From: Kondoa malvinella
Lineage: Eukaryota; Basidiomycota; Agaricostilbomycetes; Agaricostilbales; Kondoaceae
NCBI GenBank assembly: GCA_039545315.1
Contig: BCIM01000016.1
Coordinates: forward strand, 124,001 to 188,000
Direction: 5' to 3'
DNA length: 64,000 nucleotides
Shown piece by piece: positions 1-64,000 of this stretch. A model generated the notes under the pieces. It ran no database searches. It saw only the letters and a list, made by a program, of their open reading frames with translations, and was not told the DNA's origin. The stretch's first letter is position 1. Every line of letters begins with the position of its first letter. The translations under genes and the position numbers were made by a program.

Positions 1-1637
1 CAAGTCGGGAATCAGAAAGTAACCGCTCACTTCAAGAACGCCATGATGCCCTAGCCGAATCATTCCGAGTGAACGCAACTACACTAAGCAAAACCGATGC
101 TGCAAAACGAAAAGCCGAACAACGCGTGCGCACTCTCGAAACGGAACTAGCTGCTGCCAAACAAGCAGGAGGAAGTGGAGCGAACTACGAAGAATTGGTG
201 ACGGAATTGAAGTGCACCAAGAAGGAATTGAAGGTCGCCGAGAAGAGATTGAGAGAAGCGGGGGAGACGATTGCGCAAGTTTCGCGAGAACGGCATATCT
301 TGTCCATGACGCATACAATGATCGAGAATGAACAGCGACAGATTGTGCGTACTTCTGTGCATCGTCTGGCTGTGAGCTGATAGATGGGCCAGCGGGACGA
401 CTATGATGCCGGCGTTCGCGGATCGAACAAGAAGATCATGAAGTACAAAGGTCCTTCCCCGATGCAAAAGGTTGCAGCGGCAACCGCGGCAGATGCAGCA
501 GCGAAGAAACGTAAGCGAGCGGCAGAAGAATCAGAAGAAGAATCAGCTGTTGTCCCTTTGCCCTCAATCCCTTCAACGGCTAAAAGGCCTCGCATTGAAG
601 AAGAGAATCGATATCAGATTGAGCTGTCTGATTCCGAAGACAACGAAGAACTTCAACCGTCGCCAAAGAAACGCGGTAGACCACCGAAGATCTCTGCCCA
701 GCTGCCTTCGACTCAAGATGCACAAGTCAAGAAACCTCGAGGCAGACCGCGTAAACATCCTTTACCCGATTCTGATGCACCCGCAGCAGAGCCTTCGCCA
801 CCCAGGAAGCGCGGCAGACCGAAGAAGAGCGAAGAAGAAAAGATAGAAGACGCGCCAATCAAGGCAGCGAGTCCGAAAAGACCGGTTGGTCGACCGCGAA
901 AGAATCCAGAATCGCCTGGCAAATCAGCAGTAGCAAAGGAAGCGATATTTGCTGCGAGTATGGGACAAATTCAGCCTAAGAAATTGGGCAGGCCTAAGAA
1001 GGTGGTCGAGCAAGAGGAAGCGTCAGAGGATAATGACGAAGCGAGATCACTGCCTCCCAAGAAACCCGGTCGAATTACCGAAGCAGCGCATGTAACACTT
1101 GAAGCTGATGAAGCCATCGCTTCTGCCTCTGAGCCGGATGAAGATATTGAAGAACCTCCAGCTAAGAAGCCTAGAGGTCGACCGAAGAAAGTCCAGCCTG
1201 ACAATCAAGAATCCCCGCCAAAGAAACGAGGCCGACCCAAGAAGGTTGTTCCGTCACAGCAGACTGAAGATGGCCCAGGGTCAGGGCAGGACTCTGATGC
1301 CGCCCCGACTATTTCGAAGCAACTGCTAGCTACCAAGGAGCGGATCAGTAAACCAACAGCAAAGGCCAAGAAGGCTGAAGCTGCCTCAGCTTTATCCCTG
1401 GCCGGTCCACCAGCTGCCGAACACAAGAGGACTACTTCAGCTGCTGCTCTGTTGGCCGAGGATGGCTCTCGCTCGCCAGAACCAGATCTACTGAAGACGA
1501 AAAAGAAGAAGATCAAGCTGGCTGCTGCGCCATCGGTCGAGAGATGGGCTCAGGATTGGGAGATGCAGGATCAGAATGCGTTCGACTTACCGACGCACCT
1601 CAGTCCGGTCAAGGGTGGTCATAAGAGCAAGAAGTGA
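1..1637 (+). CDS. Coiled-coil protein with seven AT-hook motifs (5' end missing)
   Basis: The frame is already open at base 3, so the start lies left of the window. The first part (to 344) is a charged heptad-like coiled coil rich in E, K, R and A. An intron fits at 345-392 (GTGCGT donor, GAGCTGATA branch, CCAG acceptor) and joins the frame to the 393-1637 exon in phase 0. The second exon is highly basic and carries seven AT-hook-like cores (KKRGRPPK, KPRGRPRK, RKRGRPKK, KRPVGRPRK, KKLGRPKK, KPRGRPKK, KKRGRPKK) between acidic, Ser/Pro-rich linkers. AT-hooks bind the minor groove of AT-rich DNA, so a nuclear chromatin-associated role is inferred. No enzymatic domain is visible in the part present. 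The parent protein could be a kinetochore or cohesin-type coiled-coil factor, but nothing here identifies it. Confidence 0.8.
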
Positions 1638-1869
1638 GGTTATGTGAGCTGTAGGGTGTGTAATAGCGTGGATAGCATGTTGTACATGGGCAGCTTGTCA
1701 AGGCCGCCAGCGGGAGTGTATTGATCGAATGAGGGCATGAAAAAATAACAATATTCTATTCACAAATCGTGTCGAAGCATACATAAATCTCGTGTCCCTC
1801 GTATCTCGTAGCCAGACTCATGCCAGTACCCCTTCTGACCATCTTGATCGACCCAAGCTAGCCTGACAA

Positions 1870-2851
1870 CTAAAAGGCTGCAGAGCTTGTGGTCCCTAGC
1901 CAGCTCATGGAATCAAGTTGAGCGGCGTTCGGAGTAGGGACAAGTGTTGGGTCCCACTTGAACGCGGATGCTGTTTGGGATGGCCAAAGTCCTTCGCCCT
2001 GCAACTGCAATCCTAGAGGAAAGGAGAATGGTGCAGCTGGAAAAGTGTTTGGAAAGCTTGCAACAGAAGAGACTTGAGGGGGAGGAAAGCTGACGGCGTT
2101 GAGTGCGTCGTCATCACATAGACTTGGCCAAATTGCTGGAGCTGCGTCGACCGCTGTGGAAATTGCGCCGGGATCAAGTGAATGTTGAGAACTGAAGTTG
2201 CTCTCCGAAGCTACCGAGGAAAAGTCGCCTGACTCAAGATTGGGAGTGTACGGGGCGAATAGCTCGGAGGTGCTTTGGAAGTCGACATCACTGTTATTGC
2301 AAGAGTCGACTTCCGCGGTGCCAGCGGTTCGCTGTGGGTATAGCTCTGCCAGCGGAGTACCTTGAACCAGTTTCTCGATGCTGATAGGTGATCGAGTACC
2401 ATCAAGTCGCTGAATAAGCTCGTTGTTCTCATGTACCAAGCTAGATACAACAACAGGTCAGATATGGCCGCGCCAACAGAGTGCTACATACGTGTTCATG
2501 ATAAGGAAAGCAGCATCAACGCCCGTGCGTAAATTCCGAGAGAATTCTTCAAGATGCTTTACGCGATTCTTCTTCCTTTCACGAAACGTCTGACTTTGTC
2601 TGTCAGATCTGTACGACCGAACAGAAAGACGCGACTGACCTTTTGAGCACGTCTGTTTTGCACCTTCCTCTTTTCAGCAGCATCAGGCGCTGGTTTCCTT
2701 CCTCTCTTCTTACCCGGCTGACATGAGACTGGCGCCTGACGTCAACGATGTCACGGCTGAAGAACGTGGGAAGCCTACTTTTGTTTTCGGACGCTGCTTT
2801 TTGTGAGTTGCCAGTCGTTGGTGAAAAGTCGTCATCGTCTGCGTTGCTCAT
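1870..2851 (-). CDS. Yap/Pap1-type bZIP transcription factor
   Basis: Four exons reconstruct on the minus strand: 2851-2779, 2728-2640, 2589-2492 and 2440-1870, with introns of about 50 bp. The joined basic region reads VQNRRAQKTFRERKKNRVKH, which matches the N-x-x-A-Q-x-x-F-R signature of fungal AP-1-like (Pap1/Yap) bZIP proteins, followed by leucine-zipper heptads ending LVHENNELIQRL. A lysine/arginine cluster (GKKRGRK) precedes it. The C-terminal part, about 190 residues, is Ser/Ala/Pro-rich with only two cysteines, so the cysteine-rich redox domains of classical Yap1/Pap1 are not evident. Family knowledge points to a sequence-specific DNA-binding regulator of stress or metal responses; the actual targets cannot be read from the sequence. 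The start ATG at 2851 is the one that leaves a clean open frame into the bZIP. Confidence 0.82.
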
Positions 2852-4079
2852 TAGCGACAAGAAGAGCGCGCTCAAGTTTGGCCGACGTACTTTGCACGGT
2901 AATAGAACGGCGAACCGAACTGCGGCTTGCTGTGGAATCTTGCTCGAACGCGTTTTGCTCTTTTAATAAGTTGATTAATGGGTCTTGCTCTTCTGAGAAT
3001 TGCATCATTGTGACAAGACTCTTTTTGCGGAAAGACATCTAAAGAGCCGCGTAGTGAAGTTAGAAAGTGCAGAAGTATTTGCTCTACGTGTAAAGCCATC
3101 TGAACAGCACAAAGTGATGCAGAGATGTGAGCGGATGCGGAGTTGTGGATTTATTTAGGAATGGGATGACAAATTGCCAATGACGGACCGGTAATCTTAG
3201 TATTGATGCTTACTCAATGATGCTTAGCTGAGTCCCGAGCTGAGAGTTGTTTGTTGTAAAAAGCTGTGAACTCTGTGAACTGATGTGAACTTTTGGCTAA
3301 GGGCGGGGCGTGCCCGCTCACTAGCACGCCACAAGATGGGCGTGACCGGGTCTGTTCTGGCAAGCGTTCGCGAAATTAAGTGAACAATAGCTGGTGACTT
3401 GTAGGATGAAGGTCGCGCAGCAGTGTAAGGGAACTCTAGAGTATGCGTCCCTTCTGTATACGAGCCCCTTCCTGGAGTTCCTGCACATGCCGCTAGATCT
3501 ACAGTCGGTCGACCTTGTCCTGAGCAGTTAATATTGGTGTGCTCGCATTACTTCATTCGCCTTCGAGGGTAAAGGAGCGGCTAATCCACATGAGCGAGCT
3601 AACATTTCCAGGAATGACGAGGAAAGGCGGCGACGTTTATTAGAGCACAGCGAGAATAGCGCAAACTTTTACATTCGGTCCCTGCTTCATTAGTTCTCAT
3701 AATCGCGTTTTGTTCTTGTTCTTGTTGGCAAGCTCGGTATGCTCGTGCAGTCAGCGGATAGGTGATGGCGACCAAGCTGTTTTCTATAGCAGCCGAGCGG
3801 CTCCTGTATACAACGTTTGACGCTCGCAAGACAGGTGGCCTGTGTGTAATCTGCTTCATCACATCTGACGTCTTCAAGCATTGCACTCAATTGAGCTGAC
3901 GCAGAGGAATAGTAATGACAGAATTCTTGCTCTCGTTCCACCGAGTCTGCATCCTCGAGCTGCGCCGTAGTCTGCGATATCTGGCCGTGTGAATCTGTGT
4001 AAATCTCCTGGCGACAGACGTCGCGAATGCTCTGGAAAGTTGGTTGGTAGCGCACAAGAAATTATATTGAGATCAAAAC
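2852..4079. other. Long intergenic region between divergent genes
   Basis: About 1.2 kb separates the bZIP gene start from the ArAE_2 gene start. Only short ORFs without recognisable domains or splice logic are seen. It includes a GC-rich patch near 3300-3350. It probably holds two divergent promoters and 5' UTRs; no RNA gene was recognised. Confidence 0.5.
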
Positions 4080-7000
4080 ATGGCAAACTCGAAGTCGTCT
4101 ATTCAGCGGCGCGTGCTGCATTGGCTGCGACACTTTGTCAAGACTCGAGAAGCCATCAGCGTCGCCAAAGCCGTGATAGCGTACATGAGCAAGTTCCCAG
4201 AGCGATATTATGTGATTCTCACGTTTATGCTGCCTTTCAGTTGTTATCATTCTTCTCTTCGTGCCGGGCTTCAGATCAATATTTAGATATCCTGCAGTCA
4301 TAGCCAATACTGTCCTGTAAGCGAAGTGGCTTCAAGCAGACGCGGGACTCTGATCTCTCTTACAGTGTGTCCATTGCGGGCTTTCCAGGCAAGAGTAATG
4401 GCGAATGCTTTATATCTACAATATACGGCTTGGCAGGTGTCGGTGTCGGTGCAGTAATGTTTGTGGTCTTGGCCGAACTATCGTCTGCTCCCGTTGCGCA
4501 AGGCTTCGTGTTGGCAGCTTTCCTCTACATCATGGCACTCATCAAAGCTCAAGGTCTGCAATACTTTGGTTTCTCGCTCTTGGCTATCCTTCTTGCTTTT
4601 GGAGGGATCTCGACTAGCTACCTGACGGGAGGATTCTCAGCTACATATCTTGAGGACTACTTAGTGAGCTATGCTGTCGCTGGAGCAATCGTTCTAGCTG
4701 TCAATCGTAGGTCTACACATACTTTGTAGCAATCTCACCCTGCTCACAATTCTGAACGCTTAGTTCTGATCTTCCCTTACTCGACCGAAAAAGAGCTTCG
4801 AACTACACTATGTGCAGCCATCAATCACGCCTCCACTTTCACACATACGGTCGATAAAACCTTCTCTATGGCTCTGACCGAAGACGAGAAGAAGGTTCGA
4901 GATCACCTGAACCAAACTATTCGAGCCGATTATGGACAGCTACATGCCAAATTGGCGGGATCGATTATCGAGATCAACTATTCTAGATGGTCAATGCAGG
5001 ACTATGGTCGATTTGTCGAGCGCACCAAGGCGATACAGTCAGGTCAGCCTTTTCATCTCTTAACAGAATACTGGTGCTGACTTTTTCAACAGACCTCATC
5101 ACACTATACAGTGGTCTAGCAGCCGTAGAAAGGATAGCCGGCCTCGAGTTGATGGAGCGAAACTTTGTCAAACCTTCTCGAGTCGCTTTCAACCGCCTAA
5201 GAAGAATCGTCGACCTCATGTTCACCGACATCCTGGAAACACTGGAGATTGAGCATACTGGACAAAGGCCTTCCAATCAGGACTCTGCGTTGTATCAAGA
5301 ACCGGATATTGTTGATTGGGAGAGGGACGCAGATCGACCCGGAAGAGCTTTGGATTTGTCCCCTTCGCAATATGTCGAGTATCAGAACACGATGGAGATG
5401 AGGGAACAGATCACGTCAGTGGCCGCGAGATTACGCAAAGAGGTTCAGTCATGCAGTGATCGACAGAGCAAAAGCTGATTTATAGTGCAGGTCCAACATA
5501 CACCTCAAGCTACTCCGGCTCCTTCTCGCCCATTGACACGAGTGCAGAGTCGATCCGATACAAAGAACGAGGCTTCTACGCATGTTGAAGCCAATCTGAA
5601 TCGCGTCGGCGCTCGATTGGCTACCCCAGCACCAAATATTAAAGATAGGCTTCAGTACGCCGAATGGGCTTTCACCGAATTCAGACGCATACAAGACGAA
5701 ATTTCGATCAAGCTCATCGAGTCTGGAGAGCTTTTGGATGATGATCACCTCGCTTTCGATACTAAAGACAAGATGTTCCCTGATGCCTATGATGATACAC
5801 CTATTGGGTCAAATGTCGCTTTAATGCGTGTAAAGGGTGAGCGAACACACTCTCGAATACAAAAGATCTGATGCCTTGCAGGCTTTGTCTTTGCCTATGA
5901 CCTTTTCATCAAGGACATTATGCTTCTCCATAAAGATGTTGTTCGCGAGACCAAGCCGGCCAAGAGAATGCATTTCCACATCTATGAAGGCTTGAAGAAG
6001 GGCAAGAAACCAGAACAGGCGGAAAACCAAAGACCTATGTCTCGGCGCGAGGCCTTGTCGCAGATTGAAGGTGTGCATGTTGTTTCACTTTCCGGCTCAG
6101 CTGAATAGAATATAGGGCGCAAGTACACGAAGCCTAAAATCAACCTGTTTGGTCGATTACAACAACTAGAGGCTCTCGCACTTACTCAAACATCAGTCTA
6201 TGCATTCAAGACAATGCTCGCTACTCTGGTCTTTGCCGTTATCCTGCTCGCACCTTCGTCCCGGGCTTTCTTTCTGAATTGGAACCTGAACGGCGGCCTC
6301 ATTACTATCATCGTCGCGATGGCTCCGACCCTGTAAGTCTTCAATCGTCTAACCCGGCGGCGCTCATATCTGGGCTGCGATTGTTCAGGGGACAGACCTT
6401 CTTTACCTTTGTGCTGCAGATTCTGGGCGTTGGAGCAGGGTGAGCTCAACACCACCTCATTCAGTGTCGAATGCTGACGATACCTCAGCTCACTTTTTGG
6501 CATGGCTATGCTCGAGGCTTTCCACAATGTTGGAGGTGAGTGTTGCAACATTGGTGTTTACCTCACTGACGGTATACAGGCTACATCTATAATCCATATG
6601 GTATCTGCTGTATGACTCTGCTGGCTGCCATTCCAATGTGCTGGATCAGTCAGTGTATCTTTAAACCCCTGTCTGCCGATACTGAACATGCTCACTATCA
6701 GTTGTATGCAAGCCTATTTATGTGGGTCTGATGTGTTCGGTCACTTCTCGAGCTGATCAATATCTAGTTCGCCGGCGGCCTTCTCGCCTTGAATGCAGCA
6801 GGCGGTCAATATGTTATCATCATTGTGAACCAAAACGTGCCAGGCTACGACAGTCCGCCTTACCGTGCTGCCAAGGCACTGACTGCTATGGCTCTGGCTC
6901 TAGCCATCGCTCTGACCTTCCAACGTACGCCTCTTCTTTCTGCCGATAGCACTCGTTGACGAGATGCAGTGCTCATACTTCGGCGAAGTGCTCGTCATGC

Positions 7001-7883
7001 TCTCAGAAAGTCATTGGCGGACATCTTACACGAGCTCCTGTCCTACCATCTAGTCTTCTGGTGAATTTGCTGTTTGTACTGATTGGATGCATCTGATTGC
7101 TTCTTCAGGTCACTGGTTCCAGCTATTCAGGTAGATACTTACCGTGCTTCTGTCATATCTACTCACTCTTCAACAGCCATCTGACGCAGATACACCTCGA
7201 CCCCCGGCTGCTGTGGTAGAAAGGGTTACGAATGACCTGAGGCGCAGGGAAGCCAAAATCCAAGCTCAGCTGATTGAGCTCATGCGTTAGTCCCCTTTGC
7301 TTCTCTTCGCCAATGCTGACTCTTTCATAGCTCTGGTCAAGTTCTCTCAAGTCGAACCATCTTTCGTCAAGCCTTTTGATATCGGCTCGCACATGGCTCT
7401 GATTCGCAATTCCCAAATCATCCTCGATAGATACAAAGAAGCACGTCTAGCACTTGGAGAAGGCTTCAGCGACGAGATCCGAGATTCTTTCCTCGTCAAG
7501 TTGAAACCACACCGCAAGAAGCTGCTAGTCAACTCAAAGCTCGGTCTTTACCTATGCGCGACTGCGCTGTCCACCAAAAGACCATTACCGAGAGACCTAC
7601 CGAAGGGCAGAGGTATAGCAAAAACGCTATTCAATGATGCTATGTGAGCTCCCTTCATTCCTCAATTTCCATGTCTGATGCGATTCACAGGGTTTTGGGT
7701 CACAACCTCTCAATGACACCAGAAGGTCATGAAGTGTTGCTTTCCGATGCCTTTGCGCGGTATACGTTCTATGTGCTCAGTTCAGCAAGCGCTGGCTACA
7801 ATCTGGAGCAGATAGAATTGGCATTAAAGGAGCTTTTTGGGGTTTTGGAGGATGAGCCTTTCGAGTATGGTCATAATGATTAG
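4080..7883 (+). CDS. ArAE_2/DUF2421 fungal membrane transporter (Brefeldin A-sensitivity-like)
   Basis: This is a many-exon gene for a large polytopic membrane protein. Recognisable blocks in order are: a hydrophobic N-terminal bundle around 4367-4729 (YGLAGVGVGAVMFVVLAEL, YFGFSLLAILLAFGGIST); a long soluble helical part at 4780-6100 (IFPYSTEKELRTTLCAAI, SGLAAVERIAGLELMERNF); a second membrane bundle at 6200-6930 (FLNWNLNGGLITIIVAMAPT, AGGLLALNAAGGQYVIIIVN); and the conserved block after 6980 (LRKSLADILHELLSYH). The last exons (7300-7883) encode a cytosolic helical tail. This order matches fungal ArAE_2_N plus DUF2421 proteins, which resemble aromatic-acid exporters of the FUSC superfamily. 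Substrate is unknown. The join between the first exon (from the ATG near 4080) and the membrane exon ending near 4320 is unresolved, because no donor of the needed phase was found; the true start may differ. Confidence 0.78.
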
Positions 7884-8228
7884 GGGATTATATGGAGTAT
7901 TCAAGCTGTAATAGTTTACCACAGGACGAGTCTCTTCTTGAAGTCCTCGCATCCTGTTCCGGCAGAGGGCGGATCATGTTCCGGACCTTGAGCCAAACTT
8001 TTTGCTTGAAGTTAAGGTTTCTCCCCCTCCTCGCAAGACTTCGCCCAACGTGAGTTACGTTCCTGCTCGCTGTTGAGCAGCAGAACAATACCCAGAACGA
8101 AAAGATACCCCAAAGTCCGCTTGCTTTGACGAGAGTCATGCCCAACTTTGGCCCTTCTTCGCCTTTTATACCAAATCAATACAAGCATACACAGAACAGC
8201 AGGCTGATTGTATCAATGGCGTGAATAG
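7884..8228. promoter_or_regulatory. Intergenic region upstream of RPS11
   Basis: This 345-bp stretch holds the 3' end region of the transporter gene and presumably the RPS11 promoter and 5' leader. A CTGAT followed about 20 bp later by AATAG lies directly before the RPS11 ATG, so a 5'-UTR intron could end at 8228. No other gene is seen. Confidence 0.4.
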
Positions 8229-9088
8229 ATGGATGTGCAAAACAAGCAGGCTTACCAGAAGCAACCCATTTTCCAAGCTACAAAGACCCGCTCAGCTGGA
8301 TCAGCAAAGAGGCTAGGCAAGGAAAAGAGGTGGTACAAGGATGTTGGATTGGGTTTCAAGGTGCGTGAGAGATGTGTGGTCATCAGTTTGGGGCTGATGC
8401 AAAGTGCCCTACTGCATAGACACCAAAAGAGGCTATTGATGGCACTTACATTGGTGCGTTCGTTGAGCCATAGCATTATATAGTGCTGACTTGCTGTCAT
8501 GAACTCACAGACAAGAAATGGTACGTATCTTTACTAGAAAGTATGGACCAGCAACTTAGGACTCTGTTGCAGCCCTTTCACTGGCGAAGTTTCCATTCGT
8601 GGCCGTATCCTGACTGGCAAGGTCATCAAGACCAAGATGACTCGCACTGTTGTCATTCGCCGGGAATACCTACACTTTGTGCCAAAATACTCGCGTTACG
8701 AAAAGAGGTGCGTTGCATTGGTGATCATGCCCGACGAGGGGCTCATGAAGGCTGTCGCGCACAGACACAAAAACATGTCTGTTCACTGCTCACCTGCTTT
8801 CCGTGTTGAAGTCGGCGGTGAGTCGGCCGAAGTCTAGTGCAGGATGTCTGCTAAGACTCTCGGACTTTTCTCACAGACACCGTAACCGTTGGTCAATGCA
8901 GACCTCTCTCCAAGAGTAAGCTTAGAAGCACCGCTGATGTGGATCAAATCTTATATTTTCATAGCTGTCCGATTCAACGTTCTCCGCGTTTCCAAGAACA
9001 AGTAGGCAATCATCATAATGGCTCTTGGCAGGTCTGACAGGGAGTTCTTGCTTACAGGGCTGCAGCCAAGGCATTCAGAAAGTTCTAG
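8229..9088 (+). CDS. RPS11: 40S ribosomal protein S11 (uS17)
   Basis: Eight exons give a 156-residue protein: 8229-8360, 8420-8453, 8511-8520, 8573-8707, 8765-8817, 8877-8915, 8965-9001 and 9058-9088. Family hallmarks are all present: [81 protein letters not shown], with a C-terminal AAAKAFRKF. It is a component of the small ribosomal subunit that contacts 18S rRNA. Length matches other fungal uS17 proteins. The third exon is only 10 nt (acaagaaatg) and is needed to complete the conserved DKKCPF motif, so it is certainly used. A two-codon upstream reading frame (ATG GCG TGA, 8216-8224) ends four bases before the start codon, unless that region is removed by a leader intron. Confidence 0.96.
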
Positions 9089-9284
9089 ATGATGGAGCCG
9101 AGTTGAGAGTCAGCACGCAGGAGATGGAGTTGACTTCAGAGGCAGGCCAGCACATTATGTATTGGGATGGACCTGCATTGCAATCAACCCAACCAGCCTC
9201 TACTGGTGCAGTATAGCCTATGTTTACACTTTCATGACACATTCTTGAGCCCGTCATCTGTTATCACTTTTCTGCAGACAACGA

Positions 9285-10250
9285 ATGGCCGCTGTCTCTG
9301 ATGCGCAACAAGCCAGACTACTGCAAAGGCTAGGCAGCATCAAACATGTTCTGCTCGTCCTCTCTGGCAAAGGCGGCGTAGGCAAATCCAGCACAGCAGT
9401 TCAAGTCGCTCTCTCGCTTCTCGCTAGCAACCCCAATGCTCGCGTAGGCTTGTTGGACATTGATTTGACTGGTCCTTCTTTACCTCGCATGCTTGGCTTG
9501 GACGGTGCGCATGTCCATCAGTCAGGCGACGGTTGGGTTCCAGTCTTTTTGGACGAAGGCAGGCTGAAATGCATGAGCATTGGGTTCTTGTTGAAGAGCT
9601 CGAGTGATTCTGTTGTATGGCGTGGACCCAAGAAGACGGCTATGATCAGGCAGTTCTTGGGTGATGTGAGATGGGGTGAGCTCGATTGGTTGATCGTGGA
9701 CACTCCGCCAGGTCAGCCCATGCTGTCTATCTGTACTGTATAGTACTGATTGTATCTCGTTTTGACAGGCACTTCTGATGAGCATATCGCATTACTCGAA
9801 CAACTACAACCGCTTCTCTCCCCTTCGCCTACTCTACCTACATTGCACTCTGTCCTAGTGACAACACCACAAGCCGTATCGCTCTCAGACGTATCCAAAG
9901 AGCTCTCCTTTGCCCGGAAAACTCAGACACCAGTGTTAGGCTTGATCGAGAACATGGCAGGCTACATGTGTCCGCATTGTAATGAAGTCACGGCCGTCTT
10001 TGGTTTAGGAGGAGGTGAAGAATTTTGTCGACTAGAAGAAGAGAAATTAGCCAAAGGTGAAGGGGAAGGATGTACTTTCTTAGGCAGGGTGCCGATCGAT
10101 ATCGAGTTTGTCAAGTTGATGGATAATGCTGTTAGGGTCGAAGGAGAGGGAAGCTTGGTGGAGAGGTATATGAGGATACCGACGTACGAGATCTTCAAGG
10201 GCATTACGGAAGGTCTGGTTCAGGCTGTTAAGCGGAAGATTGAAGCTTGA
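9285..10250 (+). CDS. CFD1: Cytosolic Fe-S cluster assembly P-loop NTPase Cfd1 (NUBP2 type)
   Basis: Two exons (9285-9711 and 9769-10250) encode 302 residues of the Mrp/NBP35 family. The deviant Walker A motif [16 protein letters not shown] lies near residues 28-43, followed by the switch regions [16 protein letters not shown] and [11 protein letters not shown]. The C-terminal half carries the bridging cluster motif GYMCPHC (CX2C). The protein starts directly before the P-loop and lacks the N-terminal four-cysteine ferredoxin-like motif of Nbp35, so it is the Cfd1 partner rather than Nbp35. Family knowledge: Cfd1-Nbp35 is the scaffold on which cytosolic and nuclear [4Fe-4S] clusters are built before transfer to targets. 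The gene lies about 200 bp downstream of RPS11, in the same orientation. Confidence 0.94.
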
Positions 10251-10929
10251 GGTGGAAACTTAGATTTGTCAATGTGAGCAGTCTACGCTTGCTGCCGTGT
10301 CTGTGTCAGCTGATAGCATTGTAGAGTGTACATACATCCACCTCGGCCGAATCGTCAAGCCAGACAAGATCGCCACTGGCACTTGAATGATGATTGTTGC
10401 AGATTCGACTCGTTTCAAGGGTTGTCGAACTCAAGAAGCAGTGTTCTGCTGTACTGCCGCATTACTCAACTTGAAACCCACTTGTTTCCGCCGCGCGGTT
10501 CTACTGCATGATCAGGTGGTGAACGACCTAATCGACCTATCATAGTCGAGATTTGCCTCGTCAGCTGCGGCACTGCGGCCCTCCCATCGTCATCTTACAC
10601 TCTGATCTGGCCTTCCTACCGCCCCTAGTCTTCGCATTGCTCTGCTGCCTGCACTGCAAGTTTTCACGGTCCGCTATTACCCATTGGCTATGCTGTATTT
10701 GGCCTGTGTTCCGGCTACTTCCAAGTCTCTCATAAGCATATTTCGCTCTAGTCCCTTGTACAGCCAACGGCCTCAGCGATGGTCCAGGCTGTGCTATGAC
10801 GCGGAATTCAATACTCGAGCAGTGTTCTTTACCCGGTTTCGTCCTGCCTCTTGGCGTGTCTTCTATGTTCCTTTACTCCTTTGCGACCAATGCCGCTACT
10901 TTGACAGTAAATTCCGAATGCCGAAATAG
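10251..10929. other. Intergenic region before the polyproline gene
   Basis: About 680 bp without a supported gene. Short ORFs show no conserved motif and no clean splice joins. It presumably holds the CFD1 terminator and the promoter and leader of the next gene; pyrimidine-rich stretches occur around 10560-10700. Confidence 0.4.
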
Positions 10930-13900
10930 ATGAATCAAGACCTTCGTTTGCAAAGCCTTGCATCAAGTCATGGCGTCCTACCCAGCCGACCTTTGGAGCC
11001 GACGCGACTCTTTTCTCATGCTCCTTTGAATCAAAGAGGACCGGCCTCTAGTCCTGGTAGACAATCTTGGCCACCACAGCGTCCGGCGACCTTTCCCGTC
11101 CTCCAAGGCAGAGTGCCTCCCGCTGTCTCCACCCAGTCAGTCACAGCACAACCGCCTACCGGTTTGACGAGACCTATGCCAGCTTTACCCGTGAGCTCGC
11201 CTTGATCACATTGGGCGAATACCGATTGCGCGCTTAATCCACTTTCGCAGAAGCTTAAGCCTGCCGTGAAGGAGCACTTTCGTCCTGCGCCTCCTGTAAG
11301 TCTATATGATGGCCCGTGTCTGTAGCTGATCATTGCATAGCCGCCTTTGGGCTTTCGGCCAACCAAGTCTACTTCAGCTGTTCCGACCATAAAAGCCTCT
11401 GACACGGTAAGCCGCTCTCTCAAGATGATAGCATAGGCCTGACCACAAACCACAGCCGAAAGCCGAAGGGGAGGCTAAAGCATCAGACGGCAAGCCAGAG
11501 AGCAAACCTGACGAGAGGAAAGACGGCTCGCCGAACAGCGCAAGAGTCGAGCCAGGCAAAGAAGGGGACAAGAAAGATGACCAAAAGCCTGATGATAAGG
11601 ACAAGAAGCCAGATTCTGATTCAGGCGACAAAAAGCCTGACGGCAAATCTGACGAAAAGCCATCGGACGGCAAGAAACCTGAAAAGACACCTGCTCAACT
11701 AGAGCAAGAGAAAGCTGAGAATACAGCGAAGAAGATTTTCGAGGAGAAGAAACTGATGGACGATCTTGCAAAGAAGAAGAAAGAGGAAGACGAGGTTGGT
11801 CCTGTATCGATTGGCAGAGGGATCGACGCTGAAGTAATTTACAAGTAGAAGGCTAAGAAAGCTGCTGAGATGGCTGCTGGGCCTTCTTTGTCGGTGAGTT
11901 CCAATGAAAACAAATCCATGACCTGGCTTATGATTGACTTGTTAGGCGATGATGGTGCGCTTGAATTACGTCTCAGCTGTATTTGATGCTGACGAGCGAC
12001 GGATAGAACGGACCTAGGTATGCAGGTTTAGAATGCCCAACGTCAAGCTCATTTTTGATCGATAGACCAATGTTTCCTGATTTGGCACCTGCCGCACCGC
12101 CGTGCGGAGATCTCTATCTACAGTTTCTCTTGGCTGATCCCTTTATAGTGCTCCACCTGGTCCTGCACCTGTTTGCTTCACTTCCGGACGCGATTGAGCT
12201 GTACTGACATGAATGGTATAGCCCGCTCCCGCTCCTGTAAGTACACCCCATGCTGTGTGGAAGGCAGCTGACACTCCTTGCTCCTAGGGTCCTCCTGTAT
12301 GTACCGATGAAACTGTTCGATTGTAGTTGACAGGTCAGTCTAGCCACCTGCTCCGGTCAGTCTAGCTTCTTCTACTGATCTTACACTACCTTACATGTCC
12401 TGTTCTCATAATTAGCCACCTCCACCGTAAGATCTCGCTTCTGTCGCCTGTGTGCTGTCTGACTTTGTGAATTGTTTTATAGACCACCTGTGAGCATTTC
12501 TGGGTGTTCTTCGACGTATACTTGCTGACTGCTCCCGCTCCACCAGCCTCCTGCGTAAGAATGTTCCATCGAGTCTGTGTATGCTCTAAGATTTGATCTG
12601 CAGACCTCCACCACCTGTTTGTCTCGCTTTGCGCACCTCTATTTGTGCTGACCTATTTGCAAGCCACCACCACCACCACCTCCTCCGTAAGCTCTCTTTT
12701 GCCTGGAGATTCAAAGCAGCTCATGTGAATGCTACTAGCCCTCCTCCTCCATTGCCGTACGGTAGTTTCCGATGAATACCTTGATTTCGCTGATAATCTT
12801 CTGACAGTCCGGTTCGTCTGAGTGGTGACAACAGCTGACATGCTAACATATCGCTACCGCTGATTGTAGCCCCCGTAAGTGTCAACTTACTTTTGCGCAT
12901 GACAAGTCTAATTGTTATTCCTCAGACCTGTGAGTAATTGCATTCAGATTAGTTATGTCTTCTAAAAAAGCATCGTGTCGCTTCGTAGCCACCGTACGTG
13001 TCCTTCGTCCACTATCTTGCTCTTCCTGTCTGACGATGTCTTGCCAGACCGGTAAGCCTTTACCCTGCTTTTCTTTTTCAGGTCCTGAACAGAGCTCGTT
13101 CATGCTGCTAGCCACCGTGAGTTGCATATAATACAGATATAGGCATGCACTCATAGCTGACATGTCAAATCTGCCAGACCTGTGAGTCCAGCTACTTATC
13201 AGACGTGTCACTGGAACTGACACCAATACGCCTTTCTTCTTAGCCACCGTAAGTTGTACCATTGTTCTTCGATATTGCTCTTCGATATTCATGTACTCAT
13301 TTTCCTAGCAGACCACCCGCACAGCCACCCGTAAGTGGTTCCTCGGTGCTTTTGACCATTTTGACCTAGCGTGATCCGCATGTTCAGCCCGTAAGTCAAA
13401 GTCTCTGCTACAATCGCTCTGTGATCTCATATCGATGGTATAGCCACCTCCACCACCGCCGTGAGTCTCATTTCATGTATTCTGATCGCGACAATGCCAA
13501 TTGATTTCGCGATCGGAATCTGCGATCACTGTTGAAGACTGCTTACTGCTTCACTTGTCTATAGCCCGCCTCCCGCTCCAGCACCTCCTCCGCCCGCGCC
13601 GGCAGCAGCTCCTATCGTTGCTCCGCCCGTCACGTTCCCTTGGGCCCAGTTACTTCAACAGCTGAAACCTCCAGTCCAGCCTGTGGCTCCCACTCCGCCT
13701 TCAATGCCTAATGCTCGCGAGCTGTCTGATGCGCCATCATTTAAAGCTCCTGCAGCGCCCAAAATACTCAAAAATGCGCCTGTCGAAGAGCTCGGTCTGC
13801 CCGACTTTCTGCCTGCCCATTTCGCAGAACAGCCTAGAGGTCGATCAACTTCGATGCCCGCTCGAGCTGGACGCTTCAACAAGGTGCAGGAAGATTGGAA

Positions 13901-15502
13901 TCCCATGCGAGCCATGTTCGATCAGCTAGGTGTTCCAGAGCAAGATCGGCAAGTATACAGATTGCTTTGCCTTGTCAGTATCTGATGCTATCACAGGCCT
14001 TCCAATCTGCACGACGTGAACGATGTGGACAAGCCTGAAAGGATTCCGAATACTGACCCCGTCATACCGGACCTTGGTCCTAGCATATCGCGAACAAAGC
14101 CTCCAACATCTTGGATGCCTATGCAAGACCGACCAGAAGTTAGAGCTGCATCTACAAATCCACATACGGGAGATTCTTACCCTGTACGTTTCATGCTTCC
14201 GGCCGCTCTCAAACTCAAGCAATTTCTGCAGTCATACATGCGCTTTCCTGAAGCAGAAAATCTCCCAGTACATGCAACCAGCCCGACGGAGCAGTTCTCG
14301 GAGCCGACAGCAGCATCTTCCAAAAGACCAGATGGTATATTCAGAACAAAGTCGCAGCCAGCTGACCGCGCACACGATGCGGCTTTCGAGCCTCACACCT
14401 TTGAAAGTCCCGCAAGCCGAATAGAAGAGCCCGTGGAGCCAATCCAGAGACCGGATGGCATGAACCATCGCAGCTTCAGCGAATCGGCATTGCGTCCTAG
14501 AAAGTCTGCCATGCGCCAGAAAGGAGCATCAAAGCGCTCGCTGTCGCCTACGCTGGAGATGGAAGACACCGCTCACCTGCTGCCCGACCATAGCCCTTCG
14601 TATGTGCGCTCTGATTGTCTAAGACCCAGCCTAAGACAGCCGTCACAGTTCGTCTATCTTTGACGCTTATCCTGAGAGCGTCCCGAAACAAGGCGTCAAC
14701 CATGAGCCTGGATATGACAGTCAAGAGGATGAACACGCACGCCCGTTGTACCCACCGTTACTGTAAGCTGCTTTGTGTTATAGAGTGCGTCGAGTCACGT
14801 TGATTTGCTTTGTAGACCTCAAGGCCAACCGGAACTGCTCAACACGCTAAATCCGCACGATACGTCTGATATGATGGACTTTCTTGGCTTCGGAGATGTC
14901 AAAGGCAAAGGCTTCATGCAGGTACATTTGCTCATGATCTTACGACAAGATTCAGGGCTGACTTTGAATAGCCAAACTACAAATCACCGCACAAGCTAGA
15001 GACTACTATATATGAAGATCCTTTCGCTTTGCATCAACCAGAAAGCTACGACGTGCAAGACGCGTACGAGCCAAAAGTGAGCGAATGTGACAATGTCTCC
15101 CGAAAAAGCTTATGCCAGATTAGGGTCTTATGCTTCAGCCCGACGCCATCATGCCTGGAGCTGGTCTCTTGAGTGCTCCGAACACCCCACGTTCTCGCTT
15201 TCATATGCAGAATCCTGTCAGTTGTCTGGTCTCGATTCAACTTGACCCTGCTGACTATTCAAAAGGAACTGCTGGACGTCTTTGATGTCAATCTGCCAGA
15301 AGATGACCCCTTCGAGGATGCTATGGCGAACCACAACCAACGCATGCGACCCTCAATGCCTCGAAGCAATTCCTCTTCAAGAAACTGCTCGATGTCAGAT
15401 CTGTACGCCTATTCTTCAGCAGCAGACCACCAGGATCATATCTATGCTCTTACGCATGTGCACGAGCCTTATGGCACCCAGCCGATGCTGCCTATTGCGT
15501 GA
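10930..15502 (+). CDS. Unrecognised polyproline protein encoded by an array of microexons
   Basis: At least 35 exons. The N-terminal exons (10930-11190, 11251-11295, 11341-11406, 11456-11794, 11849-11893) encode a Pro/Ser-rich head, then a Lys/Asp/Glu-rich segment with a predicted charged helix (EEKKLMDDLAKKKKEEDE). Then come exons of 9, 11, 36 and 22 nt and, from 12222 to 13460, twenty exons of 3-23 nt that encode almost only proline. Joined in order they give uninterrupted runs of 16, 15 and 12 prolines and enter the exon at 13565 in the correct frame (FPWAQLLQQLKPP). The C-terminal half is Ser/Pro-rich with acidic motifs (NLPEDDPFEDAM, DMMDFLGFGD). The intron after 13948 has a GC donor (GCAAGT). 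The 3' end is uncertain: an alternative last splice would end at 15586. Polyproline could bind profilin, SH3 or WW domains; no known family is recognised. Confidence 0.8.
12222..13460 (+). other. Array of 20 proline-coding microexons
   Basis: Exons read directly: 12222-12236, 12288-12296, 12344-12355, 12416-12426, 12483-12489, 12547-12554, 12604-12616, 12664-12686, 12739-12756, 12808-12811, 12870-12874, 12926-12929, 12989-12993, 13048-13051, 13112-13116, 13178-13181, 13244-13248, 13312-13330, 13388-13390 and 13444-13460. Sizes are 15, 9, 12, 11, 7, 8, 13, 23, 18, 4, 5, 4, 5, 4, 5, 4, 5, 19, 3 and 17 nt. Internal introns are 47-63 nt, mostly with GTRNGT donors, CTGAC-like branch sites and YAG acceptors; the intron after the last exon is 104 nt. 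Phases are only 0 or 2, and every junction keeps the CCN reading frame. Confidence 0.85.
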
Positions 15503-15745
15503 ATACATGGCAGCGACTCGGAACGGTCCAACTTGTTTGAAGGCTACCCGAATCAATTTGATGATGAGCGATATGAGCAGTGTTAGTAAAGGAAAGCTAC
15601 GTAGAGTAGCAAGCAATGTAAAATGTACATATGGCCGCTGTTGTTGCGCATAACACTGATCACTCGCTCCCATCGACCATACACCCGTTTACAAAGTCCT
15701 GAAGGCCTCTACCGCAGGGGCAGTAGAGCACAAATTAATGCCCCT

Positions 15746-18700
15746 ATGACTGAGCAGCGAGTGAGCGCAGCGCAGAGCGTGCCCTTCCTTGTTGTTGAAA
15801 TGTTTTGTCCGTTGCAGAAGTCGGAAGTGCTGAACGAGAAGCAGCAAGCCCTGCAGTCAGTCTGTTGTCATGTGTTGTGTGGATATATCTGACACCTGCC
15901 TGCCCGACTACAGAGCCAGCCAGAGCCGCAGAGCAGACTTTCTAGGACATGCCTTCGAAGCACTTCGAGCTCTTCGCACCATTGGCGCAGAAGCCAAATT
16001 CCCAGAGCAGAGCTCCTTGAACAGTGATGCTGATAAGGATCAATTTATTGCTCACTTTACAAAGGGCGAAGAGTGAGTACTGCTATGGCACGGGTGCGTT
16101 GATGCATGTTGATCGCCTGCCTGGTGTGCAGCTCCGTTCTGGATTACCTCCCTACTGAGCTGCCTCCCATTGAGGAAGCCGCTGTTGGCTCCCCTCTGAC
16201 CTCTATCTCCTCGAACGATGAAGACGAGAAGCTCACTACGGAAGATGCAAGAGCTCGTTCAATGTCTGTAGATGTGCCAGCCGTGGAAGCCATTCCAGTA
16301 CCTGAGGCGCCCGCTCAGACAAGCACTGCTCCTGTTGCAAGATCACCTTCCAATGCGTCCGTCGAAGCAGCTTTACGACCTCCAGCCAGAGAAATCTTTC
16401 CTCTTAGACAGTCTGCTACGTGTCAAGCACCAACGCAAAGTCAATCGCCTCAGATATCTCCAACAGCTATCTCTCCTTCTATGCTGAACATCTCGAGCCC
16501 CGCAGTGCATACTCTTCGGGATGATGGAAACTTGTGGCATCCGCCCTCACTCCCGAGCAATTTCGAGAAGACTCTACCAGAGCTGCCTACCATATTATTG
16601 CGCAACAGGCCGTTAGCTGGAGGGCTATGGAGAAAGAAGAAAGAACGAGAAAAGGAAAGGGATTCGCGAAGCAGTGGATTGAGCGGCGGCACTGAACTGT
16701 TCAAGATGGGCCTGCTTCAAGCCACTCATTGTCCAGCTCGAAACATGGTCGGGCAGCCTCTAGATTCGAAAGCGCGTGTAGTCAGACCAGGCAAAGTCGT
16801 CTTTACCAATGATTGGAATGTTGCGATACAAGAGTTGAAGGGATTGCGAGCGATGGAAAAGATAGAGCAGATGAAGAGCGAGGGTAGATGGTCTTTTCGT
16901 CAGATCAAGAGACAGAAAGCTCCTCCTGTCGTCAAATCGCATCGGGATTATATGCTGGAAGAAATGGTAGGATCTTCTTAGCCGAGTTCATCATTATTCT
17001 AATAATGAGGCAGAGATGGCTGCACACCGACTTTCGGCAAGAATCGCGATGGAAGGTCGCAAGCGCCTTTGCACTTTCGACTGCTATTCTGGCCTACCAC
17101 GCTGCTTCGCCCGAAGATAGAAAGGCACTGTGTGTCAGATCTTGCATACCACAACCACTAGCAGAACAAGAAGCAGAGAAAGATGAAGCGCAAGCGATGG
17201 ATGTGGATGAAGATGTTCCTAGCGCGGATCCGGCACTTGCTTCTGCACCAAACACAGCGTCATCAATAGTCAATCCTGGTCCAGCTACTCTACAGCCCAG
17301 ACCGCCGTCGCAGCCGCAATTAGCCGGTTCTCAGCCCCAGCCTTCTCCTGCTGTGCCAGCCAAGCACTCTTCTGTCTCTTGGGAACAGCTCGTCAATCTT
17401 CGTTCTCCTCTCCTCCACTTACCAGATACCGCTACAACCATCTCGATGTCGCAGCTACCTCTTGACAAAGTGCTACCTCCCGATGCTGCAGAACGTACCA
17501 ACCTCGAATTGGTTAATGGCATGCTGCCAGATATTCAGCTTTACGAAATGTCGCAAGCGCCGCAACATCAAGAAGGAGCACCTGCACGGTCAGAGCGCCG
17601 CTTTGACGAGTCTTCAGCACATTACAACCGCGTGACGCATGTTTCGAAATGGTTCGATAGGAAGCCATTCCTTGTCAGCACGGTCAATCCAGCAAAGAAG
17701 CTAAGACTTGACAATACCTGGGCCGACCTGGCTGATATCGGTGTCGGTGATGATCCTCGTGAATTTGAGCTACGGCAGGATTCCACCCCTGTGGGTCCAA
17801 GTGAGTCCCATCGACTTTCGCTGGTGGATCTGCTTATGCAGTGCTTAGATCTCTTCAATGGCCGGAGACCGAAAGATTTGGCACCAAACATGCAATTCTC
17901 AGCGCCTAAAGAGCCACCGAACGCTAGCGCACGCAATCTCGACTGGTCAGAAGGGGAAGACAACCTACTTCTTATGATGTCAAAGCAATACTCGCATAAC
18001 TGGCATCTCATCTCGGAAGTCTTCAACAGCACGACTGTTCGGGTTCCGACTGATCTGCGTCAGCCTTGGGATGTCTACGACCGATGGAACAAGAGATTTG
18101 GCCCTGGCAGTCAGCCTAATCTCAATGCTGAGGCAAGCAAAGATGCGGCTGCAAATCAGAGCAAGAAGGACAAGAACAAGAAAGCTCCCAAGTTCGAAGG
18201 CACCAAGAAGGAAGTCAGACATCTCAGTCTGTATGAAGCTGTCAGAGCTTTAAAGGCACGACGAGATGCTCAACCACCCAAGATGGCTCGTGAGTCACAA
18301 TATGCTCTTACGCTTGATACCTGTTGACGCTTGTGATAGCCAATGCACCGAGGAAGGTCAATCTGTCTGCTCACGAAACACATACTCAACCTCAGCGACC
18401 AATCTTGACGCCTATCGAGATCAGCAAGATCAAAGCTGAAAACGATAGACAACAGCTGCTCATGAGACAACAACAGCTTGCAATGCGTCAGCAGCAAGCA
18501 GCTATGGCTCAACAGTATCAGATGCAACAGCAACAAGCCGCACACCAGGCGAGATTACAAGTTCAGCAAAATGCGAATGCAGTGGAAGGCTCGCAAGGCC
18601 AGCCTTCGCAACAAGGCGTTAGTCTGTGCTAAGTATAACCGATCAATCTGACTTGTCCTTGTAGTCTCGCCCTCCAAGCGCTGCGCCGAGCGGTAGCCCA

Positions 18701-19147
18701 GCTCAGCTTCCCGGTCAATTACCTCAAAACTCTGGCCCACCACCTAGTCCAGCTCAATTTGCCAACCAGCTTCCAATGCATGGTAGTCCTTCATCTAGCC
18801 AGCCGAATCAGCAAGTACCCATGCTCAACCAGATGGCGATGATGAACCAAATGAATCAATTCACTCCAGCTCAACAAGCTGCTTTACAGCAACACTTAAG
18901 AATGAACGCTGGAAGTCCGGGCGGGCAACCTGGCATGCCTCAAGACAATCAGAATCAAGCAGCGTTACAAGCAGCGCTCCAAGCTCGAATGCAAGCTATG
19001 ATGTAAGCTCCTTTGACCATAATTGACTGCGCTGAGACTTCGTGCTACAGGCAACAGCAACATCAACAGCAGCAGCAGAATCAAGGGCCTCCTCAATCGA
19101 ACGAAAGTGATGCGGCGGAATTCGCTTCGAGTTTGACCAATCTGTAG
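15746..19147 (+). CDS. EAF1: NuA4 acetyltransferase complex subunit Eaf1/Vid21
   Basis: The gene starts with a 15-nt coding exon (15746-15760, MTEQR), then two short exons and an N-terminal helical block (ADFLGHAFEALRALRTIG). The centre holds an HSA domain: RPGKVVFTNDWNVAIQEL at about 16787, then RDYMLEEMRWLHTDFRQE after splicing 16964-17011, then RWKVASAFALSTAILAYH. A Myb/SANT domain follows near 17938 (LDWSEGEDNLLLMMSKQYS, NWHLISEVFNS). The C-terminus (18330-19147) is glutamine- and methionine-rich. HSA followed by SANT without a SNF2 ATPase is the layout of Eaf1, the platform subunit that assembles the NuA4 histone H4/H2A acetyltransferase. The HSA part recruits actin and Arp4 by family knowledge. 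Several introns are inferred by frame continuity. Confidence 0.88.
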
Positions 19148-19303
19148 ATCTCCCTTGTATGGCAGAGCTCCGACATGTAGATGTGTACAATGACATATTG
19201 CTTAGGACCTTGAATACGCTGAAGCAAGTTCGCGAGACCAACCTGTTGTTCACGAAACACCGCGTCATTCCCATGCTATACCTGCTTTCTTGATACCAAA
19301 CAC

Positions 19304-22300
19304 ATGAATAGTCATACCCTTGTACTCCAGAAATGTCAGCCTTTGTCCGGCTGCCCCTGATGATTTGAGCTGATGTCCATTTTCGTCAGACCAACTCTAT
19401 GAAACGAGATCTCGCTTCTACATTATTGGCTCGAACCAGAGCGAGACTCAATACAAGGTACTGTGCAGAAGATCCAAGACAGCGAAGCTTGGAGTGACTC
19501 AAGTGGTTCTATAGGTGCTCAAGATTGACCGGTCGGAACATCACACGCTCAACGTAGTCGAAGATGGAGCGATCTATTCGCAAGCTGAAATATCAGAGCT
19601 CGTTGCTATGATTGAAAACGGTAACAAGTCAGCTGGTGGCCTGATCTGTCCAATGCCGCTGTTCTATGGCATAGTTGGTCAGTAGTCTCGCTATTATTGC
19701 TCACGATGCAGCTTAGGTTAGGTGGACAGGCTTTACGCGCTTCACGGCTGGATGGTACCTTGTGCTCATCAAGCGAAAATCAGCTGTCGCGCTGGTCGGA
19801 GGGCACTATCTCTACCATTGCGAAGAGACTGTCATTGTGCCTATTGATGCGAAGCCTGACAAGAGCGCAGAGGAAATGAGGTATGCGCAAACATGTCGAA
19901 TAGAGTAGCATCTGATTGATTCAGGCTGCTCAATGCCTTTCAGCAAGTCAATCTGTCAAAGAACTTCTACTTCTCGTATGTTTGCGTCCGTACGAGCTAC
20001 CATGCCGACTCATCAAATTCATAGCTACACCTATGACTTGACCAACACGCTGCAGCGGAATCTCACACATGTCAAGGCAGACACAGTAGCAGAAACGAGC
20101 GCTAGCGGAGCAGCGAGGAACGGTCCTCCTTCGGCCTGGGGATTCAATGACAAATTCGTCTGGAATTGGCATCTGTTACAAAGTGCCTTTGCGAATCCAA
20201 ACGAAGCGAGCGCTTGGGTTTTACCGCTTGTGCATGGATTTTGCGATCAAGCGAGTGAGTGATCTGCCGTAACTACCTATAAAGGGCTGATACGGTATGA
20301 CAGAGCTGTCCGTCTTTGGCAGGACGGTCTATGTCACTTTGATTGGTCGGCGGTCTCGTCATTTCGCTGGAGCTAGATTCCTGAAACGCGGTATCAACGA
20401 TGAGGTATACTCGTAGCGCAGATTCCATTCATCCCGGCTGATGGCTAGCAGGGCTTTGTCGCCAACGATGTAGAAACAGAACAAATCGTCTCCGAAGCAT
20501 TGACGACTCCTTTTTACGCGCCACTTCCGCGGTGGGAATCAGAAGGACCGGAGGGGTCTCGTCTCAGAGACAGGCGAGTCAGCCCAAGATATACCAGCTA
20601 CGTCCAGCATCGAGGTAGTATACCTGTCTATTGGTCACAAGATGCTACTGGGATGCAAGCTAAGCCGCCTATCAATGGTAAGCTGAGTGTCGACGAGATG
20701 AGTACATTTGCTGATATGTACTGGAAGTCGGAGTGATCGATCCTTTCTTCTCTGCTGCTGCTTTGCATTTTGATGACTTGTTCGGTCGATACGCGACGCC
20801 AATCATCGTGCTCAATCTTATCAAGGTTTGCTCTACTGCGTTGCAGGGCTACAATTCAGGGCTAACTACATTGCTAGACCAAAGAAAGCGCTCCACGAGA
20901 ATCAAAGCTTCTTCCAGAACTCACAGAATGCATCGACTACCTCAACCAGACATTACCGAAGGACAAGAAGATCCAATACATTGGCTTCGATATCGCTACA
21001 GCTAACAAGAAGTACACAGCTCTCCTCCAATATAGATTACGCTGATACCATTTTAGGCACAATGTGGACGTCATTGCTCGACTGGAAGACGAAGCTCAGA
21101 AAGTGCTCGAGCTCACTGGCATCTTTCATAGCGGCTCGCATCCACTTGCATATGGCGATGATCAAGATGTTAATGAAGACACGTTGCGCTATCGCTCTTC
21201 TATGGCCTTGCAGACTGGAGTATGTCGGACGAATTGCATTGACTGTCTCGAGTGAGCTGCTCCTTTCCTGTGAAAGATGAAAGTTGATCATAAACAGTCG
21301 CACGAATGCTGCGCAATTCATCATCGGCAGAGCAGCTTTCGGTCGTCAGTTGCATGCGCTTGGTATACTCAAGGACGCGGTCGTGCCTTTCGATTCGGCT
21401 GCAGCAGATCTACTGACCGGAATGTATCACGATGTGAGTACACGTTGGTCTCAAAAGACTCCAGCTGAGCACAGCTATAGCATGGGGATACGATCGCCAT
21501 CCAGTACGGCGGCAGTGTTCTAGCCAATACGATCGAGTCGTACAAGATGAAAGAGTGGAAGAGTCGCAGTCGAGATATGCTGGCTGGCATCAGTCGCTAC
21601 TATGCCAACTCCTTTTCAGGTCTGTGCCTTCCTCGGGAAGGGGAATAGCTTAGCTGATGCATATCCGCAGACGCTGACAAGCAAGTCGCAATCAATCTCT
21701 TCCTCGGCATGCAAACAGTCGGCATACCTCTGACAGCTCGACCTTCGAACCGATCCTACGTTCAATGGTACACTCCTTCTTACATTGACCAGACTCCAAA
21801 TGCAGAGGTAGCGCAACGTAGTGCATGCGAGCAAGTACAGGAGGATGATGCGTATTGGATAGATTAGTGGGTCTATTTGTCTCCCTCAGAACAGGTCTGA
21901 CCTTTGTCGATCAGCTACAAACCCAACCTATTGACTGACTTGAAACTACATTTCGCTTTCACTTTACATGGCAACCTCGCATATACGCATCTACAGTAAG
22001 CGCTCAATACACGATCCGGCCTAGCTGACGCGAGTGCAGTCATGGAGTGGATGCAATGCTGTTCAGTCCCTTCAAAACTCGATTGGGACCAGTTGCGCTT
22101 CGCGATTCTCGTCGTTCAAAGTACGTGTCCGTTTATCTCGTGCTCCACAAGATTGACACGTATGGTAGACCAGCTAGCACCGGAGGTAGCCTGGGCGTCC
22201 GAAAATGGATGAGCGGAAAGAAAGCCCTACCAGCCCTTCGAGACGTCTCGGCCAAACCTGTTGCGCAGGCTGACGAGGAGAAGCCTGCGGCTGGACCCGT

Positions 22301-22709
22301 TGCCTGGACCAGCGAAGCTCTTGGCTCGAGACATTTGCAGCCGTCTGTCAGCACTGCTCTTGCTGCAGAGTACGAGGAGTAAGCATTCAATGCCGTCGGC
22401 TCTTCGTTGCTGACAGATCTATGTAGCTACGTACAGCAGTCGATCATCGGTAGGTGCAGCGCCTTGCATGGCTGGAAGATCTGACATGCATCTACAGTGT
22501 CTGAGCAAGATGTCAAGATCTACGAAACCTCTCAACACCTGTCCGAACATATTCACAAGAGTTCTCCTTTGCCTCATGCGACTCGACAGATGCTTCTCGA
22601 GCATAGCTCCTTGTGCGTGCATTCATTGTCGGAAGGATAATGGAGCTGATATTTGAGCAGATCTCGGATTGTGGCCTATCAGCTTGGTCATACGACTATA
22701 CCGGTATGA
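19304..22709 (+). CDS. FIG4: Sac-domain polyphosphoinositide phosphatase Fig4
   Basis: The coding trace begins with [20 protein letters not shown] near 19392 and runs through the Sac domain in many short exons. The catalytic CX5R motif is seen after splicing 21250-21299: NCIDCLDRTNAAQF. Other family blocks are [32 protein letters not shown] and YFHSGSHP-type text near 21120. Fig4 removes the 5-phosphate of PI(3,5)P2 and, with Vac14 and the Fab1/PIKfyve kinase, controls vacuole and endosome membrane identity. The 5' end is uncertain: the ATG at 19304 needs an 80-bp intron to reach the first clear exon. The 3' end is also uncertain: the best splice gives a stop at 22709, but a plausible further exon ending at 22991 (ending GYGILRSAE) may belong to it. 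Confidence 0.88.
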
Positions 22710-23147
22710 TCACGAGAAGCTACAGGCAAGCGCCTGAGGTCGAGATGACCAACTCATCAGCGGAAGTGACGGGGTCAAAGAAGCGAAGCGACATTCTCGA
22801 TATACCGCGCATGCCGAGCAGGGCTTGCGTCGCGGTGAGCTGCACAAGACCAGCCTATCTCTGCACGATGTGCAGACACGGACAAGGTTGGCAAGCACTG
22901 GGTGAATGAGGAGAAATCTTGGCATGGCGCATTGCAAAGGTGGACAGGCAGGCAACGAGCAGGCTATGGGATCCTACGCTCTGCAGAGTAGCGCTGTACA
23001 CTGCGAACCTCGCAGACTTTTGAGAGCTGAATCTCGTCGTCATCTTTTGACCAACACAACTCTTACTCGAACAGCGACTCCTGTCTTCTCCCAAGCTACA
23101 GGACAACCCTTTCCTTAACTGATTACATCCACCATCGTTACTATCCA

Positions 23148-26100
23148 ATGGCACCAGGTCCTTATTCAGTCGAAGTAACAAAGCCAAACCCAGGCGAAGG
23201 CGCAGTCGTATGCTTTGCCCGCGTTTCCCGCTGTGGCCTTCTGACACTCTTGCCCTGCAACAGAGACGATGCACGCTCAGCCCGGACGAGCTTCTGACCA
23301 TTCCAGAACCTGGCTGCCGAACTCTTTATGATTCTCTCGAACGAAGCGCTCGGCTCTTCCCTACGAACAAAGCACTTGGATGGAGAGACCAGATCAAAGT
23401 ACATGATGTCGAGAAAGAGATCACTAAGCAGGTGGATGGCAAAGAGGTCAAGGAGAAGAAGAACTGGAAGTACTTTGAGATGACGGTCAGCCAATTCATT
23501 GTCTTACTTTGGGCTTAGGCCGATATGGGCTTGTATTGTCTGACAGGACTACAAGTACATGAACTACTCGCAAGTGCAGCAAGAAGCGAAAGAGCTCGGA
23601 TCTGCGCTCAAGCACCTCGGGCTGGACAAGTCTACTCGCTTCAACATCTTTGCTTCCACTTCCCCTCACTGGTTCACCATGTCTTTTGCCTGTGTTACGC
23701 AATCCATCACTTTCTGCACGAGTTACGATTCATTAGGTGTTGACGGGGTTCGTCTTCCTCACTGCAATTCAGCCAAGCCGCTGATGAGCTTTGGGGACTC
23801 GAACAGCTTAAACATTCCCTCAACGAACCAGAGGTAGTAGGCATGTACACAAACGCCGATCTGCTCTCTACCGTCGCAGGCGCGATCGGCGACTGCCCAA
23901 CTGTCCGCGTCGTCATCTACCAAGGCGAGCTCACCGACAAGAGCCTCAAATCAAAGATCGAGTCCACAAGGGAGAACTTGAAGGTCTATTCTGTTGAGGA
24001 GCTTCGAGAATTGGGCAAAGCCAACCCTTGCGAACCTGTTCCGCCCAAGCCTGAAGACATTGCTTGCATTATGTACACGTGAGTCTTTTCCTCCCTATAC
24101 AGTATAGGTCCTCGAGTAACACGGCCTCACAGTTCTGGATCTACCGGCACGCCGAAAGGTGTCATCATCTCGCATCACCAAGTCGTTTCGTCCAGTAGGC
24201 AGTGAAGCTTGCTTAGCGTTTAAAAAGCTTACATGTGGTGTCTTTGCTGCAGTTGCTGGTGTTACTGTCCTGCTCGCCGATTTCGTGAAACCTGGAGAAT
24301 CCTACATCGGTGCGCACGCACGGATGTATGTCAGTTTATACAGCTGATTCCTCAGTGTCGTCGGCGTACAGCCTACTTGCCACTTGCTCGTGAGTGATGA
24401 GACATGTCTTCACTTTCGTTTGGATGCTAAAGATCCATACAGACATCCTTGAATTTGTCGTCGAAATGTGCATGTTCTACGTCGGCGTTCCGATGGGCTA
24501 CGGTAATGTCAAGACACTCACCGATACCTCAATGAAGAACTGCGTCGGCGATATCAGAGCTTTCCAACCTACCATCATGTGTGGTGTGCCTTCAGTTTGG
24601 GAATTGATCCGCAAAGGCATCCAAAGCAAAGTCAAAGCCGGTGGAGCAGTCAAGGAGAAACTCTTCCAAGGCGCTATGGCCGCAAAGACGTTCAACAAGA
24701 CGCTCTTTGGTGGTATTACCGATGCGGTCGTTTTCAAACAGGTGAAGCAGGCGACTGGTGGAAAGTTGAAATATGCCATGAGCGGTGGAGCACCTATCAG
24801 TCAGAGCACGCAGCAATTCTTGATGACTTGTTTGGTCACTACTATTCAAGGTTACGGTGAGTGGTGCGAAGACTTCGCAAATTCCTGTCTGATGCTTTAC
24901 TTTACTTACAGGTCTGACGGAGTCTTGCGGGTATGTCTCTCATCTTCCTCTCGGCCGTTGCTAAAGACAATTGCATTATGAAGTATGTGTGGTGAGTCTA
25001 AACGTAGCCTCTTCTTTACACGGGGTAGTGACGGATGGTTGTTGATTCACAGCCATTCTACCACCCAGCTACCCTCGTTACCACACCGTCGGTGTACCTG
25101 TCCCATCTATCGAAGTCAAGCTCGTGGACTGCAAAGATGCCGGCTACGTTACTTCCAACAAGCCATCGCAAGGTGAAATCTACATCCGTGGTGGATCAGT
25201 CACGCAGGGCTACTTCAAGGTTGGTCTTTTGCGCAGAGTTGTCGGCTTGAGGCTGATAAACGTTGCTCAATTAACAGAGGGACGACCTGACAAAGGAAGC
25301 TTTCACTGAAGACAAGTGGTTCATGACTGGTGACATTGGCCAGTGGAACGAAGATGGTACTCTGAGCATCATTGACCGAAAGAAGGTGCGGAGGATTCCA
25401 GATTTGTGTCAATGCACGCTTATTCCAGACCCCGTGCAGAACTTGATCAAGCTGTCTGGCGGCGAATACATTGCTTTGGAGGTCAGTGGTCTAACCCAGC
25501 GATCGCCAGTTGAAATATTGATTGCTTTACTCTGACAGAAACTCGAATCTACATACAAGGCTGCTCCTATCGTGTCCAACATTCTGGTCAGTTCGAGTTG
25601 ATGACAGTCAGCATTAGCTGATGATTGTTAATTCTACCGACAGGTTCACGCTGACCCGAACGCCAAGCAGCCTATGGCTGTGTGTTCTCCGTTATTCTGC
25701 ATTTATCCTATGCTGAGTTCCTGTTCTATAGATTATCTCTGTTCACGAAGCGAATTTGAAGCACCTAGCGGGTAAAGACCAAGATGCCGAATCGCTCTGT
25801 CAGGACAAAGCCGTCAAGAAGGCTGCGCTTCAGCAATTGAACGATGCTGGTAAACAAGCTGGCTTCAAGCAGATGGAGGTTCGTCAGGCTTTAGCGTCAC
25901 TGATAGTGTCAGCTGAGCTTCGGCATGTGTGAACAGCTTTTGCAAGACATAATTCTCACTGCAGAAGAATGGACACCTGCTAGTGGCTTGGTTACGCCAG
26001 CTCAGAAGTTGCAGGTGAGTAGACTCGCGTTGCATAAGTGAAAGCCCTTCACGACGTTCTGTCCATCACAGCGCAAGAAGTTGCAAGAGCATTACAAGGA

Positions 26101-26187
26101 ATCGATAGAGAAGACTGGCTACGGCAAAGGTAATGGTCATCATGCTGCTGTTTCACTACGTGCTCATTGGACCTGCCAGATTCTTGA
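23148..26187 (+). CDS. Long-chain fatty acyl-CoA synthetase (Faa/ACSL family)
   Basis: The protein belongs to the ANL adenylate-forming superfamily. Seen in order: N-terminal region with [10 protein letters not shown] and [20 protein letters not shown]; the P-loop-like AMP-binding motif [20 protein letters not shown] split by an intron at 24079; [18 protein letters not shown]; the substrate-domain block [24 protein letters not shown] around the intron at 24856; [20 protein letters not shown]; and the C-terminal lysine region [16 protein letters not shown]. It activates long-chain fatty acids to acyl-CoA using ATP. The start ATG at 23148 gives [10 protein letters not shown] and fits the family; the last exon is 8 nt (26180-26187) and gives the terminal residues KDS. 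About ten introns are inferred from frame continuity. No peroxisomal targeting signal is visible at the C-terminus, so a cytosolic/ER/lipid-droplet enzyme is more likely. Confidence 0.93.
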
Positions 26188-26399
26188 TCTTATGGTGGAC
26201 CTGTCAACTCTTTGGACAATAATTAGTTTCCTGCTGCTTCTTTCTGAGTGATTGCGATATCCTGGACCGTGTACTATTAGCTAGAAATCTAACGACGTAT
26301 ATTGACTGTTGCGAGACTTTAGCAAATCATTCTCGCTTGAAATCGGGCAAGTTGACCTTCCAAAGCGACGATATCCTTCAACCCAAGTGCACAACGATC

Positions 26400-27982
26400 A
26401 TGGCCATGCTGAGAGCAACTGCGAGCCGGTCACTCAAGTCCGCAGCGAACAGCAACAAGACAGCAGGAGCCAAGCGCTGTCTGGCAACTCCCGCCAACTC
26501 TGCTTTCGACTTTACCGTCAACCAGGCAGGCCCTTTCAAGACTGCCGCCCATGATGATGGCCAGTCGCCTACTTCGGCAATCTCTATTGTTCTCAAAGCC
26601 GGTCCAAGATATGAGCCATCGCCTGGTTTGGCGCATGCCTTGAAAAACTTTGTATTCCGCGTGAGGTGACCAGGAGCCAGTCTCAGTATGAAGTGCTGAT
26701 TATGTCGACTGTTGTATGCTCACAGACTACCAACAAGCGAAGTGCTTTGAGAGTCATTAGGGAAACTGAGATTTATGGAGGAGTGCTTTCGAGTTCGCTT
26801 TCAAGGGAGCACCTCTTCTTGACTGCAGAGTTCCTAAGGGGAGACGAGTGAGTGCAGCTATGTTTGCATCATGCAGAACATGCGCCTAAACTTTCATTTG
26901 ACAGGGCCTACTTTGCTGAACTACTGGGCGATGTGTTGGGCGAATCGAAATTGACAGCACACGAATTCAACGAAGAAGTCGTACCTCAGCTCCAGTCAGA
27001 ATACAGCCAAGCCAGCTCGGAAGCGTCTACTCTTGCTATGGATGTCATGCACCAGCTCGCTTTCCGCAGAGGTCTGGGCAACTCCATGTTCGCTACACCG
27101 CACGTTCAGGTCAACTACGACAATGCCTCTTCATTTGCCAAAACTGCTCTAACCAACTCGTCCGATATGGCCGTTGTCGCTTCCGGCGTCGACGCAAACA
27201 CCTTGAAAGGCCTCGTAGCCGACTACTTCCCTTCGCAAAACTCGAACGCTTCTTCTCCAGCTTCAGCTTCATCAAGCTACTTTGGCGGCGAGATCAGATT
27301 ACCTTCCAACTCGCACGGATCCGGCGAACATGACAAAGGTCATGCCGAGCACGCCCACATCCTAGCCGGTTTCAAGGGTGGTCCAGCTTCAGCCGTGGAA
27401 TACACTGTTCTCCGTTACCTCCTCGGCGGTGAACCAGCTGTGAAATGGTCTACTGGTCACTCTGCTTTATCATCTTCTGCACCTGGCGCAAAAGCTTTCA
27501 ACCTCGGTTACAGCGACACTGGTCTTGTTGGTTTCAGCGTAGATGCACCTGTTTCGCAAGCGGGTGATATTGCGAGGAAAGCGGTTGCCGCGTTCAAGAA
27601 TGTTAGCCAGGGCGTTAAAGATGAACAATTGAAGGCTGCCGTGCAAAAGGCCAAGTTTGCTGTTGCATCTCAGCTGGAGAGCAGGGCGGGCAAGTTAGAG
27701 TTGATTGGTAGTCAGGTGAGTTGGTCTGCGCATTTGCTGTGTTTGCAGCTGATGTCCCGCCATTTCACAGCTCATGGCCGGATCTACTTCTGATGTACTT
27801 GCTGCTCTAGACAAGGTCACTGCTGAATCAGTCGCCAAGGTTCGTGAGACAGCTAGATGTGCTTTGTTCATGCTTACTGGATATCTGATGAACAGGCCGC
27901 TGCATCTGCACTCCAGTCAAAACCCAGCATGGTCGTCGTCGGCGACACGCACGCTCTGCCTCACGCAGATGAGCTCTTCTGA
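26400..27982 (+). CDS. QCR2: Ubiquinol-cytochrome c reductase core protein 2 (Qcr2)
   Basis: The N-terminus MAMLRATASRSLKSAANSN is basic and Ser-rich, as in a mitochondrial presequence. An M16 metallopeptidase-like fold follows: SAISIVLKAGPRYEPSPGLA, HALKNFVFRTTNKRSALRVI, then FNEEVVPQLQSEY and the second half with HILAGFKGGPASAVEYTVLR. The HXXEH zinc site of active M16 peptidases is replaced by HALKN, as expected for the non-catalytic core 2 subunit of respiratory complex III. It sits on the matrix side of the bc1 complex. Splits include introns at 26666-26724 and 27716-27769; the last exon ends at 27982 with HADELF. Length (about 430 residues) matches fungal Qcr2. Confidence 0.92.
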
Positions 27983-28322
27983 GGGTATTTGCTGCTGTTC
28001 TTTTGTATGTAGGCCGGAAGGGGGGAAAAGCATACAGAACCTTTCGATGTGCGATACTCTTGCTCGCAGGGTGCGATGCGTCTGCTGTTTAGCTAGATCC
28101 TCTGTCTGTCTATTATAAACGCAGTGCATAGCCTTGACTTTGTGCACGTCATTCGCATTCCCTCGCGTCTACCATCTCACACGTCGACGATACATCAAAT
28201 GGATAGGTGCGTAGCTCCACGCAGCGCATAGGATGCTTCTGATACAGGTCTGGCAGCTTTATGAACGTGAGCAAACCATTGACCGACTTCTGCGCTGCCA
28301 AACTTAGACGCGCTATACGCAG
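27983..28322. other. Intergenic region, QCR2 to DUF7721 gene
   Basis: About 340 bp with no supported coding exon. It likely contains the QCR2 3' UTR and the promoter and leader of the next gene in the same orientation. Confidence 0.4.
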
Positions 28323-29304
28323 ATGGCCAAGCAAGGCTACAGCGCCTATCAGCATTCACAGAACCAAGGTCAGCAGCAACCTCAAGGTGGCAGCCAATAC
28401 AACACTCAAGGAGGTGCTCTTAACCTCGTGAGTCTGTCATCTTCTGCATAGCGGTTTCGGTTGGCTCATATCTGCGCTGGAAGGGAGGAGCTGCTGAGCA
28501 GGCAAAGCGTACGTGGTAAGGACTGTTGCCCAGTACTGCGCTGAAAGGCAATGCGCAGACGAGGCGAATGACCAAGATGGATCCCTCTTCGACTCTGCTC
28601 TCAGCTTTCTTAACCAGAAGAAGGACAATGTATATGAGCAGCTAACTCAGCATCCATCCAGTCTGATACCTCCTTGTAGAACGAGGTTGATGGCGATGTC
28701 GACGAAGATGACGTTCAGCGAGCTCATACTGAAGCGTACGAGCGAGGTAACAGCCAGAACATGAATGCAAACTCAATGGGCGCGGCCGCTGCCTTGCAAG
28801 GTAAGATAATCAGGCTCGCAGCTCGATTCCGTTGGCTGAGATCAACATCAAGCTATGAAAATGTTTACTAGCGGTGGAGCATCGAGCGGACACCAGAATC
28901 AGACCGGTTCTGGTGGTGGTGGAATGCAAGCAATGCTCAGTACGTGTGCAGCTGTTCAGAAAGCAACCTTACTCACTCAAGCAATTGCCAAAGTCGGAAA
29001 AGCCATGAGCGAAGCAGCAAAGCTCTTTGATTCGTCACCACCTGCCCAAGGCAACAAGCAGGATGCTGTCTCGTCAGCAGGGTTGACAGTCATGAAGGTC
29101 GGTGAACATCGGCGTGGTTGAAAGCCCTCATTGACTAACTGAAACTCTCCATGACCTACAGCTCCTGCTCAAATCAAAGTTCTCTGGCACTACCGGAGCA
29201 GGAAGTGGCGGCGGTGGAGGTCTAGCAGGCCTGGCTGGAAAGTCAGTTCACAGTCATCGTCTGCTGGATGTCATGCTGATTACTTGATTTCAAGGTTCTT
29301 CTGA
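28323..29304 (+). CDS. DUF7721 'beta-flanking' family protein
   Basis: Starts MAKQGYSAYQHSQNQGQQQP, a Gln/Gly/Asn-rich head. The conserved core follows across several exons: DGSLFDSALSFLNQKKDN, an acidic turn (VDGDVDEDDVQRAH), MGAAAALQAMKMFTSGG, MAMSEAAKLFDSSPPAQGNK and a C-terminal Gly-rich block ending GLAGLAGKFF (last exon 29295-29304). This order matches the DUF7721 family, often annotated 'beta-flanking protein', which is common in fungi and of unknown function. No signal peptide or membrane segment is seen. It ends 185 bp from the end of the convergent SEC21 gene. Confidence 0.78.
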
Positions 29305-29489
29305 AGTAGAAACCGAATTTGATACTCCCCATGTATGCCTGCAGCATTGAAATATGACCAGTCTGTTCTTCCTCGCTGACAATCTGCCAATCTGCACGTT
29401 TGCTTCCCACAAAGTCGCCATCTTCGACGTGATCAGAAAGCCCAAAGCATATCACAAGCTAATGCGCTATAATGCATACAAAGACTCGC

Positions 29490-32400
29490 TCAACCAATCG
29501 CGCTAATTACAAGCTGTGCGGCGCTTTCCTTTTCCGCCCTGGCTGACAGTTCCAGAGTAACACCAGACCCGCTCGCGTAAGTCATCCTAGCTCTTGCCAG
29601 CACCTTGCCTCCATCACCACACACCAGACCCGACAGATTGAGAGTATGCACTGTGGAAGAAGCAGGGGTTTCAGAGCCGCCCAGCGGTTCCATGCCTAGC
29701 ACATCGACCAAAGAATCGCATGCAGCTGGCGAAGCAGTATATCAGCAAAGGCCAAGTTGGTTAACGTCTCAACTGACCTTTCAGACTCTCCAATGCCGAT
29801 AGAGCAAAGGTTTCCGTCAGACTTGCGCCTGACCTCAATCGATCCCATTCTGTTGCGAAAGTTGCATAGCTTGGTATCATGTAGTCCGCAGCGCCAATGT
29901 CGACCTCTTCAAGCTGGTACTCATCTTCGTAGCCTTCCTCTTCTGGCTCGCCTGATGCAGGGTCGACTTCTTTGCTAAGGAATTTGAGGGTGTTGCCGAA
30001 CGTGCCGGAGAAGAAGTCTGCCGGACTGTCTCTGGTGAATGAGACGTAGACGATGCCGCTGCTGTCTGAAGAAAGGGAGGGGATAGGAATGATGAAGTCT
30101 TCTGTCACACCAGCCTCGACAGGCGACATGATAACTGAAACTTGCTCGAGGACAGTGTCGGGAATAGTGTTGCGAACATTGAACTGTAAACCAGGGATAC
30201 CAATCAGCGAAACAACTTCGCATCAAGCTCCTGGCATACCTGGAAGACGATGTGCTCCTTGAAGACATGCTTGACAGCAGTTACAACGTATTCCGTCTCG
30301 CTTTCGGTGAGCTCGACAGGTCGAAGAGAGCTCTTGAGAACGGGACCATACGATGCCAGCTCGGGCACTTCGGAGAGCTGCTGGATATAAAGATTCTTGG
30401 CATCTGCAGGAGTGGTGGGTGTTGCCGCAATGCTGGTCTCCTTCTTTGACTTTGACACTGCTGAGGCATCGCCAACGACTTCTTCGCTTCGTGCGCCTGT
30501 GAGTCATAGAGTCTCTCAATCTGTTTTCAGGATTGTAGATCAGCACTCACGTAGAGCTTCCTGTCTCGCTTGATCTTTGCTAATCTTAGGCACGCTATCG
30601 AGCTTGAAAGGTTGTGTAGATGCATCAGGGTCTTGGATGTAGGAAAGAAGTTGCGCTTCGAGAGCGGGAAGAGCGAATGTTGATTCTGTCAAGCGACGCA
30701 GACCAGAATCAGCACTAGGCTGATCTTGCCCTGGCACACTGACCATCTTTGACCAACGTCTCGCCGAGAGGTTCATCCTTAATGACTTGCAGATACAGCG
30801 CAGCACGATCCCGGACTTCATCATCCACATCGTCCAAACACCTAGCCCTCCAAATCAGCTTGGTCCCTTATCTAGCAGGCGACATACCTGGTAAGCAGCA
30901 CATTGATAGAGTTCTTTACGCCCATATCAGCAACATTGACACCAAACTTGGCCAAACTCGAGACAGCCGCAGCTCGGACAATCGCATTTTCCAGAATGAC
31001 CCGGTTGTAGATGTAGCGGATGTATTTGCTTGGTTGAGGTGCTTTAGGTCCTTCCACGCCAAGCAAATGCAATATCCGCACAGAGAGTTTGGTAAATTCG
31101 CAATCTTCAATGAATTCGCAGAGTTGTGATAGAGCTGGCGGTGGCCATTCCAGAATCAGCACGAGGCTGAATATCGCGAGAGAGTACCAACCTGCTTCCT
31201 TACTATCACCAATGAACTTGATCATGTCGAAGATAGCCTCTACAACAGCCTTCTTGAAATCGTACCCACCCTCATCTCTCAAGATGCCGGAAAGGAAAGT
31301 AAGCATGGTAGACTGTTTGGCTGGGAACTTGAGGCATAGAGCGCGGATGGCATTGACGACGATGACTTTGAACTCGTCGCTGATTTCGGACATGAAGGCT
31401 GAGATTTGTTTCATGAGCCTGTCGACTGAGGCTTCGTTTCCAGTCTGTCACAAACAACTTCGCATGAGTACTCAACACAGAACACCAGAGAGCTGTGCTG
31501 ACCTTCAGCAGAGTAGTGATAGCATAAGTAGCCACACTGCGGTTGTCATCATTGATGAGTTTCTCGATATCGTAATTACAACCAGCAACAGCCGTTGCGT
31601 TAGTCTGAGCGAGCATGCTGAGTGTACGGATAGCAGCAAATTTGAGAGTAGCTTTGGGTGAAGAGAGGAATAGTTGGAGTACAGCGATAGGTCGGGCGAG
31701 CTCTTGTGCAGTGACGTTGCGCATTTCGCAAATGACTCGAGCGGCTTCGTAGTTGACCATGTCGCTCTTGTGTCGTAAGTAGTTCTCTAGAAGCTCGAAC
31801 ATCTGGCGGTGCAGGCTGTTAGCAGTCAGTAGTCAGTAGCTGATGCAAGGAGACGCAGAGATCGGCTGACTTTGGATCTTCTTCCATAACTTTGGCGATG
31901 AACCGGACAAGCATACAGATAGCATACGGACTTCTGAGCTGACTTGCTGCTCCGCCTTTGTTGCCCAACCCGCTTAGCTGACCGATGACTTTTGTTACAG
32001 CCATTCTATCCTGCTGCCTGATGACATAGAGCAGGCCAAGTGCATGATACTGAGTGATGAAAGAGTTGCTCTGCACAGCTTGATATCCAGGAGCAGAAGA
32101 CTGTTGACCATATTGACCAGAGAAACCGCCTAGGTAATTCGACGCGGAAGAACCAAAAGATGAAGTGTTCTTTGCTACGATTGCTTCTTGTGCTTCGTTT
32201 GACCAACGTCTGATTACGTCTTTTGCGATTGGGAAGAGGTGGTAGGCTGATACGAGGGCGGCTGAGGAGATCGAAGAGTTTTTGTCCACTATCGCAGACT
32301 TGTAGAATCGCTCTACACCTTGAAGCATTTGTCCCTGTGAGAAGACGAAGACTCTTGAGCACAATGAGTGCATAGAGCTAGGTCGACTCACGTCAATGAT

Positions 32401-32918
32401 CCGGCATAATGTTCTGCTGGCATTCGGGCGATAGATGACTTCCAGGTTTCCCTGCATGTCCTTCATGATACTCGACGTGACCATAATGACATCCTCTGCG
32501 ACGTTGGCCAGTTCCTTGATAACGAGATAGACCATCTGCCTCAATGCCGGATCTTTATGCTGAAATAGCTTGGTAACGCCAAAGAAGAGCGTTGTCGCTT
32601 CTTGCGTGCCAAACGTCTCGCCTACATAGAGGAGATAGATGATTTTGGTGAGCAGAATCTATATGCAGACACACGTCGTTGTCAGCCTTGTCTGCCCTTG
32701 GCTTGAACGAGCTCGTGATGCGCGCACCCTGCATTTGCGAGGAGAGATGGGCGATTCGTTAAACACTCGCGCTTCCTGGAACACAGACGTCTTGTCTTGC
32801 CAAAAGAAGCCAACAGCTACGCGCGAGCAACACACGACTTGGCTGAATTCTCACGACCTCGCGAAGTGAAAGACGCACCGCTCGTGTCTGCGGCCATATC
32901 ATCCTTCTTGAATGACAT
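29490..32918 (-). CDS. SEC21: Coatomer gamma subunit (COPI, Sec21)
   Basis: Read on the minus strand, the first exon is [14 protein letters not shown] (start 32918). After two introns come [19 protein letters not shown] and [20 protein letters not shown], then [20 protein letters not shown] and [11 protein letters not shown], the conserved adaptin-like HEAT/armadillo solenoid of gamma-COP. The middle holds [20 protein letters not shown] and ARVICEMRN. The C-terminal appendage runs from about 30450 ([20 protein letters not shown]) to the stop at 29490. Gamma-COP is part of the F-subcomplex of COPI, which coats Golgi-to-ER vesicles and binds ArfGAP and dilysine cargo. Roughly 900 residues are expected and the exon sum agrees. 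About ten short introns interrupt it. Confidence 0.93.
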
Positions 32919-33096
32919 GTTGGCAGGCTGTGCGCGCTGATAGTGAGACCTGAAGGGGATTGAGCGAAATGGTCTCGTCTCAAGCGTGAAGCTGCCTCAA
33001 GAGGTCGGGTCGGCATTACCGGAGATTTCAAAGAGAGAGAAGCAGAGGAAGTGAAGACATTAAGGTATGCATTAAAAAGCTATAGGAACTACTAGA

Positions 33097-34543
33097 TTAG
33101 AAGCTAAACTTTACAGGACTGGACCTCTCTCCTTCCGACATTAGGTTTCTGACATCCATCCTTCGCGACTTTGCTTCAGGCAGCTCAACCAGATCCCTCT
33201 GATCGCTCTGCATCTTATCATATGATCGCTTGCGCATGGTAGACCCGCTTCCATTCTCGTGTTCTTCTGATCGAGATCGTTTCTGGCCAAGAGTGCTTTC
33301 AGCCATCATCACGCTCGGCGAAGGAAGGACTAAAGTCGAGTCTGGGCTATGACGGCGAGGCATGAGGATGACAGGTCTTTGTGGTGCACGGTGTCCAGTC
33401 AGATCTGATAGAGAGCGGGCCCGACTTCTTGCTTCGGTTGGGGCGAGACTGGCGAAGCCCGAAGAAAGCTGCTGGACTACTGGCGGCAAGGACCAAGAGA
33501 TCAAAGGAGGCATTCGAAGAACAGGTTGTTGAGTTGATCTGAGCTTTTCCGGGTGCACGCGGACGTTCTGATATATGGACTGGGACGGGCGAGGGCCTGG
33601 ATTTGCCCTGTGATTGGTCTGGAAGAAAGAGCCTCTTCTGGGTTCGGTAGATGGATGAATGGGCGCTCTTCTGACTACTGGCTGCTCGACTCGAGCTGAA
33701 GGAGGAGTAAGCGACTTGGGACCGTATGCTTGTGCGAAAGGGTTCTTAAGTGATCTGACGTCGTTCGTTATCATCGAGCTGGTTGGCAGGACACCAGGAC
33801 CTTGAAAAAGTCAGAGAGGCTTCTTAGGATAAAGGGCAAGGACAAGCTTACCATCTGAGGCACCCAACTCTGCTTCAGTTCCAAGCTCAAGATCCCACTT
33901 ATCGACAGTAGTACGTGTCTTCGGGCTGTCCTTGCCAGGTGTTGGGTAAGAGACTTGGTATCTCCAATACGCAAGCGTCTACCGATACGTCAGCCTTGTC
34001 TAGTAACAGGCGCAGGCAGCTGACCTTTCCGAATCCCAAACCATCCTTCTTTCCGCATTGAACCTTGTCGATCCGCACAGTGGTGGGCTTCTCATCAATC
34101 AAGGACTTCTCCCAAGAACCATCAGGCTTAACAGTCCTCATTTGAACGTATTCGCCAACCTGAAACAAAGGGCCAGGATGAATCAACGGATGTCAAAACA
34201 TCAGAAGCCGAGCACTCACCCAAAGAGCTGGCTTGGGCGAATAGAAACGAAAGAGAAAGCAGCGAAGTAGATCAGAAGTGAGCGGTCCTTTGCGAGCCGC
34301 ATTGACCATTTCGATGCGAGCTTGAGGCGCAACGCCCCATCGATCTTGCTTTCGAGCTGGTTTGGCAAAGATGGGCTGACTTAAGGCTGGCGTCGTGCGT
34401 GAGGCTTCTGACTTGAAAGCAGGTCGCTCTTCGACGATAGGAAGCGAGCGAGAGGTCATTGGAAGACGACTTTGAGCACGAGCGAGAGCAGCGTTGCTTT
34501 CGTGCTCAGATGCTCGGGAGCGAGTAATAACTGATGTTGCCAT
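33097..34543 (-). CDS. Unrecognised Ser/Pro/Arg-rich protein with a small conserved-looking core
   Basis: Three to four exons are joined on the minus strand: 34543-34217 (MATSVITRSRASEHESNAAL...), about 34161-34020, 33985-33850 and 33810-33097. The N-terminus is basic and disordered. The only compact part is the middle (LRCFLFRFYSPKPALW, VGEYVQMRTVKPDGSWEKSL, KWDLELG), which has the look of a small beta-rich module. The C-terminal 225 residues are Pro/Ser/Arg-rich with a likely bipartite nuclear localisation signal (KRSRSEEHENG...RKRSYDK). No known domain is recognised. It is divergently transcribed from the cohesin-loader gene with about 510 bp between the two start codons. Confidence 0.65.
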
Positions 34544-35056
34544 AATTTGATGCGAGAGGCAATGGAGTAGAGGAAGACAGCCTTGGCGGATGGAAGAGAA
34601 GGGCGAAGGCAAGAGCAGAGAGCCAAGAAGGCACAAAGGATCGCTTGGAAGCTGTATTTGAAAGACGGGTGCAAGTCTTCTATTGTACGTCTTCTCAAAG
34701 CAAAGTCGAGAGGGAAGACGTCCAGAGGCAATCATCTTGCGACACAAATCAGACCGAGTCAAGGCTATCGTTCAGCTGCAGTACAGCACCAGGCGAATAG
34801 ACAAGAGATTTTTTGTGAGACAGTGGAGGCCTATCGAGCCTACTTGCCCTGAGCCAGTAGACGGATTCTGAGAAGACATATTCGAACGAGACAGCCCTTC
34901 GGACGGACAAGAGCAAGAAGATGAAAGCGAGCTGAGCAGCGGCTATAAGCAGAACGGACGGGAGAGATACAGAAAGAGGCGAGGCCAGATGTCAAGCCTA
35001 GCGAAAACATCGTGCATATTATTACGCGCCCTTTGAGCGATACGGCGTTGCGAAAG
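34544..35056. promoter_or_regulatory. Shared divergent promoter region
   Basis: This 513-bp stretch lies between the start codons of the minus-strand unknown gene and the plus-strand MAU2 gene. It contains purine-rich blocks (GAAGG/GAGAG-type around 34580-34640) and no supported coding exon. Confidence 0.45.
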
Positions 35057-37457
35057 ATGTCGAGTGCTGCTTCACAGCAAGCAGACAGAGTGAGCGTAAC
35101 GAATGCCTTGCCAAATCTCAAAAAGCGAAGTCGTGAACCAGAGCAAGACGCGCACAACGTCAAAAGAGTAAAGTCGGTGCAACTGGATGAAGTTCTACAG
35201 CAAGCTGCTGAACAGCCTGGACCTCTGCCTCAAGCTGTCCTTCTCATTCAAGCTGCTCGTGCTTTCCTCTTGGCTGCGCACGGCCTGTCGCCAAAACTGG
35301 CCTGTCCTACCAGCTCGCAAGAAGCGCTGTATCTCTACAGACAGCATGTATTGTCTGCTGCCACTTGTCTTCGTGCCGCCTTGGATGCTGCGTCTTCTGC
35401 GCCCAACAGCAAGCCAGAGCATGATCTGATCGCTCGGCTAGAGCTGATTGAGCTGCTCATCACTGAAGCCGAAACTTCCACACCAAGCTCTTCAGCCAGA
35501 CGCGAAGTGGAAGGCCTCTTGCACAAGGGATTGCTGAACTCGCAGAAGTACGCCGCTTTCCGACCTTTCTATCTCGCGTTGGTCTCTGCCCAGATTCGCT
35601 TCAACTCCCTCAGCAGTCCAGGCAGCGCTGGAGAAAAGTTGGCTAGAGCAGAAGCGAAACGAATGATCAGTCAAGTGCATTCAGATTCGACAGATGATCC
35701 GTATTGGATCTATCACTTTCTATTGCTGCATCATTCGCTCGCGCCTTCTCAACAATCGTTCGCTGCTCTGATCGACTTGGCCACTAAGAGGGCAGATCAC
35801 CTTGCTTTGGCTTTCTCTCAATTGATGCGGGCTCATTGGGCGATGGGGGAGAGAAAATGGGATGTCGCAAAGGCCGACTTGGCCAATGTAGCGACTTTCA
35901 TTGCCGCCCAAGGTGATATCAAGACCGCTCCTCTATCTCAATTGGAGCTTCAATTCCTCGCCTTGAAGTGTATCTATGACGCTCAAGCAAACACTTCTGC
36001 CAAAGCGGAGGCAGACATCAAAGCCGGCTTGAAGAAGATGCATGGCATGCTAGACTCGAACGCAAAAGCCAGCGCAGGTGAATTGACAGGTCACATCACT
36101 GTACGTAGGCTTTCAGACTCTCAGTTCGCTTTCTGACGGTCCTGCAGCTACCTCTTAAGCTCTCTGTCTCCTCTCGTCACTCTTCCGCACCTTCTGAAGA
36201 AGCGACCACTTCATCCATCACACTCAAATCAATCCCTCGACCTCACATGTACATCCTCGTCTTCCTCATCACTTCTTATGCATACCGCGATCCGCTCGGC
36301 AAACCTCCCAAATCACTCCTGTACTGTGAAGCGGGAATCAAAGCGGCTTCTGAATTGTTGACGGGTGGCCCCTTAGAAGGACTGAAAGGTGCTACATTGG
36401 CTGATATCAACAAGGGACAAGCATTGGCTATTCAGATCAAAGCGGAAATGATGCTGGTTCAATGTTCCATCTTCCTCATGCGATCTAAGATTCCAGAGGT
36501 GCAAGCTGTACGTCTCTTTGAAGTGTATGATTTCTAGCTGATCTAGTTGGACAGCTTGTTCGGAGTATAATCACCTATGTGACAAAAGAACATTATGAGC
36601 TCTGGCCATCCTTCCGTGGCAAGCTGACTCTCATGCAAGCAATGCTCTATCATGCCCTCAACCGAACCGAAGACGCGCTCGAGTATTATCAAATCCTTAC
36701 TCTACCGGATCAGAAGCATCATGAGCTAGCACTGCAAGCGAAGATCGGGATCGCATTCATTCGTCTTGGTCGAGGGGAACAAATTGACGATGGACCTCCG
36801 AAATCAGCTACAAAGTCAACGGCAGAGAAGATGGGTCGGATGAAACTTGGGACGCCTTTGGGTTCACCAGCTAAGCAAGCGCCCGTTATTGACTATTGCG
36901 AGACTTCGCTGGACGATCTTCTGACGGAGGTCATGGCTGCTTGTTCAGCTTCCGAGTCGCCTGAGCTGCAAATTGCTGGATCAATCTTGACCGCTACGAC
37001 TCGCAAAGGGATAGTCAAAGCCAAGTAAGCTTTCGTCTTTGGTTGTAAGGTTCTACTCTAACCTCGAAGTAGACACCATCTGTCGTCTGCACTGATGCTA
37101 GCAAATGGCACAATCAACAGTCATACCAAACCGGTCATTCTTGCTCTTCTGGCTTCTCTGTTCGTGCGAACCAAGACGGATGAAGGGACAAAGATGCTCG
37201 TGTCTGCTTGGACTATGGTTCGTGGCATGGGCTCAAGCAAGCCATCGACAAAGGGCAAAGACAAAGAGAAGGCTAAAGCGATGGCGGACGTGATCGATGA
37301 ATCGGTTGTGGGCAACCCTAGGCTTGGTCTGACGCTGGGAGAGCAGCTTCTGGAAGCGTACAAAGCGGAAGGGAACGAAGCGAAAGTCATCAAGCAGAAG
37401 GAGTACAATGCGGTTCATCGAAAAGTGCTGGACAAGATGGAGAAGACAGCTGGTTGA
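35057..37457 (+). CDS. Cohesin loader subunit Mau2/Scc4
   Basis: The start at 35057 (MSSAASQQADRVSV) is followed by a basic disordered head and then a long run of TPR-like helices: QAVLLIQAARAFLLAAHGLS, EALYLYRQHVLSAATCLRAA, FRPFYLALVSAQIRFNSL, ALAFSQLMRAHWAMGERKWD. After the intron near 36100: MYILVFLITSYAYRDPLGK and KLTLMQAMLYHALNRTEDAL. The last exons contain HTKPVILALLASLFVRTKTD and RLGLTLGEQLLEAYKAEGNE. The length (about 700 residues) and the arrangement agree with the cohesin-loading-factor family (Mau2/Scc4), which pairs with Scc2 to load cohesin on chromatin. The assignment rests on overall TPR architecture and C-terminal pattern rather than one invariant motif; another TPR scaffold remains possible. 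Confidence 0.7.
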
Positions 37458-37578
37458 GCTGATCTTGGGCACACTATGTAGCAAGCTAGCGATACAGCGT
37501 AATCACTGGGAGTTCATGGTCAATGCACCCCAAGCGAAATTCTTTGTTTTTCTTTCAATCCTGCACGATCAGGTCAGC

Positions 37579-39799
37579 ATGTCGCGCAACTCGCCAGCGC
37601 CTCACTATGGCGGGCATCAGTCTAGACAATTGACGCAAGCAGCTGCTTCTATACCCGCTGGCCGGAATACCAAAAACCCGAATGCCGCTCAGCAACAGAG
37701 TCTGGCTCGAGCTGCTTTGCAAAATGCTCAGCAGAACATGACTCCAGATCAAATTGCGTCTTATAACGCCTTGATATCGCTGCAAGGCACTTTCGGCGGT
37801 CCTTCACGTGTGTTATCAAACCTCTCTAGTCATGTCTCGTATTCATTGCCTCTTCATTCGCGGCATTAGAGTTATTTCTAGAGCAGCCAGCACACAACAA
37901 TCGTCTGCTGCTGGCACTAAGGTCTGGGATCCCAGATGAGGTCGATTTTGCGCTCGAGCGTTTCCTGCACATCACCTTGCTGTCAACGGGCCTCGTGCTC
38001 CTCGACAACTTCCAAGGCTTACCAACTGCTCTACTGGACGTGATGGACCAAGGCAACCAAGGATGGACAAGTCGACCAAGCTGGGCTGCAGCCATGCCAT
38101 CCTGGCAGGAACAAGGCATGCAAACCCGTCGAAGAGCAGTAGAAGCCGCTACCGTCCTACGAAATATCGCCCTCGATCAGCGCAACGTACCAAATCTCAT
38201 GCAACATCAGAAACGATTACTGCAAGTCAGCCAAAAAGTACTTCAGCATGGTACAGCCGACCCATCACAAGCTTCTACTTCCCAAGATCTAGTAGAGATG
38301 CAAATCTGTCTCCTTGAAACCATAGAAGCCATCTCACCCGAAATCAAGCTTCAACAACCTTACTCTATCATCTCTTTACTTTCTGCCCACACCTTTTCGC
38401 CCGACCGAGCACTCGTGTTGGGCGCTTTCCGCGTCCTAGCTGGATTCGCTACCAACACCTCGAATACCGAACACAATACTCCAGCATTCTCTATGCGAGC
38501 CGACTCTGCCTCACCTAATTGCATCACTCGCGCTGTCGAACTTCTCCCCCTGCAAGATATCGAAATCACAACTGCCGTTTTGGACTTGCTTTATTCTTAC
38601 ACCCAGACTCCCAGTAGCGCAGCTACAGTCTGCGAACGACCTGATTTACTCTACCTACTCCGTCTGCTGTTGTCCAAAGTGAGCATAGGCGGGTCAAGGG
38701 AAGATTTCGAAGTTGAACCACCTACGGATCGATTAGCGAGATTGGTGAAGGAGCAGAAGAGCAGAGAGTTGGGCGCGAGTACGGCAACGCCGAGTAGTGC
38801 GGTATTCAAGCTATTGGGCACTATGTTGAGTCAGGATGAACTTGATGGATTGTTGGTTCTGAGGGAGCCCAAGAGGACTGTAACCTGGTCAGTCAAGCTA
38901 TCGTCTGCCGCTTCGGCGACTATCTGATGCTGGTTCCTGACAGGATGAGATGGACGTACGAAAACGTTCCAGAGGCTGAAGTCACTCAAGTCTCTTTGTG
39001 GACGACGTATAAAGAGCAATTCGAGAAAATCGACTCGCAAGATAACAAGATGCTCGCTGCTGCAGATGTCATCAAACACTCTACTGATGCATACGAAACC
39101 GCTTTACCTATGATCACCGAAGTCGACGGAAAGAAGTTTATCATTCGCGGAATCCAGCCTCGAGATAGACAAGAACTGGCTGAATTGCTCAAGAAGAAGT
39201 GGATGGCGGCTGTACCTGGCGCACAGCCTGATTCAGAAGTCACGCCTGTGGATCTATACAGTATTCCACCTGCTTCCCTGACCGTTCCTCCTGCGCTAGC
39301 TACGACTTCTCAGATACTTGTAGCAACCCTTTCAATCCTCATCAACACCGGTATCCCACCTCCTTCTCTCGCTACATTTAGAGAAGCAGAAGCAGCAGCC
39401 CGAAGCGCCTCAACAGGCGAGAAACCCTTTGCTTTCCGATATGCACAATGGAACGTCCAGACCGACGCGCAGCAACAAATGGTCGGACCCGCTTTCCTCG
39501 CCATCTTGGTGCTCCGCAACATTGCTCGTGCCATCAAAGCTTCTCTACCAGCCAAAGGAAGGGAAATCGATCAATTGGGTCCATCCATCTTTTCTGCTTT
39601 AGCTGGCGATAATTCCAAAGAGACTTCAGCGCCCCAGACGGGCGATGTCGTGCCGATCGAGAACGCGGACAGAGCAAAAGGAGCGCTCTTGTCGCTTGAA
39701 GGGGACTTGTTGGAATTGGCTGTAGGAGCAAAACAGCTTAGTGAATATGTTGGTGAAGTCTTGGCTGTTTGTGATGAGTTGCGGAATGCGGGTTTGTAG
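37579..39799 (+). CDS. RSC chromatin-remodelling complex subunit Rsc9-like
   Basis: Three exons: 37579-about 37810, about 37870-38885 and 38944-39799. The N-terminus is Gln/Asn/Ala-rich (MSRNSPAPHYGGHQSR). The body is an armadillo-like solenoid with the block LLLALRSGIPDEVDFALERF followed by VLRNIALDQRNVPNLMQHQK. The third exon begins with MRWTYENVPEAEVTQVSLW, the winged-helix-like (RFX-type) segment shared by Rsc9 and animal ARID2/BAF200, then FIIRGIQPRDRQ. No ARID domain is visible. Rsc9 subunits belong to SWI/SNF-family remodellers that slide or eject nucleosomes at promoters. The ATG at 37579 may be preceded by a 5' UTR intron. The gene is convergent with the TTC1-like gene, whose stop codon lies only 9 bp away. 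Confidence 0.8.
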
Positions 39800-39808
39800 A
39801 GTGGGAGG

Positions 39809-40868
39809 TCATCTGTTGAAATTCATAGAGTAGCCGCCTTCTCCATTTGGCGTAAACTGGAAGTTGTCCGTTGACAATCCGAATTTGCCTAGACGGATCT
39901 GAGACATGCCTGCAACCAAAGAGAAGAGTGGACAAACCTAGTAAACTATTGCCCATGCCTTTCAGTTTATCCATCATCTCTTTCGTCTCCTCGGCCTTCT
40001 TCAAATCGATACGAGGTGGAAGTCGCCTTTCCGCAGCTTTGGCAGAATTGAGCAGTGCCTTATCCGAGCCAGCTAATGTCTGAAGCTTCTTCCAATCTGT
40101 GCGATGGAAGATTGACGTGATGAGCGCAAAGCTCGTACTCCAAAATTCGGCGCACCTTCCAGAGCGGTAGTCAGACTTGTCCAAGTATCAATCTTCTCAT
40201 TCGCTATAGCTCTTCGATGTAGTGCTTTGACATAGTCCGTATCGTCTTGTATGGCTGTTGGACAAAGCCGAGAAATCTATCAGACAACGCTGAGAATCTC
40301 TACGGTCGACCAACCTTCTGAACAAGCGACAGCAGCTTCCTTCCACCTCTCCTATACTTTCAAGTCAGTACAGCCAATACCGTTCGAAGGGTTAGAGCTC
40401 ACGCATTGGATCTCAGCAGCAGCCATATTACACCACAGCGCAGCTCTGAGCGTCTTGACCTTGGCATCTTCAACAGGCAACACAGGCTTCTCCTCCTCTT
40501 CCCTCTCCTCTTCCAAGCCTTGCTCAGCTCTCTCAGATAAATCAGCCCTTCCTTTGCCCTTCACTTGATCATCCGCTGGCGGTTGCACTAGTTTCGGTCT
40601 TGGAGGTAGAAAGGCTAAAGCTTCTTTGTAAATAGCAATAGCGTTATCATAGCGTTTGGCTGCATATTCTCTGTTTGCGTCCGTCTTTAGTATTTCAGCT
40701 TGAGCGAGTTCATCTTCCTATGTCATGTCAGCTTGTGACAGCAAAGGCCAAGTCGGAAGGACACACGGCTGCTTCGTGAAAATCATCAGAGTCAGAGTCT
40801 GAAGCTGTTGTGCTAGCTATGGGCTCATCAGGCAGCTCTTCGAACCGAGAAGAATCGTCTGTTGACAT
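39809..40868 (-). CDS. TPR protein of the TTC1 family
   Basis: The protein starts MSTDDSSRFEELPDEPIAST with an acidic Ser-rich head, followed by a three-repeat TPR domain: EDELAQAEILKTDANREYAA, RYDNAIAIYKEALAFLPPRP, then after introns ALWCNMAAAEIQ and ALHRRAIANEKIDTWTSL. The diagnostic C-terminal signature is ERRLPPRIDLKKAEETKEMM, DKLKGMGNSLLGKFGLSTDN and GGYSMNFNR, which matches the C-terminal tail of TTC1-like proteins. Family members are thought to act as Hsp70/Hsp90 or ubiquitin-ligase cochaperones; the fungal role is not established. Several short introns interrupt it. Stop at 39809-39811. Confidence 0.82.
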
Positions 40869-41875
40869 GGTCGAATATCGTCGAGCAACAGCAAACGATA
40901 TAGGAAGGGTACAACAAGTCTATTTCAAAAACGATACATCAACTCGGATCCAACTACGCTGTTACCCCAATCTGCTCAAATCGCTGCATGCCAACCGTGT
41001 CCTATTCCGTCATCCAACTACCCTTGCCGATTCTATATCTCAAACCCTTGCCAGCTCCATGTCCCTTTCCAAGCAGCAGCGACCTTGATTTGTCTATCCT
41101 TTGACTTCTTTCCGTCTTGCAGATGGGGTATACCGAGATGATCCGAGTGTCTTTAACGATCGATAGTATTACGATGATAATAGTAGAAAGGGAGGGGCGA
41201 CCGACGTTTGATGGCGTGCGATCATGATGGCGGCTTTCTTCAGACTTGTACTCCGATGTGGTTCAAGCGAAGAAAAGCCGCGGATGAATGTGATGCCAGA
41301 TCCAAAGGTTGCTCATTGTAATTAGCGGCAAAGGATGCAGTATATGAGTTGGAGACCAGAGCCGGTGGATCGATAGCTTGAGGTTTGAGGGAAGCCGAGC
41401 ACAGGCGAGAGCTTATGTTACACGTTCGACTTGACCGAGGCCAGAAATCGAAAATGCGTGCTTCGGGATCTGGAAATTGGTGTACTTGCCATGACAGTTG
41501 TAGGGTATTCGGCAAGGATGGCGACGAGACAATCTGGTCGGACCGAATCTTGCGCCATCTGAAACTTGGATCCGGCAGTCGAAGGGCGAATGTGCCACAT
41601 ATCGAACTGTCGGAGAATAGAGGTGGAGAAAAGACTTGTTGAGCAAGTCGAGAGAGATGGGAACACAAGCAAAGAAGAGTCGATGCTGGCCTGAAGTGGC
41701 GCAGATTTGACCAGGAGAGAGAAGTTTAAACACCTGGCTTGCTCCGCGATTTGATGTGCCCAACTCTCGATGCCTTCCATGTGAGAGATCCGCCAACTAG
41801 AGTATTGCAAGTCGGCGAGAGAGAGAGAGAGTGTGGTGATGAGGAAAGACGAGGAGGAAAGCATTTAGTAATAAG
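40869..41875. other. Intergenic region between TTC1-like gene and casein kinase
   Basis: About 1 kb. Several ORFs up to 148 codons occur (for example 41418-41864 on the minus strand), but none has a recognisable domain, and adjacent frames are equally open. A short GA repeat is at 41818-41832. It is probably the TTC1 promoter plus the kinase 3' UTR. Confidence 0.4.
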
Positions 41876-43129
41876 CTGGGTCGGTGCCTTGACGAGCTGG
41901 GTTGGCACGAGAGCGGGTCCTGCAACACAAATATGATGAGCATCAGATCACCGATAGAGCAGACTGCGTACTCACACTCGCCCGGAGCCATCTGCACCCT
42001 CGTTTGCCAACACCTTTCTTGGCTGCCTAGAACCGCTTCCTTGTTGAGCCATGTCTGCTTCTGCGCCAGCGACAGCAGTGCGTTGTTGCATGCTCCAGTC
42101 GAAGACGTAGTCGTACTGGTAGCCTTCGCGGACAAACAAGTCACGGAAGATCTTTCTCAAATAGGAATAGTCGGGCTTGTCATCGAAGCGAAGGGAACGA
42201 GTGTAGTTCAAGTAGATGGCAAACTCGTTGGGGAAGCTGCGACATAGATACTCGGTAGGCGTAGTCATCTTCTTTTCCATGATGCGATCGTACTTCTGCT
42301 TCTTGGTTGCAGCCTTGAGACCTTGCCAAGGCAGAGATCCGCGTAGGAAGTACATGAGCACATAGCCGAGCGACTCCATGTCATCACGACGTGATTGTTC
42401 TGTGAGCATAGAGGGATCTGGATCAGCTAAAGCTGAAACCAAACCTTCCAATACGCACCGACACCTAAATGAGTATTAATTGAAGTGTAACGAGCAGTTC
42501 CGGTCAAGTTCTTGTTCTCTCTGTATGGAATGTGTAGGTGCGTCTTTGGGTCGCGGTACTTCTTTGCCAGACCAAAGTCGATGACATTGACTTGGTTGCC
42601 TCGCTTGCCAATCCCCATCAAGAAATTGTCTGGCTTGATATCGCGATGAATGAAGTTGCGAGAGTGAACGTATTCGATGCGAGAGATCTACATCGCGAGT
42701 CAGACAACGCATGAAAAAGAATGAAAGAGAAGATTTACGAGCTGATCCGCCAAAAGGAGAACAGTCTTGAGACTAAACTTTCTGGAGCAGAAGTTGAACA
42801 GGTCCTCTAGAGAAGGTCCCAAGAGGTCGATGACCATGGCATTGTAGTCGCACTCGATGCCGAACCATCTGACGAAAGGAATGCCGACACCGCCAGCCAA
42901 AGTCTTGTACACTTTCGCTTCGTATTCCAATTGCGGGTGCTTGGCCTTTGTAGACTCTAGCTTGATAGCGACTTCTTCGCCAGAGATGATATTGACACCG
43001 AGGTAGATATCACCTGCGCCGACACGTTTGTCAAGTTTGCGTGCGATGACTAAACTAGCGCAACGCACCAAAAGAGCCAGAACCAATCTTCTTGCCAATG
43101 CGGTACTTGCCGCCTACTCGGAGATCCAT
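41876..43129 (-). CDS. Casein kinase I (Hrr25/Hhp1, CK1 delta/epsilon type)
   Basis: The start [20 protein letters not shown] (43129) has the glycine-rich loop. Downstream are [20 protein letters not shown] with the ATP-binding lysine, the catalytic loop [32 protein letters not shown] with a DFG motif, and the CK1 signature [20 protein letters not shown]. The kinase domain ends with [13 protein letters not shown], followed by a short basic tail of about 50 residues (stop 41876-41878). A short tail without a C-terminal CC palmitoylation motif fits the nuclear/cytosolic Hrr25/Hhp1 class rather than plasma-membrane Yck kinases. It phosphorylates acidic or primed Ser/Thr sites in DNA repair, meiosis and vesicle traffic. 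Six or so short introns split the gene. Confidence 0.94.
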
Positions 43130-44103
43130 GATGAAGGTGTGTTGAGGGAGTGAGACGGTTTCAAAGAGGTCGGCGAGGTTTGAGCACCGAAATTGGGGCT
43201 TGCGAGTTCAAGGCGGGCAAAAGGGGGTGAAAGGAACGGAAGCTGTATGCAGGAAAGAAAGACTTAGCCTCTGGTCGTCTAACGGAGAGGGCCGTGACAG
43301 GTCCTGTGCAACCGGACAGCACGAGGTCAGGCGAGGAGGTGAAGTTCCGGACTTTGACTGAAGCTCGTCTCTTCCTAGCCGAAGAGAGAAATTGCAAGAA
43401 CACTCACAAAAGAGAAGTCGTTTCTGCACAACACGCAGGGCAATTTCAGTCTTGGCCGTGCTTGATCGTTGCAGGTCGAGCCCTCGTCGACGTCAAGTTG
43501 CGTTCAAAATCCATGACTCATCTCTCTCCTCTCTGTGTGTTTGCATCTGAGACTGGAATGCTGCTATATCATCTGGATTGCGGACATCATTGTGCGAAAA
43601 GTGGCGCTGTCACTCAATGTCACTCTTTTCATGTTGGGCAGTGCAAGCCAAAGCTCTGCCTCTACCCTACCCTATTCATACGATACATCGCTACCTGCTC
43701 GTTCATTACGCTGCTATCGTAATGCCACTGCTGTCCTTATCGTGCCATTTTTTCCACTCTGTGCCTCACTTGATTCGGCCTGGCTGTAATCCCAGCCTCT
43801 CGTCCTGTACTCTCTTGCTCGCAGTCCCTGTCTTCCGCAAATTTGCTCGCACGCAGTGATTGCACTTCACGCAGTCTTTCAGACGCGTTCCACAAAGTCC
43901 AACGCGCTAAGTTCCAACGACTCCGAAATTTCGTACCGTAGTGTCGATTCAGCGCTTCAAGGCTTGGTGTTGTTTTGCACATCCACCACACATCAAATAT
44001 CAGAGCCGCGCTCTTTCCATTCCACAATCACCCATTCCGCTCTTTTCCAAAGCAACTTTACATTCCTTAAAATCCCTCACGCGTCTTCACGAATAAACAC
44101 AAA
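43130..44103. promoter_or_regulatory. Divergent promoter region, casein kinase and CAP protein
   Basis: A 970-bp stretch between two divergent start codons. It is pyrimidine-rich on the plus strand before the CAP gene (43700-44060). No supported exon is seen; short ORFs on both strands lack motifs. Confidence 0.45.
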
Positions 44104-45255
44104 ATGCTTTCCTACGCTCTTCTCTCAGCAGCTGTAAGTTTACCTGAAGCATAGTCCTACTCGAGCTGATGTCTCTTCTAGCTCTTCATCGCCAGCTCTT
44201 CAGCTCAAGGCACCCCAGAGGAACTTGCACCCGCTACCTACGTTGCTAGTCACAACGCTGCAAGAGCAAACTGGAACGCAGATCCTCTTACTGCTATCAC
44301 CGATGCTGCTTTCCTGCAATCCACCCAAGAGTCAGTCTTTACGCCTATTTTCAAATTCTAGCTGACGTCTGCTCAGCTGGGCAAATGCTTGTGTCTTCGA
44401 GCACTCAGAACCAAACGGGGTGAGTATTTATTCTAACAGAAGCCCTGCTGTCGAGCTGACAGTCTCTTACAGGCCTATGGTGAAAACCTCTACGTAGATT
44501 TGGTCTACAGCAGCTCCTACCTCCAGCTGACATTTTGTTTAGGCTGCTGGTTTCAGAGGCTTTACCCCTCCAGTCAATTTCCAACAAGCGATGGACTCTT
44601 GGATGGCCGAATCAAACAATTACTGCTTAACTGGTGTCGCTGGAGCTGGAGAACCAGCAACGTACGTCGTCAGATTACTCTCGTGATTGGGCTGATCCAA
44701 TTACTTTGTCCAGTGGTCATTTTACCCAAGTCGTCTGGCAGGCTACCACCCAAGTTGCTTGCGCTGTCGCTAGTTGCCCAGCAGGCACTGTCTTCCCCGA
44801 CTTTGACTCATACTGTCAGTCTTGTCTGTATCTTATTCCGGCCTGGCTGATCAATATCAATGATAGACTACGTCTGCCGATACACTCCACCAGGCAATGT
44901 TCAAGGCCAATACACCAATCAAATCGACTCTACAAACTGCGCTGCCAGCACTCCTTCAACACCCGGAGACGCTATTGAAATCCCTGCACCAGGCGCATCA
45001 GCTGGCGCTCGTGCTCGTGCTCGCCGGTCTGTCTCCAAGCGCAGCCTCGTCTTTGGTGGTCAGAGCGACCTGTTCGCTTGCGGCGCAAACGCAATTGACT
45101 GCTCTTCTATCGCTAATGCGTATGTTTCACCTTTCAGTCTTTATGATCTGTCTCACATGATATATAGTTCGCAAGTCACCTGCCTCTCTGGCAAATGCGT
45201 CGTGGGTTCCTGCACCACTGGTTCAGTCTCGGCAGACGGCTCTAGCTGTGCCTAA
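44104..45255 (+). CDS. Secreted CAP/PR-1 protein with CPL1-like cysteine-rich tail
   Basis: Begins MLSYALLSAALFIASSSAQG, a typical signal peptide interrupted by an intron after residue 10. The CAP domain follows: YVASHNAARANWNADPLT, DWANACVFEHSEPNGAYGEN, AMDSWMAESNNYC, GHFTQVVWQATTQVACAVAS and YYVCRYTPPGNVQGQY. The His and Glu residues of the CAP cavity (HSEPN, GHFTQ) are kept. A linker rich in Ala/Arg (GARARARRSVSKRS) with dibasic sites separates it from a tail with six cysteines (FACGANAIDC, SSIANASQVTCLSGKCVVGS, ADGSSCA) resembling basidiomycete CPL1-like domains. CAP proteins of the Pry type bind sterols and fatty acids outside the cell. The KR/RR sites could be cut by a Kex2 protease, releasing the tail; this is inference. 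Confidence 0.88.
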
Positions 45256-45596
45256 TCTGAAACATCACAAACTCGGTTTTCATCGTCGTCAAAGGGAGTT
45301 GAAGCAGGTCTTCGGCACCCAGAAAATTGCAATTCCTTTCTCGTTGTAAAGCATAGATTGTGTAGGTAGTAGCATAGCAAAATGCATGGAATTCAGCATA
45401 TCATAGGATTCGGCAGGGTTTCACTTTCTAGGCCCTAAGCAGTAATTGTTTGCAGCCTGAAACGCAAGGCTGCGGAATATCATTTCAAGGTGTATACCAT
45501 CGTTCATCCTCGTCTTTTCAAGCCGGTCCCGGCAGCAGAATGTCCGACCGTCTATTCACTAAAATCAGCGAACATTGAGCAACACAGCTAATAGAC
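45256..45596. other. Convergent 3' region
   Basis: About 340 bp between the CAP stop and the Nudix stop. A possible last exon of the Nudix gene lies here on the minus strand (about 45525-45550): a GTAAGT donor at the end of the current frame and an AATAG acceptor would add about 11 residues ending LLPGPA. Confidence 0.35.
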
Positions 45597-46899
45597 TTAC
45601 AAGCGCTTGCACAGCTCTAAGAAGCGAGTGTCCGACTCGTAGGATAGCAGACCGTGTCGTACGAAGAAGTCGATCAAGACCAAGGCACAATTGCTATTGA
45701 TAAGTTAGCCTTGCCTACCAAAACAAAACCGTTACATACGGCTTGAATTCCCCATTAACGAGCAGCTGAACCACCTCGTCGGTCGTATACAGGCCAAAGG
45801 AGTCTACTTCACTATCGTTGGGCCTAGGTATGATAGACTGGTCGGCTGGAAACTCCAAATCGTAGACACATTGGATTTCGGGATATCTAATGGGAATCAG
45901 TCTCATTCGTAAAAGCCGACTGACCACTCACAGCCATCCGTTTTCTGATTGCCTAGTATATGACACAATCCCGCCAGCTCGAATGCGATTTTCTACCCAG
46001 CTGTTCTCGAGAGACGCTTCCTCCATAGCTTCTCGTATAATGCTTTCCAAAGGGGCATCTCTTTCTGTTATACCGCCCGCTACTGTGTTGTCGAGCATAT
46101 TCGGGTAAGTCTGCTTTGTTGCAGAACGGCGCGGTATCCAGAAGGAATATTTGCCGTCTTTGTCTTTGAAGTAGCCTAGACGCACAGGAATGAGTACGAT
46201 AGAGCACTGATAAAGAAGGCATACCGTTCATATGTACGCCTGTCGTCAGAAAGCTGAACAAAACCGCTCCAGCCCGCTCCAGCAGCAGCGCAACATCTCC
46301 TACAGATCAATCAGCAGGGAAGGGCGGTATACAATTTGAGACTGACCTCCAGGTAATGGCGAAGGACAGCTGCCGTCCTGGTTCAAGGCAGACTTGTGCG
46401 GAGCCCAAATGCAGTATTTCTCATCCCTCCAACCTTTCAAGTGCTCAGCAAAGACGCCCGCTTCTTTCCAATTGCGTAGTAAGCGGTCCATGTGCTCTGT
46501 CCGAAGTGGTAATGCTTCTGGGTCGTCATTCATCCAGTCCGCGAAAGCAACTGCCCAGATTGGCGACTGCTCGTCTGCTCGAGCCATAGCCCAGCAAGGC
46601 TGACAGCGCATCTTTGACATCTTGACATTGTCCTTCTCCAGCTCGGACAAAACATGAGGAAGCACAAAGCCGATCGGTGTTTGAACAGCTCGAGATGTGG
46701 GAAGAGAGACGAAGAAAGGGACAAGATGGTCTGCAGGGGAAGCTACGACTTCGCTGCTGACTCGTTCCGGTGACCAGGGTCCTTCTGGTAAAGTATAGTT
46801 GTTGCAGGTGTTCACCACCTCGAGCAGAGTGTAAAGACCCTTTGCAGAACACGACGACTCATCTCGGGCCAATACGACGTGTATACCAACCCAGGACAT
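45597..46899 (-). CDS. DUF4743 / Nudix hydrolase (thiamine-diphosphate-type Nudix)
   Basis: The N-terminal half is a DUF4743 domain (GLYTLLEVVNTCNNYTLPEG, TPIGFVLPHVLSELEKDN, WKEAGVFAEHLKGWRDEKYC). The C-terminal half is a Nudix hydrolase with YSFWIPRRSATKQTYPNML followed by the Nudix box GGITERDAPLESIIREAMEE, which keeps the REXXEE metal-binding core. This two-domain layout is that of fungal YJR142W-like and plant Nudix 20/24 enzymes, which hydrolyse oxidised or damaged thiamine diphosphate forms by family knowledge. Exons: 46899-about 46340, then four short ones to 45597. The start MSWVGIHVV could be preceded by another exon because a CACAG acceptor lies directly upstream. A C-terminal extension by one exon is possible. 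Confidence 0.85.
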
Positions 46900-47632
46900 A
46901 CCTGTGCTGTTAGACAGACCTTACAGTAATCAGCTAAGCCAGACTCGACCGGAAAATGCTCTCACGCAAGGCAATAGTTCTCTTTGACAGAGGCTTCAGC
47001 TCGGGAAACTCAGACAGCCTCTCCAAGCCTGTCCCGGGGCTCAATGGTGTAGACTGCGGCTTTGGGGATTCCATACTTCTGCGCTCGTCTTTGGCCAAGA
47101 GAAGCTATGTCTGTCATGCGACCTTGCCGTGAGCGGTGGAGGAGTCTGTCCGCTGTGCGATGTCTGCCTCTTGGGTCGCAAGTCTGCATGCTCTCGTTGA
47201 TCTGCTGTACACAAGCGAAGCAAGTAACTTCTGGGTGGTCCTCGCGCCCTGGTTTCGTGTTTTCTGCTCCGTCTGGCTTCCTCCTTGTATTCAGAGCTGA
47301 TCAGTGGCTCATCTCCTTCGCGGCGGGATTTGCAGTCAATCAAGCAAAAGTGTTCTCTTCTGCTCGAATTGCGCACGCAATTTCCGAAGACTGTGACGCT
47401 TTTACGCAAATTCACACAGATCTATCGAATACAGTAGCTGTCAACAGCTCAATCTGGCGCTATAGCAAAGCATATCAAACCTTTTCTGCCCTTCTAAGGA
47501 CTCTGCCAGCCAGTGTCAAGATCAAAGTAATTGGCAGCTGTATGTAATGCGGTCCGCGGAGTAGTATATAGGGCATACATTCACTTCTCATAGCGTATAA
47601 TTGCAATGCCAAGTCTCCTCCCAATCCTTTCC
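46900..47632. other. Intergenic region, Nudix gene to acetyltransferase gene
   Basis: About 730 bp. A 161-codon ORF on the plus strand (47062-47547) and a 124-codon ORF opposite it (47041-47415) overlap; neither shows a domain or splice pattern. It most likely holds the Nudix promoter and the acetyltransferase 3' UTR. Confidence 0.4.
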
Positions 47633-48527
47633 TTACTTCTGTTCGTGTTGCCAACGCAGACAATACCGAGCATAAGTCTTCTTGCTCTGATATTCAGGCA
47701 TTTGACCAGTATAGACCAAATCGAATCCCATGTGCTTGTAGAATGCAACATTGCTCTCGTTGTCCGCTTCGAGCACCACGTCACATTGCAGCTGTTCGGC
47801 CTACTGAACACATCGACACCGTACTTGATGAAACAGAGTGAAGCTCACCTTCTGACAGATTGCGCGCAGCAAAGCACCGCCTAGACCTTGACCCTGCTTC
47901 TCTGGTGTAATAGCGATAACGAACACATGTAGACCGTGCAGATTCTCGTCGTTTGGCCAAGCTTTCGAGATCTCTTCATCGGCAGGATCAAACTGTGATT
48001 GTTCAGTAAAGACATGACTAGATCACGAGAAGCTCACCTGCTCTTTCAAGTACTTATAGTGGTCCGGATCGACCCTCTCAGCCTTTTCGTCTTCTTCGCC
48101 GAATTGACCAGCTAGAGAACGTTTGTACTTCTTGCCGGGAGGATAGCAAAGCGCTACGCCTGCATTCTCGCCAATGGTAAGGATGAAACCGCCATTGAAT
48201 GCGGCAGCTGTCCAGCATTGGAAACCGACTGTATATCATCAGCTTCTATCATCAATGCGTATCAGATGCTTACTGTTCCATCGATCTGTCTGGTCGACAT
48301 ACTACTCACAAAGATCAGTGCTAGTCTGAAGGTACGAACAAGGACTCACTAGACCGTTGAAACAGTACTGATTCGTAGGGCTATACTCGCTCATTCCAAG
48401 ACTCTTCGCAGCCATGTTGCCCAAAGCGACTATATCGGCATCTGCGAAAGTGGTGAGCTTCGTTGCATGCGCACAAAGTTTCCGCACTTGAGATGTGCTG
48501 CAGCTCCTTGATCTGAGGACTGGTCAT
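47633..48527 (-). CDS. GNAT-family N-acetyltransferase
   Basis: Read on the minus strand: MTSPQIKELQHIS, an intron, LTTFADADIVALGNMAAKSL, GMSEYSPTNQYCFNGL, a central beta-strand region (VGFQCWTAAAFNGGFILTIG), then the acetyl-CoA-binding motif HVFVIAITPEKQGQGLGGAL, which contains the Q-x-x-G-x-G signature, and the closing motif NESNVAFYKHMGFDLVYTGQ. The tail ends RYCLRWQHEQK (stop 47633). This is a single-domain GNAT acetyltransferase of about 240 residues. The substrate is unknown; similar fungal proteins act on small molecules or protein N-termini. The first intron, about 30 bp, is short for this genome, so the start is less certain than the core. Confidence 0.8.
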
Positions 48528-49012
48528 GACAGAGATGATGGTTGAGAAGAAGAAGAAAGCGACAGAAGAAGTCGTCTATCAAAGGAGACAATGAACCGTG
48601 CCCAACACTGCTTTTCGCATGGCTGCCACTGCCAGTTCTACATAGTCATGAGTAGGCTCATATGAGCCCGAACAGCTTTACGTAAAGCGCGAAACAGCCA
48701 GAGTTGGGCTAGAGATAGTCTTCCGAGAGCAAGTGCTTCGAATCATTCATGGAGATGTTTCAGGCATATCTCTTAGAGAAGAGCACACAAAGTGAGCCAA
48801 ATATTGACAATAGCAATGTAGCTGGAGCAGATCTACGACAGATCTCAGACATGATTTCAATCGCCGGGCGGCAGTTGGGCTCGAGCGCAAAGACGAAAGC
48901 CCAGGGAAGCAGACACTAGTTGAGCCGTGAGCAGCTGGATAGAGAGTCGCTACTTGCATGACTTGCCCGTCTCCAGACAAGAGTGCAGCATGACATTCGA
49001 CGACCAAGCGAT
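48528..49012. promoter_or_regulatory. Divergent promoter region, acetyltransferase and histone deacetylase
   Basis: A 485-bp stretch between divergent start codons. No supported exon; the short minus-strand ORF at 48747-49031 overlaps the deacetylase first exon and is not believed. Confidence 0.4.
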
Positions 49013-50891
49013 ATGACACGCAAGGTCTCATAGTGCGTAGGACAGCACAGGACCTCAGTATACAGCTGATAATTGTGTTGGTTTCGTACAGCTATTACGA
49101 CAGTCTGTCCTCTCTGCCTTTCCTCTACTCTCCTTCGTTTTGTTGATCCTTTGCGCTTTGACAGACGATGTAGGCACCTGTAAGCCCTCTACAAGCCTCA
49201 TATGGCGCTCTACTTACGCTCTGAGTAGACGCCTATTCGCTGCATCACCCAATGAAGCCGCACCGCATAAAGATTGCCCATAACCTGATTGTCAACTACG
49301 GCCTAGACAAGCAACTCGATATCATCCGCCCTGCTCGAGCAACACCACACAAAATGACTTCTTTCCACACGGACGAATACATTGATTTCCTCAGTCGCGT
49401 CACGCCCGAAACAGTGGAAGAATTGACTGGCAGAGAAACTCGTTACCTCATAGGAACAGATTGTCCTGCTTTCGAAGGCCTGTGGGAGTTTTGTGCCATC
49501 TCAGCAGGTGGTAGTATAGCCGGAGCGCAAAGGTTGAATTCAGGTTTGAGCGATATTGCAGTCAATTGGGCTGGTGGGTTGCATCACGCGAAAAAGAGGG
49601 AAGCGTCTGGTTTCTGCTACGTCAACGACATTGTTCTCGCCATTTTGGAATTCCTCAGAGTTCACGCAAGAGTACTCTACATTGATATTGATGTTCATCA
49701 TGGTGATGGAGTCGAAGAAGCTTTCTATACAACCGACAGAGTCATGACTTGCTCTTTTCACAAGTTTGGCGACTTTTTCCCTGGCACGGGCGATTTGCAT
49801 GACAGAGGGATTGGCAAAGGAAAAGGCTATTCAGTCAATGTGCCGCTCAGGGATGGGATAGACGACGAATCTTATCGCGGTGTTTTCCGACCGGTCATTC
49901 AAGCCATCATGGATTGGTATCAACCTGGCGCTGTCATCCTGCAATGTGGTGCCGATTCACTAGCGGAAGATAAGCTGGGTTCATTCAATCTGTCCATGAA
50001 AGGTGCGTTCTGCCTGCTACAGCAATTTCATCGTTGCTTAGGCATGGTAATGGACGTACAGGCCACGCAGATTGCATCACCTTCGTCAAAGCCTTCAACA
50101 TCCCGCTAATGGTCCTCGGCGGCGGAGGCTACACGATCCGAAATGTCGCTAGAACATGGGCTTACGAAACTGGTGTGCTGGCTGGTGTCGACCTTCACGA
50201 GACAAGCCCGCATCTACCGTTCAATGAATATATGGAATACTTTGGCCCCGAGTTCAAATTGGATGTGCCGAACAACAATATGGACAATCAGAATTCGAGA
50301 GAGTATCTGGATGGTATCAGGTCAGCTAGCATTGCGGTTTTAGCTTGGTTTTCAGCTTAGCCAGTGTGTTATTGACAGATCGAGTGTGATTGACGGTCTG
50401 CGGCATCTACCGTTTGCGCCTAGCGTTGGCATGCAAAGCGTACCTCCGCCATTGCCTGAAGTAGAATATGATTCGGACGAAGATTTGGATACGAGGATAT
50501 CACGTGCGTTCAGTCTAGAATCGCTTTGTACTCTGCTCATACCTATACCGACGTAACAGAACGCACGCGAGACGCTCATACGCAACGTTATGGTGACGAC
50601 CTCTCTTCAGACGACGAGACTGAGGTTACTACCTCCTACTCCTCGTTCGGGCGGAAACGAACACAACCAGTACAAGCAGACGAACTTGCAACACATCCAA
50701 GCGGGAGACGGAGAAGACGACCAAGAGGTGCTTCACCTCCGCCCAACGTGATGGACGTAGATGAGGAAGAACCAGTATCGAATGAGCGACCGAAACGGAC
50801 GTTCTTCCATCCTGCTCCGATCTCACCTTTTGAAGGCGCAACGCTCAACAGTGAGATGGCAGCGATGAAACGTACGGTTCCCGTAGAGTAG
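49013..50891 (+). CDS. Class I histone deacetylase (Rpd3/Hos2 type)
   Basis: The first four exons are 49013-49032 (MTRKVSY), 49092-49102 (11 nt), 49165-49179 (15 nt) and 49229 onward; they join to [20 protein letters not shown]. The catalytic core is intact: [20 protein letters not shown] with the two active-site histidines, [17 protein letters not shown] and [12 protein letters not shown] with the zinc ligands, and [15 protein letters not shown] with the catalytic tyrosine. After the domain (about residue 380) comes an acidic and basic disordered tail ([34 protein letters not shown]) ending at 50891. It removes acetyl groups from histone lysines as part of Sin3- or Set3-type complexes. Text such as [17 protein letters not shown] does not separate Rpd3 from Hos2 for me. 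The usual GxGHPMKPHR reads [10 protein letters not shown] here. Confidence 0.93.
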
Positions 50892-50926
50892 TTCAATGTA
50901 ATATTAGACAGGTGTGACATGTACTA

Positions 50927-53900
50927 CTATCTCCCGACACCAAGCTTTGCCTTTTGCTCGCACTGCGGACAGACGGTTTTTACTTGAGTCTGTAGATCAG
51001 CTACGAACCTTGTCCGACTGCGAAATTGGCCGTCGAAATTGGTCGTCTTCTTGTCTGAGCCGATGAGGGAGTTTGCTGCTGATAGAGCATGTTCTGGTCG
51101 GGAGGGGAGATTAGGTTCAGCAGAGGGGAAAGCACAGCCTGCGTGGTAGATGTGACGACAGAGGAACATGACGACTACTGCTCGTGTGCTTGGTGCGTTG
51201 GGGCGAAGGCTTTGGTCAAAGAGTTGAGTATTGCATTCGTCGCAATTCGTAGCGGCTAATCAGTCCGTTATTAGCTCTTCTTACAGGAACAAACGAGAGA
51301 CTCACGAGTACAGGAGAAGGCTCTCGTCTGACCGCGGTGTAGGCGCGAAGAGAGTTGCCGACAGTCGCTGTATAAAATGCTTTCGCAGCCTTCCATGAGC
51401 GATATCTATGACATCAGCCAAACATTTATCAGCCGAAGCCGACATCTCCCAGCCAGACCCACCTGTAGATTAAAGTCTTGTAATATCTTGATCAACGCTC
51501 CTTTCAGACCGGGTATTTCTAAGCCGTCCTTGATCCTTCGAATTAAATTGACAGGATCTATTTCGGATCCAACGTTCTCCAGCAGACCGCGAATGAAGGC
51601 TACCCGAAGTCAGCAAGGGCTCATTGTGCAGACGATCTACTCACTAGGTCGACTTTCAGAGTATTTGAGCAAGTCTTCCCAAAGATCTGCATCATTTTGC
51701 TCTTTGGCAAAGTCGATAGCCTGCACTCCCTTAGCAGAGCCATCCAGAAGGTATATAGTGACTGACCCGCTGAACGTCTCCCATCCTTTCGATAATCAGA
51801 CCGAGCGCTTTCTTGTTGTTGCCCATTCGACCGAGCAGGAAAACCATCTCAGGCACGAGATCTCGTTTGGTACAGCTCTCATACGCCTACGAGAACACTG
51901 TTTCAGCTGAAGCTTGAAGCTAGCCTTTGTGACCGACCTGTTCTAAGGCGTAATAATTGCTCATCCTCAGGAAATCCATCAGACGCGGATACTCATACTC
52001 TGCATACAGGTCGACCTAAAGTCGGGTTCAGTGCATTTCAATCAGAACGAAAAGCTTCAGCTAACCTGTAGATCGCTGTACTCTGCTGCTAGAGTGGGAT
52101 CTTTCTCGAAAAGCGCATCGAGGTATTGATAGAGGTATTGTCGATGCCCTTTCAGCTGCTTGACCACTCGAGGCATCTGACATCGCGATAAGCCATATTA
52201 CTGGCAGTGCTTGGCATCGCTTACAGGTATGGAATGTGTATGCTCTGTAAGTAAATCAATGGCATCGCCATGCCTCGACATCGTGTGCGTCGGGTGGCCC
52301 TCTTTTGCAGGTTGTTTACCTTGCTTCTTGCTGATGTCTCGGTCAAAGTCGAGCAGAAGGACAGCTTGATCTTGAACATCGGTGAAGAGGTTGTTGTCTC
52401 TGACGAGATCGAATACGCCTGGTCGACGGAGCCTGAGAAAGTAAGGAAGCGCCTTTCCTGGTTGTCGGTTTGCAATGTATCTGAAGGCGTTCGTGAGCAA
52501 AAGATACGGTCGAGAATGAATACGTACAGATCAGCTAGACACTCCATCAAAGTGTATTGCTCTCGCAAGCTATCTAAGGCTCCTTCGATAGCCAGAATCA
52601 CAGTATGCTTGTCGTAGATAGTATGCGGCCAAGTCCGGATGGTCCGCAGGAGAGCCTGTCGAAACCGATGAGTCTGAAATGCTAAGTGCATTCGAGTCTA
52701 AAGAACCTACCAGATGATCGTGCCTCAAGAAATGAGCGAGCACCATCTCGTATACCACTCGATCGAGCTGCGGATCATGCGTTGGTACGTAGGGTATGAT
52801 AGTCTGTATAGAAATCAGCTGTATGCCGACATAAGAGCTTCATTTCACCCACCTGTATTTGCCCTTTTTCAATGAACAAAAAGACCCAATCTTCCCAAGC
52901 CTTCACATTCGAGCCAAGGATCTTAGGACATGTCTCTGCAGCTTTCGCATATTCGCCTGTCGGGATCGCCGCATGTAGAATCAGCAAAAGCCAACAGTAC
53001 GCGCAATTCGACCGACCTTCGGCGACCAAATGCTGCAGATACTTTGTACCTATTTCGCCTACATCATACCCGTCCAGCACACCCGCCATCCCACTATCTT
53101 CAACCGCCTTCAAAGCTTCCTCGTACCGCCTCTTTTCAACCAACCAAGCGATATGATCACTTTCATCCCTCGGTTTCACGACAACAATATCTTTAGGCGA
53201 GAGAACATAGAAGATTTCCTTCTCCGGAGCTGGGATGAGGGTGTAGTCGTTACATTGATACTTTTCAAATGCGGACAGACTGAGCGCGTCGGAAGACAAT
53301 TCTTCGCCTTCGTGTGCTATGACGCGTAGTTCAGGTCTTTGAGCTTGTCGACGTTTCTGGGAAGCTTCTTCTTGTGAACTGAGTTCTGTAAGGTAAGCGA
53401 GGATAATGTAGGCGTCTTTTCGGAAGGGAATGATTCCAGAGATCATGCAGTCTACTTGAAAGATGGCAGTGATCTCAGCGTGGAGGTTTGAGTGCGAGGT
53501 CGGGACGACAGCTGAGCCTAGTTGAGTTGCGCGAGAGCGTTCCTTCTCTTTCAGCGTGGCTACTTTGATATAGTCTGCCCAGCCAATGAGAAGGGTTCGA
53601 GAGTCTTGCCAGTGCAAAGAGCATTTGAAAAGATCCACTCGAGGTGCATTAGCTGGTTTAGCAATATAGCTAATTTTCGTGCCAGAGCGAACGTCATAGA
53701 TCCGCACGCCTTTATCGTTTACCCAAGCTATGAGGTTATCGATCCACGAGATTGCCCAAATGGGACCTTCGCCAGAGTGAATGGTGACTTCTTTGTGACC
53801 TAACCAACCTCGTTCATGCAGAACTAGAGCGCCTGAAAGACCACCGCAGACGAATTGTCGAGTCCTTGATTTACCAAAGTCTGGTTCTAGAGCTATAGCG

Positions 53901-54480
53901 CGTAAAGGGCGGCCAGTATCAAAGACGTGTGAATCTGCGTCGCCGAGTGAGACGATAGCGACATGACCTGACATTACTTTAGCGTGCGAAGAAGCCTTGT
54001 CGAGAGAAGACTAACCATCCATAGAAGCACTAGCAACGAATTCGCTGCCTGAGTCTATGCTGAGACCCAGAACTGACGCAGTATGCGGTTTGAACTTCTT
54101 TGCAATGTGTCCATCATAGTCAGAGACGATCACGCCGCCTCCATGTGTTCCAATAGCCTATGGTAGGTCAATCTCAGCTGGAGATCAAGCAACACGAGCC
54201 GACTTCGACTGACCAGAAATCGAGTCGAGACGGCCAAAGTGCTTGCATTGTCGCGTTCCAGCAGCTCTGGCGGTATAGGCAGTCGAGAGTACTTCAATGT
54301 AGGCTCCTCCTCGTCCTCTTCATCGTCCTCAGACTCCTCATCTTCGCCTGACTCCTCGCTGCTTTCTGTCTCTTGTTCCAGATCTGCCTCTCCCTCTATT
54401 TTGTCCGTTTGGGTATCTACAGCAGTCTTGGTATCATCATCTGCTGCGGTATCACCATTCTCGCTTGCTATCGAGGGCAT
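50927..54480 (-). CDS. VPS41: HOPS vacuolar tethering subunit Vps41
   Basis: The start is MPSIASENGDTAADDDTKTA with a long acidic stretch (ESEDDEEDEEEPTLKYSRLP). A beta-propeller follows from about 54260 to 53300 (HVAIVSLGDADSHVFDTG, GPIWAISWIDNLIAWVNDKG, HWQDSRTLLIGWADYIKVAT). The C-terminal half is an alpha-solenoid with a clathrin heavy-chain-like repeat (HIAWLVEKRRYEEALKAVED, PTGEYAKAAETCPKILGS, KAWEDWVFLFIEKGQIQ). The last exons carry a RING-H2-like zinc motif (FLCRHIYHAGC ... CPQCEQKAKLGVGR). This layout is Vps41, the HOPS subunit that binds Rab7/Ypt7 and tethers vacuoles, late endosomes and AP-3 vesicles. About ten introns occur. The stop (50927) is 35 bp from the stop of the convergent deacetylase gene. 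Confidence 0.92.
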
Positions 54481-54712
54481 TCGAGAGCCAAAGACATGGA
54501 CGAACGAATCAAAGAGTGAAACCCGACGGCTACTTTGACTGCTGTCTTACTGAAAAGATCTATGCATTAACACGCCCTGCCTTTTATGCATACACACCAG
54601 ATTACTACGTCCTGCTCACTCCATATATAGCTATTCCAACTCTTCATGACGAGCTGGCAGGATTAACGGTATTTGCCAACATGTACTCGTTCGCAGCGCT
54701 AGAAATAGTCAA

Positions 54713-57217
54713 TCAAATATTACGGCAGGGACGAAGGACTGACGCATCAAATGGAGGTGCACTCCCATCTCCAATCATGACCTTGTAACCAATACTGGGC
54801 ACATCCTGAGCAATCACGAACAGCCAGGCTGGACCAGGAGGAAAGAGATCTGCATTGACTGGCGAACGGAAAGTAGCCCATTTCGAATTTGCGCTATCGA
54901 GCTTCAACTCGACATAGCGTTGATTCATGACTAGGCCATGCGTGTGGTAGCCAAGGTCCCTATCGATATATAAGCTATGATCATCGACTGAACTGAGAGA
55001 AACATACATCAGGACAAATTTGAGCGTGCTGGGTACAGTACCAGTAGGTAGAGGATCGACACGAACTTTGTAGAGGGTGTTGTAGAGTATGTTAGCCGGT
55101 ACGGAGCCAATCTTTGGTCGAGTACCACTCATGTCTGCTTGGGCATCAGTGCTGCCAGTTCTTGGGCTTTATCCAGGCGTACAGGGTGGGCTGATATACT
55201 CTGTTCGATCTACGATCAATGTTAGCAAGCTATTTCGTCATCAACAGAGTGCTCACATTCGGAACCAAACACGGTGCCATTGTTCTTGTTTGTCACGTCC
55301 TATTAGCACGGTGTTGACTTCTGATTTCGATGAAAAGAAGGACTGCCGACCTGGTTTGGGTTACTACCGGCGATCAACACTTCTCCAGAGGGCAGCAGAG
55401 TCGCAACGCTGTGGTACATTCTTGGAATAGCCGATGTGGGCATGCCAGTAGTAGACATGCGTTTACCGGCAGGCAGTTGATAGTCGTATATGACACCTCT
55501 GAATGCCGGATCATCTGCATTGGAGTCGCTGCCTGGGCGTCTGTCCTTCACATCTGCGTCACCTTTAGCGAAGTTCCGAAAGTCGGCCAAAACATACTGC
55601 CATACCCAGCAGCGCCGCGTTTCTGATGCGATTGGATTAGTTCCAATCTTCGAGACACATTGACAGGCTTACAGCACCATTCAGAATGAGTATGCGCCCG
55701 GTAGGCAACACGACCATTTCTCCCATGACTCGAGCTTCTGGAAGCAGCTGACTATCGCGTACCCACCCGTTGGCTGCTCTAGTAGTGGTCAATACCATGC
55801 GATAGCACTAGCATACTAGTCACATGGAATCAGCTTGACAGTCGACCTGAACTTACATAGCGACTCGCAGGGGTCTGCGCGCTGATGTCTCGACTAGCGA
55901 GGGTATCATCGATAGTAGAGCCTCCGCAGACCAGCGCCTCTGTAGAGTGTTCATCAGACATCAGACAAAGCTCGGAACAACGAATTTGACTGACCTGGTG
56001 TCCAATTATTCGCCGGTGTCATAGGCAACAAAGCGGTGGCTGCGGTATAGGGGTAAGTCAAGCGAACACCATCAGGTATGTCTGGTAGTCTTGTTTCCGT
56101 ATTGGTTTGCCAATTATCTTTCGTCTCGATCAGCTGTTATTGATCCGGACAGCATTGAGACTCACAGAACATTGCCTTTCGATTTGCGGCCATAAAGATG
56201 CGGCCATCTGGTAGAGGGTAGATTACCGGGAAAAGATTGCTTGGTAGAGCATCGTGTAGAAATGCTGAATAGATTGGCATTCCATTGTTTAAAGCCTTGG
56301 ACGGGTAGTACTCAAAGTTTGGCCTGGAAGAAGTCTAGCAGCGGCTCTTCGAAAACACAATCTGCTCACTGGTCATTGAGCTCATTATTGTTATATGCGT
56401 TCGTCTTTGTCCCTCCGGCCTGCGAGCGGAAGTCAATCAAGCAGTAGATCACCCACGAGTGTCTCACTACTAGTATCGATCCATCAGCCAGCTTCGCGGT
56501 AGTCGGATACCATCTTGGAACCGCCAGACGAGTGCGATTGACATATTCTTCCAGAACACATCCTGTGTCACGGCAACTCTGCAATAATCGAAGACCTGCA
56601 TCCAACATCAGACCAGACTAGGGGATTCGATGCTGCCGACCTTGTAGACCATCAGAGTCTTTGTAATACTGCTCAGACTGTTAGCAAAGCGATGCAAATC
56701 AATGAAGTCGACAAACACCACTGCTGATGGCTGCATTGCCTCCGACAGAGACAAGAGTACCATTTGACAAGTAAGAGCCACCGGCACAAAAGCTGTTTGT
56801 CATGGCGTCGAGAATGATTGATTTTCCGGTGCCGGCGAGATTTCTCCATTCTACCCACTGAGATCCTGTCAGTATATTATAACAAGCAGTATGTTAAACT
56901 GACCCCTGAGTGCGATCCAGCTCTTCCGGGATTGTGTTCGACCTTATCGAGCACGATGATCGAGTTGGTGTCAACGACCTGCAGTTGCATAGCCTGGAGA
57001 GCAACTTCAGCAGGTGCCTCAAATCCAATCGAGAGCGTACTCCGACAAGCAGCTCAACCCCAGCTCGGAGAGTATAGACAGTTGGGAGAGCTCTTTTAGA
57101 CACACGCCAGCTTGAGGCAGGAAGCACATCGAGCGAAAAGTCAAGATCGGGAAACTCGTCGATCACATCAGTAGCGAACGCAGTTGCCGTTAGCAACAGA
57201 AGATGCGGGATCCGCAT
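54713..57217 (-). CDS. Secreted glyoxal oxidase (copper radical oxidase, AA5_1)
   Basis: The N-terminus MRIPHLLLLTATAFATD is a signal peptide. Downstream blocks are LQVVDTNSIIVLDKVEHNPG, then MTNSFCAGGSYLSNGTLVSV with the cysteine that cross-links to tyrosine in this family, VPRWYPTTAKLADGSILVV, and PRMYHSVATLLPSGEVLIAG with the copper-ligand tyrosine and histidine. The C-terminal DUF1929 domain (54713-55132) has DRDLGYHTHGLVMNQRYVEL and AWLFVIAQDVPSIGYKVMIG. Copper radical oxidases turn aldehydes such as glyoxal or methylglyoxal into acids with release of hydrogen peroxide; in wood-decay and plant-associated fungi they feed peroxidases. About ten introns split the gene. No C-terminal GPI or membrane segment is seen. 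Confidence 0.88.
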
Positions 57218-57788
57218 GTTTCAAGAGACTGAGATGACAGGGAGCTAGATTCGGGCGTCGTTGTTTGCAGCGAGCAGAGCCAGGGAAGCAGAAGAGCAAG
57301 AGGAGTCTGGCCAGTACGCCCATCAGGTTAAGATGATTTGAGAAGCAGTAAGACGGTAGAAGGACTAGGCGCAATTCGCGATTCTTTTGCTGTTCGTTCG
57401 CTCGGAGCCATCTTGCCTAGATTCGACGACAGCGCTAGATTGCCTGTCTAAGGCCGCAACCAAGACAAGCCAGGGCGAAGCAAGACGTAAGTCATGAACA
57501 GAAGAAGTGGACACTCTGGCTCTCATAGCATTCGGAAACAGGAACTTCTGTGACGAACCGATCCGCCGTTGACTGATACTGAGGTCTGGCATGGTCCTGA
57601 TGTGTCTTCTCATATCTCTCGAGCGTCATAGGGATTGATTGCTGCTGGAACCACTGTTGTCGCTGTCACTTGAACAAATGTCCTCAATTTATGCAGCAAG
57701 CTGTGTTTCAATCTCATATATACAAGTCTTCTCGAGCTCCCGGGTTGCGTGGTACTAGTCTCCTTGCTGTCAATCGGACGTTCCTACC
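57218..57788. other. Intergenic region, glyoxal oxidase to Dabb gene
   Basis: About 570 bp. An 82-codon minus-strand ORF at 57365-57613 has no domain or splice context. It is probably the glyoxal oxidase promoter and the Dabb gene 3' UTR. Confidence 0.4.
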
Positions 57789-58292
57789 TCACAATTCCAT
57801 ATCATAAATGATCTTCTTGTCGTTGTCCCATTTGCCTAGAGCATCGAATCAGCTCGTCTGAATCAAGAAGGCAGCAGCGCTGACCCTTGCCCAGCCCCAC
57901 GATGCTATCCCCGAGATATCAGCTTGTTCTCTATACTAGACTTCGCGCTCACTGCTGGTGCAACTCATGCTTTGCGTACACCTGGCAGTCCTCCCAGCTA
58001 TTGAATCGAGTGACCAGGACTGCTTCTCGATCAGCGATGCCCTCCGCATGTTGGCGAGACGCACGGCAGTCATATCCCTGTGCCTTCTCTTTCGACTGAG
58101 GTAGACAGCGTCCAGCTTTGATCTCTACCAGTCCAGGGACTTTTCCTGGCATATGCTTCAGATTCATCTTGTGTTGTCATGTACGCGAGACATACCTTGA
58201 AGACTATTAGCTTCAGCGATCCACTCGTCCACGAATTCGGCCGGAGCGTCTGCGAAAGCTTTCTGTAGTACTATGTGGATGATACCGGGCAT
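57789..58292 (-). CDS. Dabb (stress-responsive A/B barrel) domain protein
   Basis: Four exons reconstruct on the minus strand: 58292-58196, 58145-57953, 57904-57885 (20 nt) and 57835-57789, giving 118 residues. The protein starts MPGIIHIVLQKAFADAPAEF, then LQGKVPGLVEIKAG, DREAVLVTRFNSWEDCQVYA and KHELHQH, and ends KWDNDKKIIYDMEL. This is the ferredoxin-like alpha+beta dimer fold of Dabb proteins, with the usual final beta strand. Members act as small dimeric proteins, some in polyketide or aromatic-compound metabolism; a specific function cannot be given. The last two exons lie outside the single ORF and were found by frame continuity and splice signals. Confidence 0.75.
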
Positions 58293-58920
58293 CTTTGTGC
58301 TCGGTCAGGAAGAAGCGAGAGTTGTTAATCGGACATTGGTGTTGATCGGAGCCTCGCACTTGAAACGCCGCCGTTGATCCATTACTCCTCCGGCATGCGG
58401 AAGGAGACGCTGGCAATCTCTTAGCCTGTCGGTTTGACAGGCAGGACTGTTCCTGCGTGACCATCTTTCTGGCCTTTTACTCGTGACTGTCTTGCATCCC
58501 CAAGCTCGAAGTCGAAAGACCGTGCTTTACTATGCACCATAACGCATTCGCCAATTCTAGTCTCTCTTCTTCGTCTCGTCTCTTACTGTCCTTGCCGGCG
58601 CACCTAAAGCTTCCTGCGAGGCTGAGCACGGCCCTGAAGTGTTTAGCATCGCAGCTGCTTGGTCAAATCTTCTGCTCGCACTGGCAGATCGAAACGGCGC
58701 ATTTCTGTTCTTTCTGTCTCCCGCATGAGAGACAGTAGTACTTGACTGTCTTCTCGCTAATTCTGCCATCTCTAGATAGTTCCTTTCTCCTTCTTGCCGA
58801 GCGAAATCGTAAATGCCTGTCAGCTTTGAATCTGAATTATAACACGTGATCGAAGCTTTGCTGTGAAGCCGTTGCACTTCTTCCCCTTCGTCTTTGCTAC
58901 TGTATTTGCGAAGACTCGAA
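58293..58920. other. Divergent region, Dabb gene and membrane protein gene
   Basis: About 630 bp. ORFs on both strands (for example 58557-58964 on the minus strand, 135 codons) lack recognisable domains. A 5' exon with a signal peptide for the following gene would be expected here but was not found. Confidence 0.35.
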
Positions 58921-59979
58921 ATGCCTAACGTTACCCGAGAAGATTCTGATCTCACTTGTTTCACCTATCACGAGCAATGGAGACGGGTTTTTGGCCCCAT
59001 GTATCACGGCGGTAGTACAAGTGAGGACTCTGACACTAAGCTTGAAGGAAGCTGACGATTTCTTTTGCAGGTCTTACTGAGCAAGCGGGGGCGACCGTGG
59101 TCTTCAGTCAGGTCACAAGTGGATTTACTGTATACGGTGACTACGTGAGTACCGGGCGGCTCCTTCAGTTGGCGCAAGGAGCTCAGATTGTGTTGCTTTT
59201 ACAGTATAATGATCATGGAACCTGGGAGATTAACAGTACGTACTGCGCCCTAGTGCTACGTCGGGTTTAACATATTTTCTGCAGTCGATGGACTCAATAC
59301 CAGTCGCCAGAGCACATGGGGTCCGCTCGACTACGATAATATCAACATCGAAGGCTATCTAGGAACGCAGCCGATTTATACTAGTCCACCATTGACACCT
59401 AATCTGCATACGATGACGATCACCAACCTCGGTGCACAAGATGCACAGGAGGGACCCTTCTTGTGATCCACTATACATTTCCTGTACAAAGGGGCCTTCT
59501 GACTTTATTGCAGTGCGATGGACTATATCGAATTCGAAGTACCCGAACAAACATCTTCCTCTGCCTCTTCCTTGCCCTCTCAGAGCTCCAAGAACAGTCC
59601 TTCGACGTCTGGTGCAAAGATTGGTTCCATTATCGGCGGCACTTTGGGCGGGCTTCTCATTTCCGTTCTCGCTACCATACTATTCTTTGTCTATCGAAGA
59701 CGTAAGCGGCCATCTCCTCGCCATCTCATTGAAGCAGCAGAGACAGAAGAAGGGACTTCTTACTCTACATCCCTACCATTAGTCGAAGCTATCAGTCCTT
59801 GGCATTTGTACCAGTCCTCGCCTGTCGAATCGCGACCTACAAGCCAAGGAGAAGGTTACTCTCCTCTCAATCACCCAGACCTAATTATCGCCAACCAATC
59901 GAGTCAGGATGGACGGAGTCAGGATGCAGGTCCGCCCGCTTATGTCGTACCTGGAGGGACTCATAAAGGGTTGGTGTGA
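58921..59979 (+). CDS. Single-pass membrane protein with beta-rich extracellular domain
   Basis: Five exons join to an ectodomain (SLTEQAGATVVFSQVTSGFT, VYGDYYNDHGTWEINIDGLN, GPFFAMDYIEFEVPEQ) followed by a Ser-rich stalk, one transmembrane helix (SIIGGTLGGLLISVLATILF) and a basic stop-transfer sequence (YRRRKRPSP). The cytosolic tail is Ser/Pro-rich and ends GTHKGLV. The layout is that of a large basidiomycete family of unknown function whose ectodomain resembles galactose-binding beta sandwiches. The ATG at 58921 gives no signal peptide, so an upstream exon may be missing from this model. Introns: about 59026-59072, 59144-59203, 59236-59283 and 59463-59513. Confidence 0.65.
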
Positions 59980-60348
59980 GGATAGAACTGTATAAGTAGC
60001 GCTCTTAGTAATGCAACGCGTGCTGTAATTAGCTTGCTACTGTTGGTACTTATGCCGGAGTGCCGACTTGGGTTGCTTCTATTCATTCTACTGTTCCCGG
60101 CTGTGTGTAAGCAGTAGGAGCAAATCAAGGAGACCGATAGCAGCTGTAGCTCTTTGGAATGCATTATTGATGCGCAAGATAAATTGAACGAGACGCTTCC
60201 ACTATTGAAGCTTGTAGACAAATGGGACAAAGACAGGGAGCAAAACAGAGCAGAGAGAAAGAGTAAACATGAGCCATCTGTCGGTTGGTGGGCAAAGAAC
60301 AAGTCGAACGAGACCAATCGCAGGCAATGTCCACAAGGTTTGAAGCTC

Positions 60349-61224
60349 TCACTCTTGGCGAGCAGTATTCTTCCAGCTGCGATACAATTTCCAATGACGC
60401 CCAACAACGGTTGTCTTGCTCAGGATACTTTTCGCATAAGGTGTCGAAACTGCGTCTTTGAATTCTTGCGTGGAAGTAGGATCAGAGCCTTCTTCGGAGA
60501 ATTCGTAAATGACCAAATGCCGGGCTTTGTGCTTGTTTGCTTGTGGTTCTTTGCCTTTGCCCGTCACTAATGAATCGTCGAGCAAGTATCGTGATGTTCT
60601 CAACCAGCCAGGGATCTTTGAGAATGTCTCAAGATGCTCTTCATCATACCTATATATGTGTTGAATCATCAGCGCAGAATCACGAAAGTCTGATGTGACT
60701 GAACCATTTGTTGACTTCCTCATCTGTATGACCGAAGAAGTTATCAGAGGCTCTGACATAGGCAGCTGGCTGTTCCAATCTCTCCGGTCCTTTACGTTGG
60801 ATCAAGGTATACATTCGTCTGTCGAGCGTCTCCAAATTGGCAACAATGTCGGCTTCTCGTGATGAGCGATTGGCTCGCAGATTTGTATATTTTGGGTCTG
60901 AGAAGAGCGCAGTGTCTTCCACTTCATAGATTGCTGTAAAGCTGGGCTTCTTGCCATCTGCTGCTTCGTATCGATTGCCAGTAATGAATTCAGGTATACT
61001 TTCAAGGCAAAGATGTGCATGAGACAGTCTTCAGAGTCCGCAGCAGCGAGGCAAAGCTGACTTGTTGTTCATACGCTTCTCGACATGCTCGTTATCGTAC
61101 CCTTTGAGCCAACGAGGCATCAGACTCACAGCTCGCAGCAGATGGGCGAGAGACTCACAATCAGTGTATTCGCTCAACGAAACCTCTCCTGGCTCGCTCT
61201 CGACGTAAAGCAGCCCTTGTGGCA
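60349..61224 (-). CDS. EthD-like protein with two dimeric alpha/beta-barrel repeats
   Basis: On the minus strand the protein starts MPQGLLYVESEPGEVSLSEY (61224; an in-frame ATG at 61279 would add 18 residues). The first repeat continues TDWYDNEHVEKRMNN, IPEFITGNRYEAADGKKPSF, TAIYEVEDTALFSDPKYTNL. A second repeat starts after the 60700 intron: WYDEEHLETFSKIPGWLRTS, ARHLVIYEFSEEGSD, with the same W-Y-x-x-E-H pattern. EthD and related domains are ferredoxin-like folds that dimerise; here the two halves may form an intramolecular pair. Function is unknown; bacterial EthD is linked to ether degradation. Three or four short introns split the gene. Stop at 60349. Confidence 0.75.
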
Positions 61225-61673
61225 TCCTCGAAGGCGATAGACGCGGTCGTGCTTGCCATTCAACAGCGGCGACTTTCATGCAGCAACTTGAAGCTGGGCT
61301 TTGTGTTGAATATCATCTCAATGCGTTCCGTGCTCATTCAGCTGGCCAGGAGAAGCTGGTCTACTCTCTGCTCGCTCCCAGAACAAAAGTATCGTCTTTT
61401 TGGTTCAACTTATCGGCGTATACATCTGTCGAACTACAACAAATGAATCATCCTCTCAAAGGACAGCTTCTTTCACAGCGGCGTGCCAGCCTGCCTTACT
61501 TCTAGCGCTATAGCTGTCTGTCACATGGTGTCCTCTTTCGAATTCCAAAGCACATGGGATGAAAATCATTCTGCCACGACCGGCAGCGTGGATACAATAT
61601 CTTCCACTGCATGATGCGATCCCGCTGATCTGGGTCTCCTTCTTTCCTTTTCTGCGTCCTTTGTGCAAGCAAC

Positions 61674-63215
61674 ATGTTCATCACTCAAGCGATCTTCCTT
61701 CTGGCTTTCACCAGCGCAAGCTTTGCTTCGCCTGTGCCGTATGCAGAGACGCTAGTCCGCCGAATGAACAGTCCATCAACTGCTGGTGCTGCTAAGTATG
61801 CGAATTGTAAGCTCTTCCCCTGATCAGCTAATCATAACTAATCTATCAATAGGGCCTGAATACTCGCAATTACCTCTCAAGCCCGAATACCCCTTCAGAG
61901 CTGCTTGGGATGTATGGGGCTCCCAGGACGAGGTTGGCGCGCTCAATCACATTACGAACGCTACCATCCTGGCTGCGGCCAAAGAGGAAATTCAAATAGG
62001 AAGAGCTATCAACATGAATCTGCTTTTGGGCGAACCTTACCCTCCGTTCAACGCTGATCGTCGCGCATTGGTATGAGCTCCGCATGCTTGCAGTTTGCGA
62101 TTGTTCTGAGCAATGGCTATCGCAGACTCACTCAATTTTACCGTTCTCTGGCTACCTGGATGATCAAGTGGTTTTGAACACCCAGTCGTCAACGCAGTAG
62201 GCCAACACTTCTTCAGTTTCATTACTTACGCTCATCATGATACGAAAGGTATGATGGCAAGCGTCATTTCCCATATCAGAACGAGGACGCAGATGAATCG
62301 AGCTATCAATGGTACAATGATCTAGTCAGTAAGTAGAATCCTCTGTCGTTCTACAGTTCGTACTGACTTCAAATACAGCCTTTCAGGATGTGGTTGGAGC
62401 AGAAGGAGCCAACGGGCCGACTCTTGGGTTACAGAACGACGCGAATTATGGGATTGCTGGTAAAGCTGTCCTGTTTGATTGGGCAGGATGGATGGACTCC
62501 AAAGGTAGCAAGTATGACCCTTTCTCGGTAAGCTCGCGTTAGGATGCCTTGTATGTCCTCACTATTCCAGCAGAACCGTACAATCTCGGTTTCAGAGCTA
62601 CAGCAAGTTGCACAATGGCAAGGTCTCGACATTGAAAAGGCCTTTGCTAGACCTGGTGCCTTCCTCCTTGTCAGAACCGGTGTGACGCAAGCATACCGCG
62701 AACTCAGCTCACAGGAGCAAATACAAATCCCATACCGATCAGATGATTATGCCTTTGTGGGTATGGAAGCCAGCGAGGTAGGATCTTCGCGCTGCCCGAT
62801 GTTCCCTCGCTGACCTTCCCTATCCTTAGGCGACTCTCAAGTTCCTCTGGGATCACAAGGTCTCCCTCGTCGGATCAGATAGTCGGTACTATCTAGTCTC
62901 CGATGAGTAAAGCTAAACGCACGATTCAGATCCCGCATTTGAGAAGATTCCCTTTGGCAATGCTGCTCCAAGTGGACCTGCCAGAAGCTTGCACCAGACT
63001 CTGATATCCGGCTGGGGTCTCAGCATTGTTGAGCTGCTTGATCTGGAAGTTGTCGCAGAAGTCTGCGCCAAGGAAAAGCGCTACACTTTCTTCTTTACTC
63101 TTCAGAACTTGAATGTGATGGGAGGTAAGCATCTGCTTGGATAACACGTCTACTGGCCGACTGATCATGATCCTTAGGTGTTGCAAGTCCGCCTAATGCT
63201 ATGGCGCTTCTCTAG
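61674..63215 (+). CDS. Secreted cyclase-family hydrolase (kynurenine formamidase-like fold)
   Basis: Signal peptide MFITQAIFLLAFTSASFASP, then RAAWDVWGSQDEVGALNHIT, the typical opening of fungal PF04199 proteins. After an intron, LDDQVVLNTQSSTQ joins YDGKRHFPYQNEDADES, corresponding to the family's NTQSxSQWDGxRH motif with metal-binding histidine. Further blocks: GIAGKAVLFDWAGW, LLVRTGVTQAYREL, FLWDHKVSLVGSDNPAFEK and LHQTLISGWGLSIVELLDLE. The family includes metal-dependent amidohydrolases such as kynurenine formamidase and isatin hydrolase; fungal secreted members are uncharacterised. About eight introns. Residue W of the consensus QWDG is Y here. The stop is at 63215. Confidence 0.85.
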
Positions 63216-63425
63216 AGTGGAGGTAGCGATGCTTGTAGATAGTCAATTGTAAGACCAAATGAGACCGAGAACTTATATGCGTCATATGAACAGACGATGC
63301 AGATATGAATTACTACTGACTAAACAGAATATCGAAAGGTGCCTATGAACCTAAAATACAAGAGTGGCATGAGGATGCAGTGTCCTTGGTGATCTTACAG
63401 CCCGAGGAAACCCAAAGGAGTCATA

Positions 63426-64000
63426 CTAAGTTAGTCCATTGTAGTCATTCTGGCGATTTCTGAGCAAAACCCGTGAGCTTTTATACTCAGAAGGAAAACT
63501 TGGGAACTCACGCCTAAAGGCTTTTATTGACTTGCGTCTTGTGCGAGTGCTTCCACTGGGTCTAGCATCAAGCAGCGTACGCTGTACGACGTCAGACACA
63601 GCTTCGGCGGGCGGGTCGGCTTTGCGAGGGTAGAGCGGATTACCTGAGCTCTTGGGAGGTGATGATGGTATGACGGCGGTCTCCATAGGATCTGTCTTCT
63701 CGTATGTTGGAGAAGGAGCTGTAGGCGAAAGTGCTGGCCGGAACAGACTGAGAAGTGAGGCAGAGCTTGATTGTCGCTGAGAACCAAAGCTGCCCCTCGA
63801 TGGTCGTTTACTTGGCCTTTCCGCAACCCATTGTCCGTTGACCCTCAAACCCTTGTCTCCGCTGCCGTAGAGGAACTCTGACGCATAGATTGCTTGTGCA
63901 TTCTGCTCGGCAGAGGCGATAACGGGGCGAGGACGATCGGTGAAAGACGACTTCCGCGACAAACTACCAAAAACACCTCGGAGACCGGTCCACGGACCAC
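63426..64000 (-). CDS. C-terminal part of an unrecognised basic protein (runs off the window)
   Basis: The frame is open from the right edge (GPWTGLRGVFGSLSRKSSFT) to the stop at 63426. The visible part is about 190 residues, Ser/Pro/Arg-rich and without a recognisable domain. A run like LYGSGDKGLRVNGQWVAERP looks folded, the rest looks disordered with likely kinase sites (RRKS, SSSASLL). A GTGAGT donor and a TGCTCAG acceptor near the end could remove about 52 bp and change the last residues to a shorter tail. The start lies beyond the window. Confidence 0.55.
   Translation of the reverse strand, partial: GPWTGLRGVFGSLSRKSSFTDRPRPVIASAEQNAQAIYASEFLYGSGDKGLRVNGQWVAERPSKRPSRGSFGSQRQSSSASLLSLFRPALSPTAPSPTYEKTDPMETAVIPSSPPKSSGNPLYPRKADPPAEAVSDVVQRTLLDARPSGSTRTRRKSIKAFRREFPSFPSEYKSSRVLLRNRQNDYNGLT

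What the first reader, a model, noticed from the sequence alone, without database searches (positions are those of the whole stretch)
12222..13460. A polyproline coding tract shredded into 20 microexons
Within 1.24 kb, twenty exons of 3-23 nt (191 nt in all) alternate with introns of 47-63 nt. Each exon is bounded by a good AG and a good GT, and the introns carry CTGAC-like branch sites. Joining all of them by eye gives one uninterrupted proline frame (runs of 16, 15 and 12 prolines) that enters the exon at 13565 in the frame of the long downstream ORF. A chance alignment of about 40 splice sites that never breaks frame is very unlikely. I know of no described gene where a low-complexity tract is split this finely. 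The exons are so short that both flanking splice sites cannot be bound at once, so splicing must be ordered or use an unusual mechanism.
Basis: seen in the sequence. Interest (0 to 1): 0.93.

Follow-up and report, generated by a model that had tools for sequence, protein, structure and literature searches.

The report
Polyproline tract built from twenty microexons
A fungal gene appears to write one long run of prolines as twenty scraps of 3 to 23 bases, each set off by a tiny intron; nothing this finely chopped turned up in the papers I could search, and it offers a direct test of how cells splice exons too small to be recognised on their own.

Summary
All 20 exons (191 nt) and the 19 introns between them (47-63 nt) lie at the stated places, and the joined frame runs on into the exon at 13565. 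Real score 152 against a maximum of -20 in 300 dinucleotide shuffles.

The array lies in a closed frame of 888 codons, 10930-15502; a 22-nt exon (12149-12170) extends it upstream, making 21 consecutive exons of at most 23 nt. Conserved genes of the same genome need microexons too: 2 and 15 nt in RPB1, 17 in RPB2, 8 and 9 in two enzymes. No RNA and no relative's DNA was reachable, so splicing itself is inferred.

Ordered removal by intron definition suffices; no exotic mechanism is needed. Single microexons, down to 1 nt, are known; I found no such array in print (nine searches, open-licence library). Unbroken runs of ten or more CCN occur at only three places genome-wide, which suggests, without proving, that introns here break up a repeat.

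The parts
10930..11893 (+). 5' coding part, five exons (10930-11190, 11251-11295, 11341-11406, 11456-11794, 11849-11893)
   Evidence: splice-model path and open frame
11946..12101 (+). three small exons before the array: 11946-11954 (9 nt), 12007-12017 (11 nt), 12066-12101 (36 nt); less certain than the array
   Evidence: trained model; the untrained model gave one exon 12007-12101 instead
12149..12170 (+).
12222..12236 (+). microexon 1, 15 nt
12288..12296 (+). microexon 2, 9 nt
12344..12355 (+). microexon 3, 12 nt
12416..12426 (+). microexon 4, 11 nt
12483..12489 (+). microexon 5, 7 nt
12547..12554 (+). microexon 6, 8 nt
12604..12616 (+). microexon 7, 13 nt (the ordinary codon model merges 7-9 into one exon 12604-12756)
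12664..12686 (+). microexon 8, 23 nt, the longest exon of the array
12739..12756 (+). microexon 9, 18 nt
12808..12811 (+). microexon 10, 4 nt; first of eight alternating 4/5-nt exons
12870..12874 (+). microexon 11, 5 nt
12926..12929 (+). microexon 12, 4 nt
12989..12993 (+). microexon 13, 5 nt
13048..13051 (+). microexon 14, 4 nt
13112..13116 (+). microexon 15, 5 nt
13178..13181 (+). microexon 16, 4 nt
13244..13248 (+). microexon 17, 5 nt
13312..13330 (+). microexon 18, 19 nt
13388..13390 (+). microexon 19, 3 nt (weakest support: score drop 5.0 if its sites are banned)
13444..13460 (+). microexon 20, 17 nt
13461..13564 (+). last array intron, 104 nt, with a predicted hairpin that would shorten it
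   Evidence: fold energy -28.0 kcal/mol, no shuffle control
13565..13948 (+). downstream exon the array reads into (proline/alanine-rich start); its 3' part has counterparts at 82-88% identity on two other contigs
13997..15502 (+). remaining six coding exons (13997-14599, 14649-14762, 14816-14921, 14972-15076, 15124-15216, 15266-15502) to a stop codon
   Evidence: exon 13997-14599 has counterparts at 85-87%

Best explanation
This is one protein-coding gene (10930-15502, 36 exons, 888 codons and a stop) of a short-intron, intron-rich fungus. Its central proline tract is written as 20 microexons of 3-23 nt (21 with 12149-12170). Shown: the sites, the frame, the signals, the statistics, and that conserved genes of the same genome need exons as small as 2 nt. 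Inferred: the spliceosome recognises each 47-63-nt intron as a unit (donor, branch site and acceptor across the intron), so exon size does not matter for recognition. Where neighbouring introns sit only 3-5 nt apart they are unlikely to be engaged together and are removed one after another, each cut fusing a scrap to its neighbour. Inferred, weaker: part of the array grew by tandem duplication of a two-exon, two-intron unit (5 nt + 4 nt = three prolines), since diverged, which lengthened the proline run without making a simple DNA repeat.
For: Exact sites and frame. A chain of 8 pure-proline in-phase exons against 1 elsewhere in 563.5 kb of strand-length. 19 of 21 introns hold a stop if retained singly, and skipping all 20 exons (191 nt) breaks the frame. 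Proline-rich coding on both sides. Five microexons in four conserved genes were tested against solved relatives and all five fit: RPB1 (2 and 15 nt), RPB2 (17), an MFE-2-like enzyme (8), P5C dehydrogenase (9). The introns are about as short as the 58-nt ones that free a C. elegans microexon from PRP-40 (PMC8378409, passages). Unit duplication: eight exons alternate 4,5,4,5,4,5,4,5 and their acceptors alternate CAG and TAG.
Against: No RNA was seen. Shuffles under that model also use microexons (mean 5.7, maximum 10 of 25 nt or less), so it is the score and the proline frame, not the mere count, that tell. No relative's DNA over the array could be fetched. Intron likeness is weak, the CAG/TAG rule fails elsewhere in the array (TAG|A at 12483, CAG|C at 12547 and 13388), and the 4/5 alternation is partly forced by the frame, so duplication is only suggested. 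Array acceptors are a little weaker than average.
Confidence: 0.85

Rival explanations
1. The array is real but leaky (a variant of the best explanation, not exclusive of it): most transcripts skip blocks of microexons, giving a ladder of proline-tract lengths; the full form is one isoform among many.
For: 102 of the 210 possible contiguous block skips stay in frame and stop-free, because the 21 introns are all in phase 0 or 2 (12 and 9). Small exons are often skipped in vivo (PMC8378409, passages).
Against: 108 of 210 block skips, and 15 of 20 single-exon skips, break the frame, so random skipping would often give dead mRNA. Donors are strong.
Confidence: 0.35
2. One large intron, or a few, removes the whole stretch and the microexons are decayed or decoy sites.
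For: Three frame-keeping single-intron joins from the donor at 12171 exist, 1479-1509 nt (which looked only at donors from 12150 to 12236 and acceptors from 13400 to 13699).
Against: Training introns have a median of 51 nt, and 37 of 717 exceed 100 (the model allowed no more than 199, so longer ones could not be seen). A jump from 12171 to the acceptor at 13564 is out of frame, since 191 is not a multiple of 3. Decoys would not keep a proline frame across 20 exons.
Confidence: 0.06
3. Two separate genes, with the array an intergenic or untranslated stretch.
For: Gene bounds come only from a home-made model; decoded over the whole window it merges this gene with later ones (10930-27982, 84 exons).
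Against: One stop-free frame of 888 codons runs through, with proline-rich coding on both sides of the array.
Confidence: 0.04
4. Chance alignment of AG and GT in C-rich sequence.
For: Such sites are common: 14138 AG..GT candidates of 3-25 nt in 563.5 kb of strand-length.
Against: 0 of 300 shuffles came near the score, and 0 of 1000 gave a pure-proline chain longer than 2.
Confidence: 0.01

Closest known systems
Micro-exon genes (MEGs) of schistosomes and tapeworms
   Same: Runs of consecutive very small exons making up much of one gene (PMC4350168 and PMC7653826, passages).
   Different: MEG microexons are, by the tapeworm paper's criteria, under 70 nt and divisible by three, so they can be skipped singly; here 5 of 20 are divisible. 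MEG products are linked to secretions and glands; this is a fungal protein without a known domain. Here the tract is near-pure proline.
Microexons of plants, including 1-nt exons of APC11 and VPS55
   Same: Exons of 1-15 nt of any length modulo 3; ordered intron-definition splicing proposed (PMC4674806, PMC8831610, passages).
   Different: In the passages I saw, one or two adjacent microexons, not 20.
Human RPS24
   Same: Three microexons in a row between exons 4 and 6 (PMC11162997, start of abstract in the listing).
   Different: Three, not 20; not a homopolymer tract (recalled).
Tiny exons of fungi (Cryptococcus, Phanerochaete P450 genes, Trichoderma Xlr2)
   Same: High intron density and exons down to 1 bp in Cryptococcus (PMC3990503, passages); introns of 45-55 bp and exons down to 6 bp in Phanerochaete (PMC1184071, passages); a regulated microexon in Trichoderma (PMC11121469, start of abstract).
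   Different: No array in a low-complexity tract is described in what I saw.
Repetitive protein tracts coded by many short exons (titin PEVK, collagens; recalled; the one search found nothing)
   Same: A repetitive tract divided over many small exons.
   Different: From memory those exons are tens of nt long and in frame; here 3-23 nt and mostly not.
Recursive splice sites
   Same: Stepwise removal of neighbouring intronic segments.
   Different: Those are zero-length AG|GT sites, typically in very long introns (PMC13149111, passages); here 3-23 coding bases remain each time.

Membership tests
Micro-exon gene (MEG), criteria of PMC7653826 | at least seven exons | tested here: met
   36 exons in the model, lengths
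Micro-exon gene (MEG), criteria of PMC7653826 | at least half of the exons under 70 nt and divisible by three | tested here: not met
   10 of 36 by the lengths (45, 66, 45, 9, 36, 15, 9, 12, 18, 3)
Micro-exon gene (MEG), criteria of PMC7653826 | run of at least four consecutive such exons | tested here: not met
   longest run is three (15, 9, 12), lengths
Microexon (internal exon of up to about 27-30 nt) | length and canonical AG and GT flanks | tested here: met
   20 of 20
Microexon (internal exon of up to about 27-30 nt) | inclusion in mature mRNA | not testable with these tools
   no RNA data at hand
Recursive splicing site | AG directly followed by GT, no exon left | tested here: not met
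   3-23 nt between AG and GT in 20 of 20
Introner (recently copied introns) | introns nearly identical to each other or to copies elsewhere | tested here: not met
   only weak local matches among the 20 introns from 12237 to 13564; the array DNA matches only itself in the genome, (a search that skips simple repeats)
Formin (polyproline FH1 followed by FH2) | FH2 domain after the proline tract | tested here: not met
   no Pfam family at E up to 1 in the 888-aa translation; the genome's FH2 matches lie on C1 and C2

The most novel reading that the evidence does not exclude
Introns used as repeat-breakers: the gene keeps proline runs of 16, 15 and 12, longer than any unbroken CCN run in this genome's DNA (11), because introns split the codons into stretches of at most 23 nt, so no long CCN repeat exists to slip; and skipping between introns of the same phase makes an in-frame ladder of tract lengths from one gene.
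Probability: 0.25. Interest if true: 0.9.

Novelty: new variant of a known kind. Interest (0 to 1): 0.77.

Why it matters
It is a natural stress test of splicing: 21 consecutive exons too small for exon definition, most of which break the frame if skipped. If cDNA confirms it, the order of intron removal, the smallest workable spacing of splice sites and the fidelity of intron definition become measurable in one transcript. It also raises a testable idea, that introns can stabilise a homopolymer tract at the DNA level. Ordinary annotation and short-read alignment are likely to miss such genes.

Tried and rejected
Other polyproline genes: the FH2 matches of this genome lie at two places. The proline tract before the one on C2 has unbroken CCN runs of 8 and 7, that on C1 of 7 and 5, so shredding is not a general fate of polyproline here.

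Genome-wide look-alikes: the array DNA matches only itself. A two-microexon proline pattern finds 2 matches, both in this array (control 0). A pattern for 5-nt exons between CTGAC branch sites gave 4 matches, two of them overlapping, against 8 for the reversed control: no excess. Three strong donors at microexon spacing gave 4 matches against 5 control and 12 against 7: no clear excess. The array is one match in each list, and the other three loci decode as genes with tiny exons (8+16; 24, 8+20; 2+15 nt). The other 11 could not be read.

Longest microexon runs elsewhere: 4 and 3 consecutive internal exons of 25 nt or less, in 70 modelled genes of the training set. That sample is about 1.5% of the genome.

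Common origin of the introns: 5 of 190 pairs exceed the 99% shuffle level, 1.9 expected, mostly short matches; not convincing.

A search at full length found none (0 of 7122 candidates), nor did Pfam or the viral contigs. The organism was not identified; 'fungus, probably basidiomycete' is my inference from intron habit and gene content.

Papers: searches. None listed a fungal or polyproline microexon array; the library lacks most subscription journals. The original MEG paper is not held.

Full report
What is there. The window is G000:C16:124001-188000 of an unnamed 19.09-Mb genome in 20 contigs. Joined, they read as prolines with a few A, G, L and Q, and CC from the last microexon joins CCCG at 13565 to continue in the long downstream frame. 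The script began the downstream exon one base early and so printed shifted downstream frames; the full path, with the right start, is 2667 nt, 888 codons and a stop, with no internal stop. The proline runs of 16, 15 and 12 stand in that translation; the last takes its final four prolines from the exon at 13565.

Model of the genome's splicing. I trained a simple exon-intron model on the window outside 10801-15700 and on 22 stretches of 9-10 kb of G000. After four rounds it held 717 introns, median 51 nt, interquartile 48-56, branch motif GCTGAY, 4.7 introns per kb of coding sequence, and 66 of 648 internal exons of 25 nt or less. These are model predictions, not curated genes; the model cannot see introns over 199 nt, and 37 of its 717 exceed 100. 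Array donors score a little above the training median, branch sites about the same, acceptors a little below.

Significance. In 300 dinucleotide shuffles of 12171-13564 the proline model reached at most -20.3 and the ordinary one -10.3. The shuffles too were read with some microexons (mean 5.7, maximum 10), so the count of tiny exons alone proves little; the score and the frame do. A count with fewer assumptions agrees: 15 pure-proline AG..GT candidates in 1.39 kb against 119 in 563.5 kb of strand-length elsewhere, and an in-phase chain of 8 against 1 elsewhere and at most 2 in 1000 shuffles. Banning both sites of any one exon costs 5.0 to 30.9 units; the 3-nt exon at 13388 is the least secure.

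Can this organism splice such exons? Conserved genes answer for it. In RPB1 (L038) the stretch LNLSVTSPYNADFDGDEMN is coded by an exon ending in ACT, a 2-nt exon TC, a 15-nt exon ACCTTATAACGCAGA and a further exon; the protein aligns there without a gap or a mismatch, up to DEMN, to chain A of 3h0g (S. pombe by my recollection). The only other reading I see is a 20-nt exon from an earlier AG, which keeps the frame but inserts six residues into this motif; conservation speaks against it. RPB2 needs a 17-nt exon, a P5C dehydrogenase a 9-nt one, an MFE-2-like enzyme an 8-nt one; each aligns without a gap across the microexon. These five microexons are all that I tested against solved relatives; other predicted ones were not tested. 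Two further genes decode with 8+16 and 8+20 nt exons; their names (NmrA-like, MFS-like) are my recognition, not a search result. So the array looks like the extreme of a habit of this genome.

How it most likely works. Introns near 50 nt suit intron definition. In C. elegans, microexons depend on the U1 factor PRP-40, less so as flanking introns shorten, and 58-nt introns can free one of that need (PMC8378409, passages). Genes with FF domains, which Prp40 bears, lie at two places on C12, not shown to be Prp40. For a 1-nt exon in Arabidopsis the authors hold it unlikely that both neighbouring introns go at once and propose removal one after another (PMC4674806, passages). The same reasoning, repeated along the array, is my explanation; it is inference.

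Design and origin. The 21 introns from 12171 to 13564 are in phase 0 (12) or 2 (9), none in phase 1; indeed none of the gene's 35 introns is in phase 1, against 234 of 717 in the training set. Because of this, 102 of 210 contiguous block skips keep the frame and only shorten the tract; 15 of 20 single-exon skips break it. Exons 10-17 run 4,5,4,5,4,5,4,5 nt, and from exon 10 to exon 18 the acceptors alternate: phase-2 introns end in CAG, phase-0 introns in TAG. In the training set the base before AG hardly predicts the first exon base. This suggests tandem duplication of a two-intron unit worth three prolines. Against it: elsewhere in the array the rule fails (TAG|A at 12483, CAG|C at 12547 and 13388), within-class intron likeness is marginal (4 of 70 labellings as good, p = 0.057), and the alternation is in part forced by the frame.

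Why break the tract? In the whole genome, unbroken runs of ten or more CCN occur at three places, one a poly-C tract (5 matches; the two overlapping ones on C14 make a run of 11; the reversed control is the same pattern and says nothing). In the 282.5-kb sample the longest unbroken run is 8, reached twice, once inside this array and once before a formin FH2. An intronless version of this gene would hold the longest such run of the genome, 16. Either selection or slippage keeps such tracts short and introns let this one persist, or the duplication that lengthened it simply brought introns along. I cannot tell these apart, and other shredded tracts would not show in the unbroken-run count.

Relatives. 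The exon at 13997 and the exon at 13565 have counterparts at 85-87% and 82-88% identity in ENA and Logan sources (P0001-P0004); both Logan proteins come with a contig length of 76,083, so probably one contig. Those proteins start downstream of the prolines and say nothing of the array.

Known kinds. Flatworm micro-exon genes share the run of tiny exons but are defined by lengths divisible by three (PMC7653826, passages), a test this gene fails. Plants have microexons down to 1 nt (PMC8831610, passages), and Cryptococcus has exons 'as small as 1 bp' (PMC3990503, passages). I therefore rate it a new variant of a known kind. The statement that no such array is in print rests on the searches in an open-licence library only.

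Noticed in passing
L038 (G000:C13, near 401.4 kb), locus bases about 1480-1700: RPB1 of this genome appears to have a 2-nt exon (TC) followed by a 15-nt exon, coding the serine and PYNAD of a highly conserved active-site motif. A 2-nt exon in an essential gene deserves its own check by RNA-seq.
   Followed up: partly
window 10930-15502: None of the 35 introns of this gene is in phase 1, though a third of the training introns are. The lack extends beyond the proline tract and is unexplained.
   Followed up: partly
window 13461-13564: The one long intron of the array (104 nt) folds into a hairpin (-28.0 kcal/mol; no shuffle control) that would bring its effective length nearer to that of the others.
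   Followed up: partly
G000, training set: About 5% of model introns begin with GC instead of GT, including the one at 13949 in this gene.
   Followed up: no
L036, L037: Two other genes found through closely spaced strong donors decode with pairs of tiny exons (8+16 and 8+20 nt).
   Followed up: partly
G000:C11:195048-195093: A poly-C tract of 46 bases with two interruptions.
   Followed up: no
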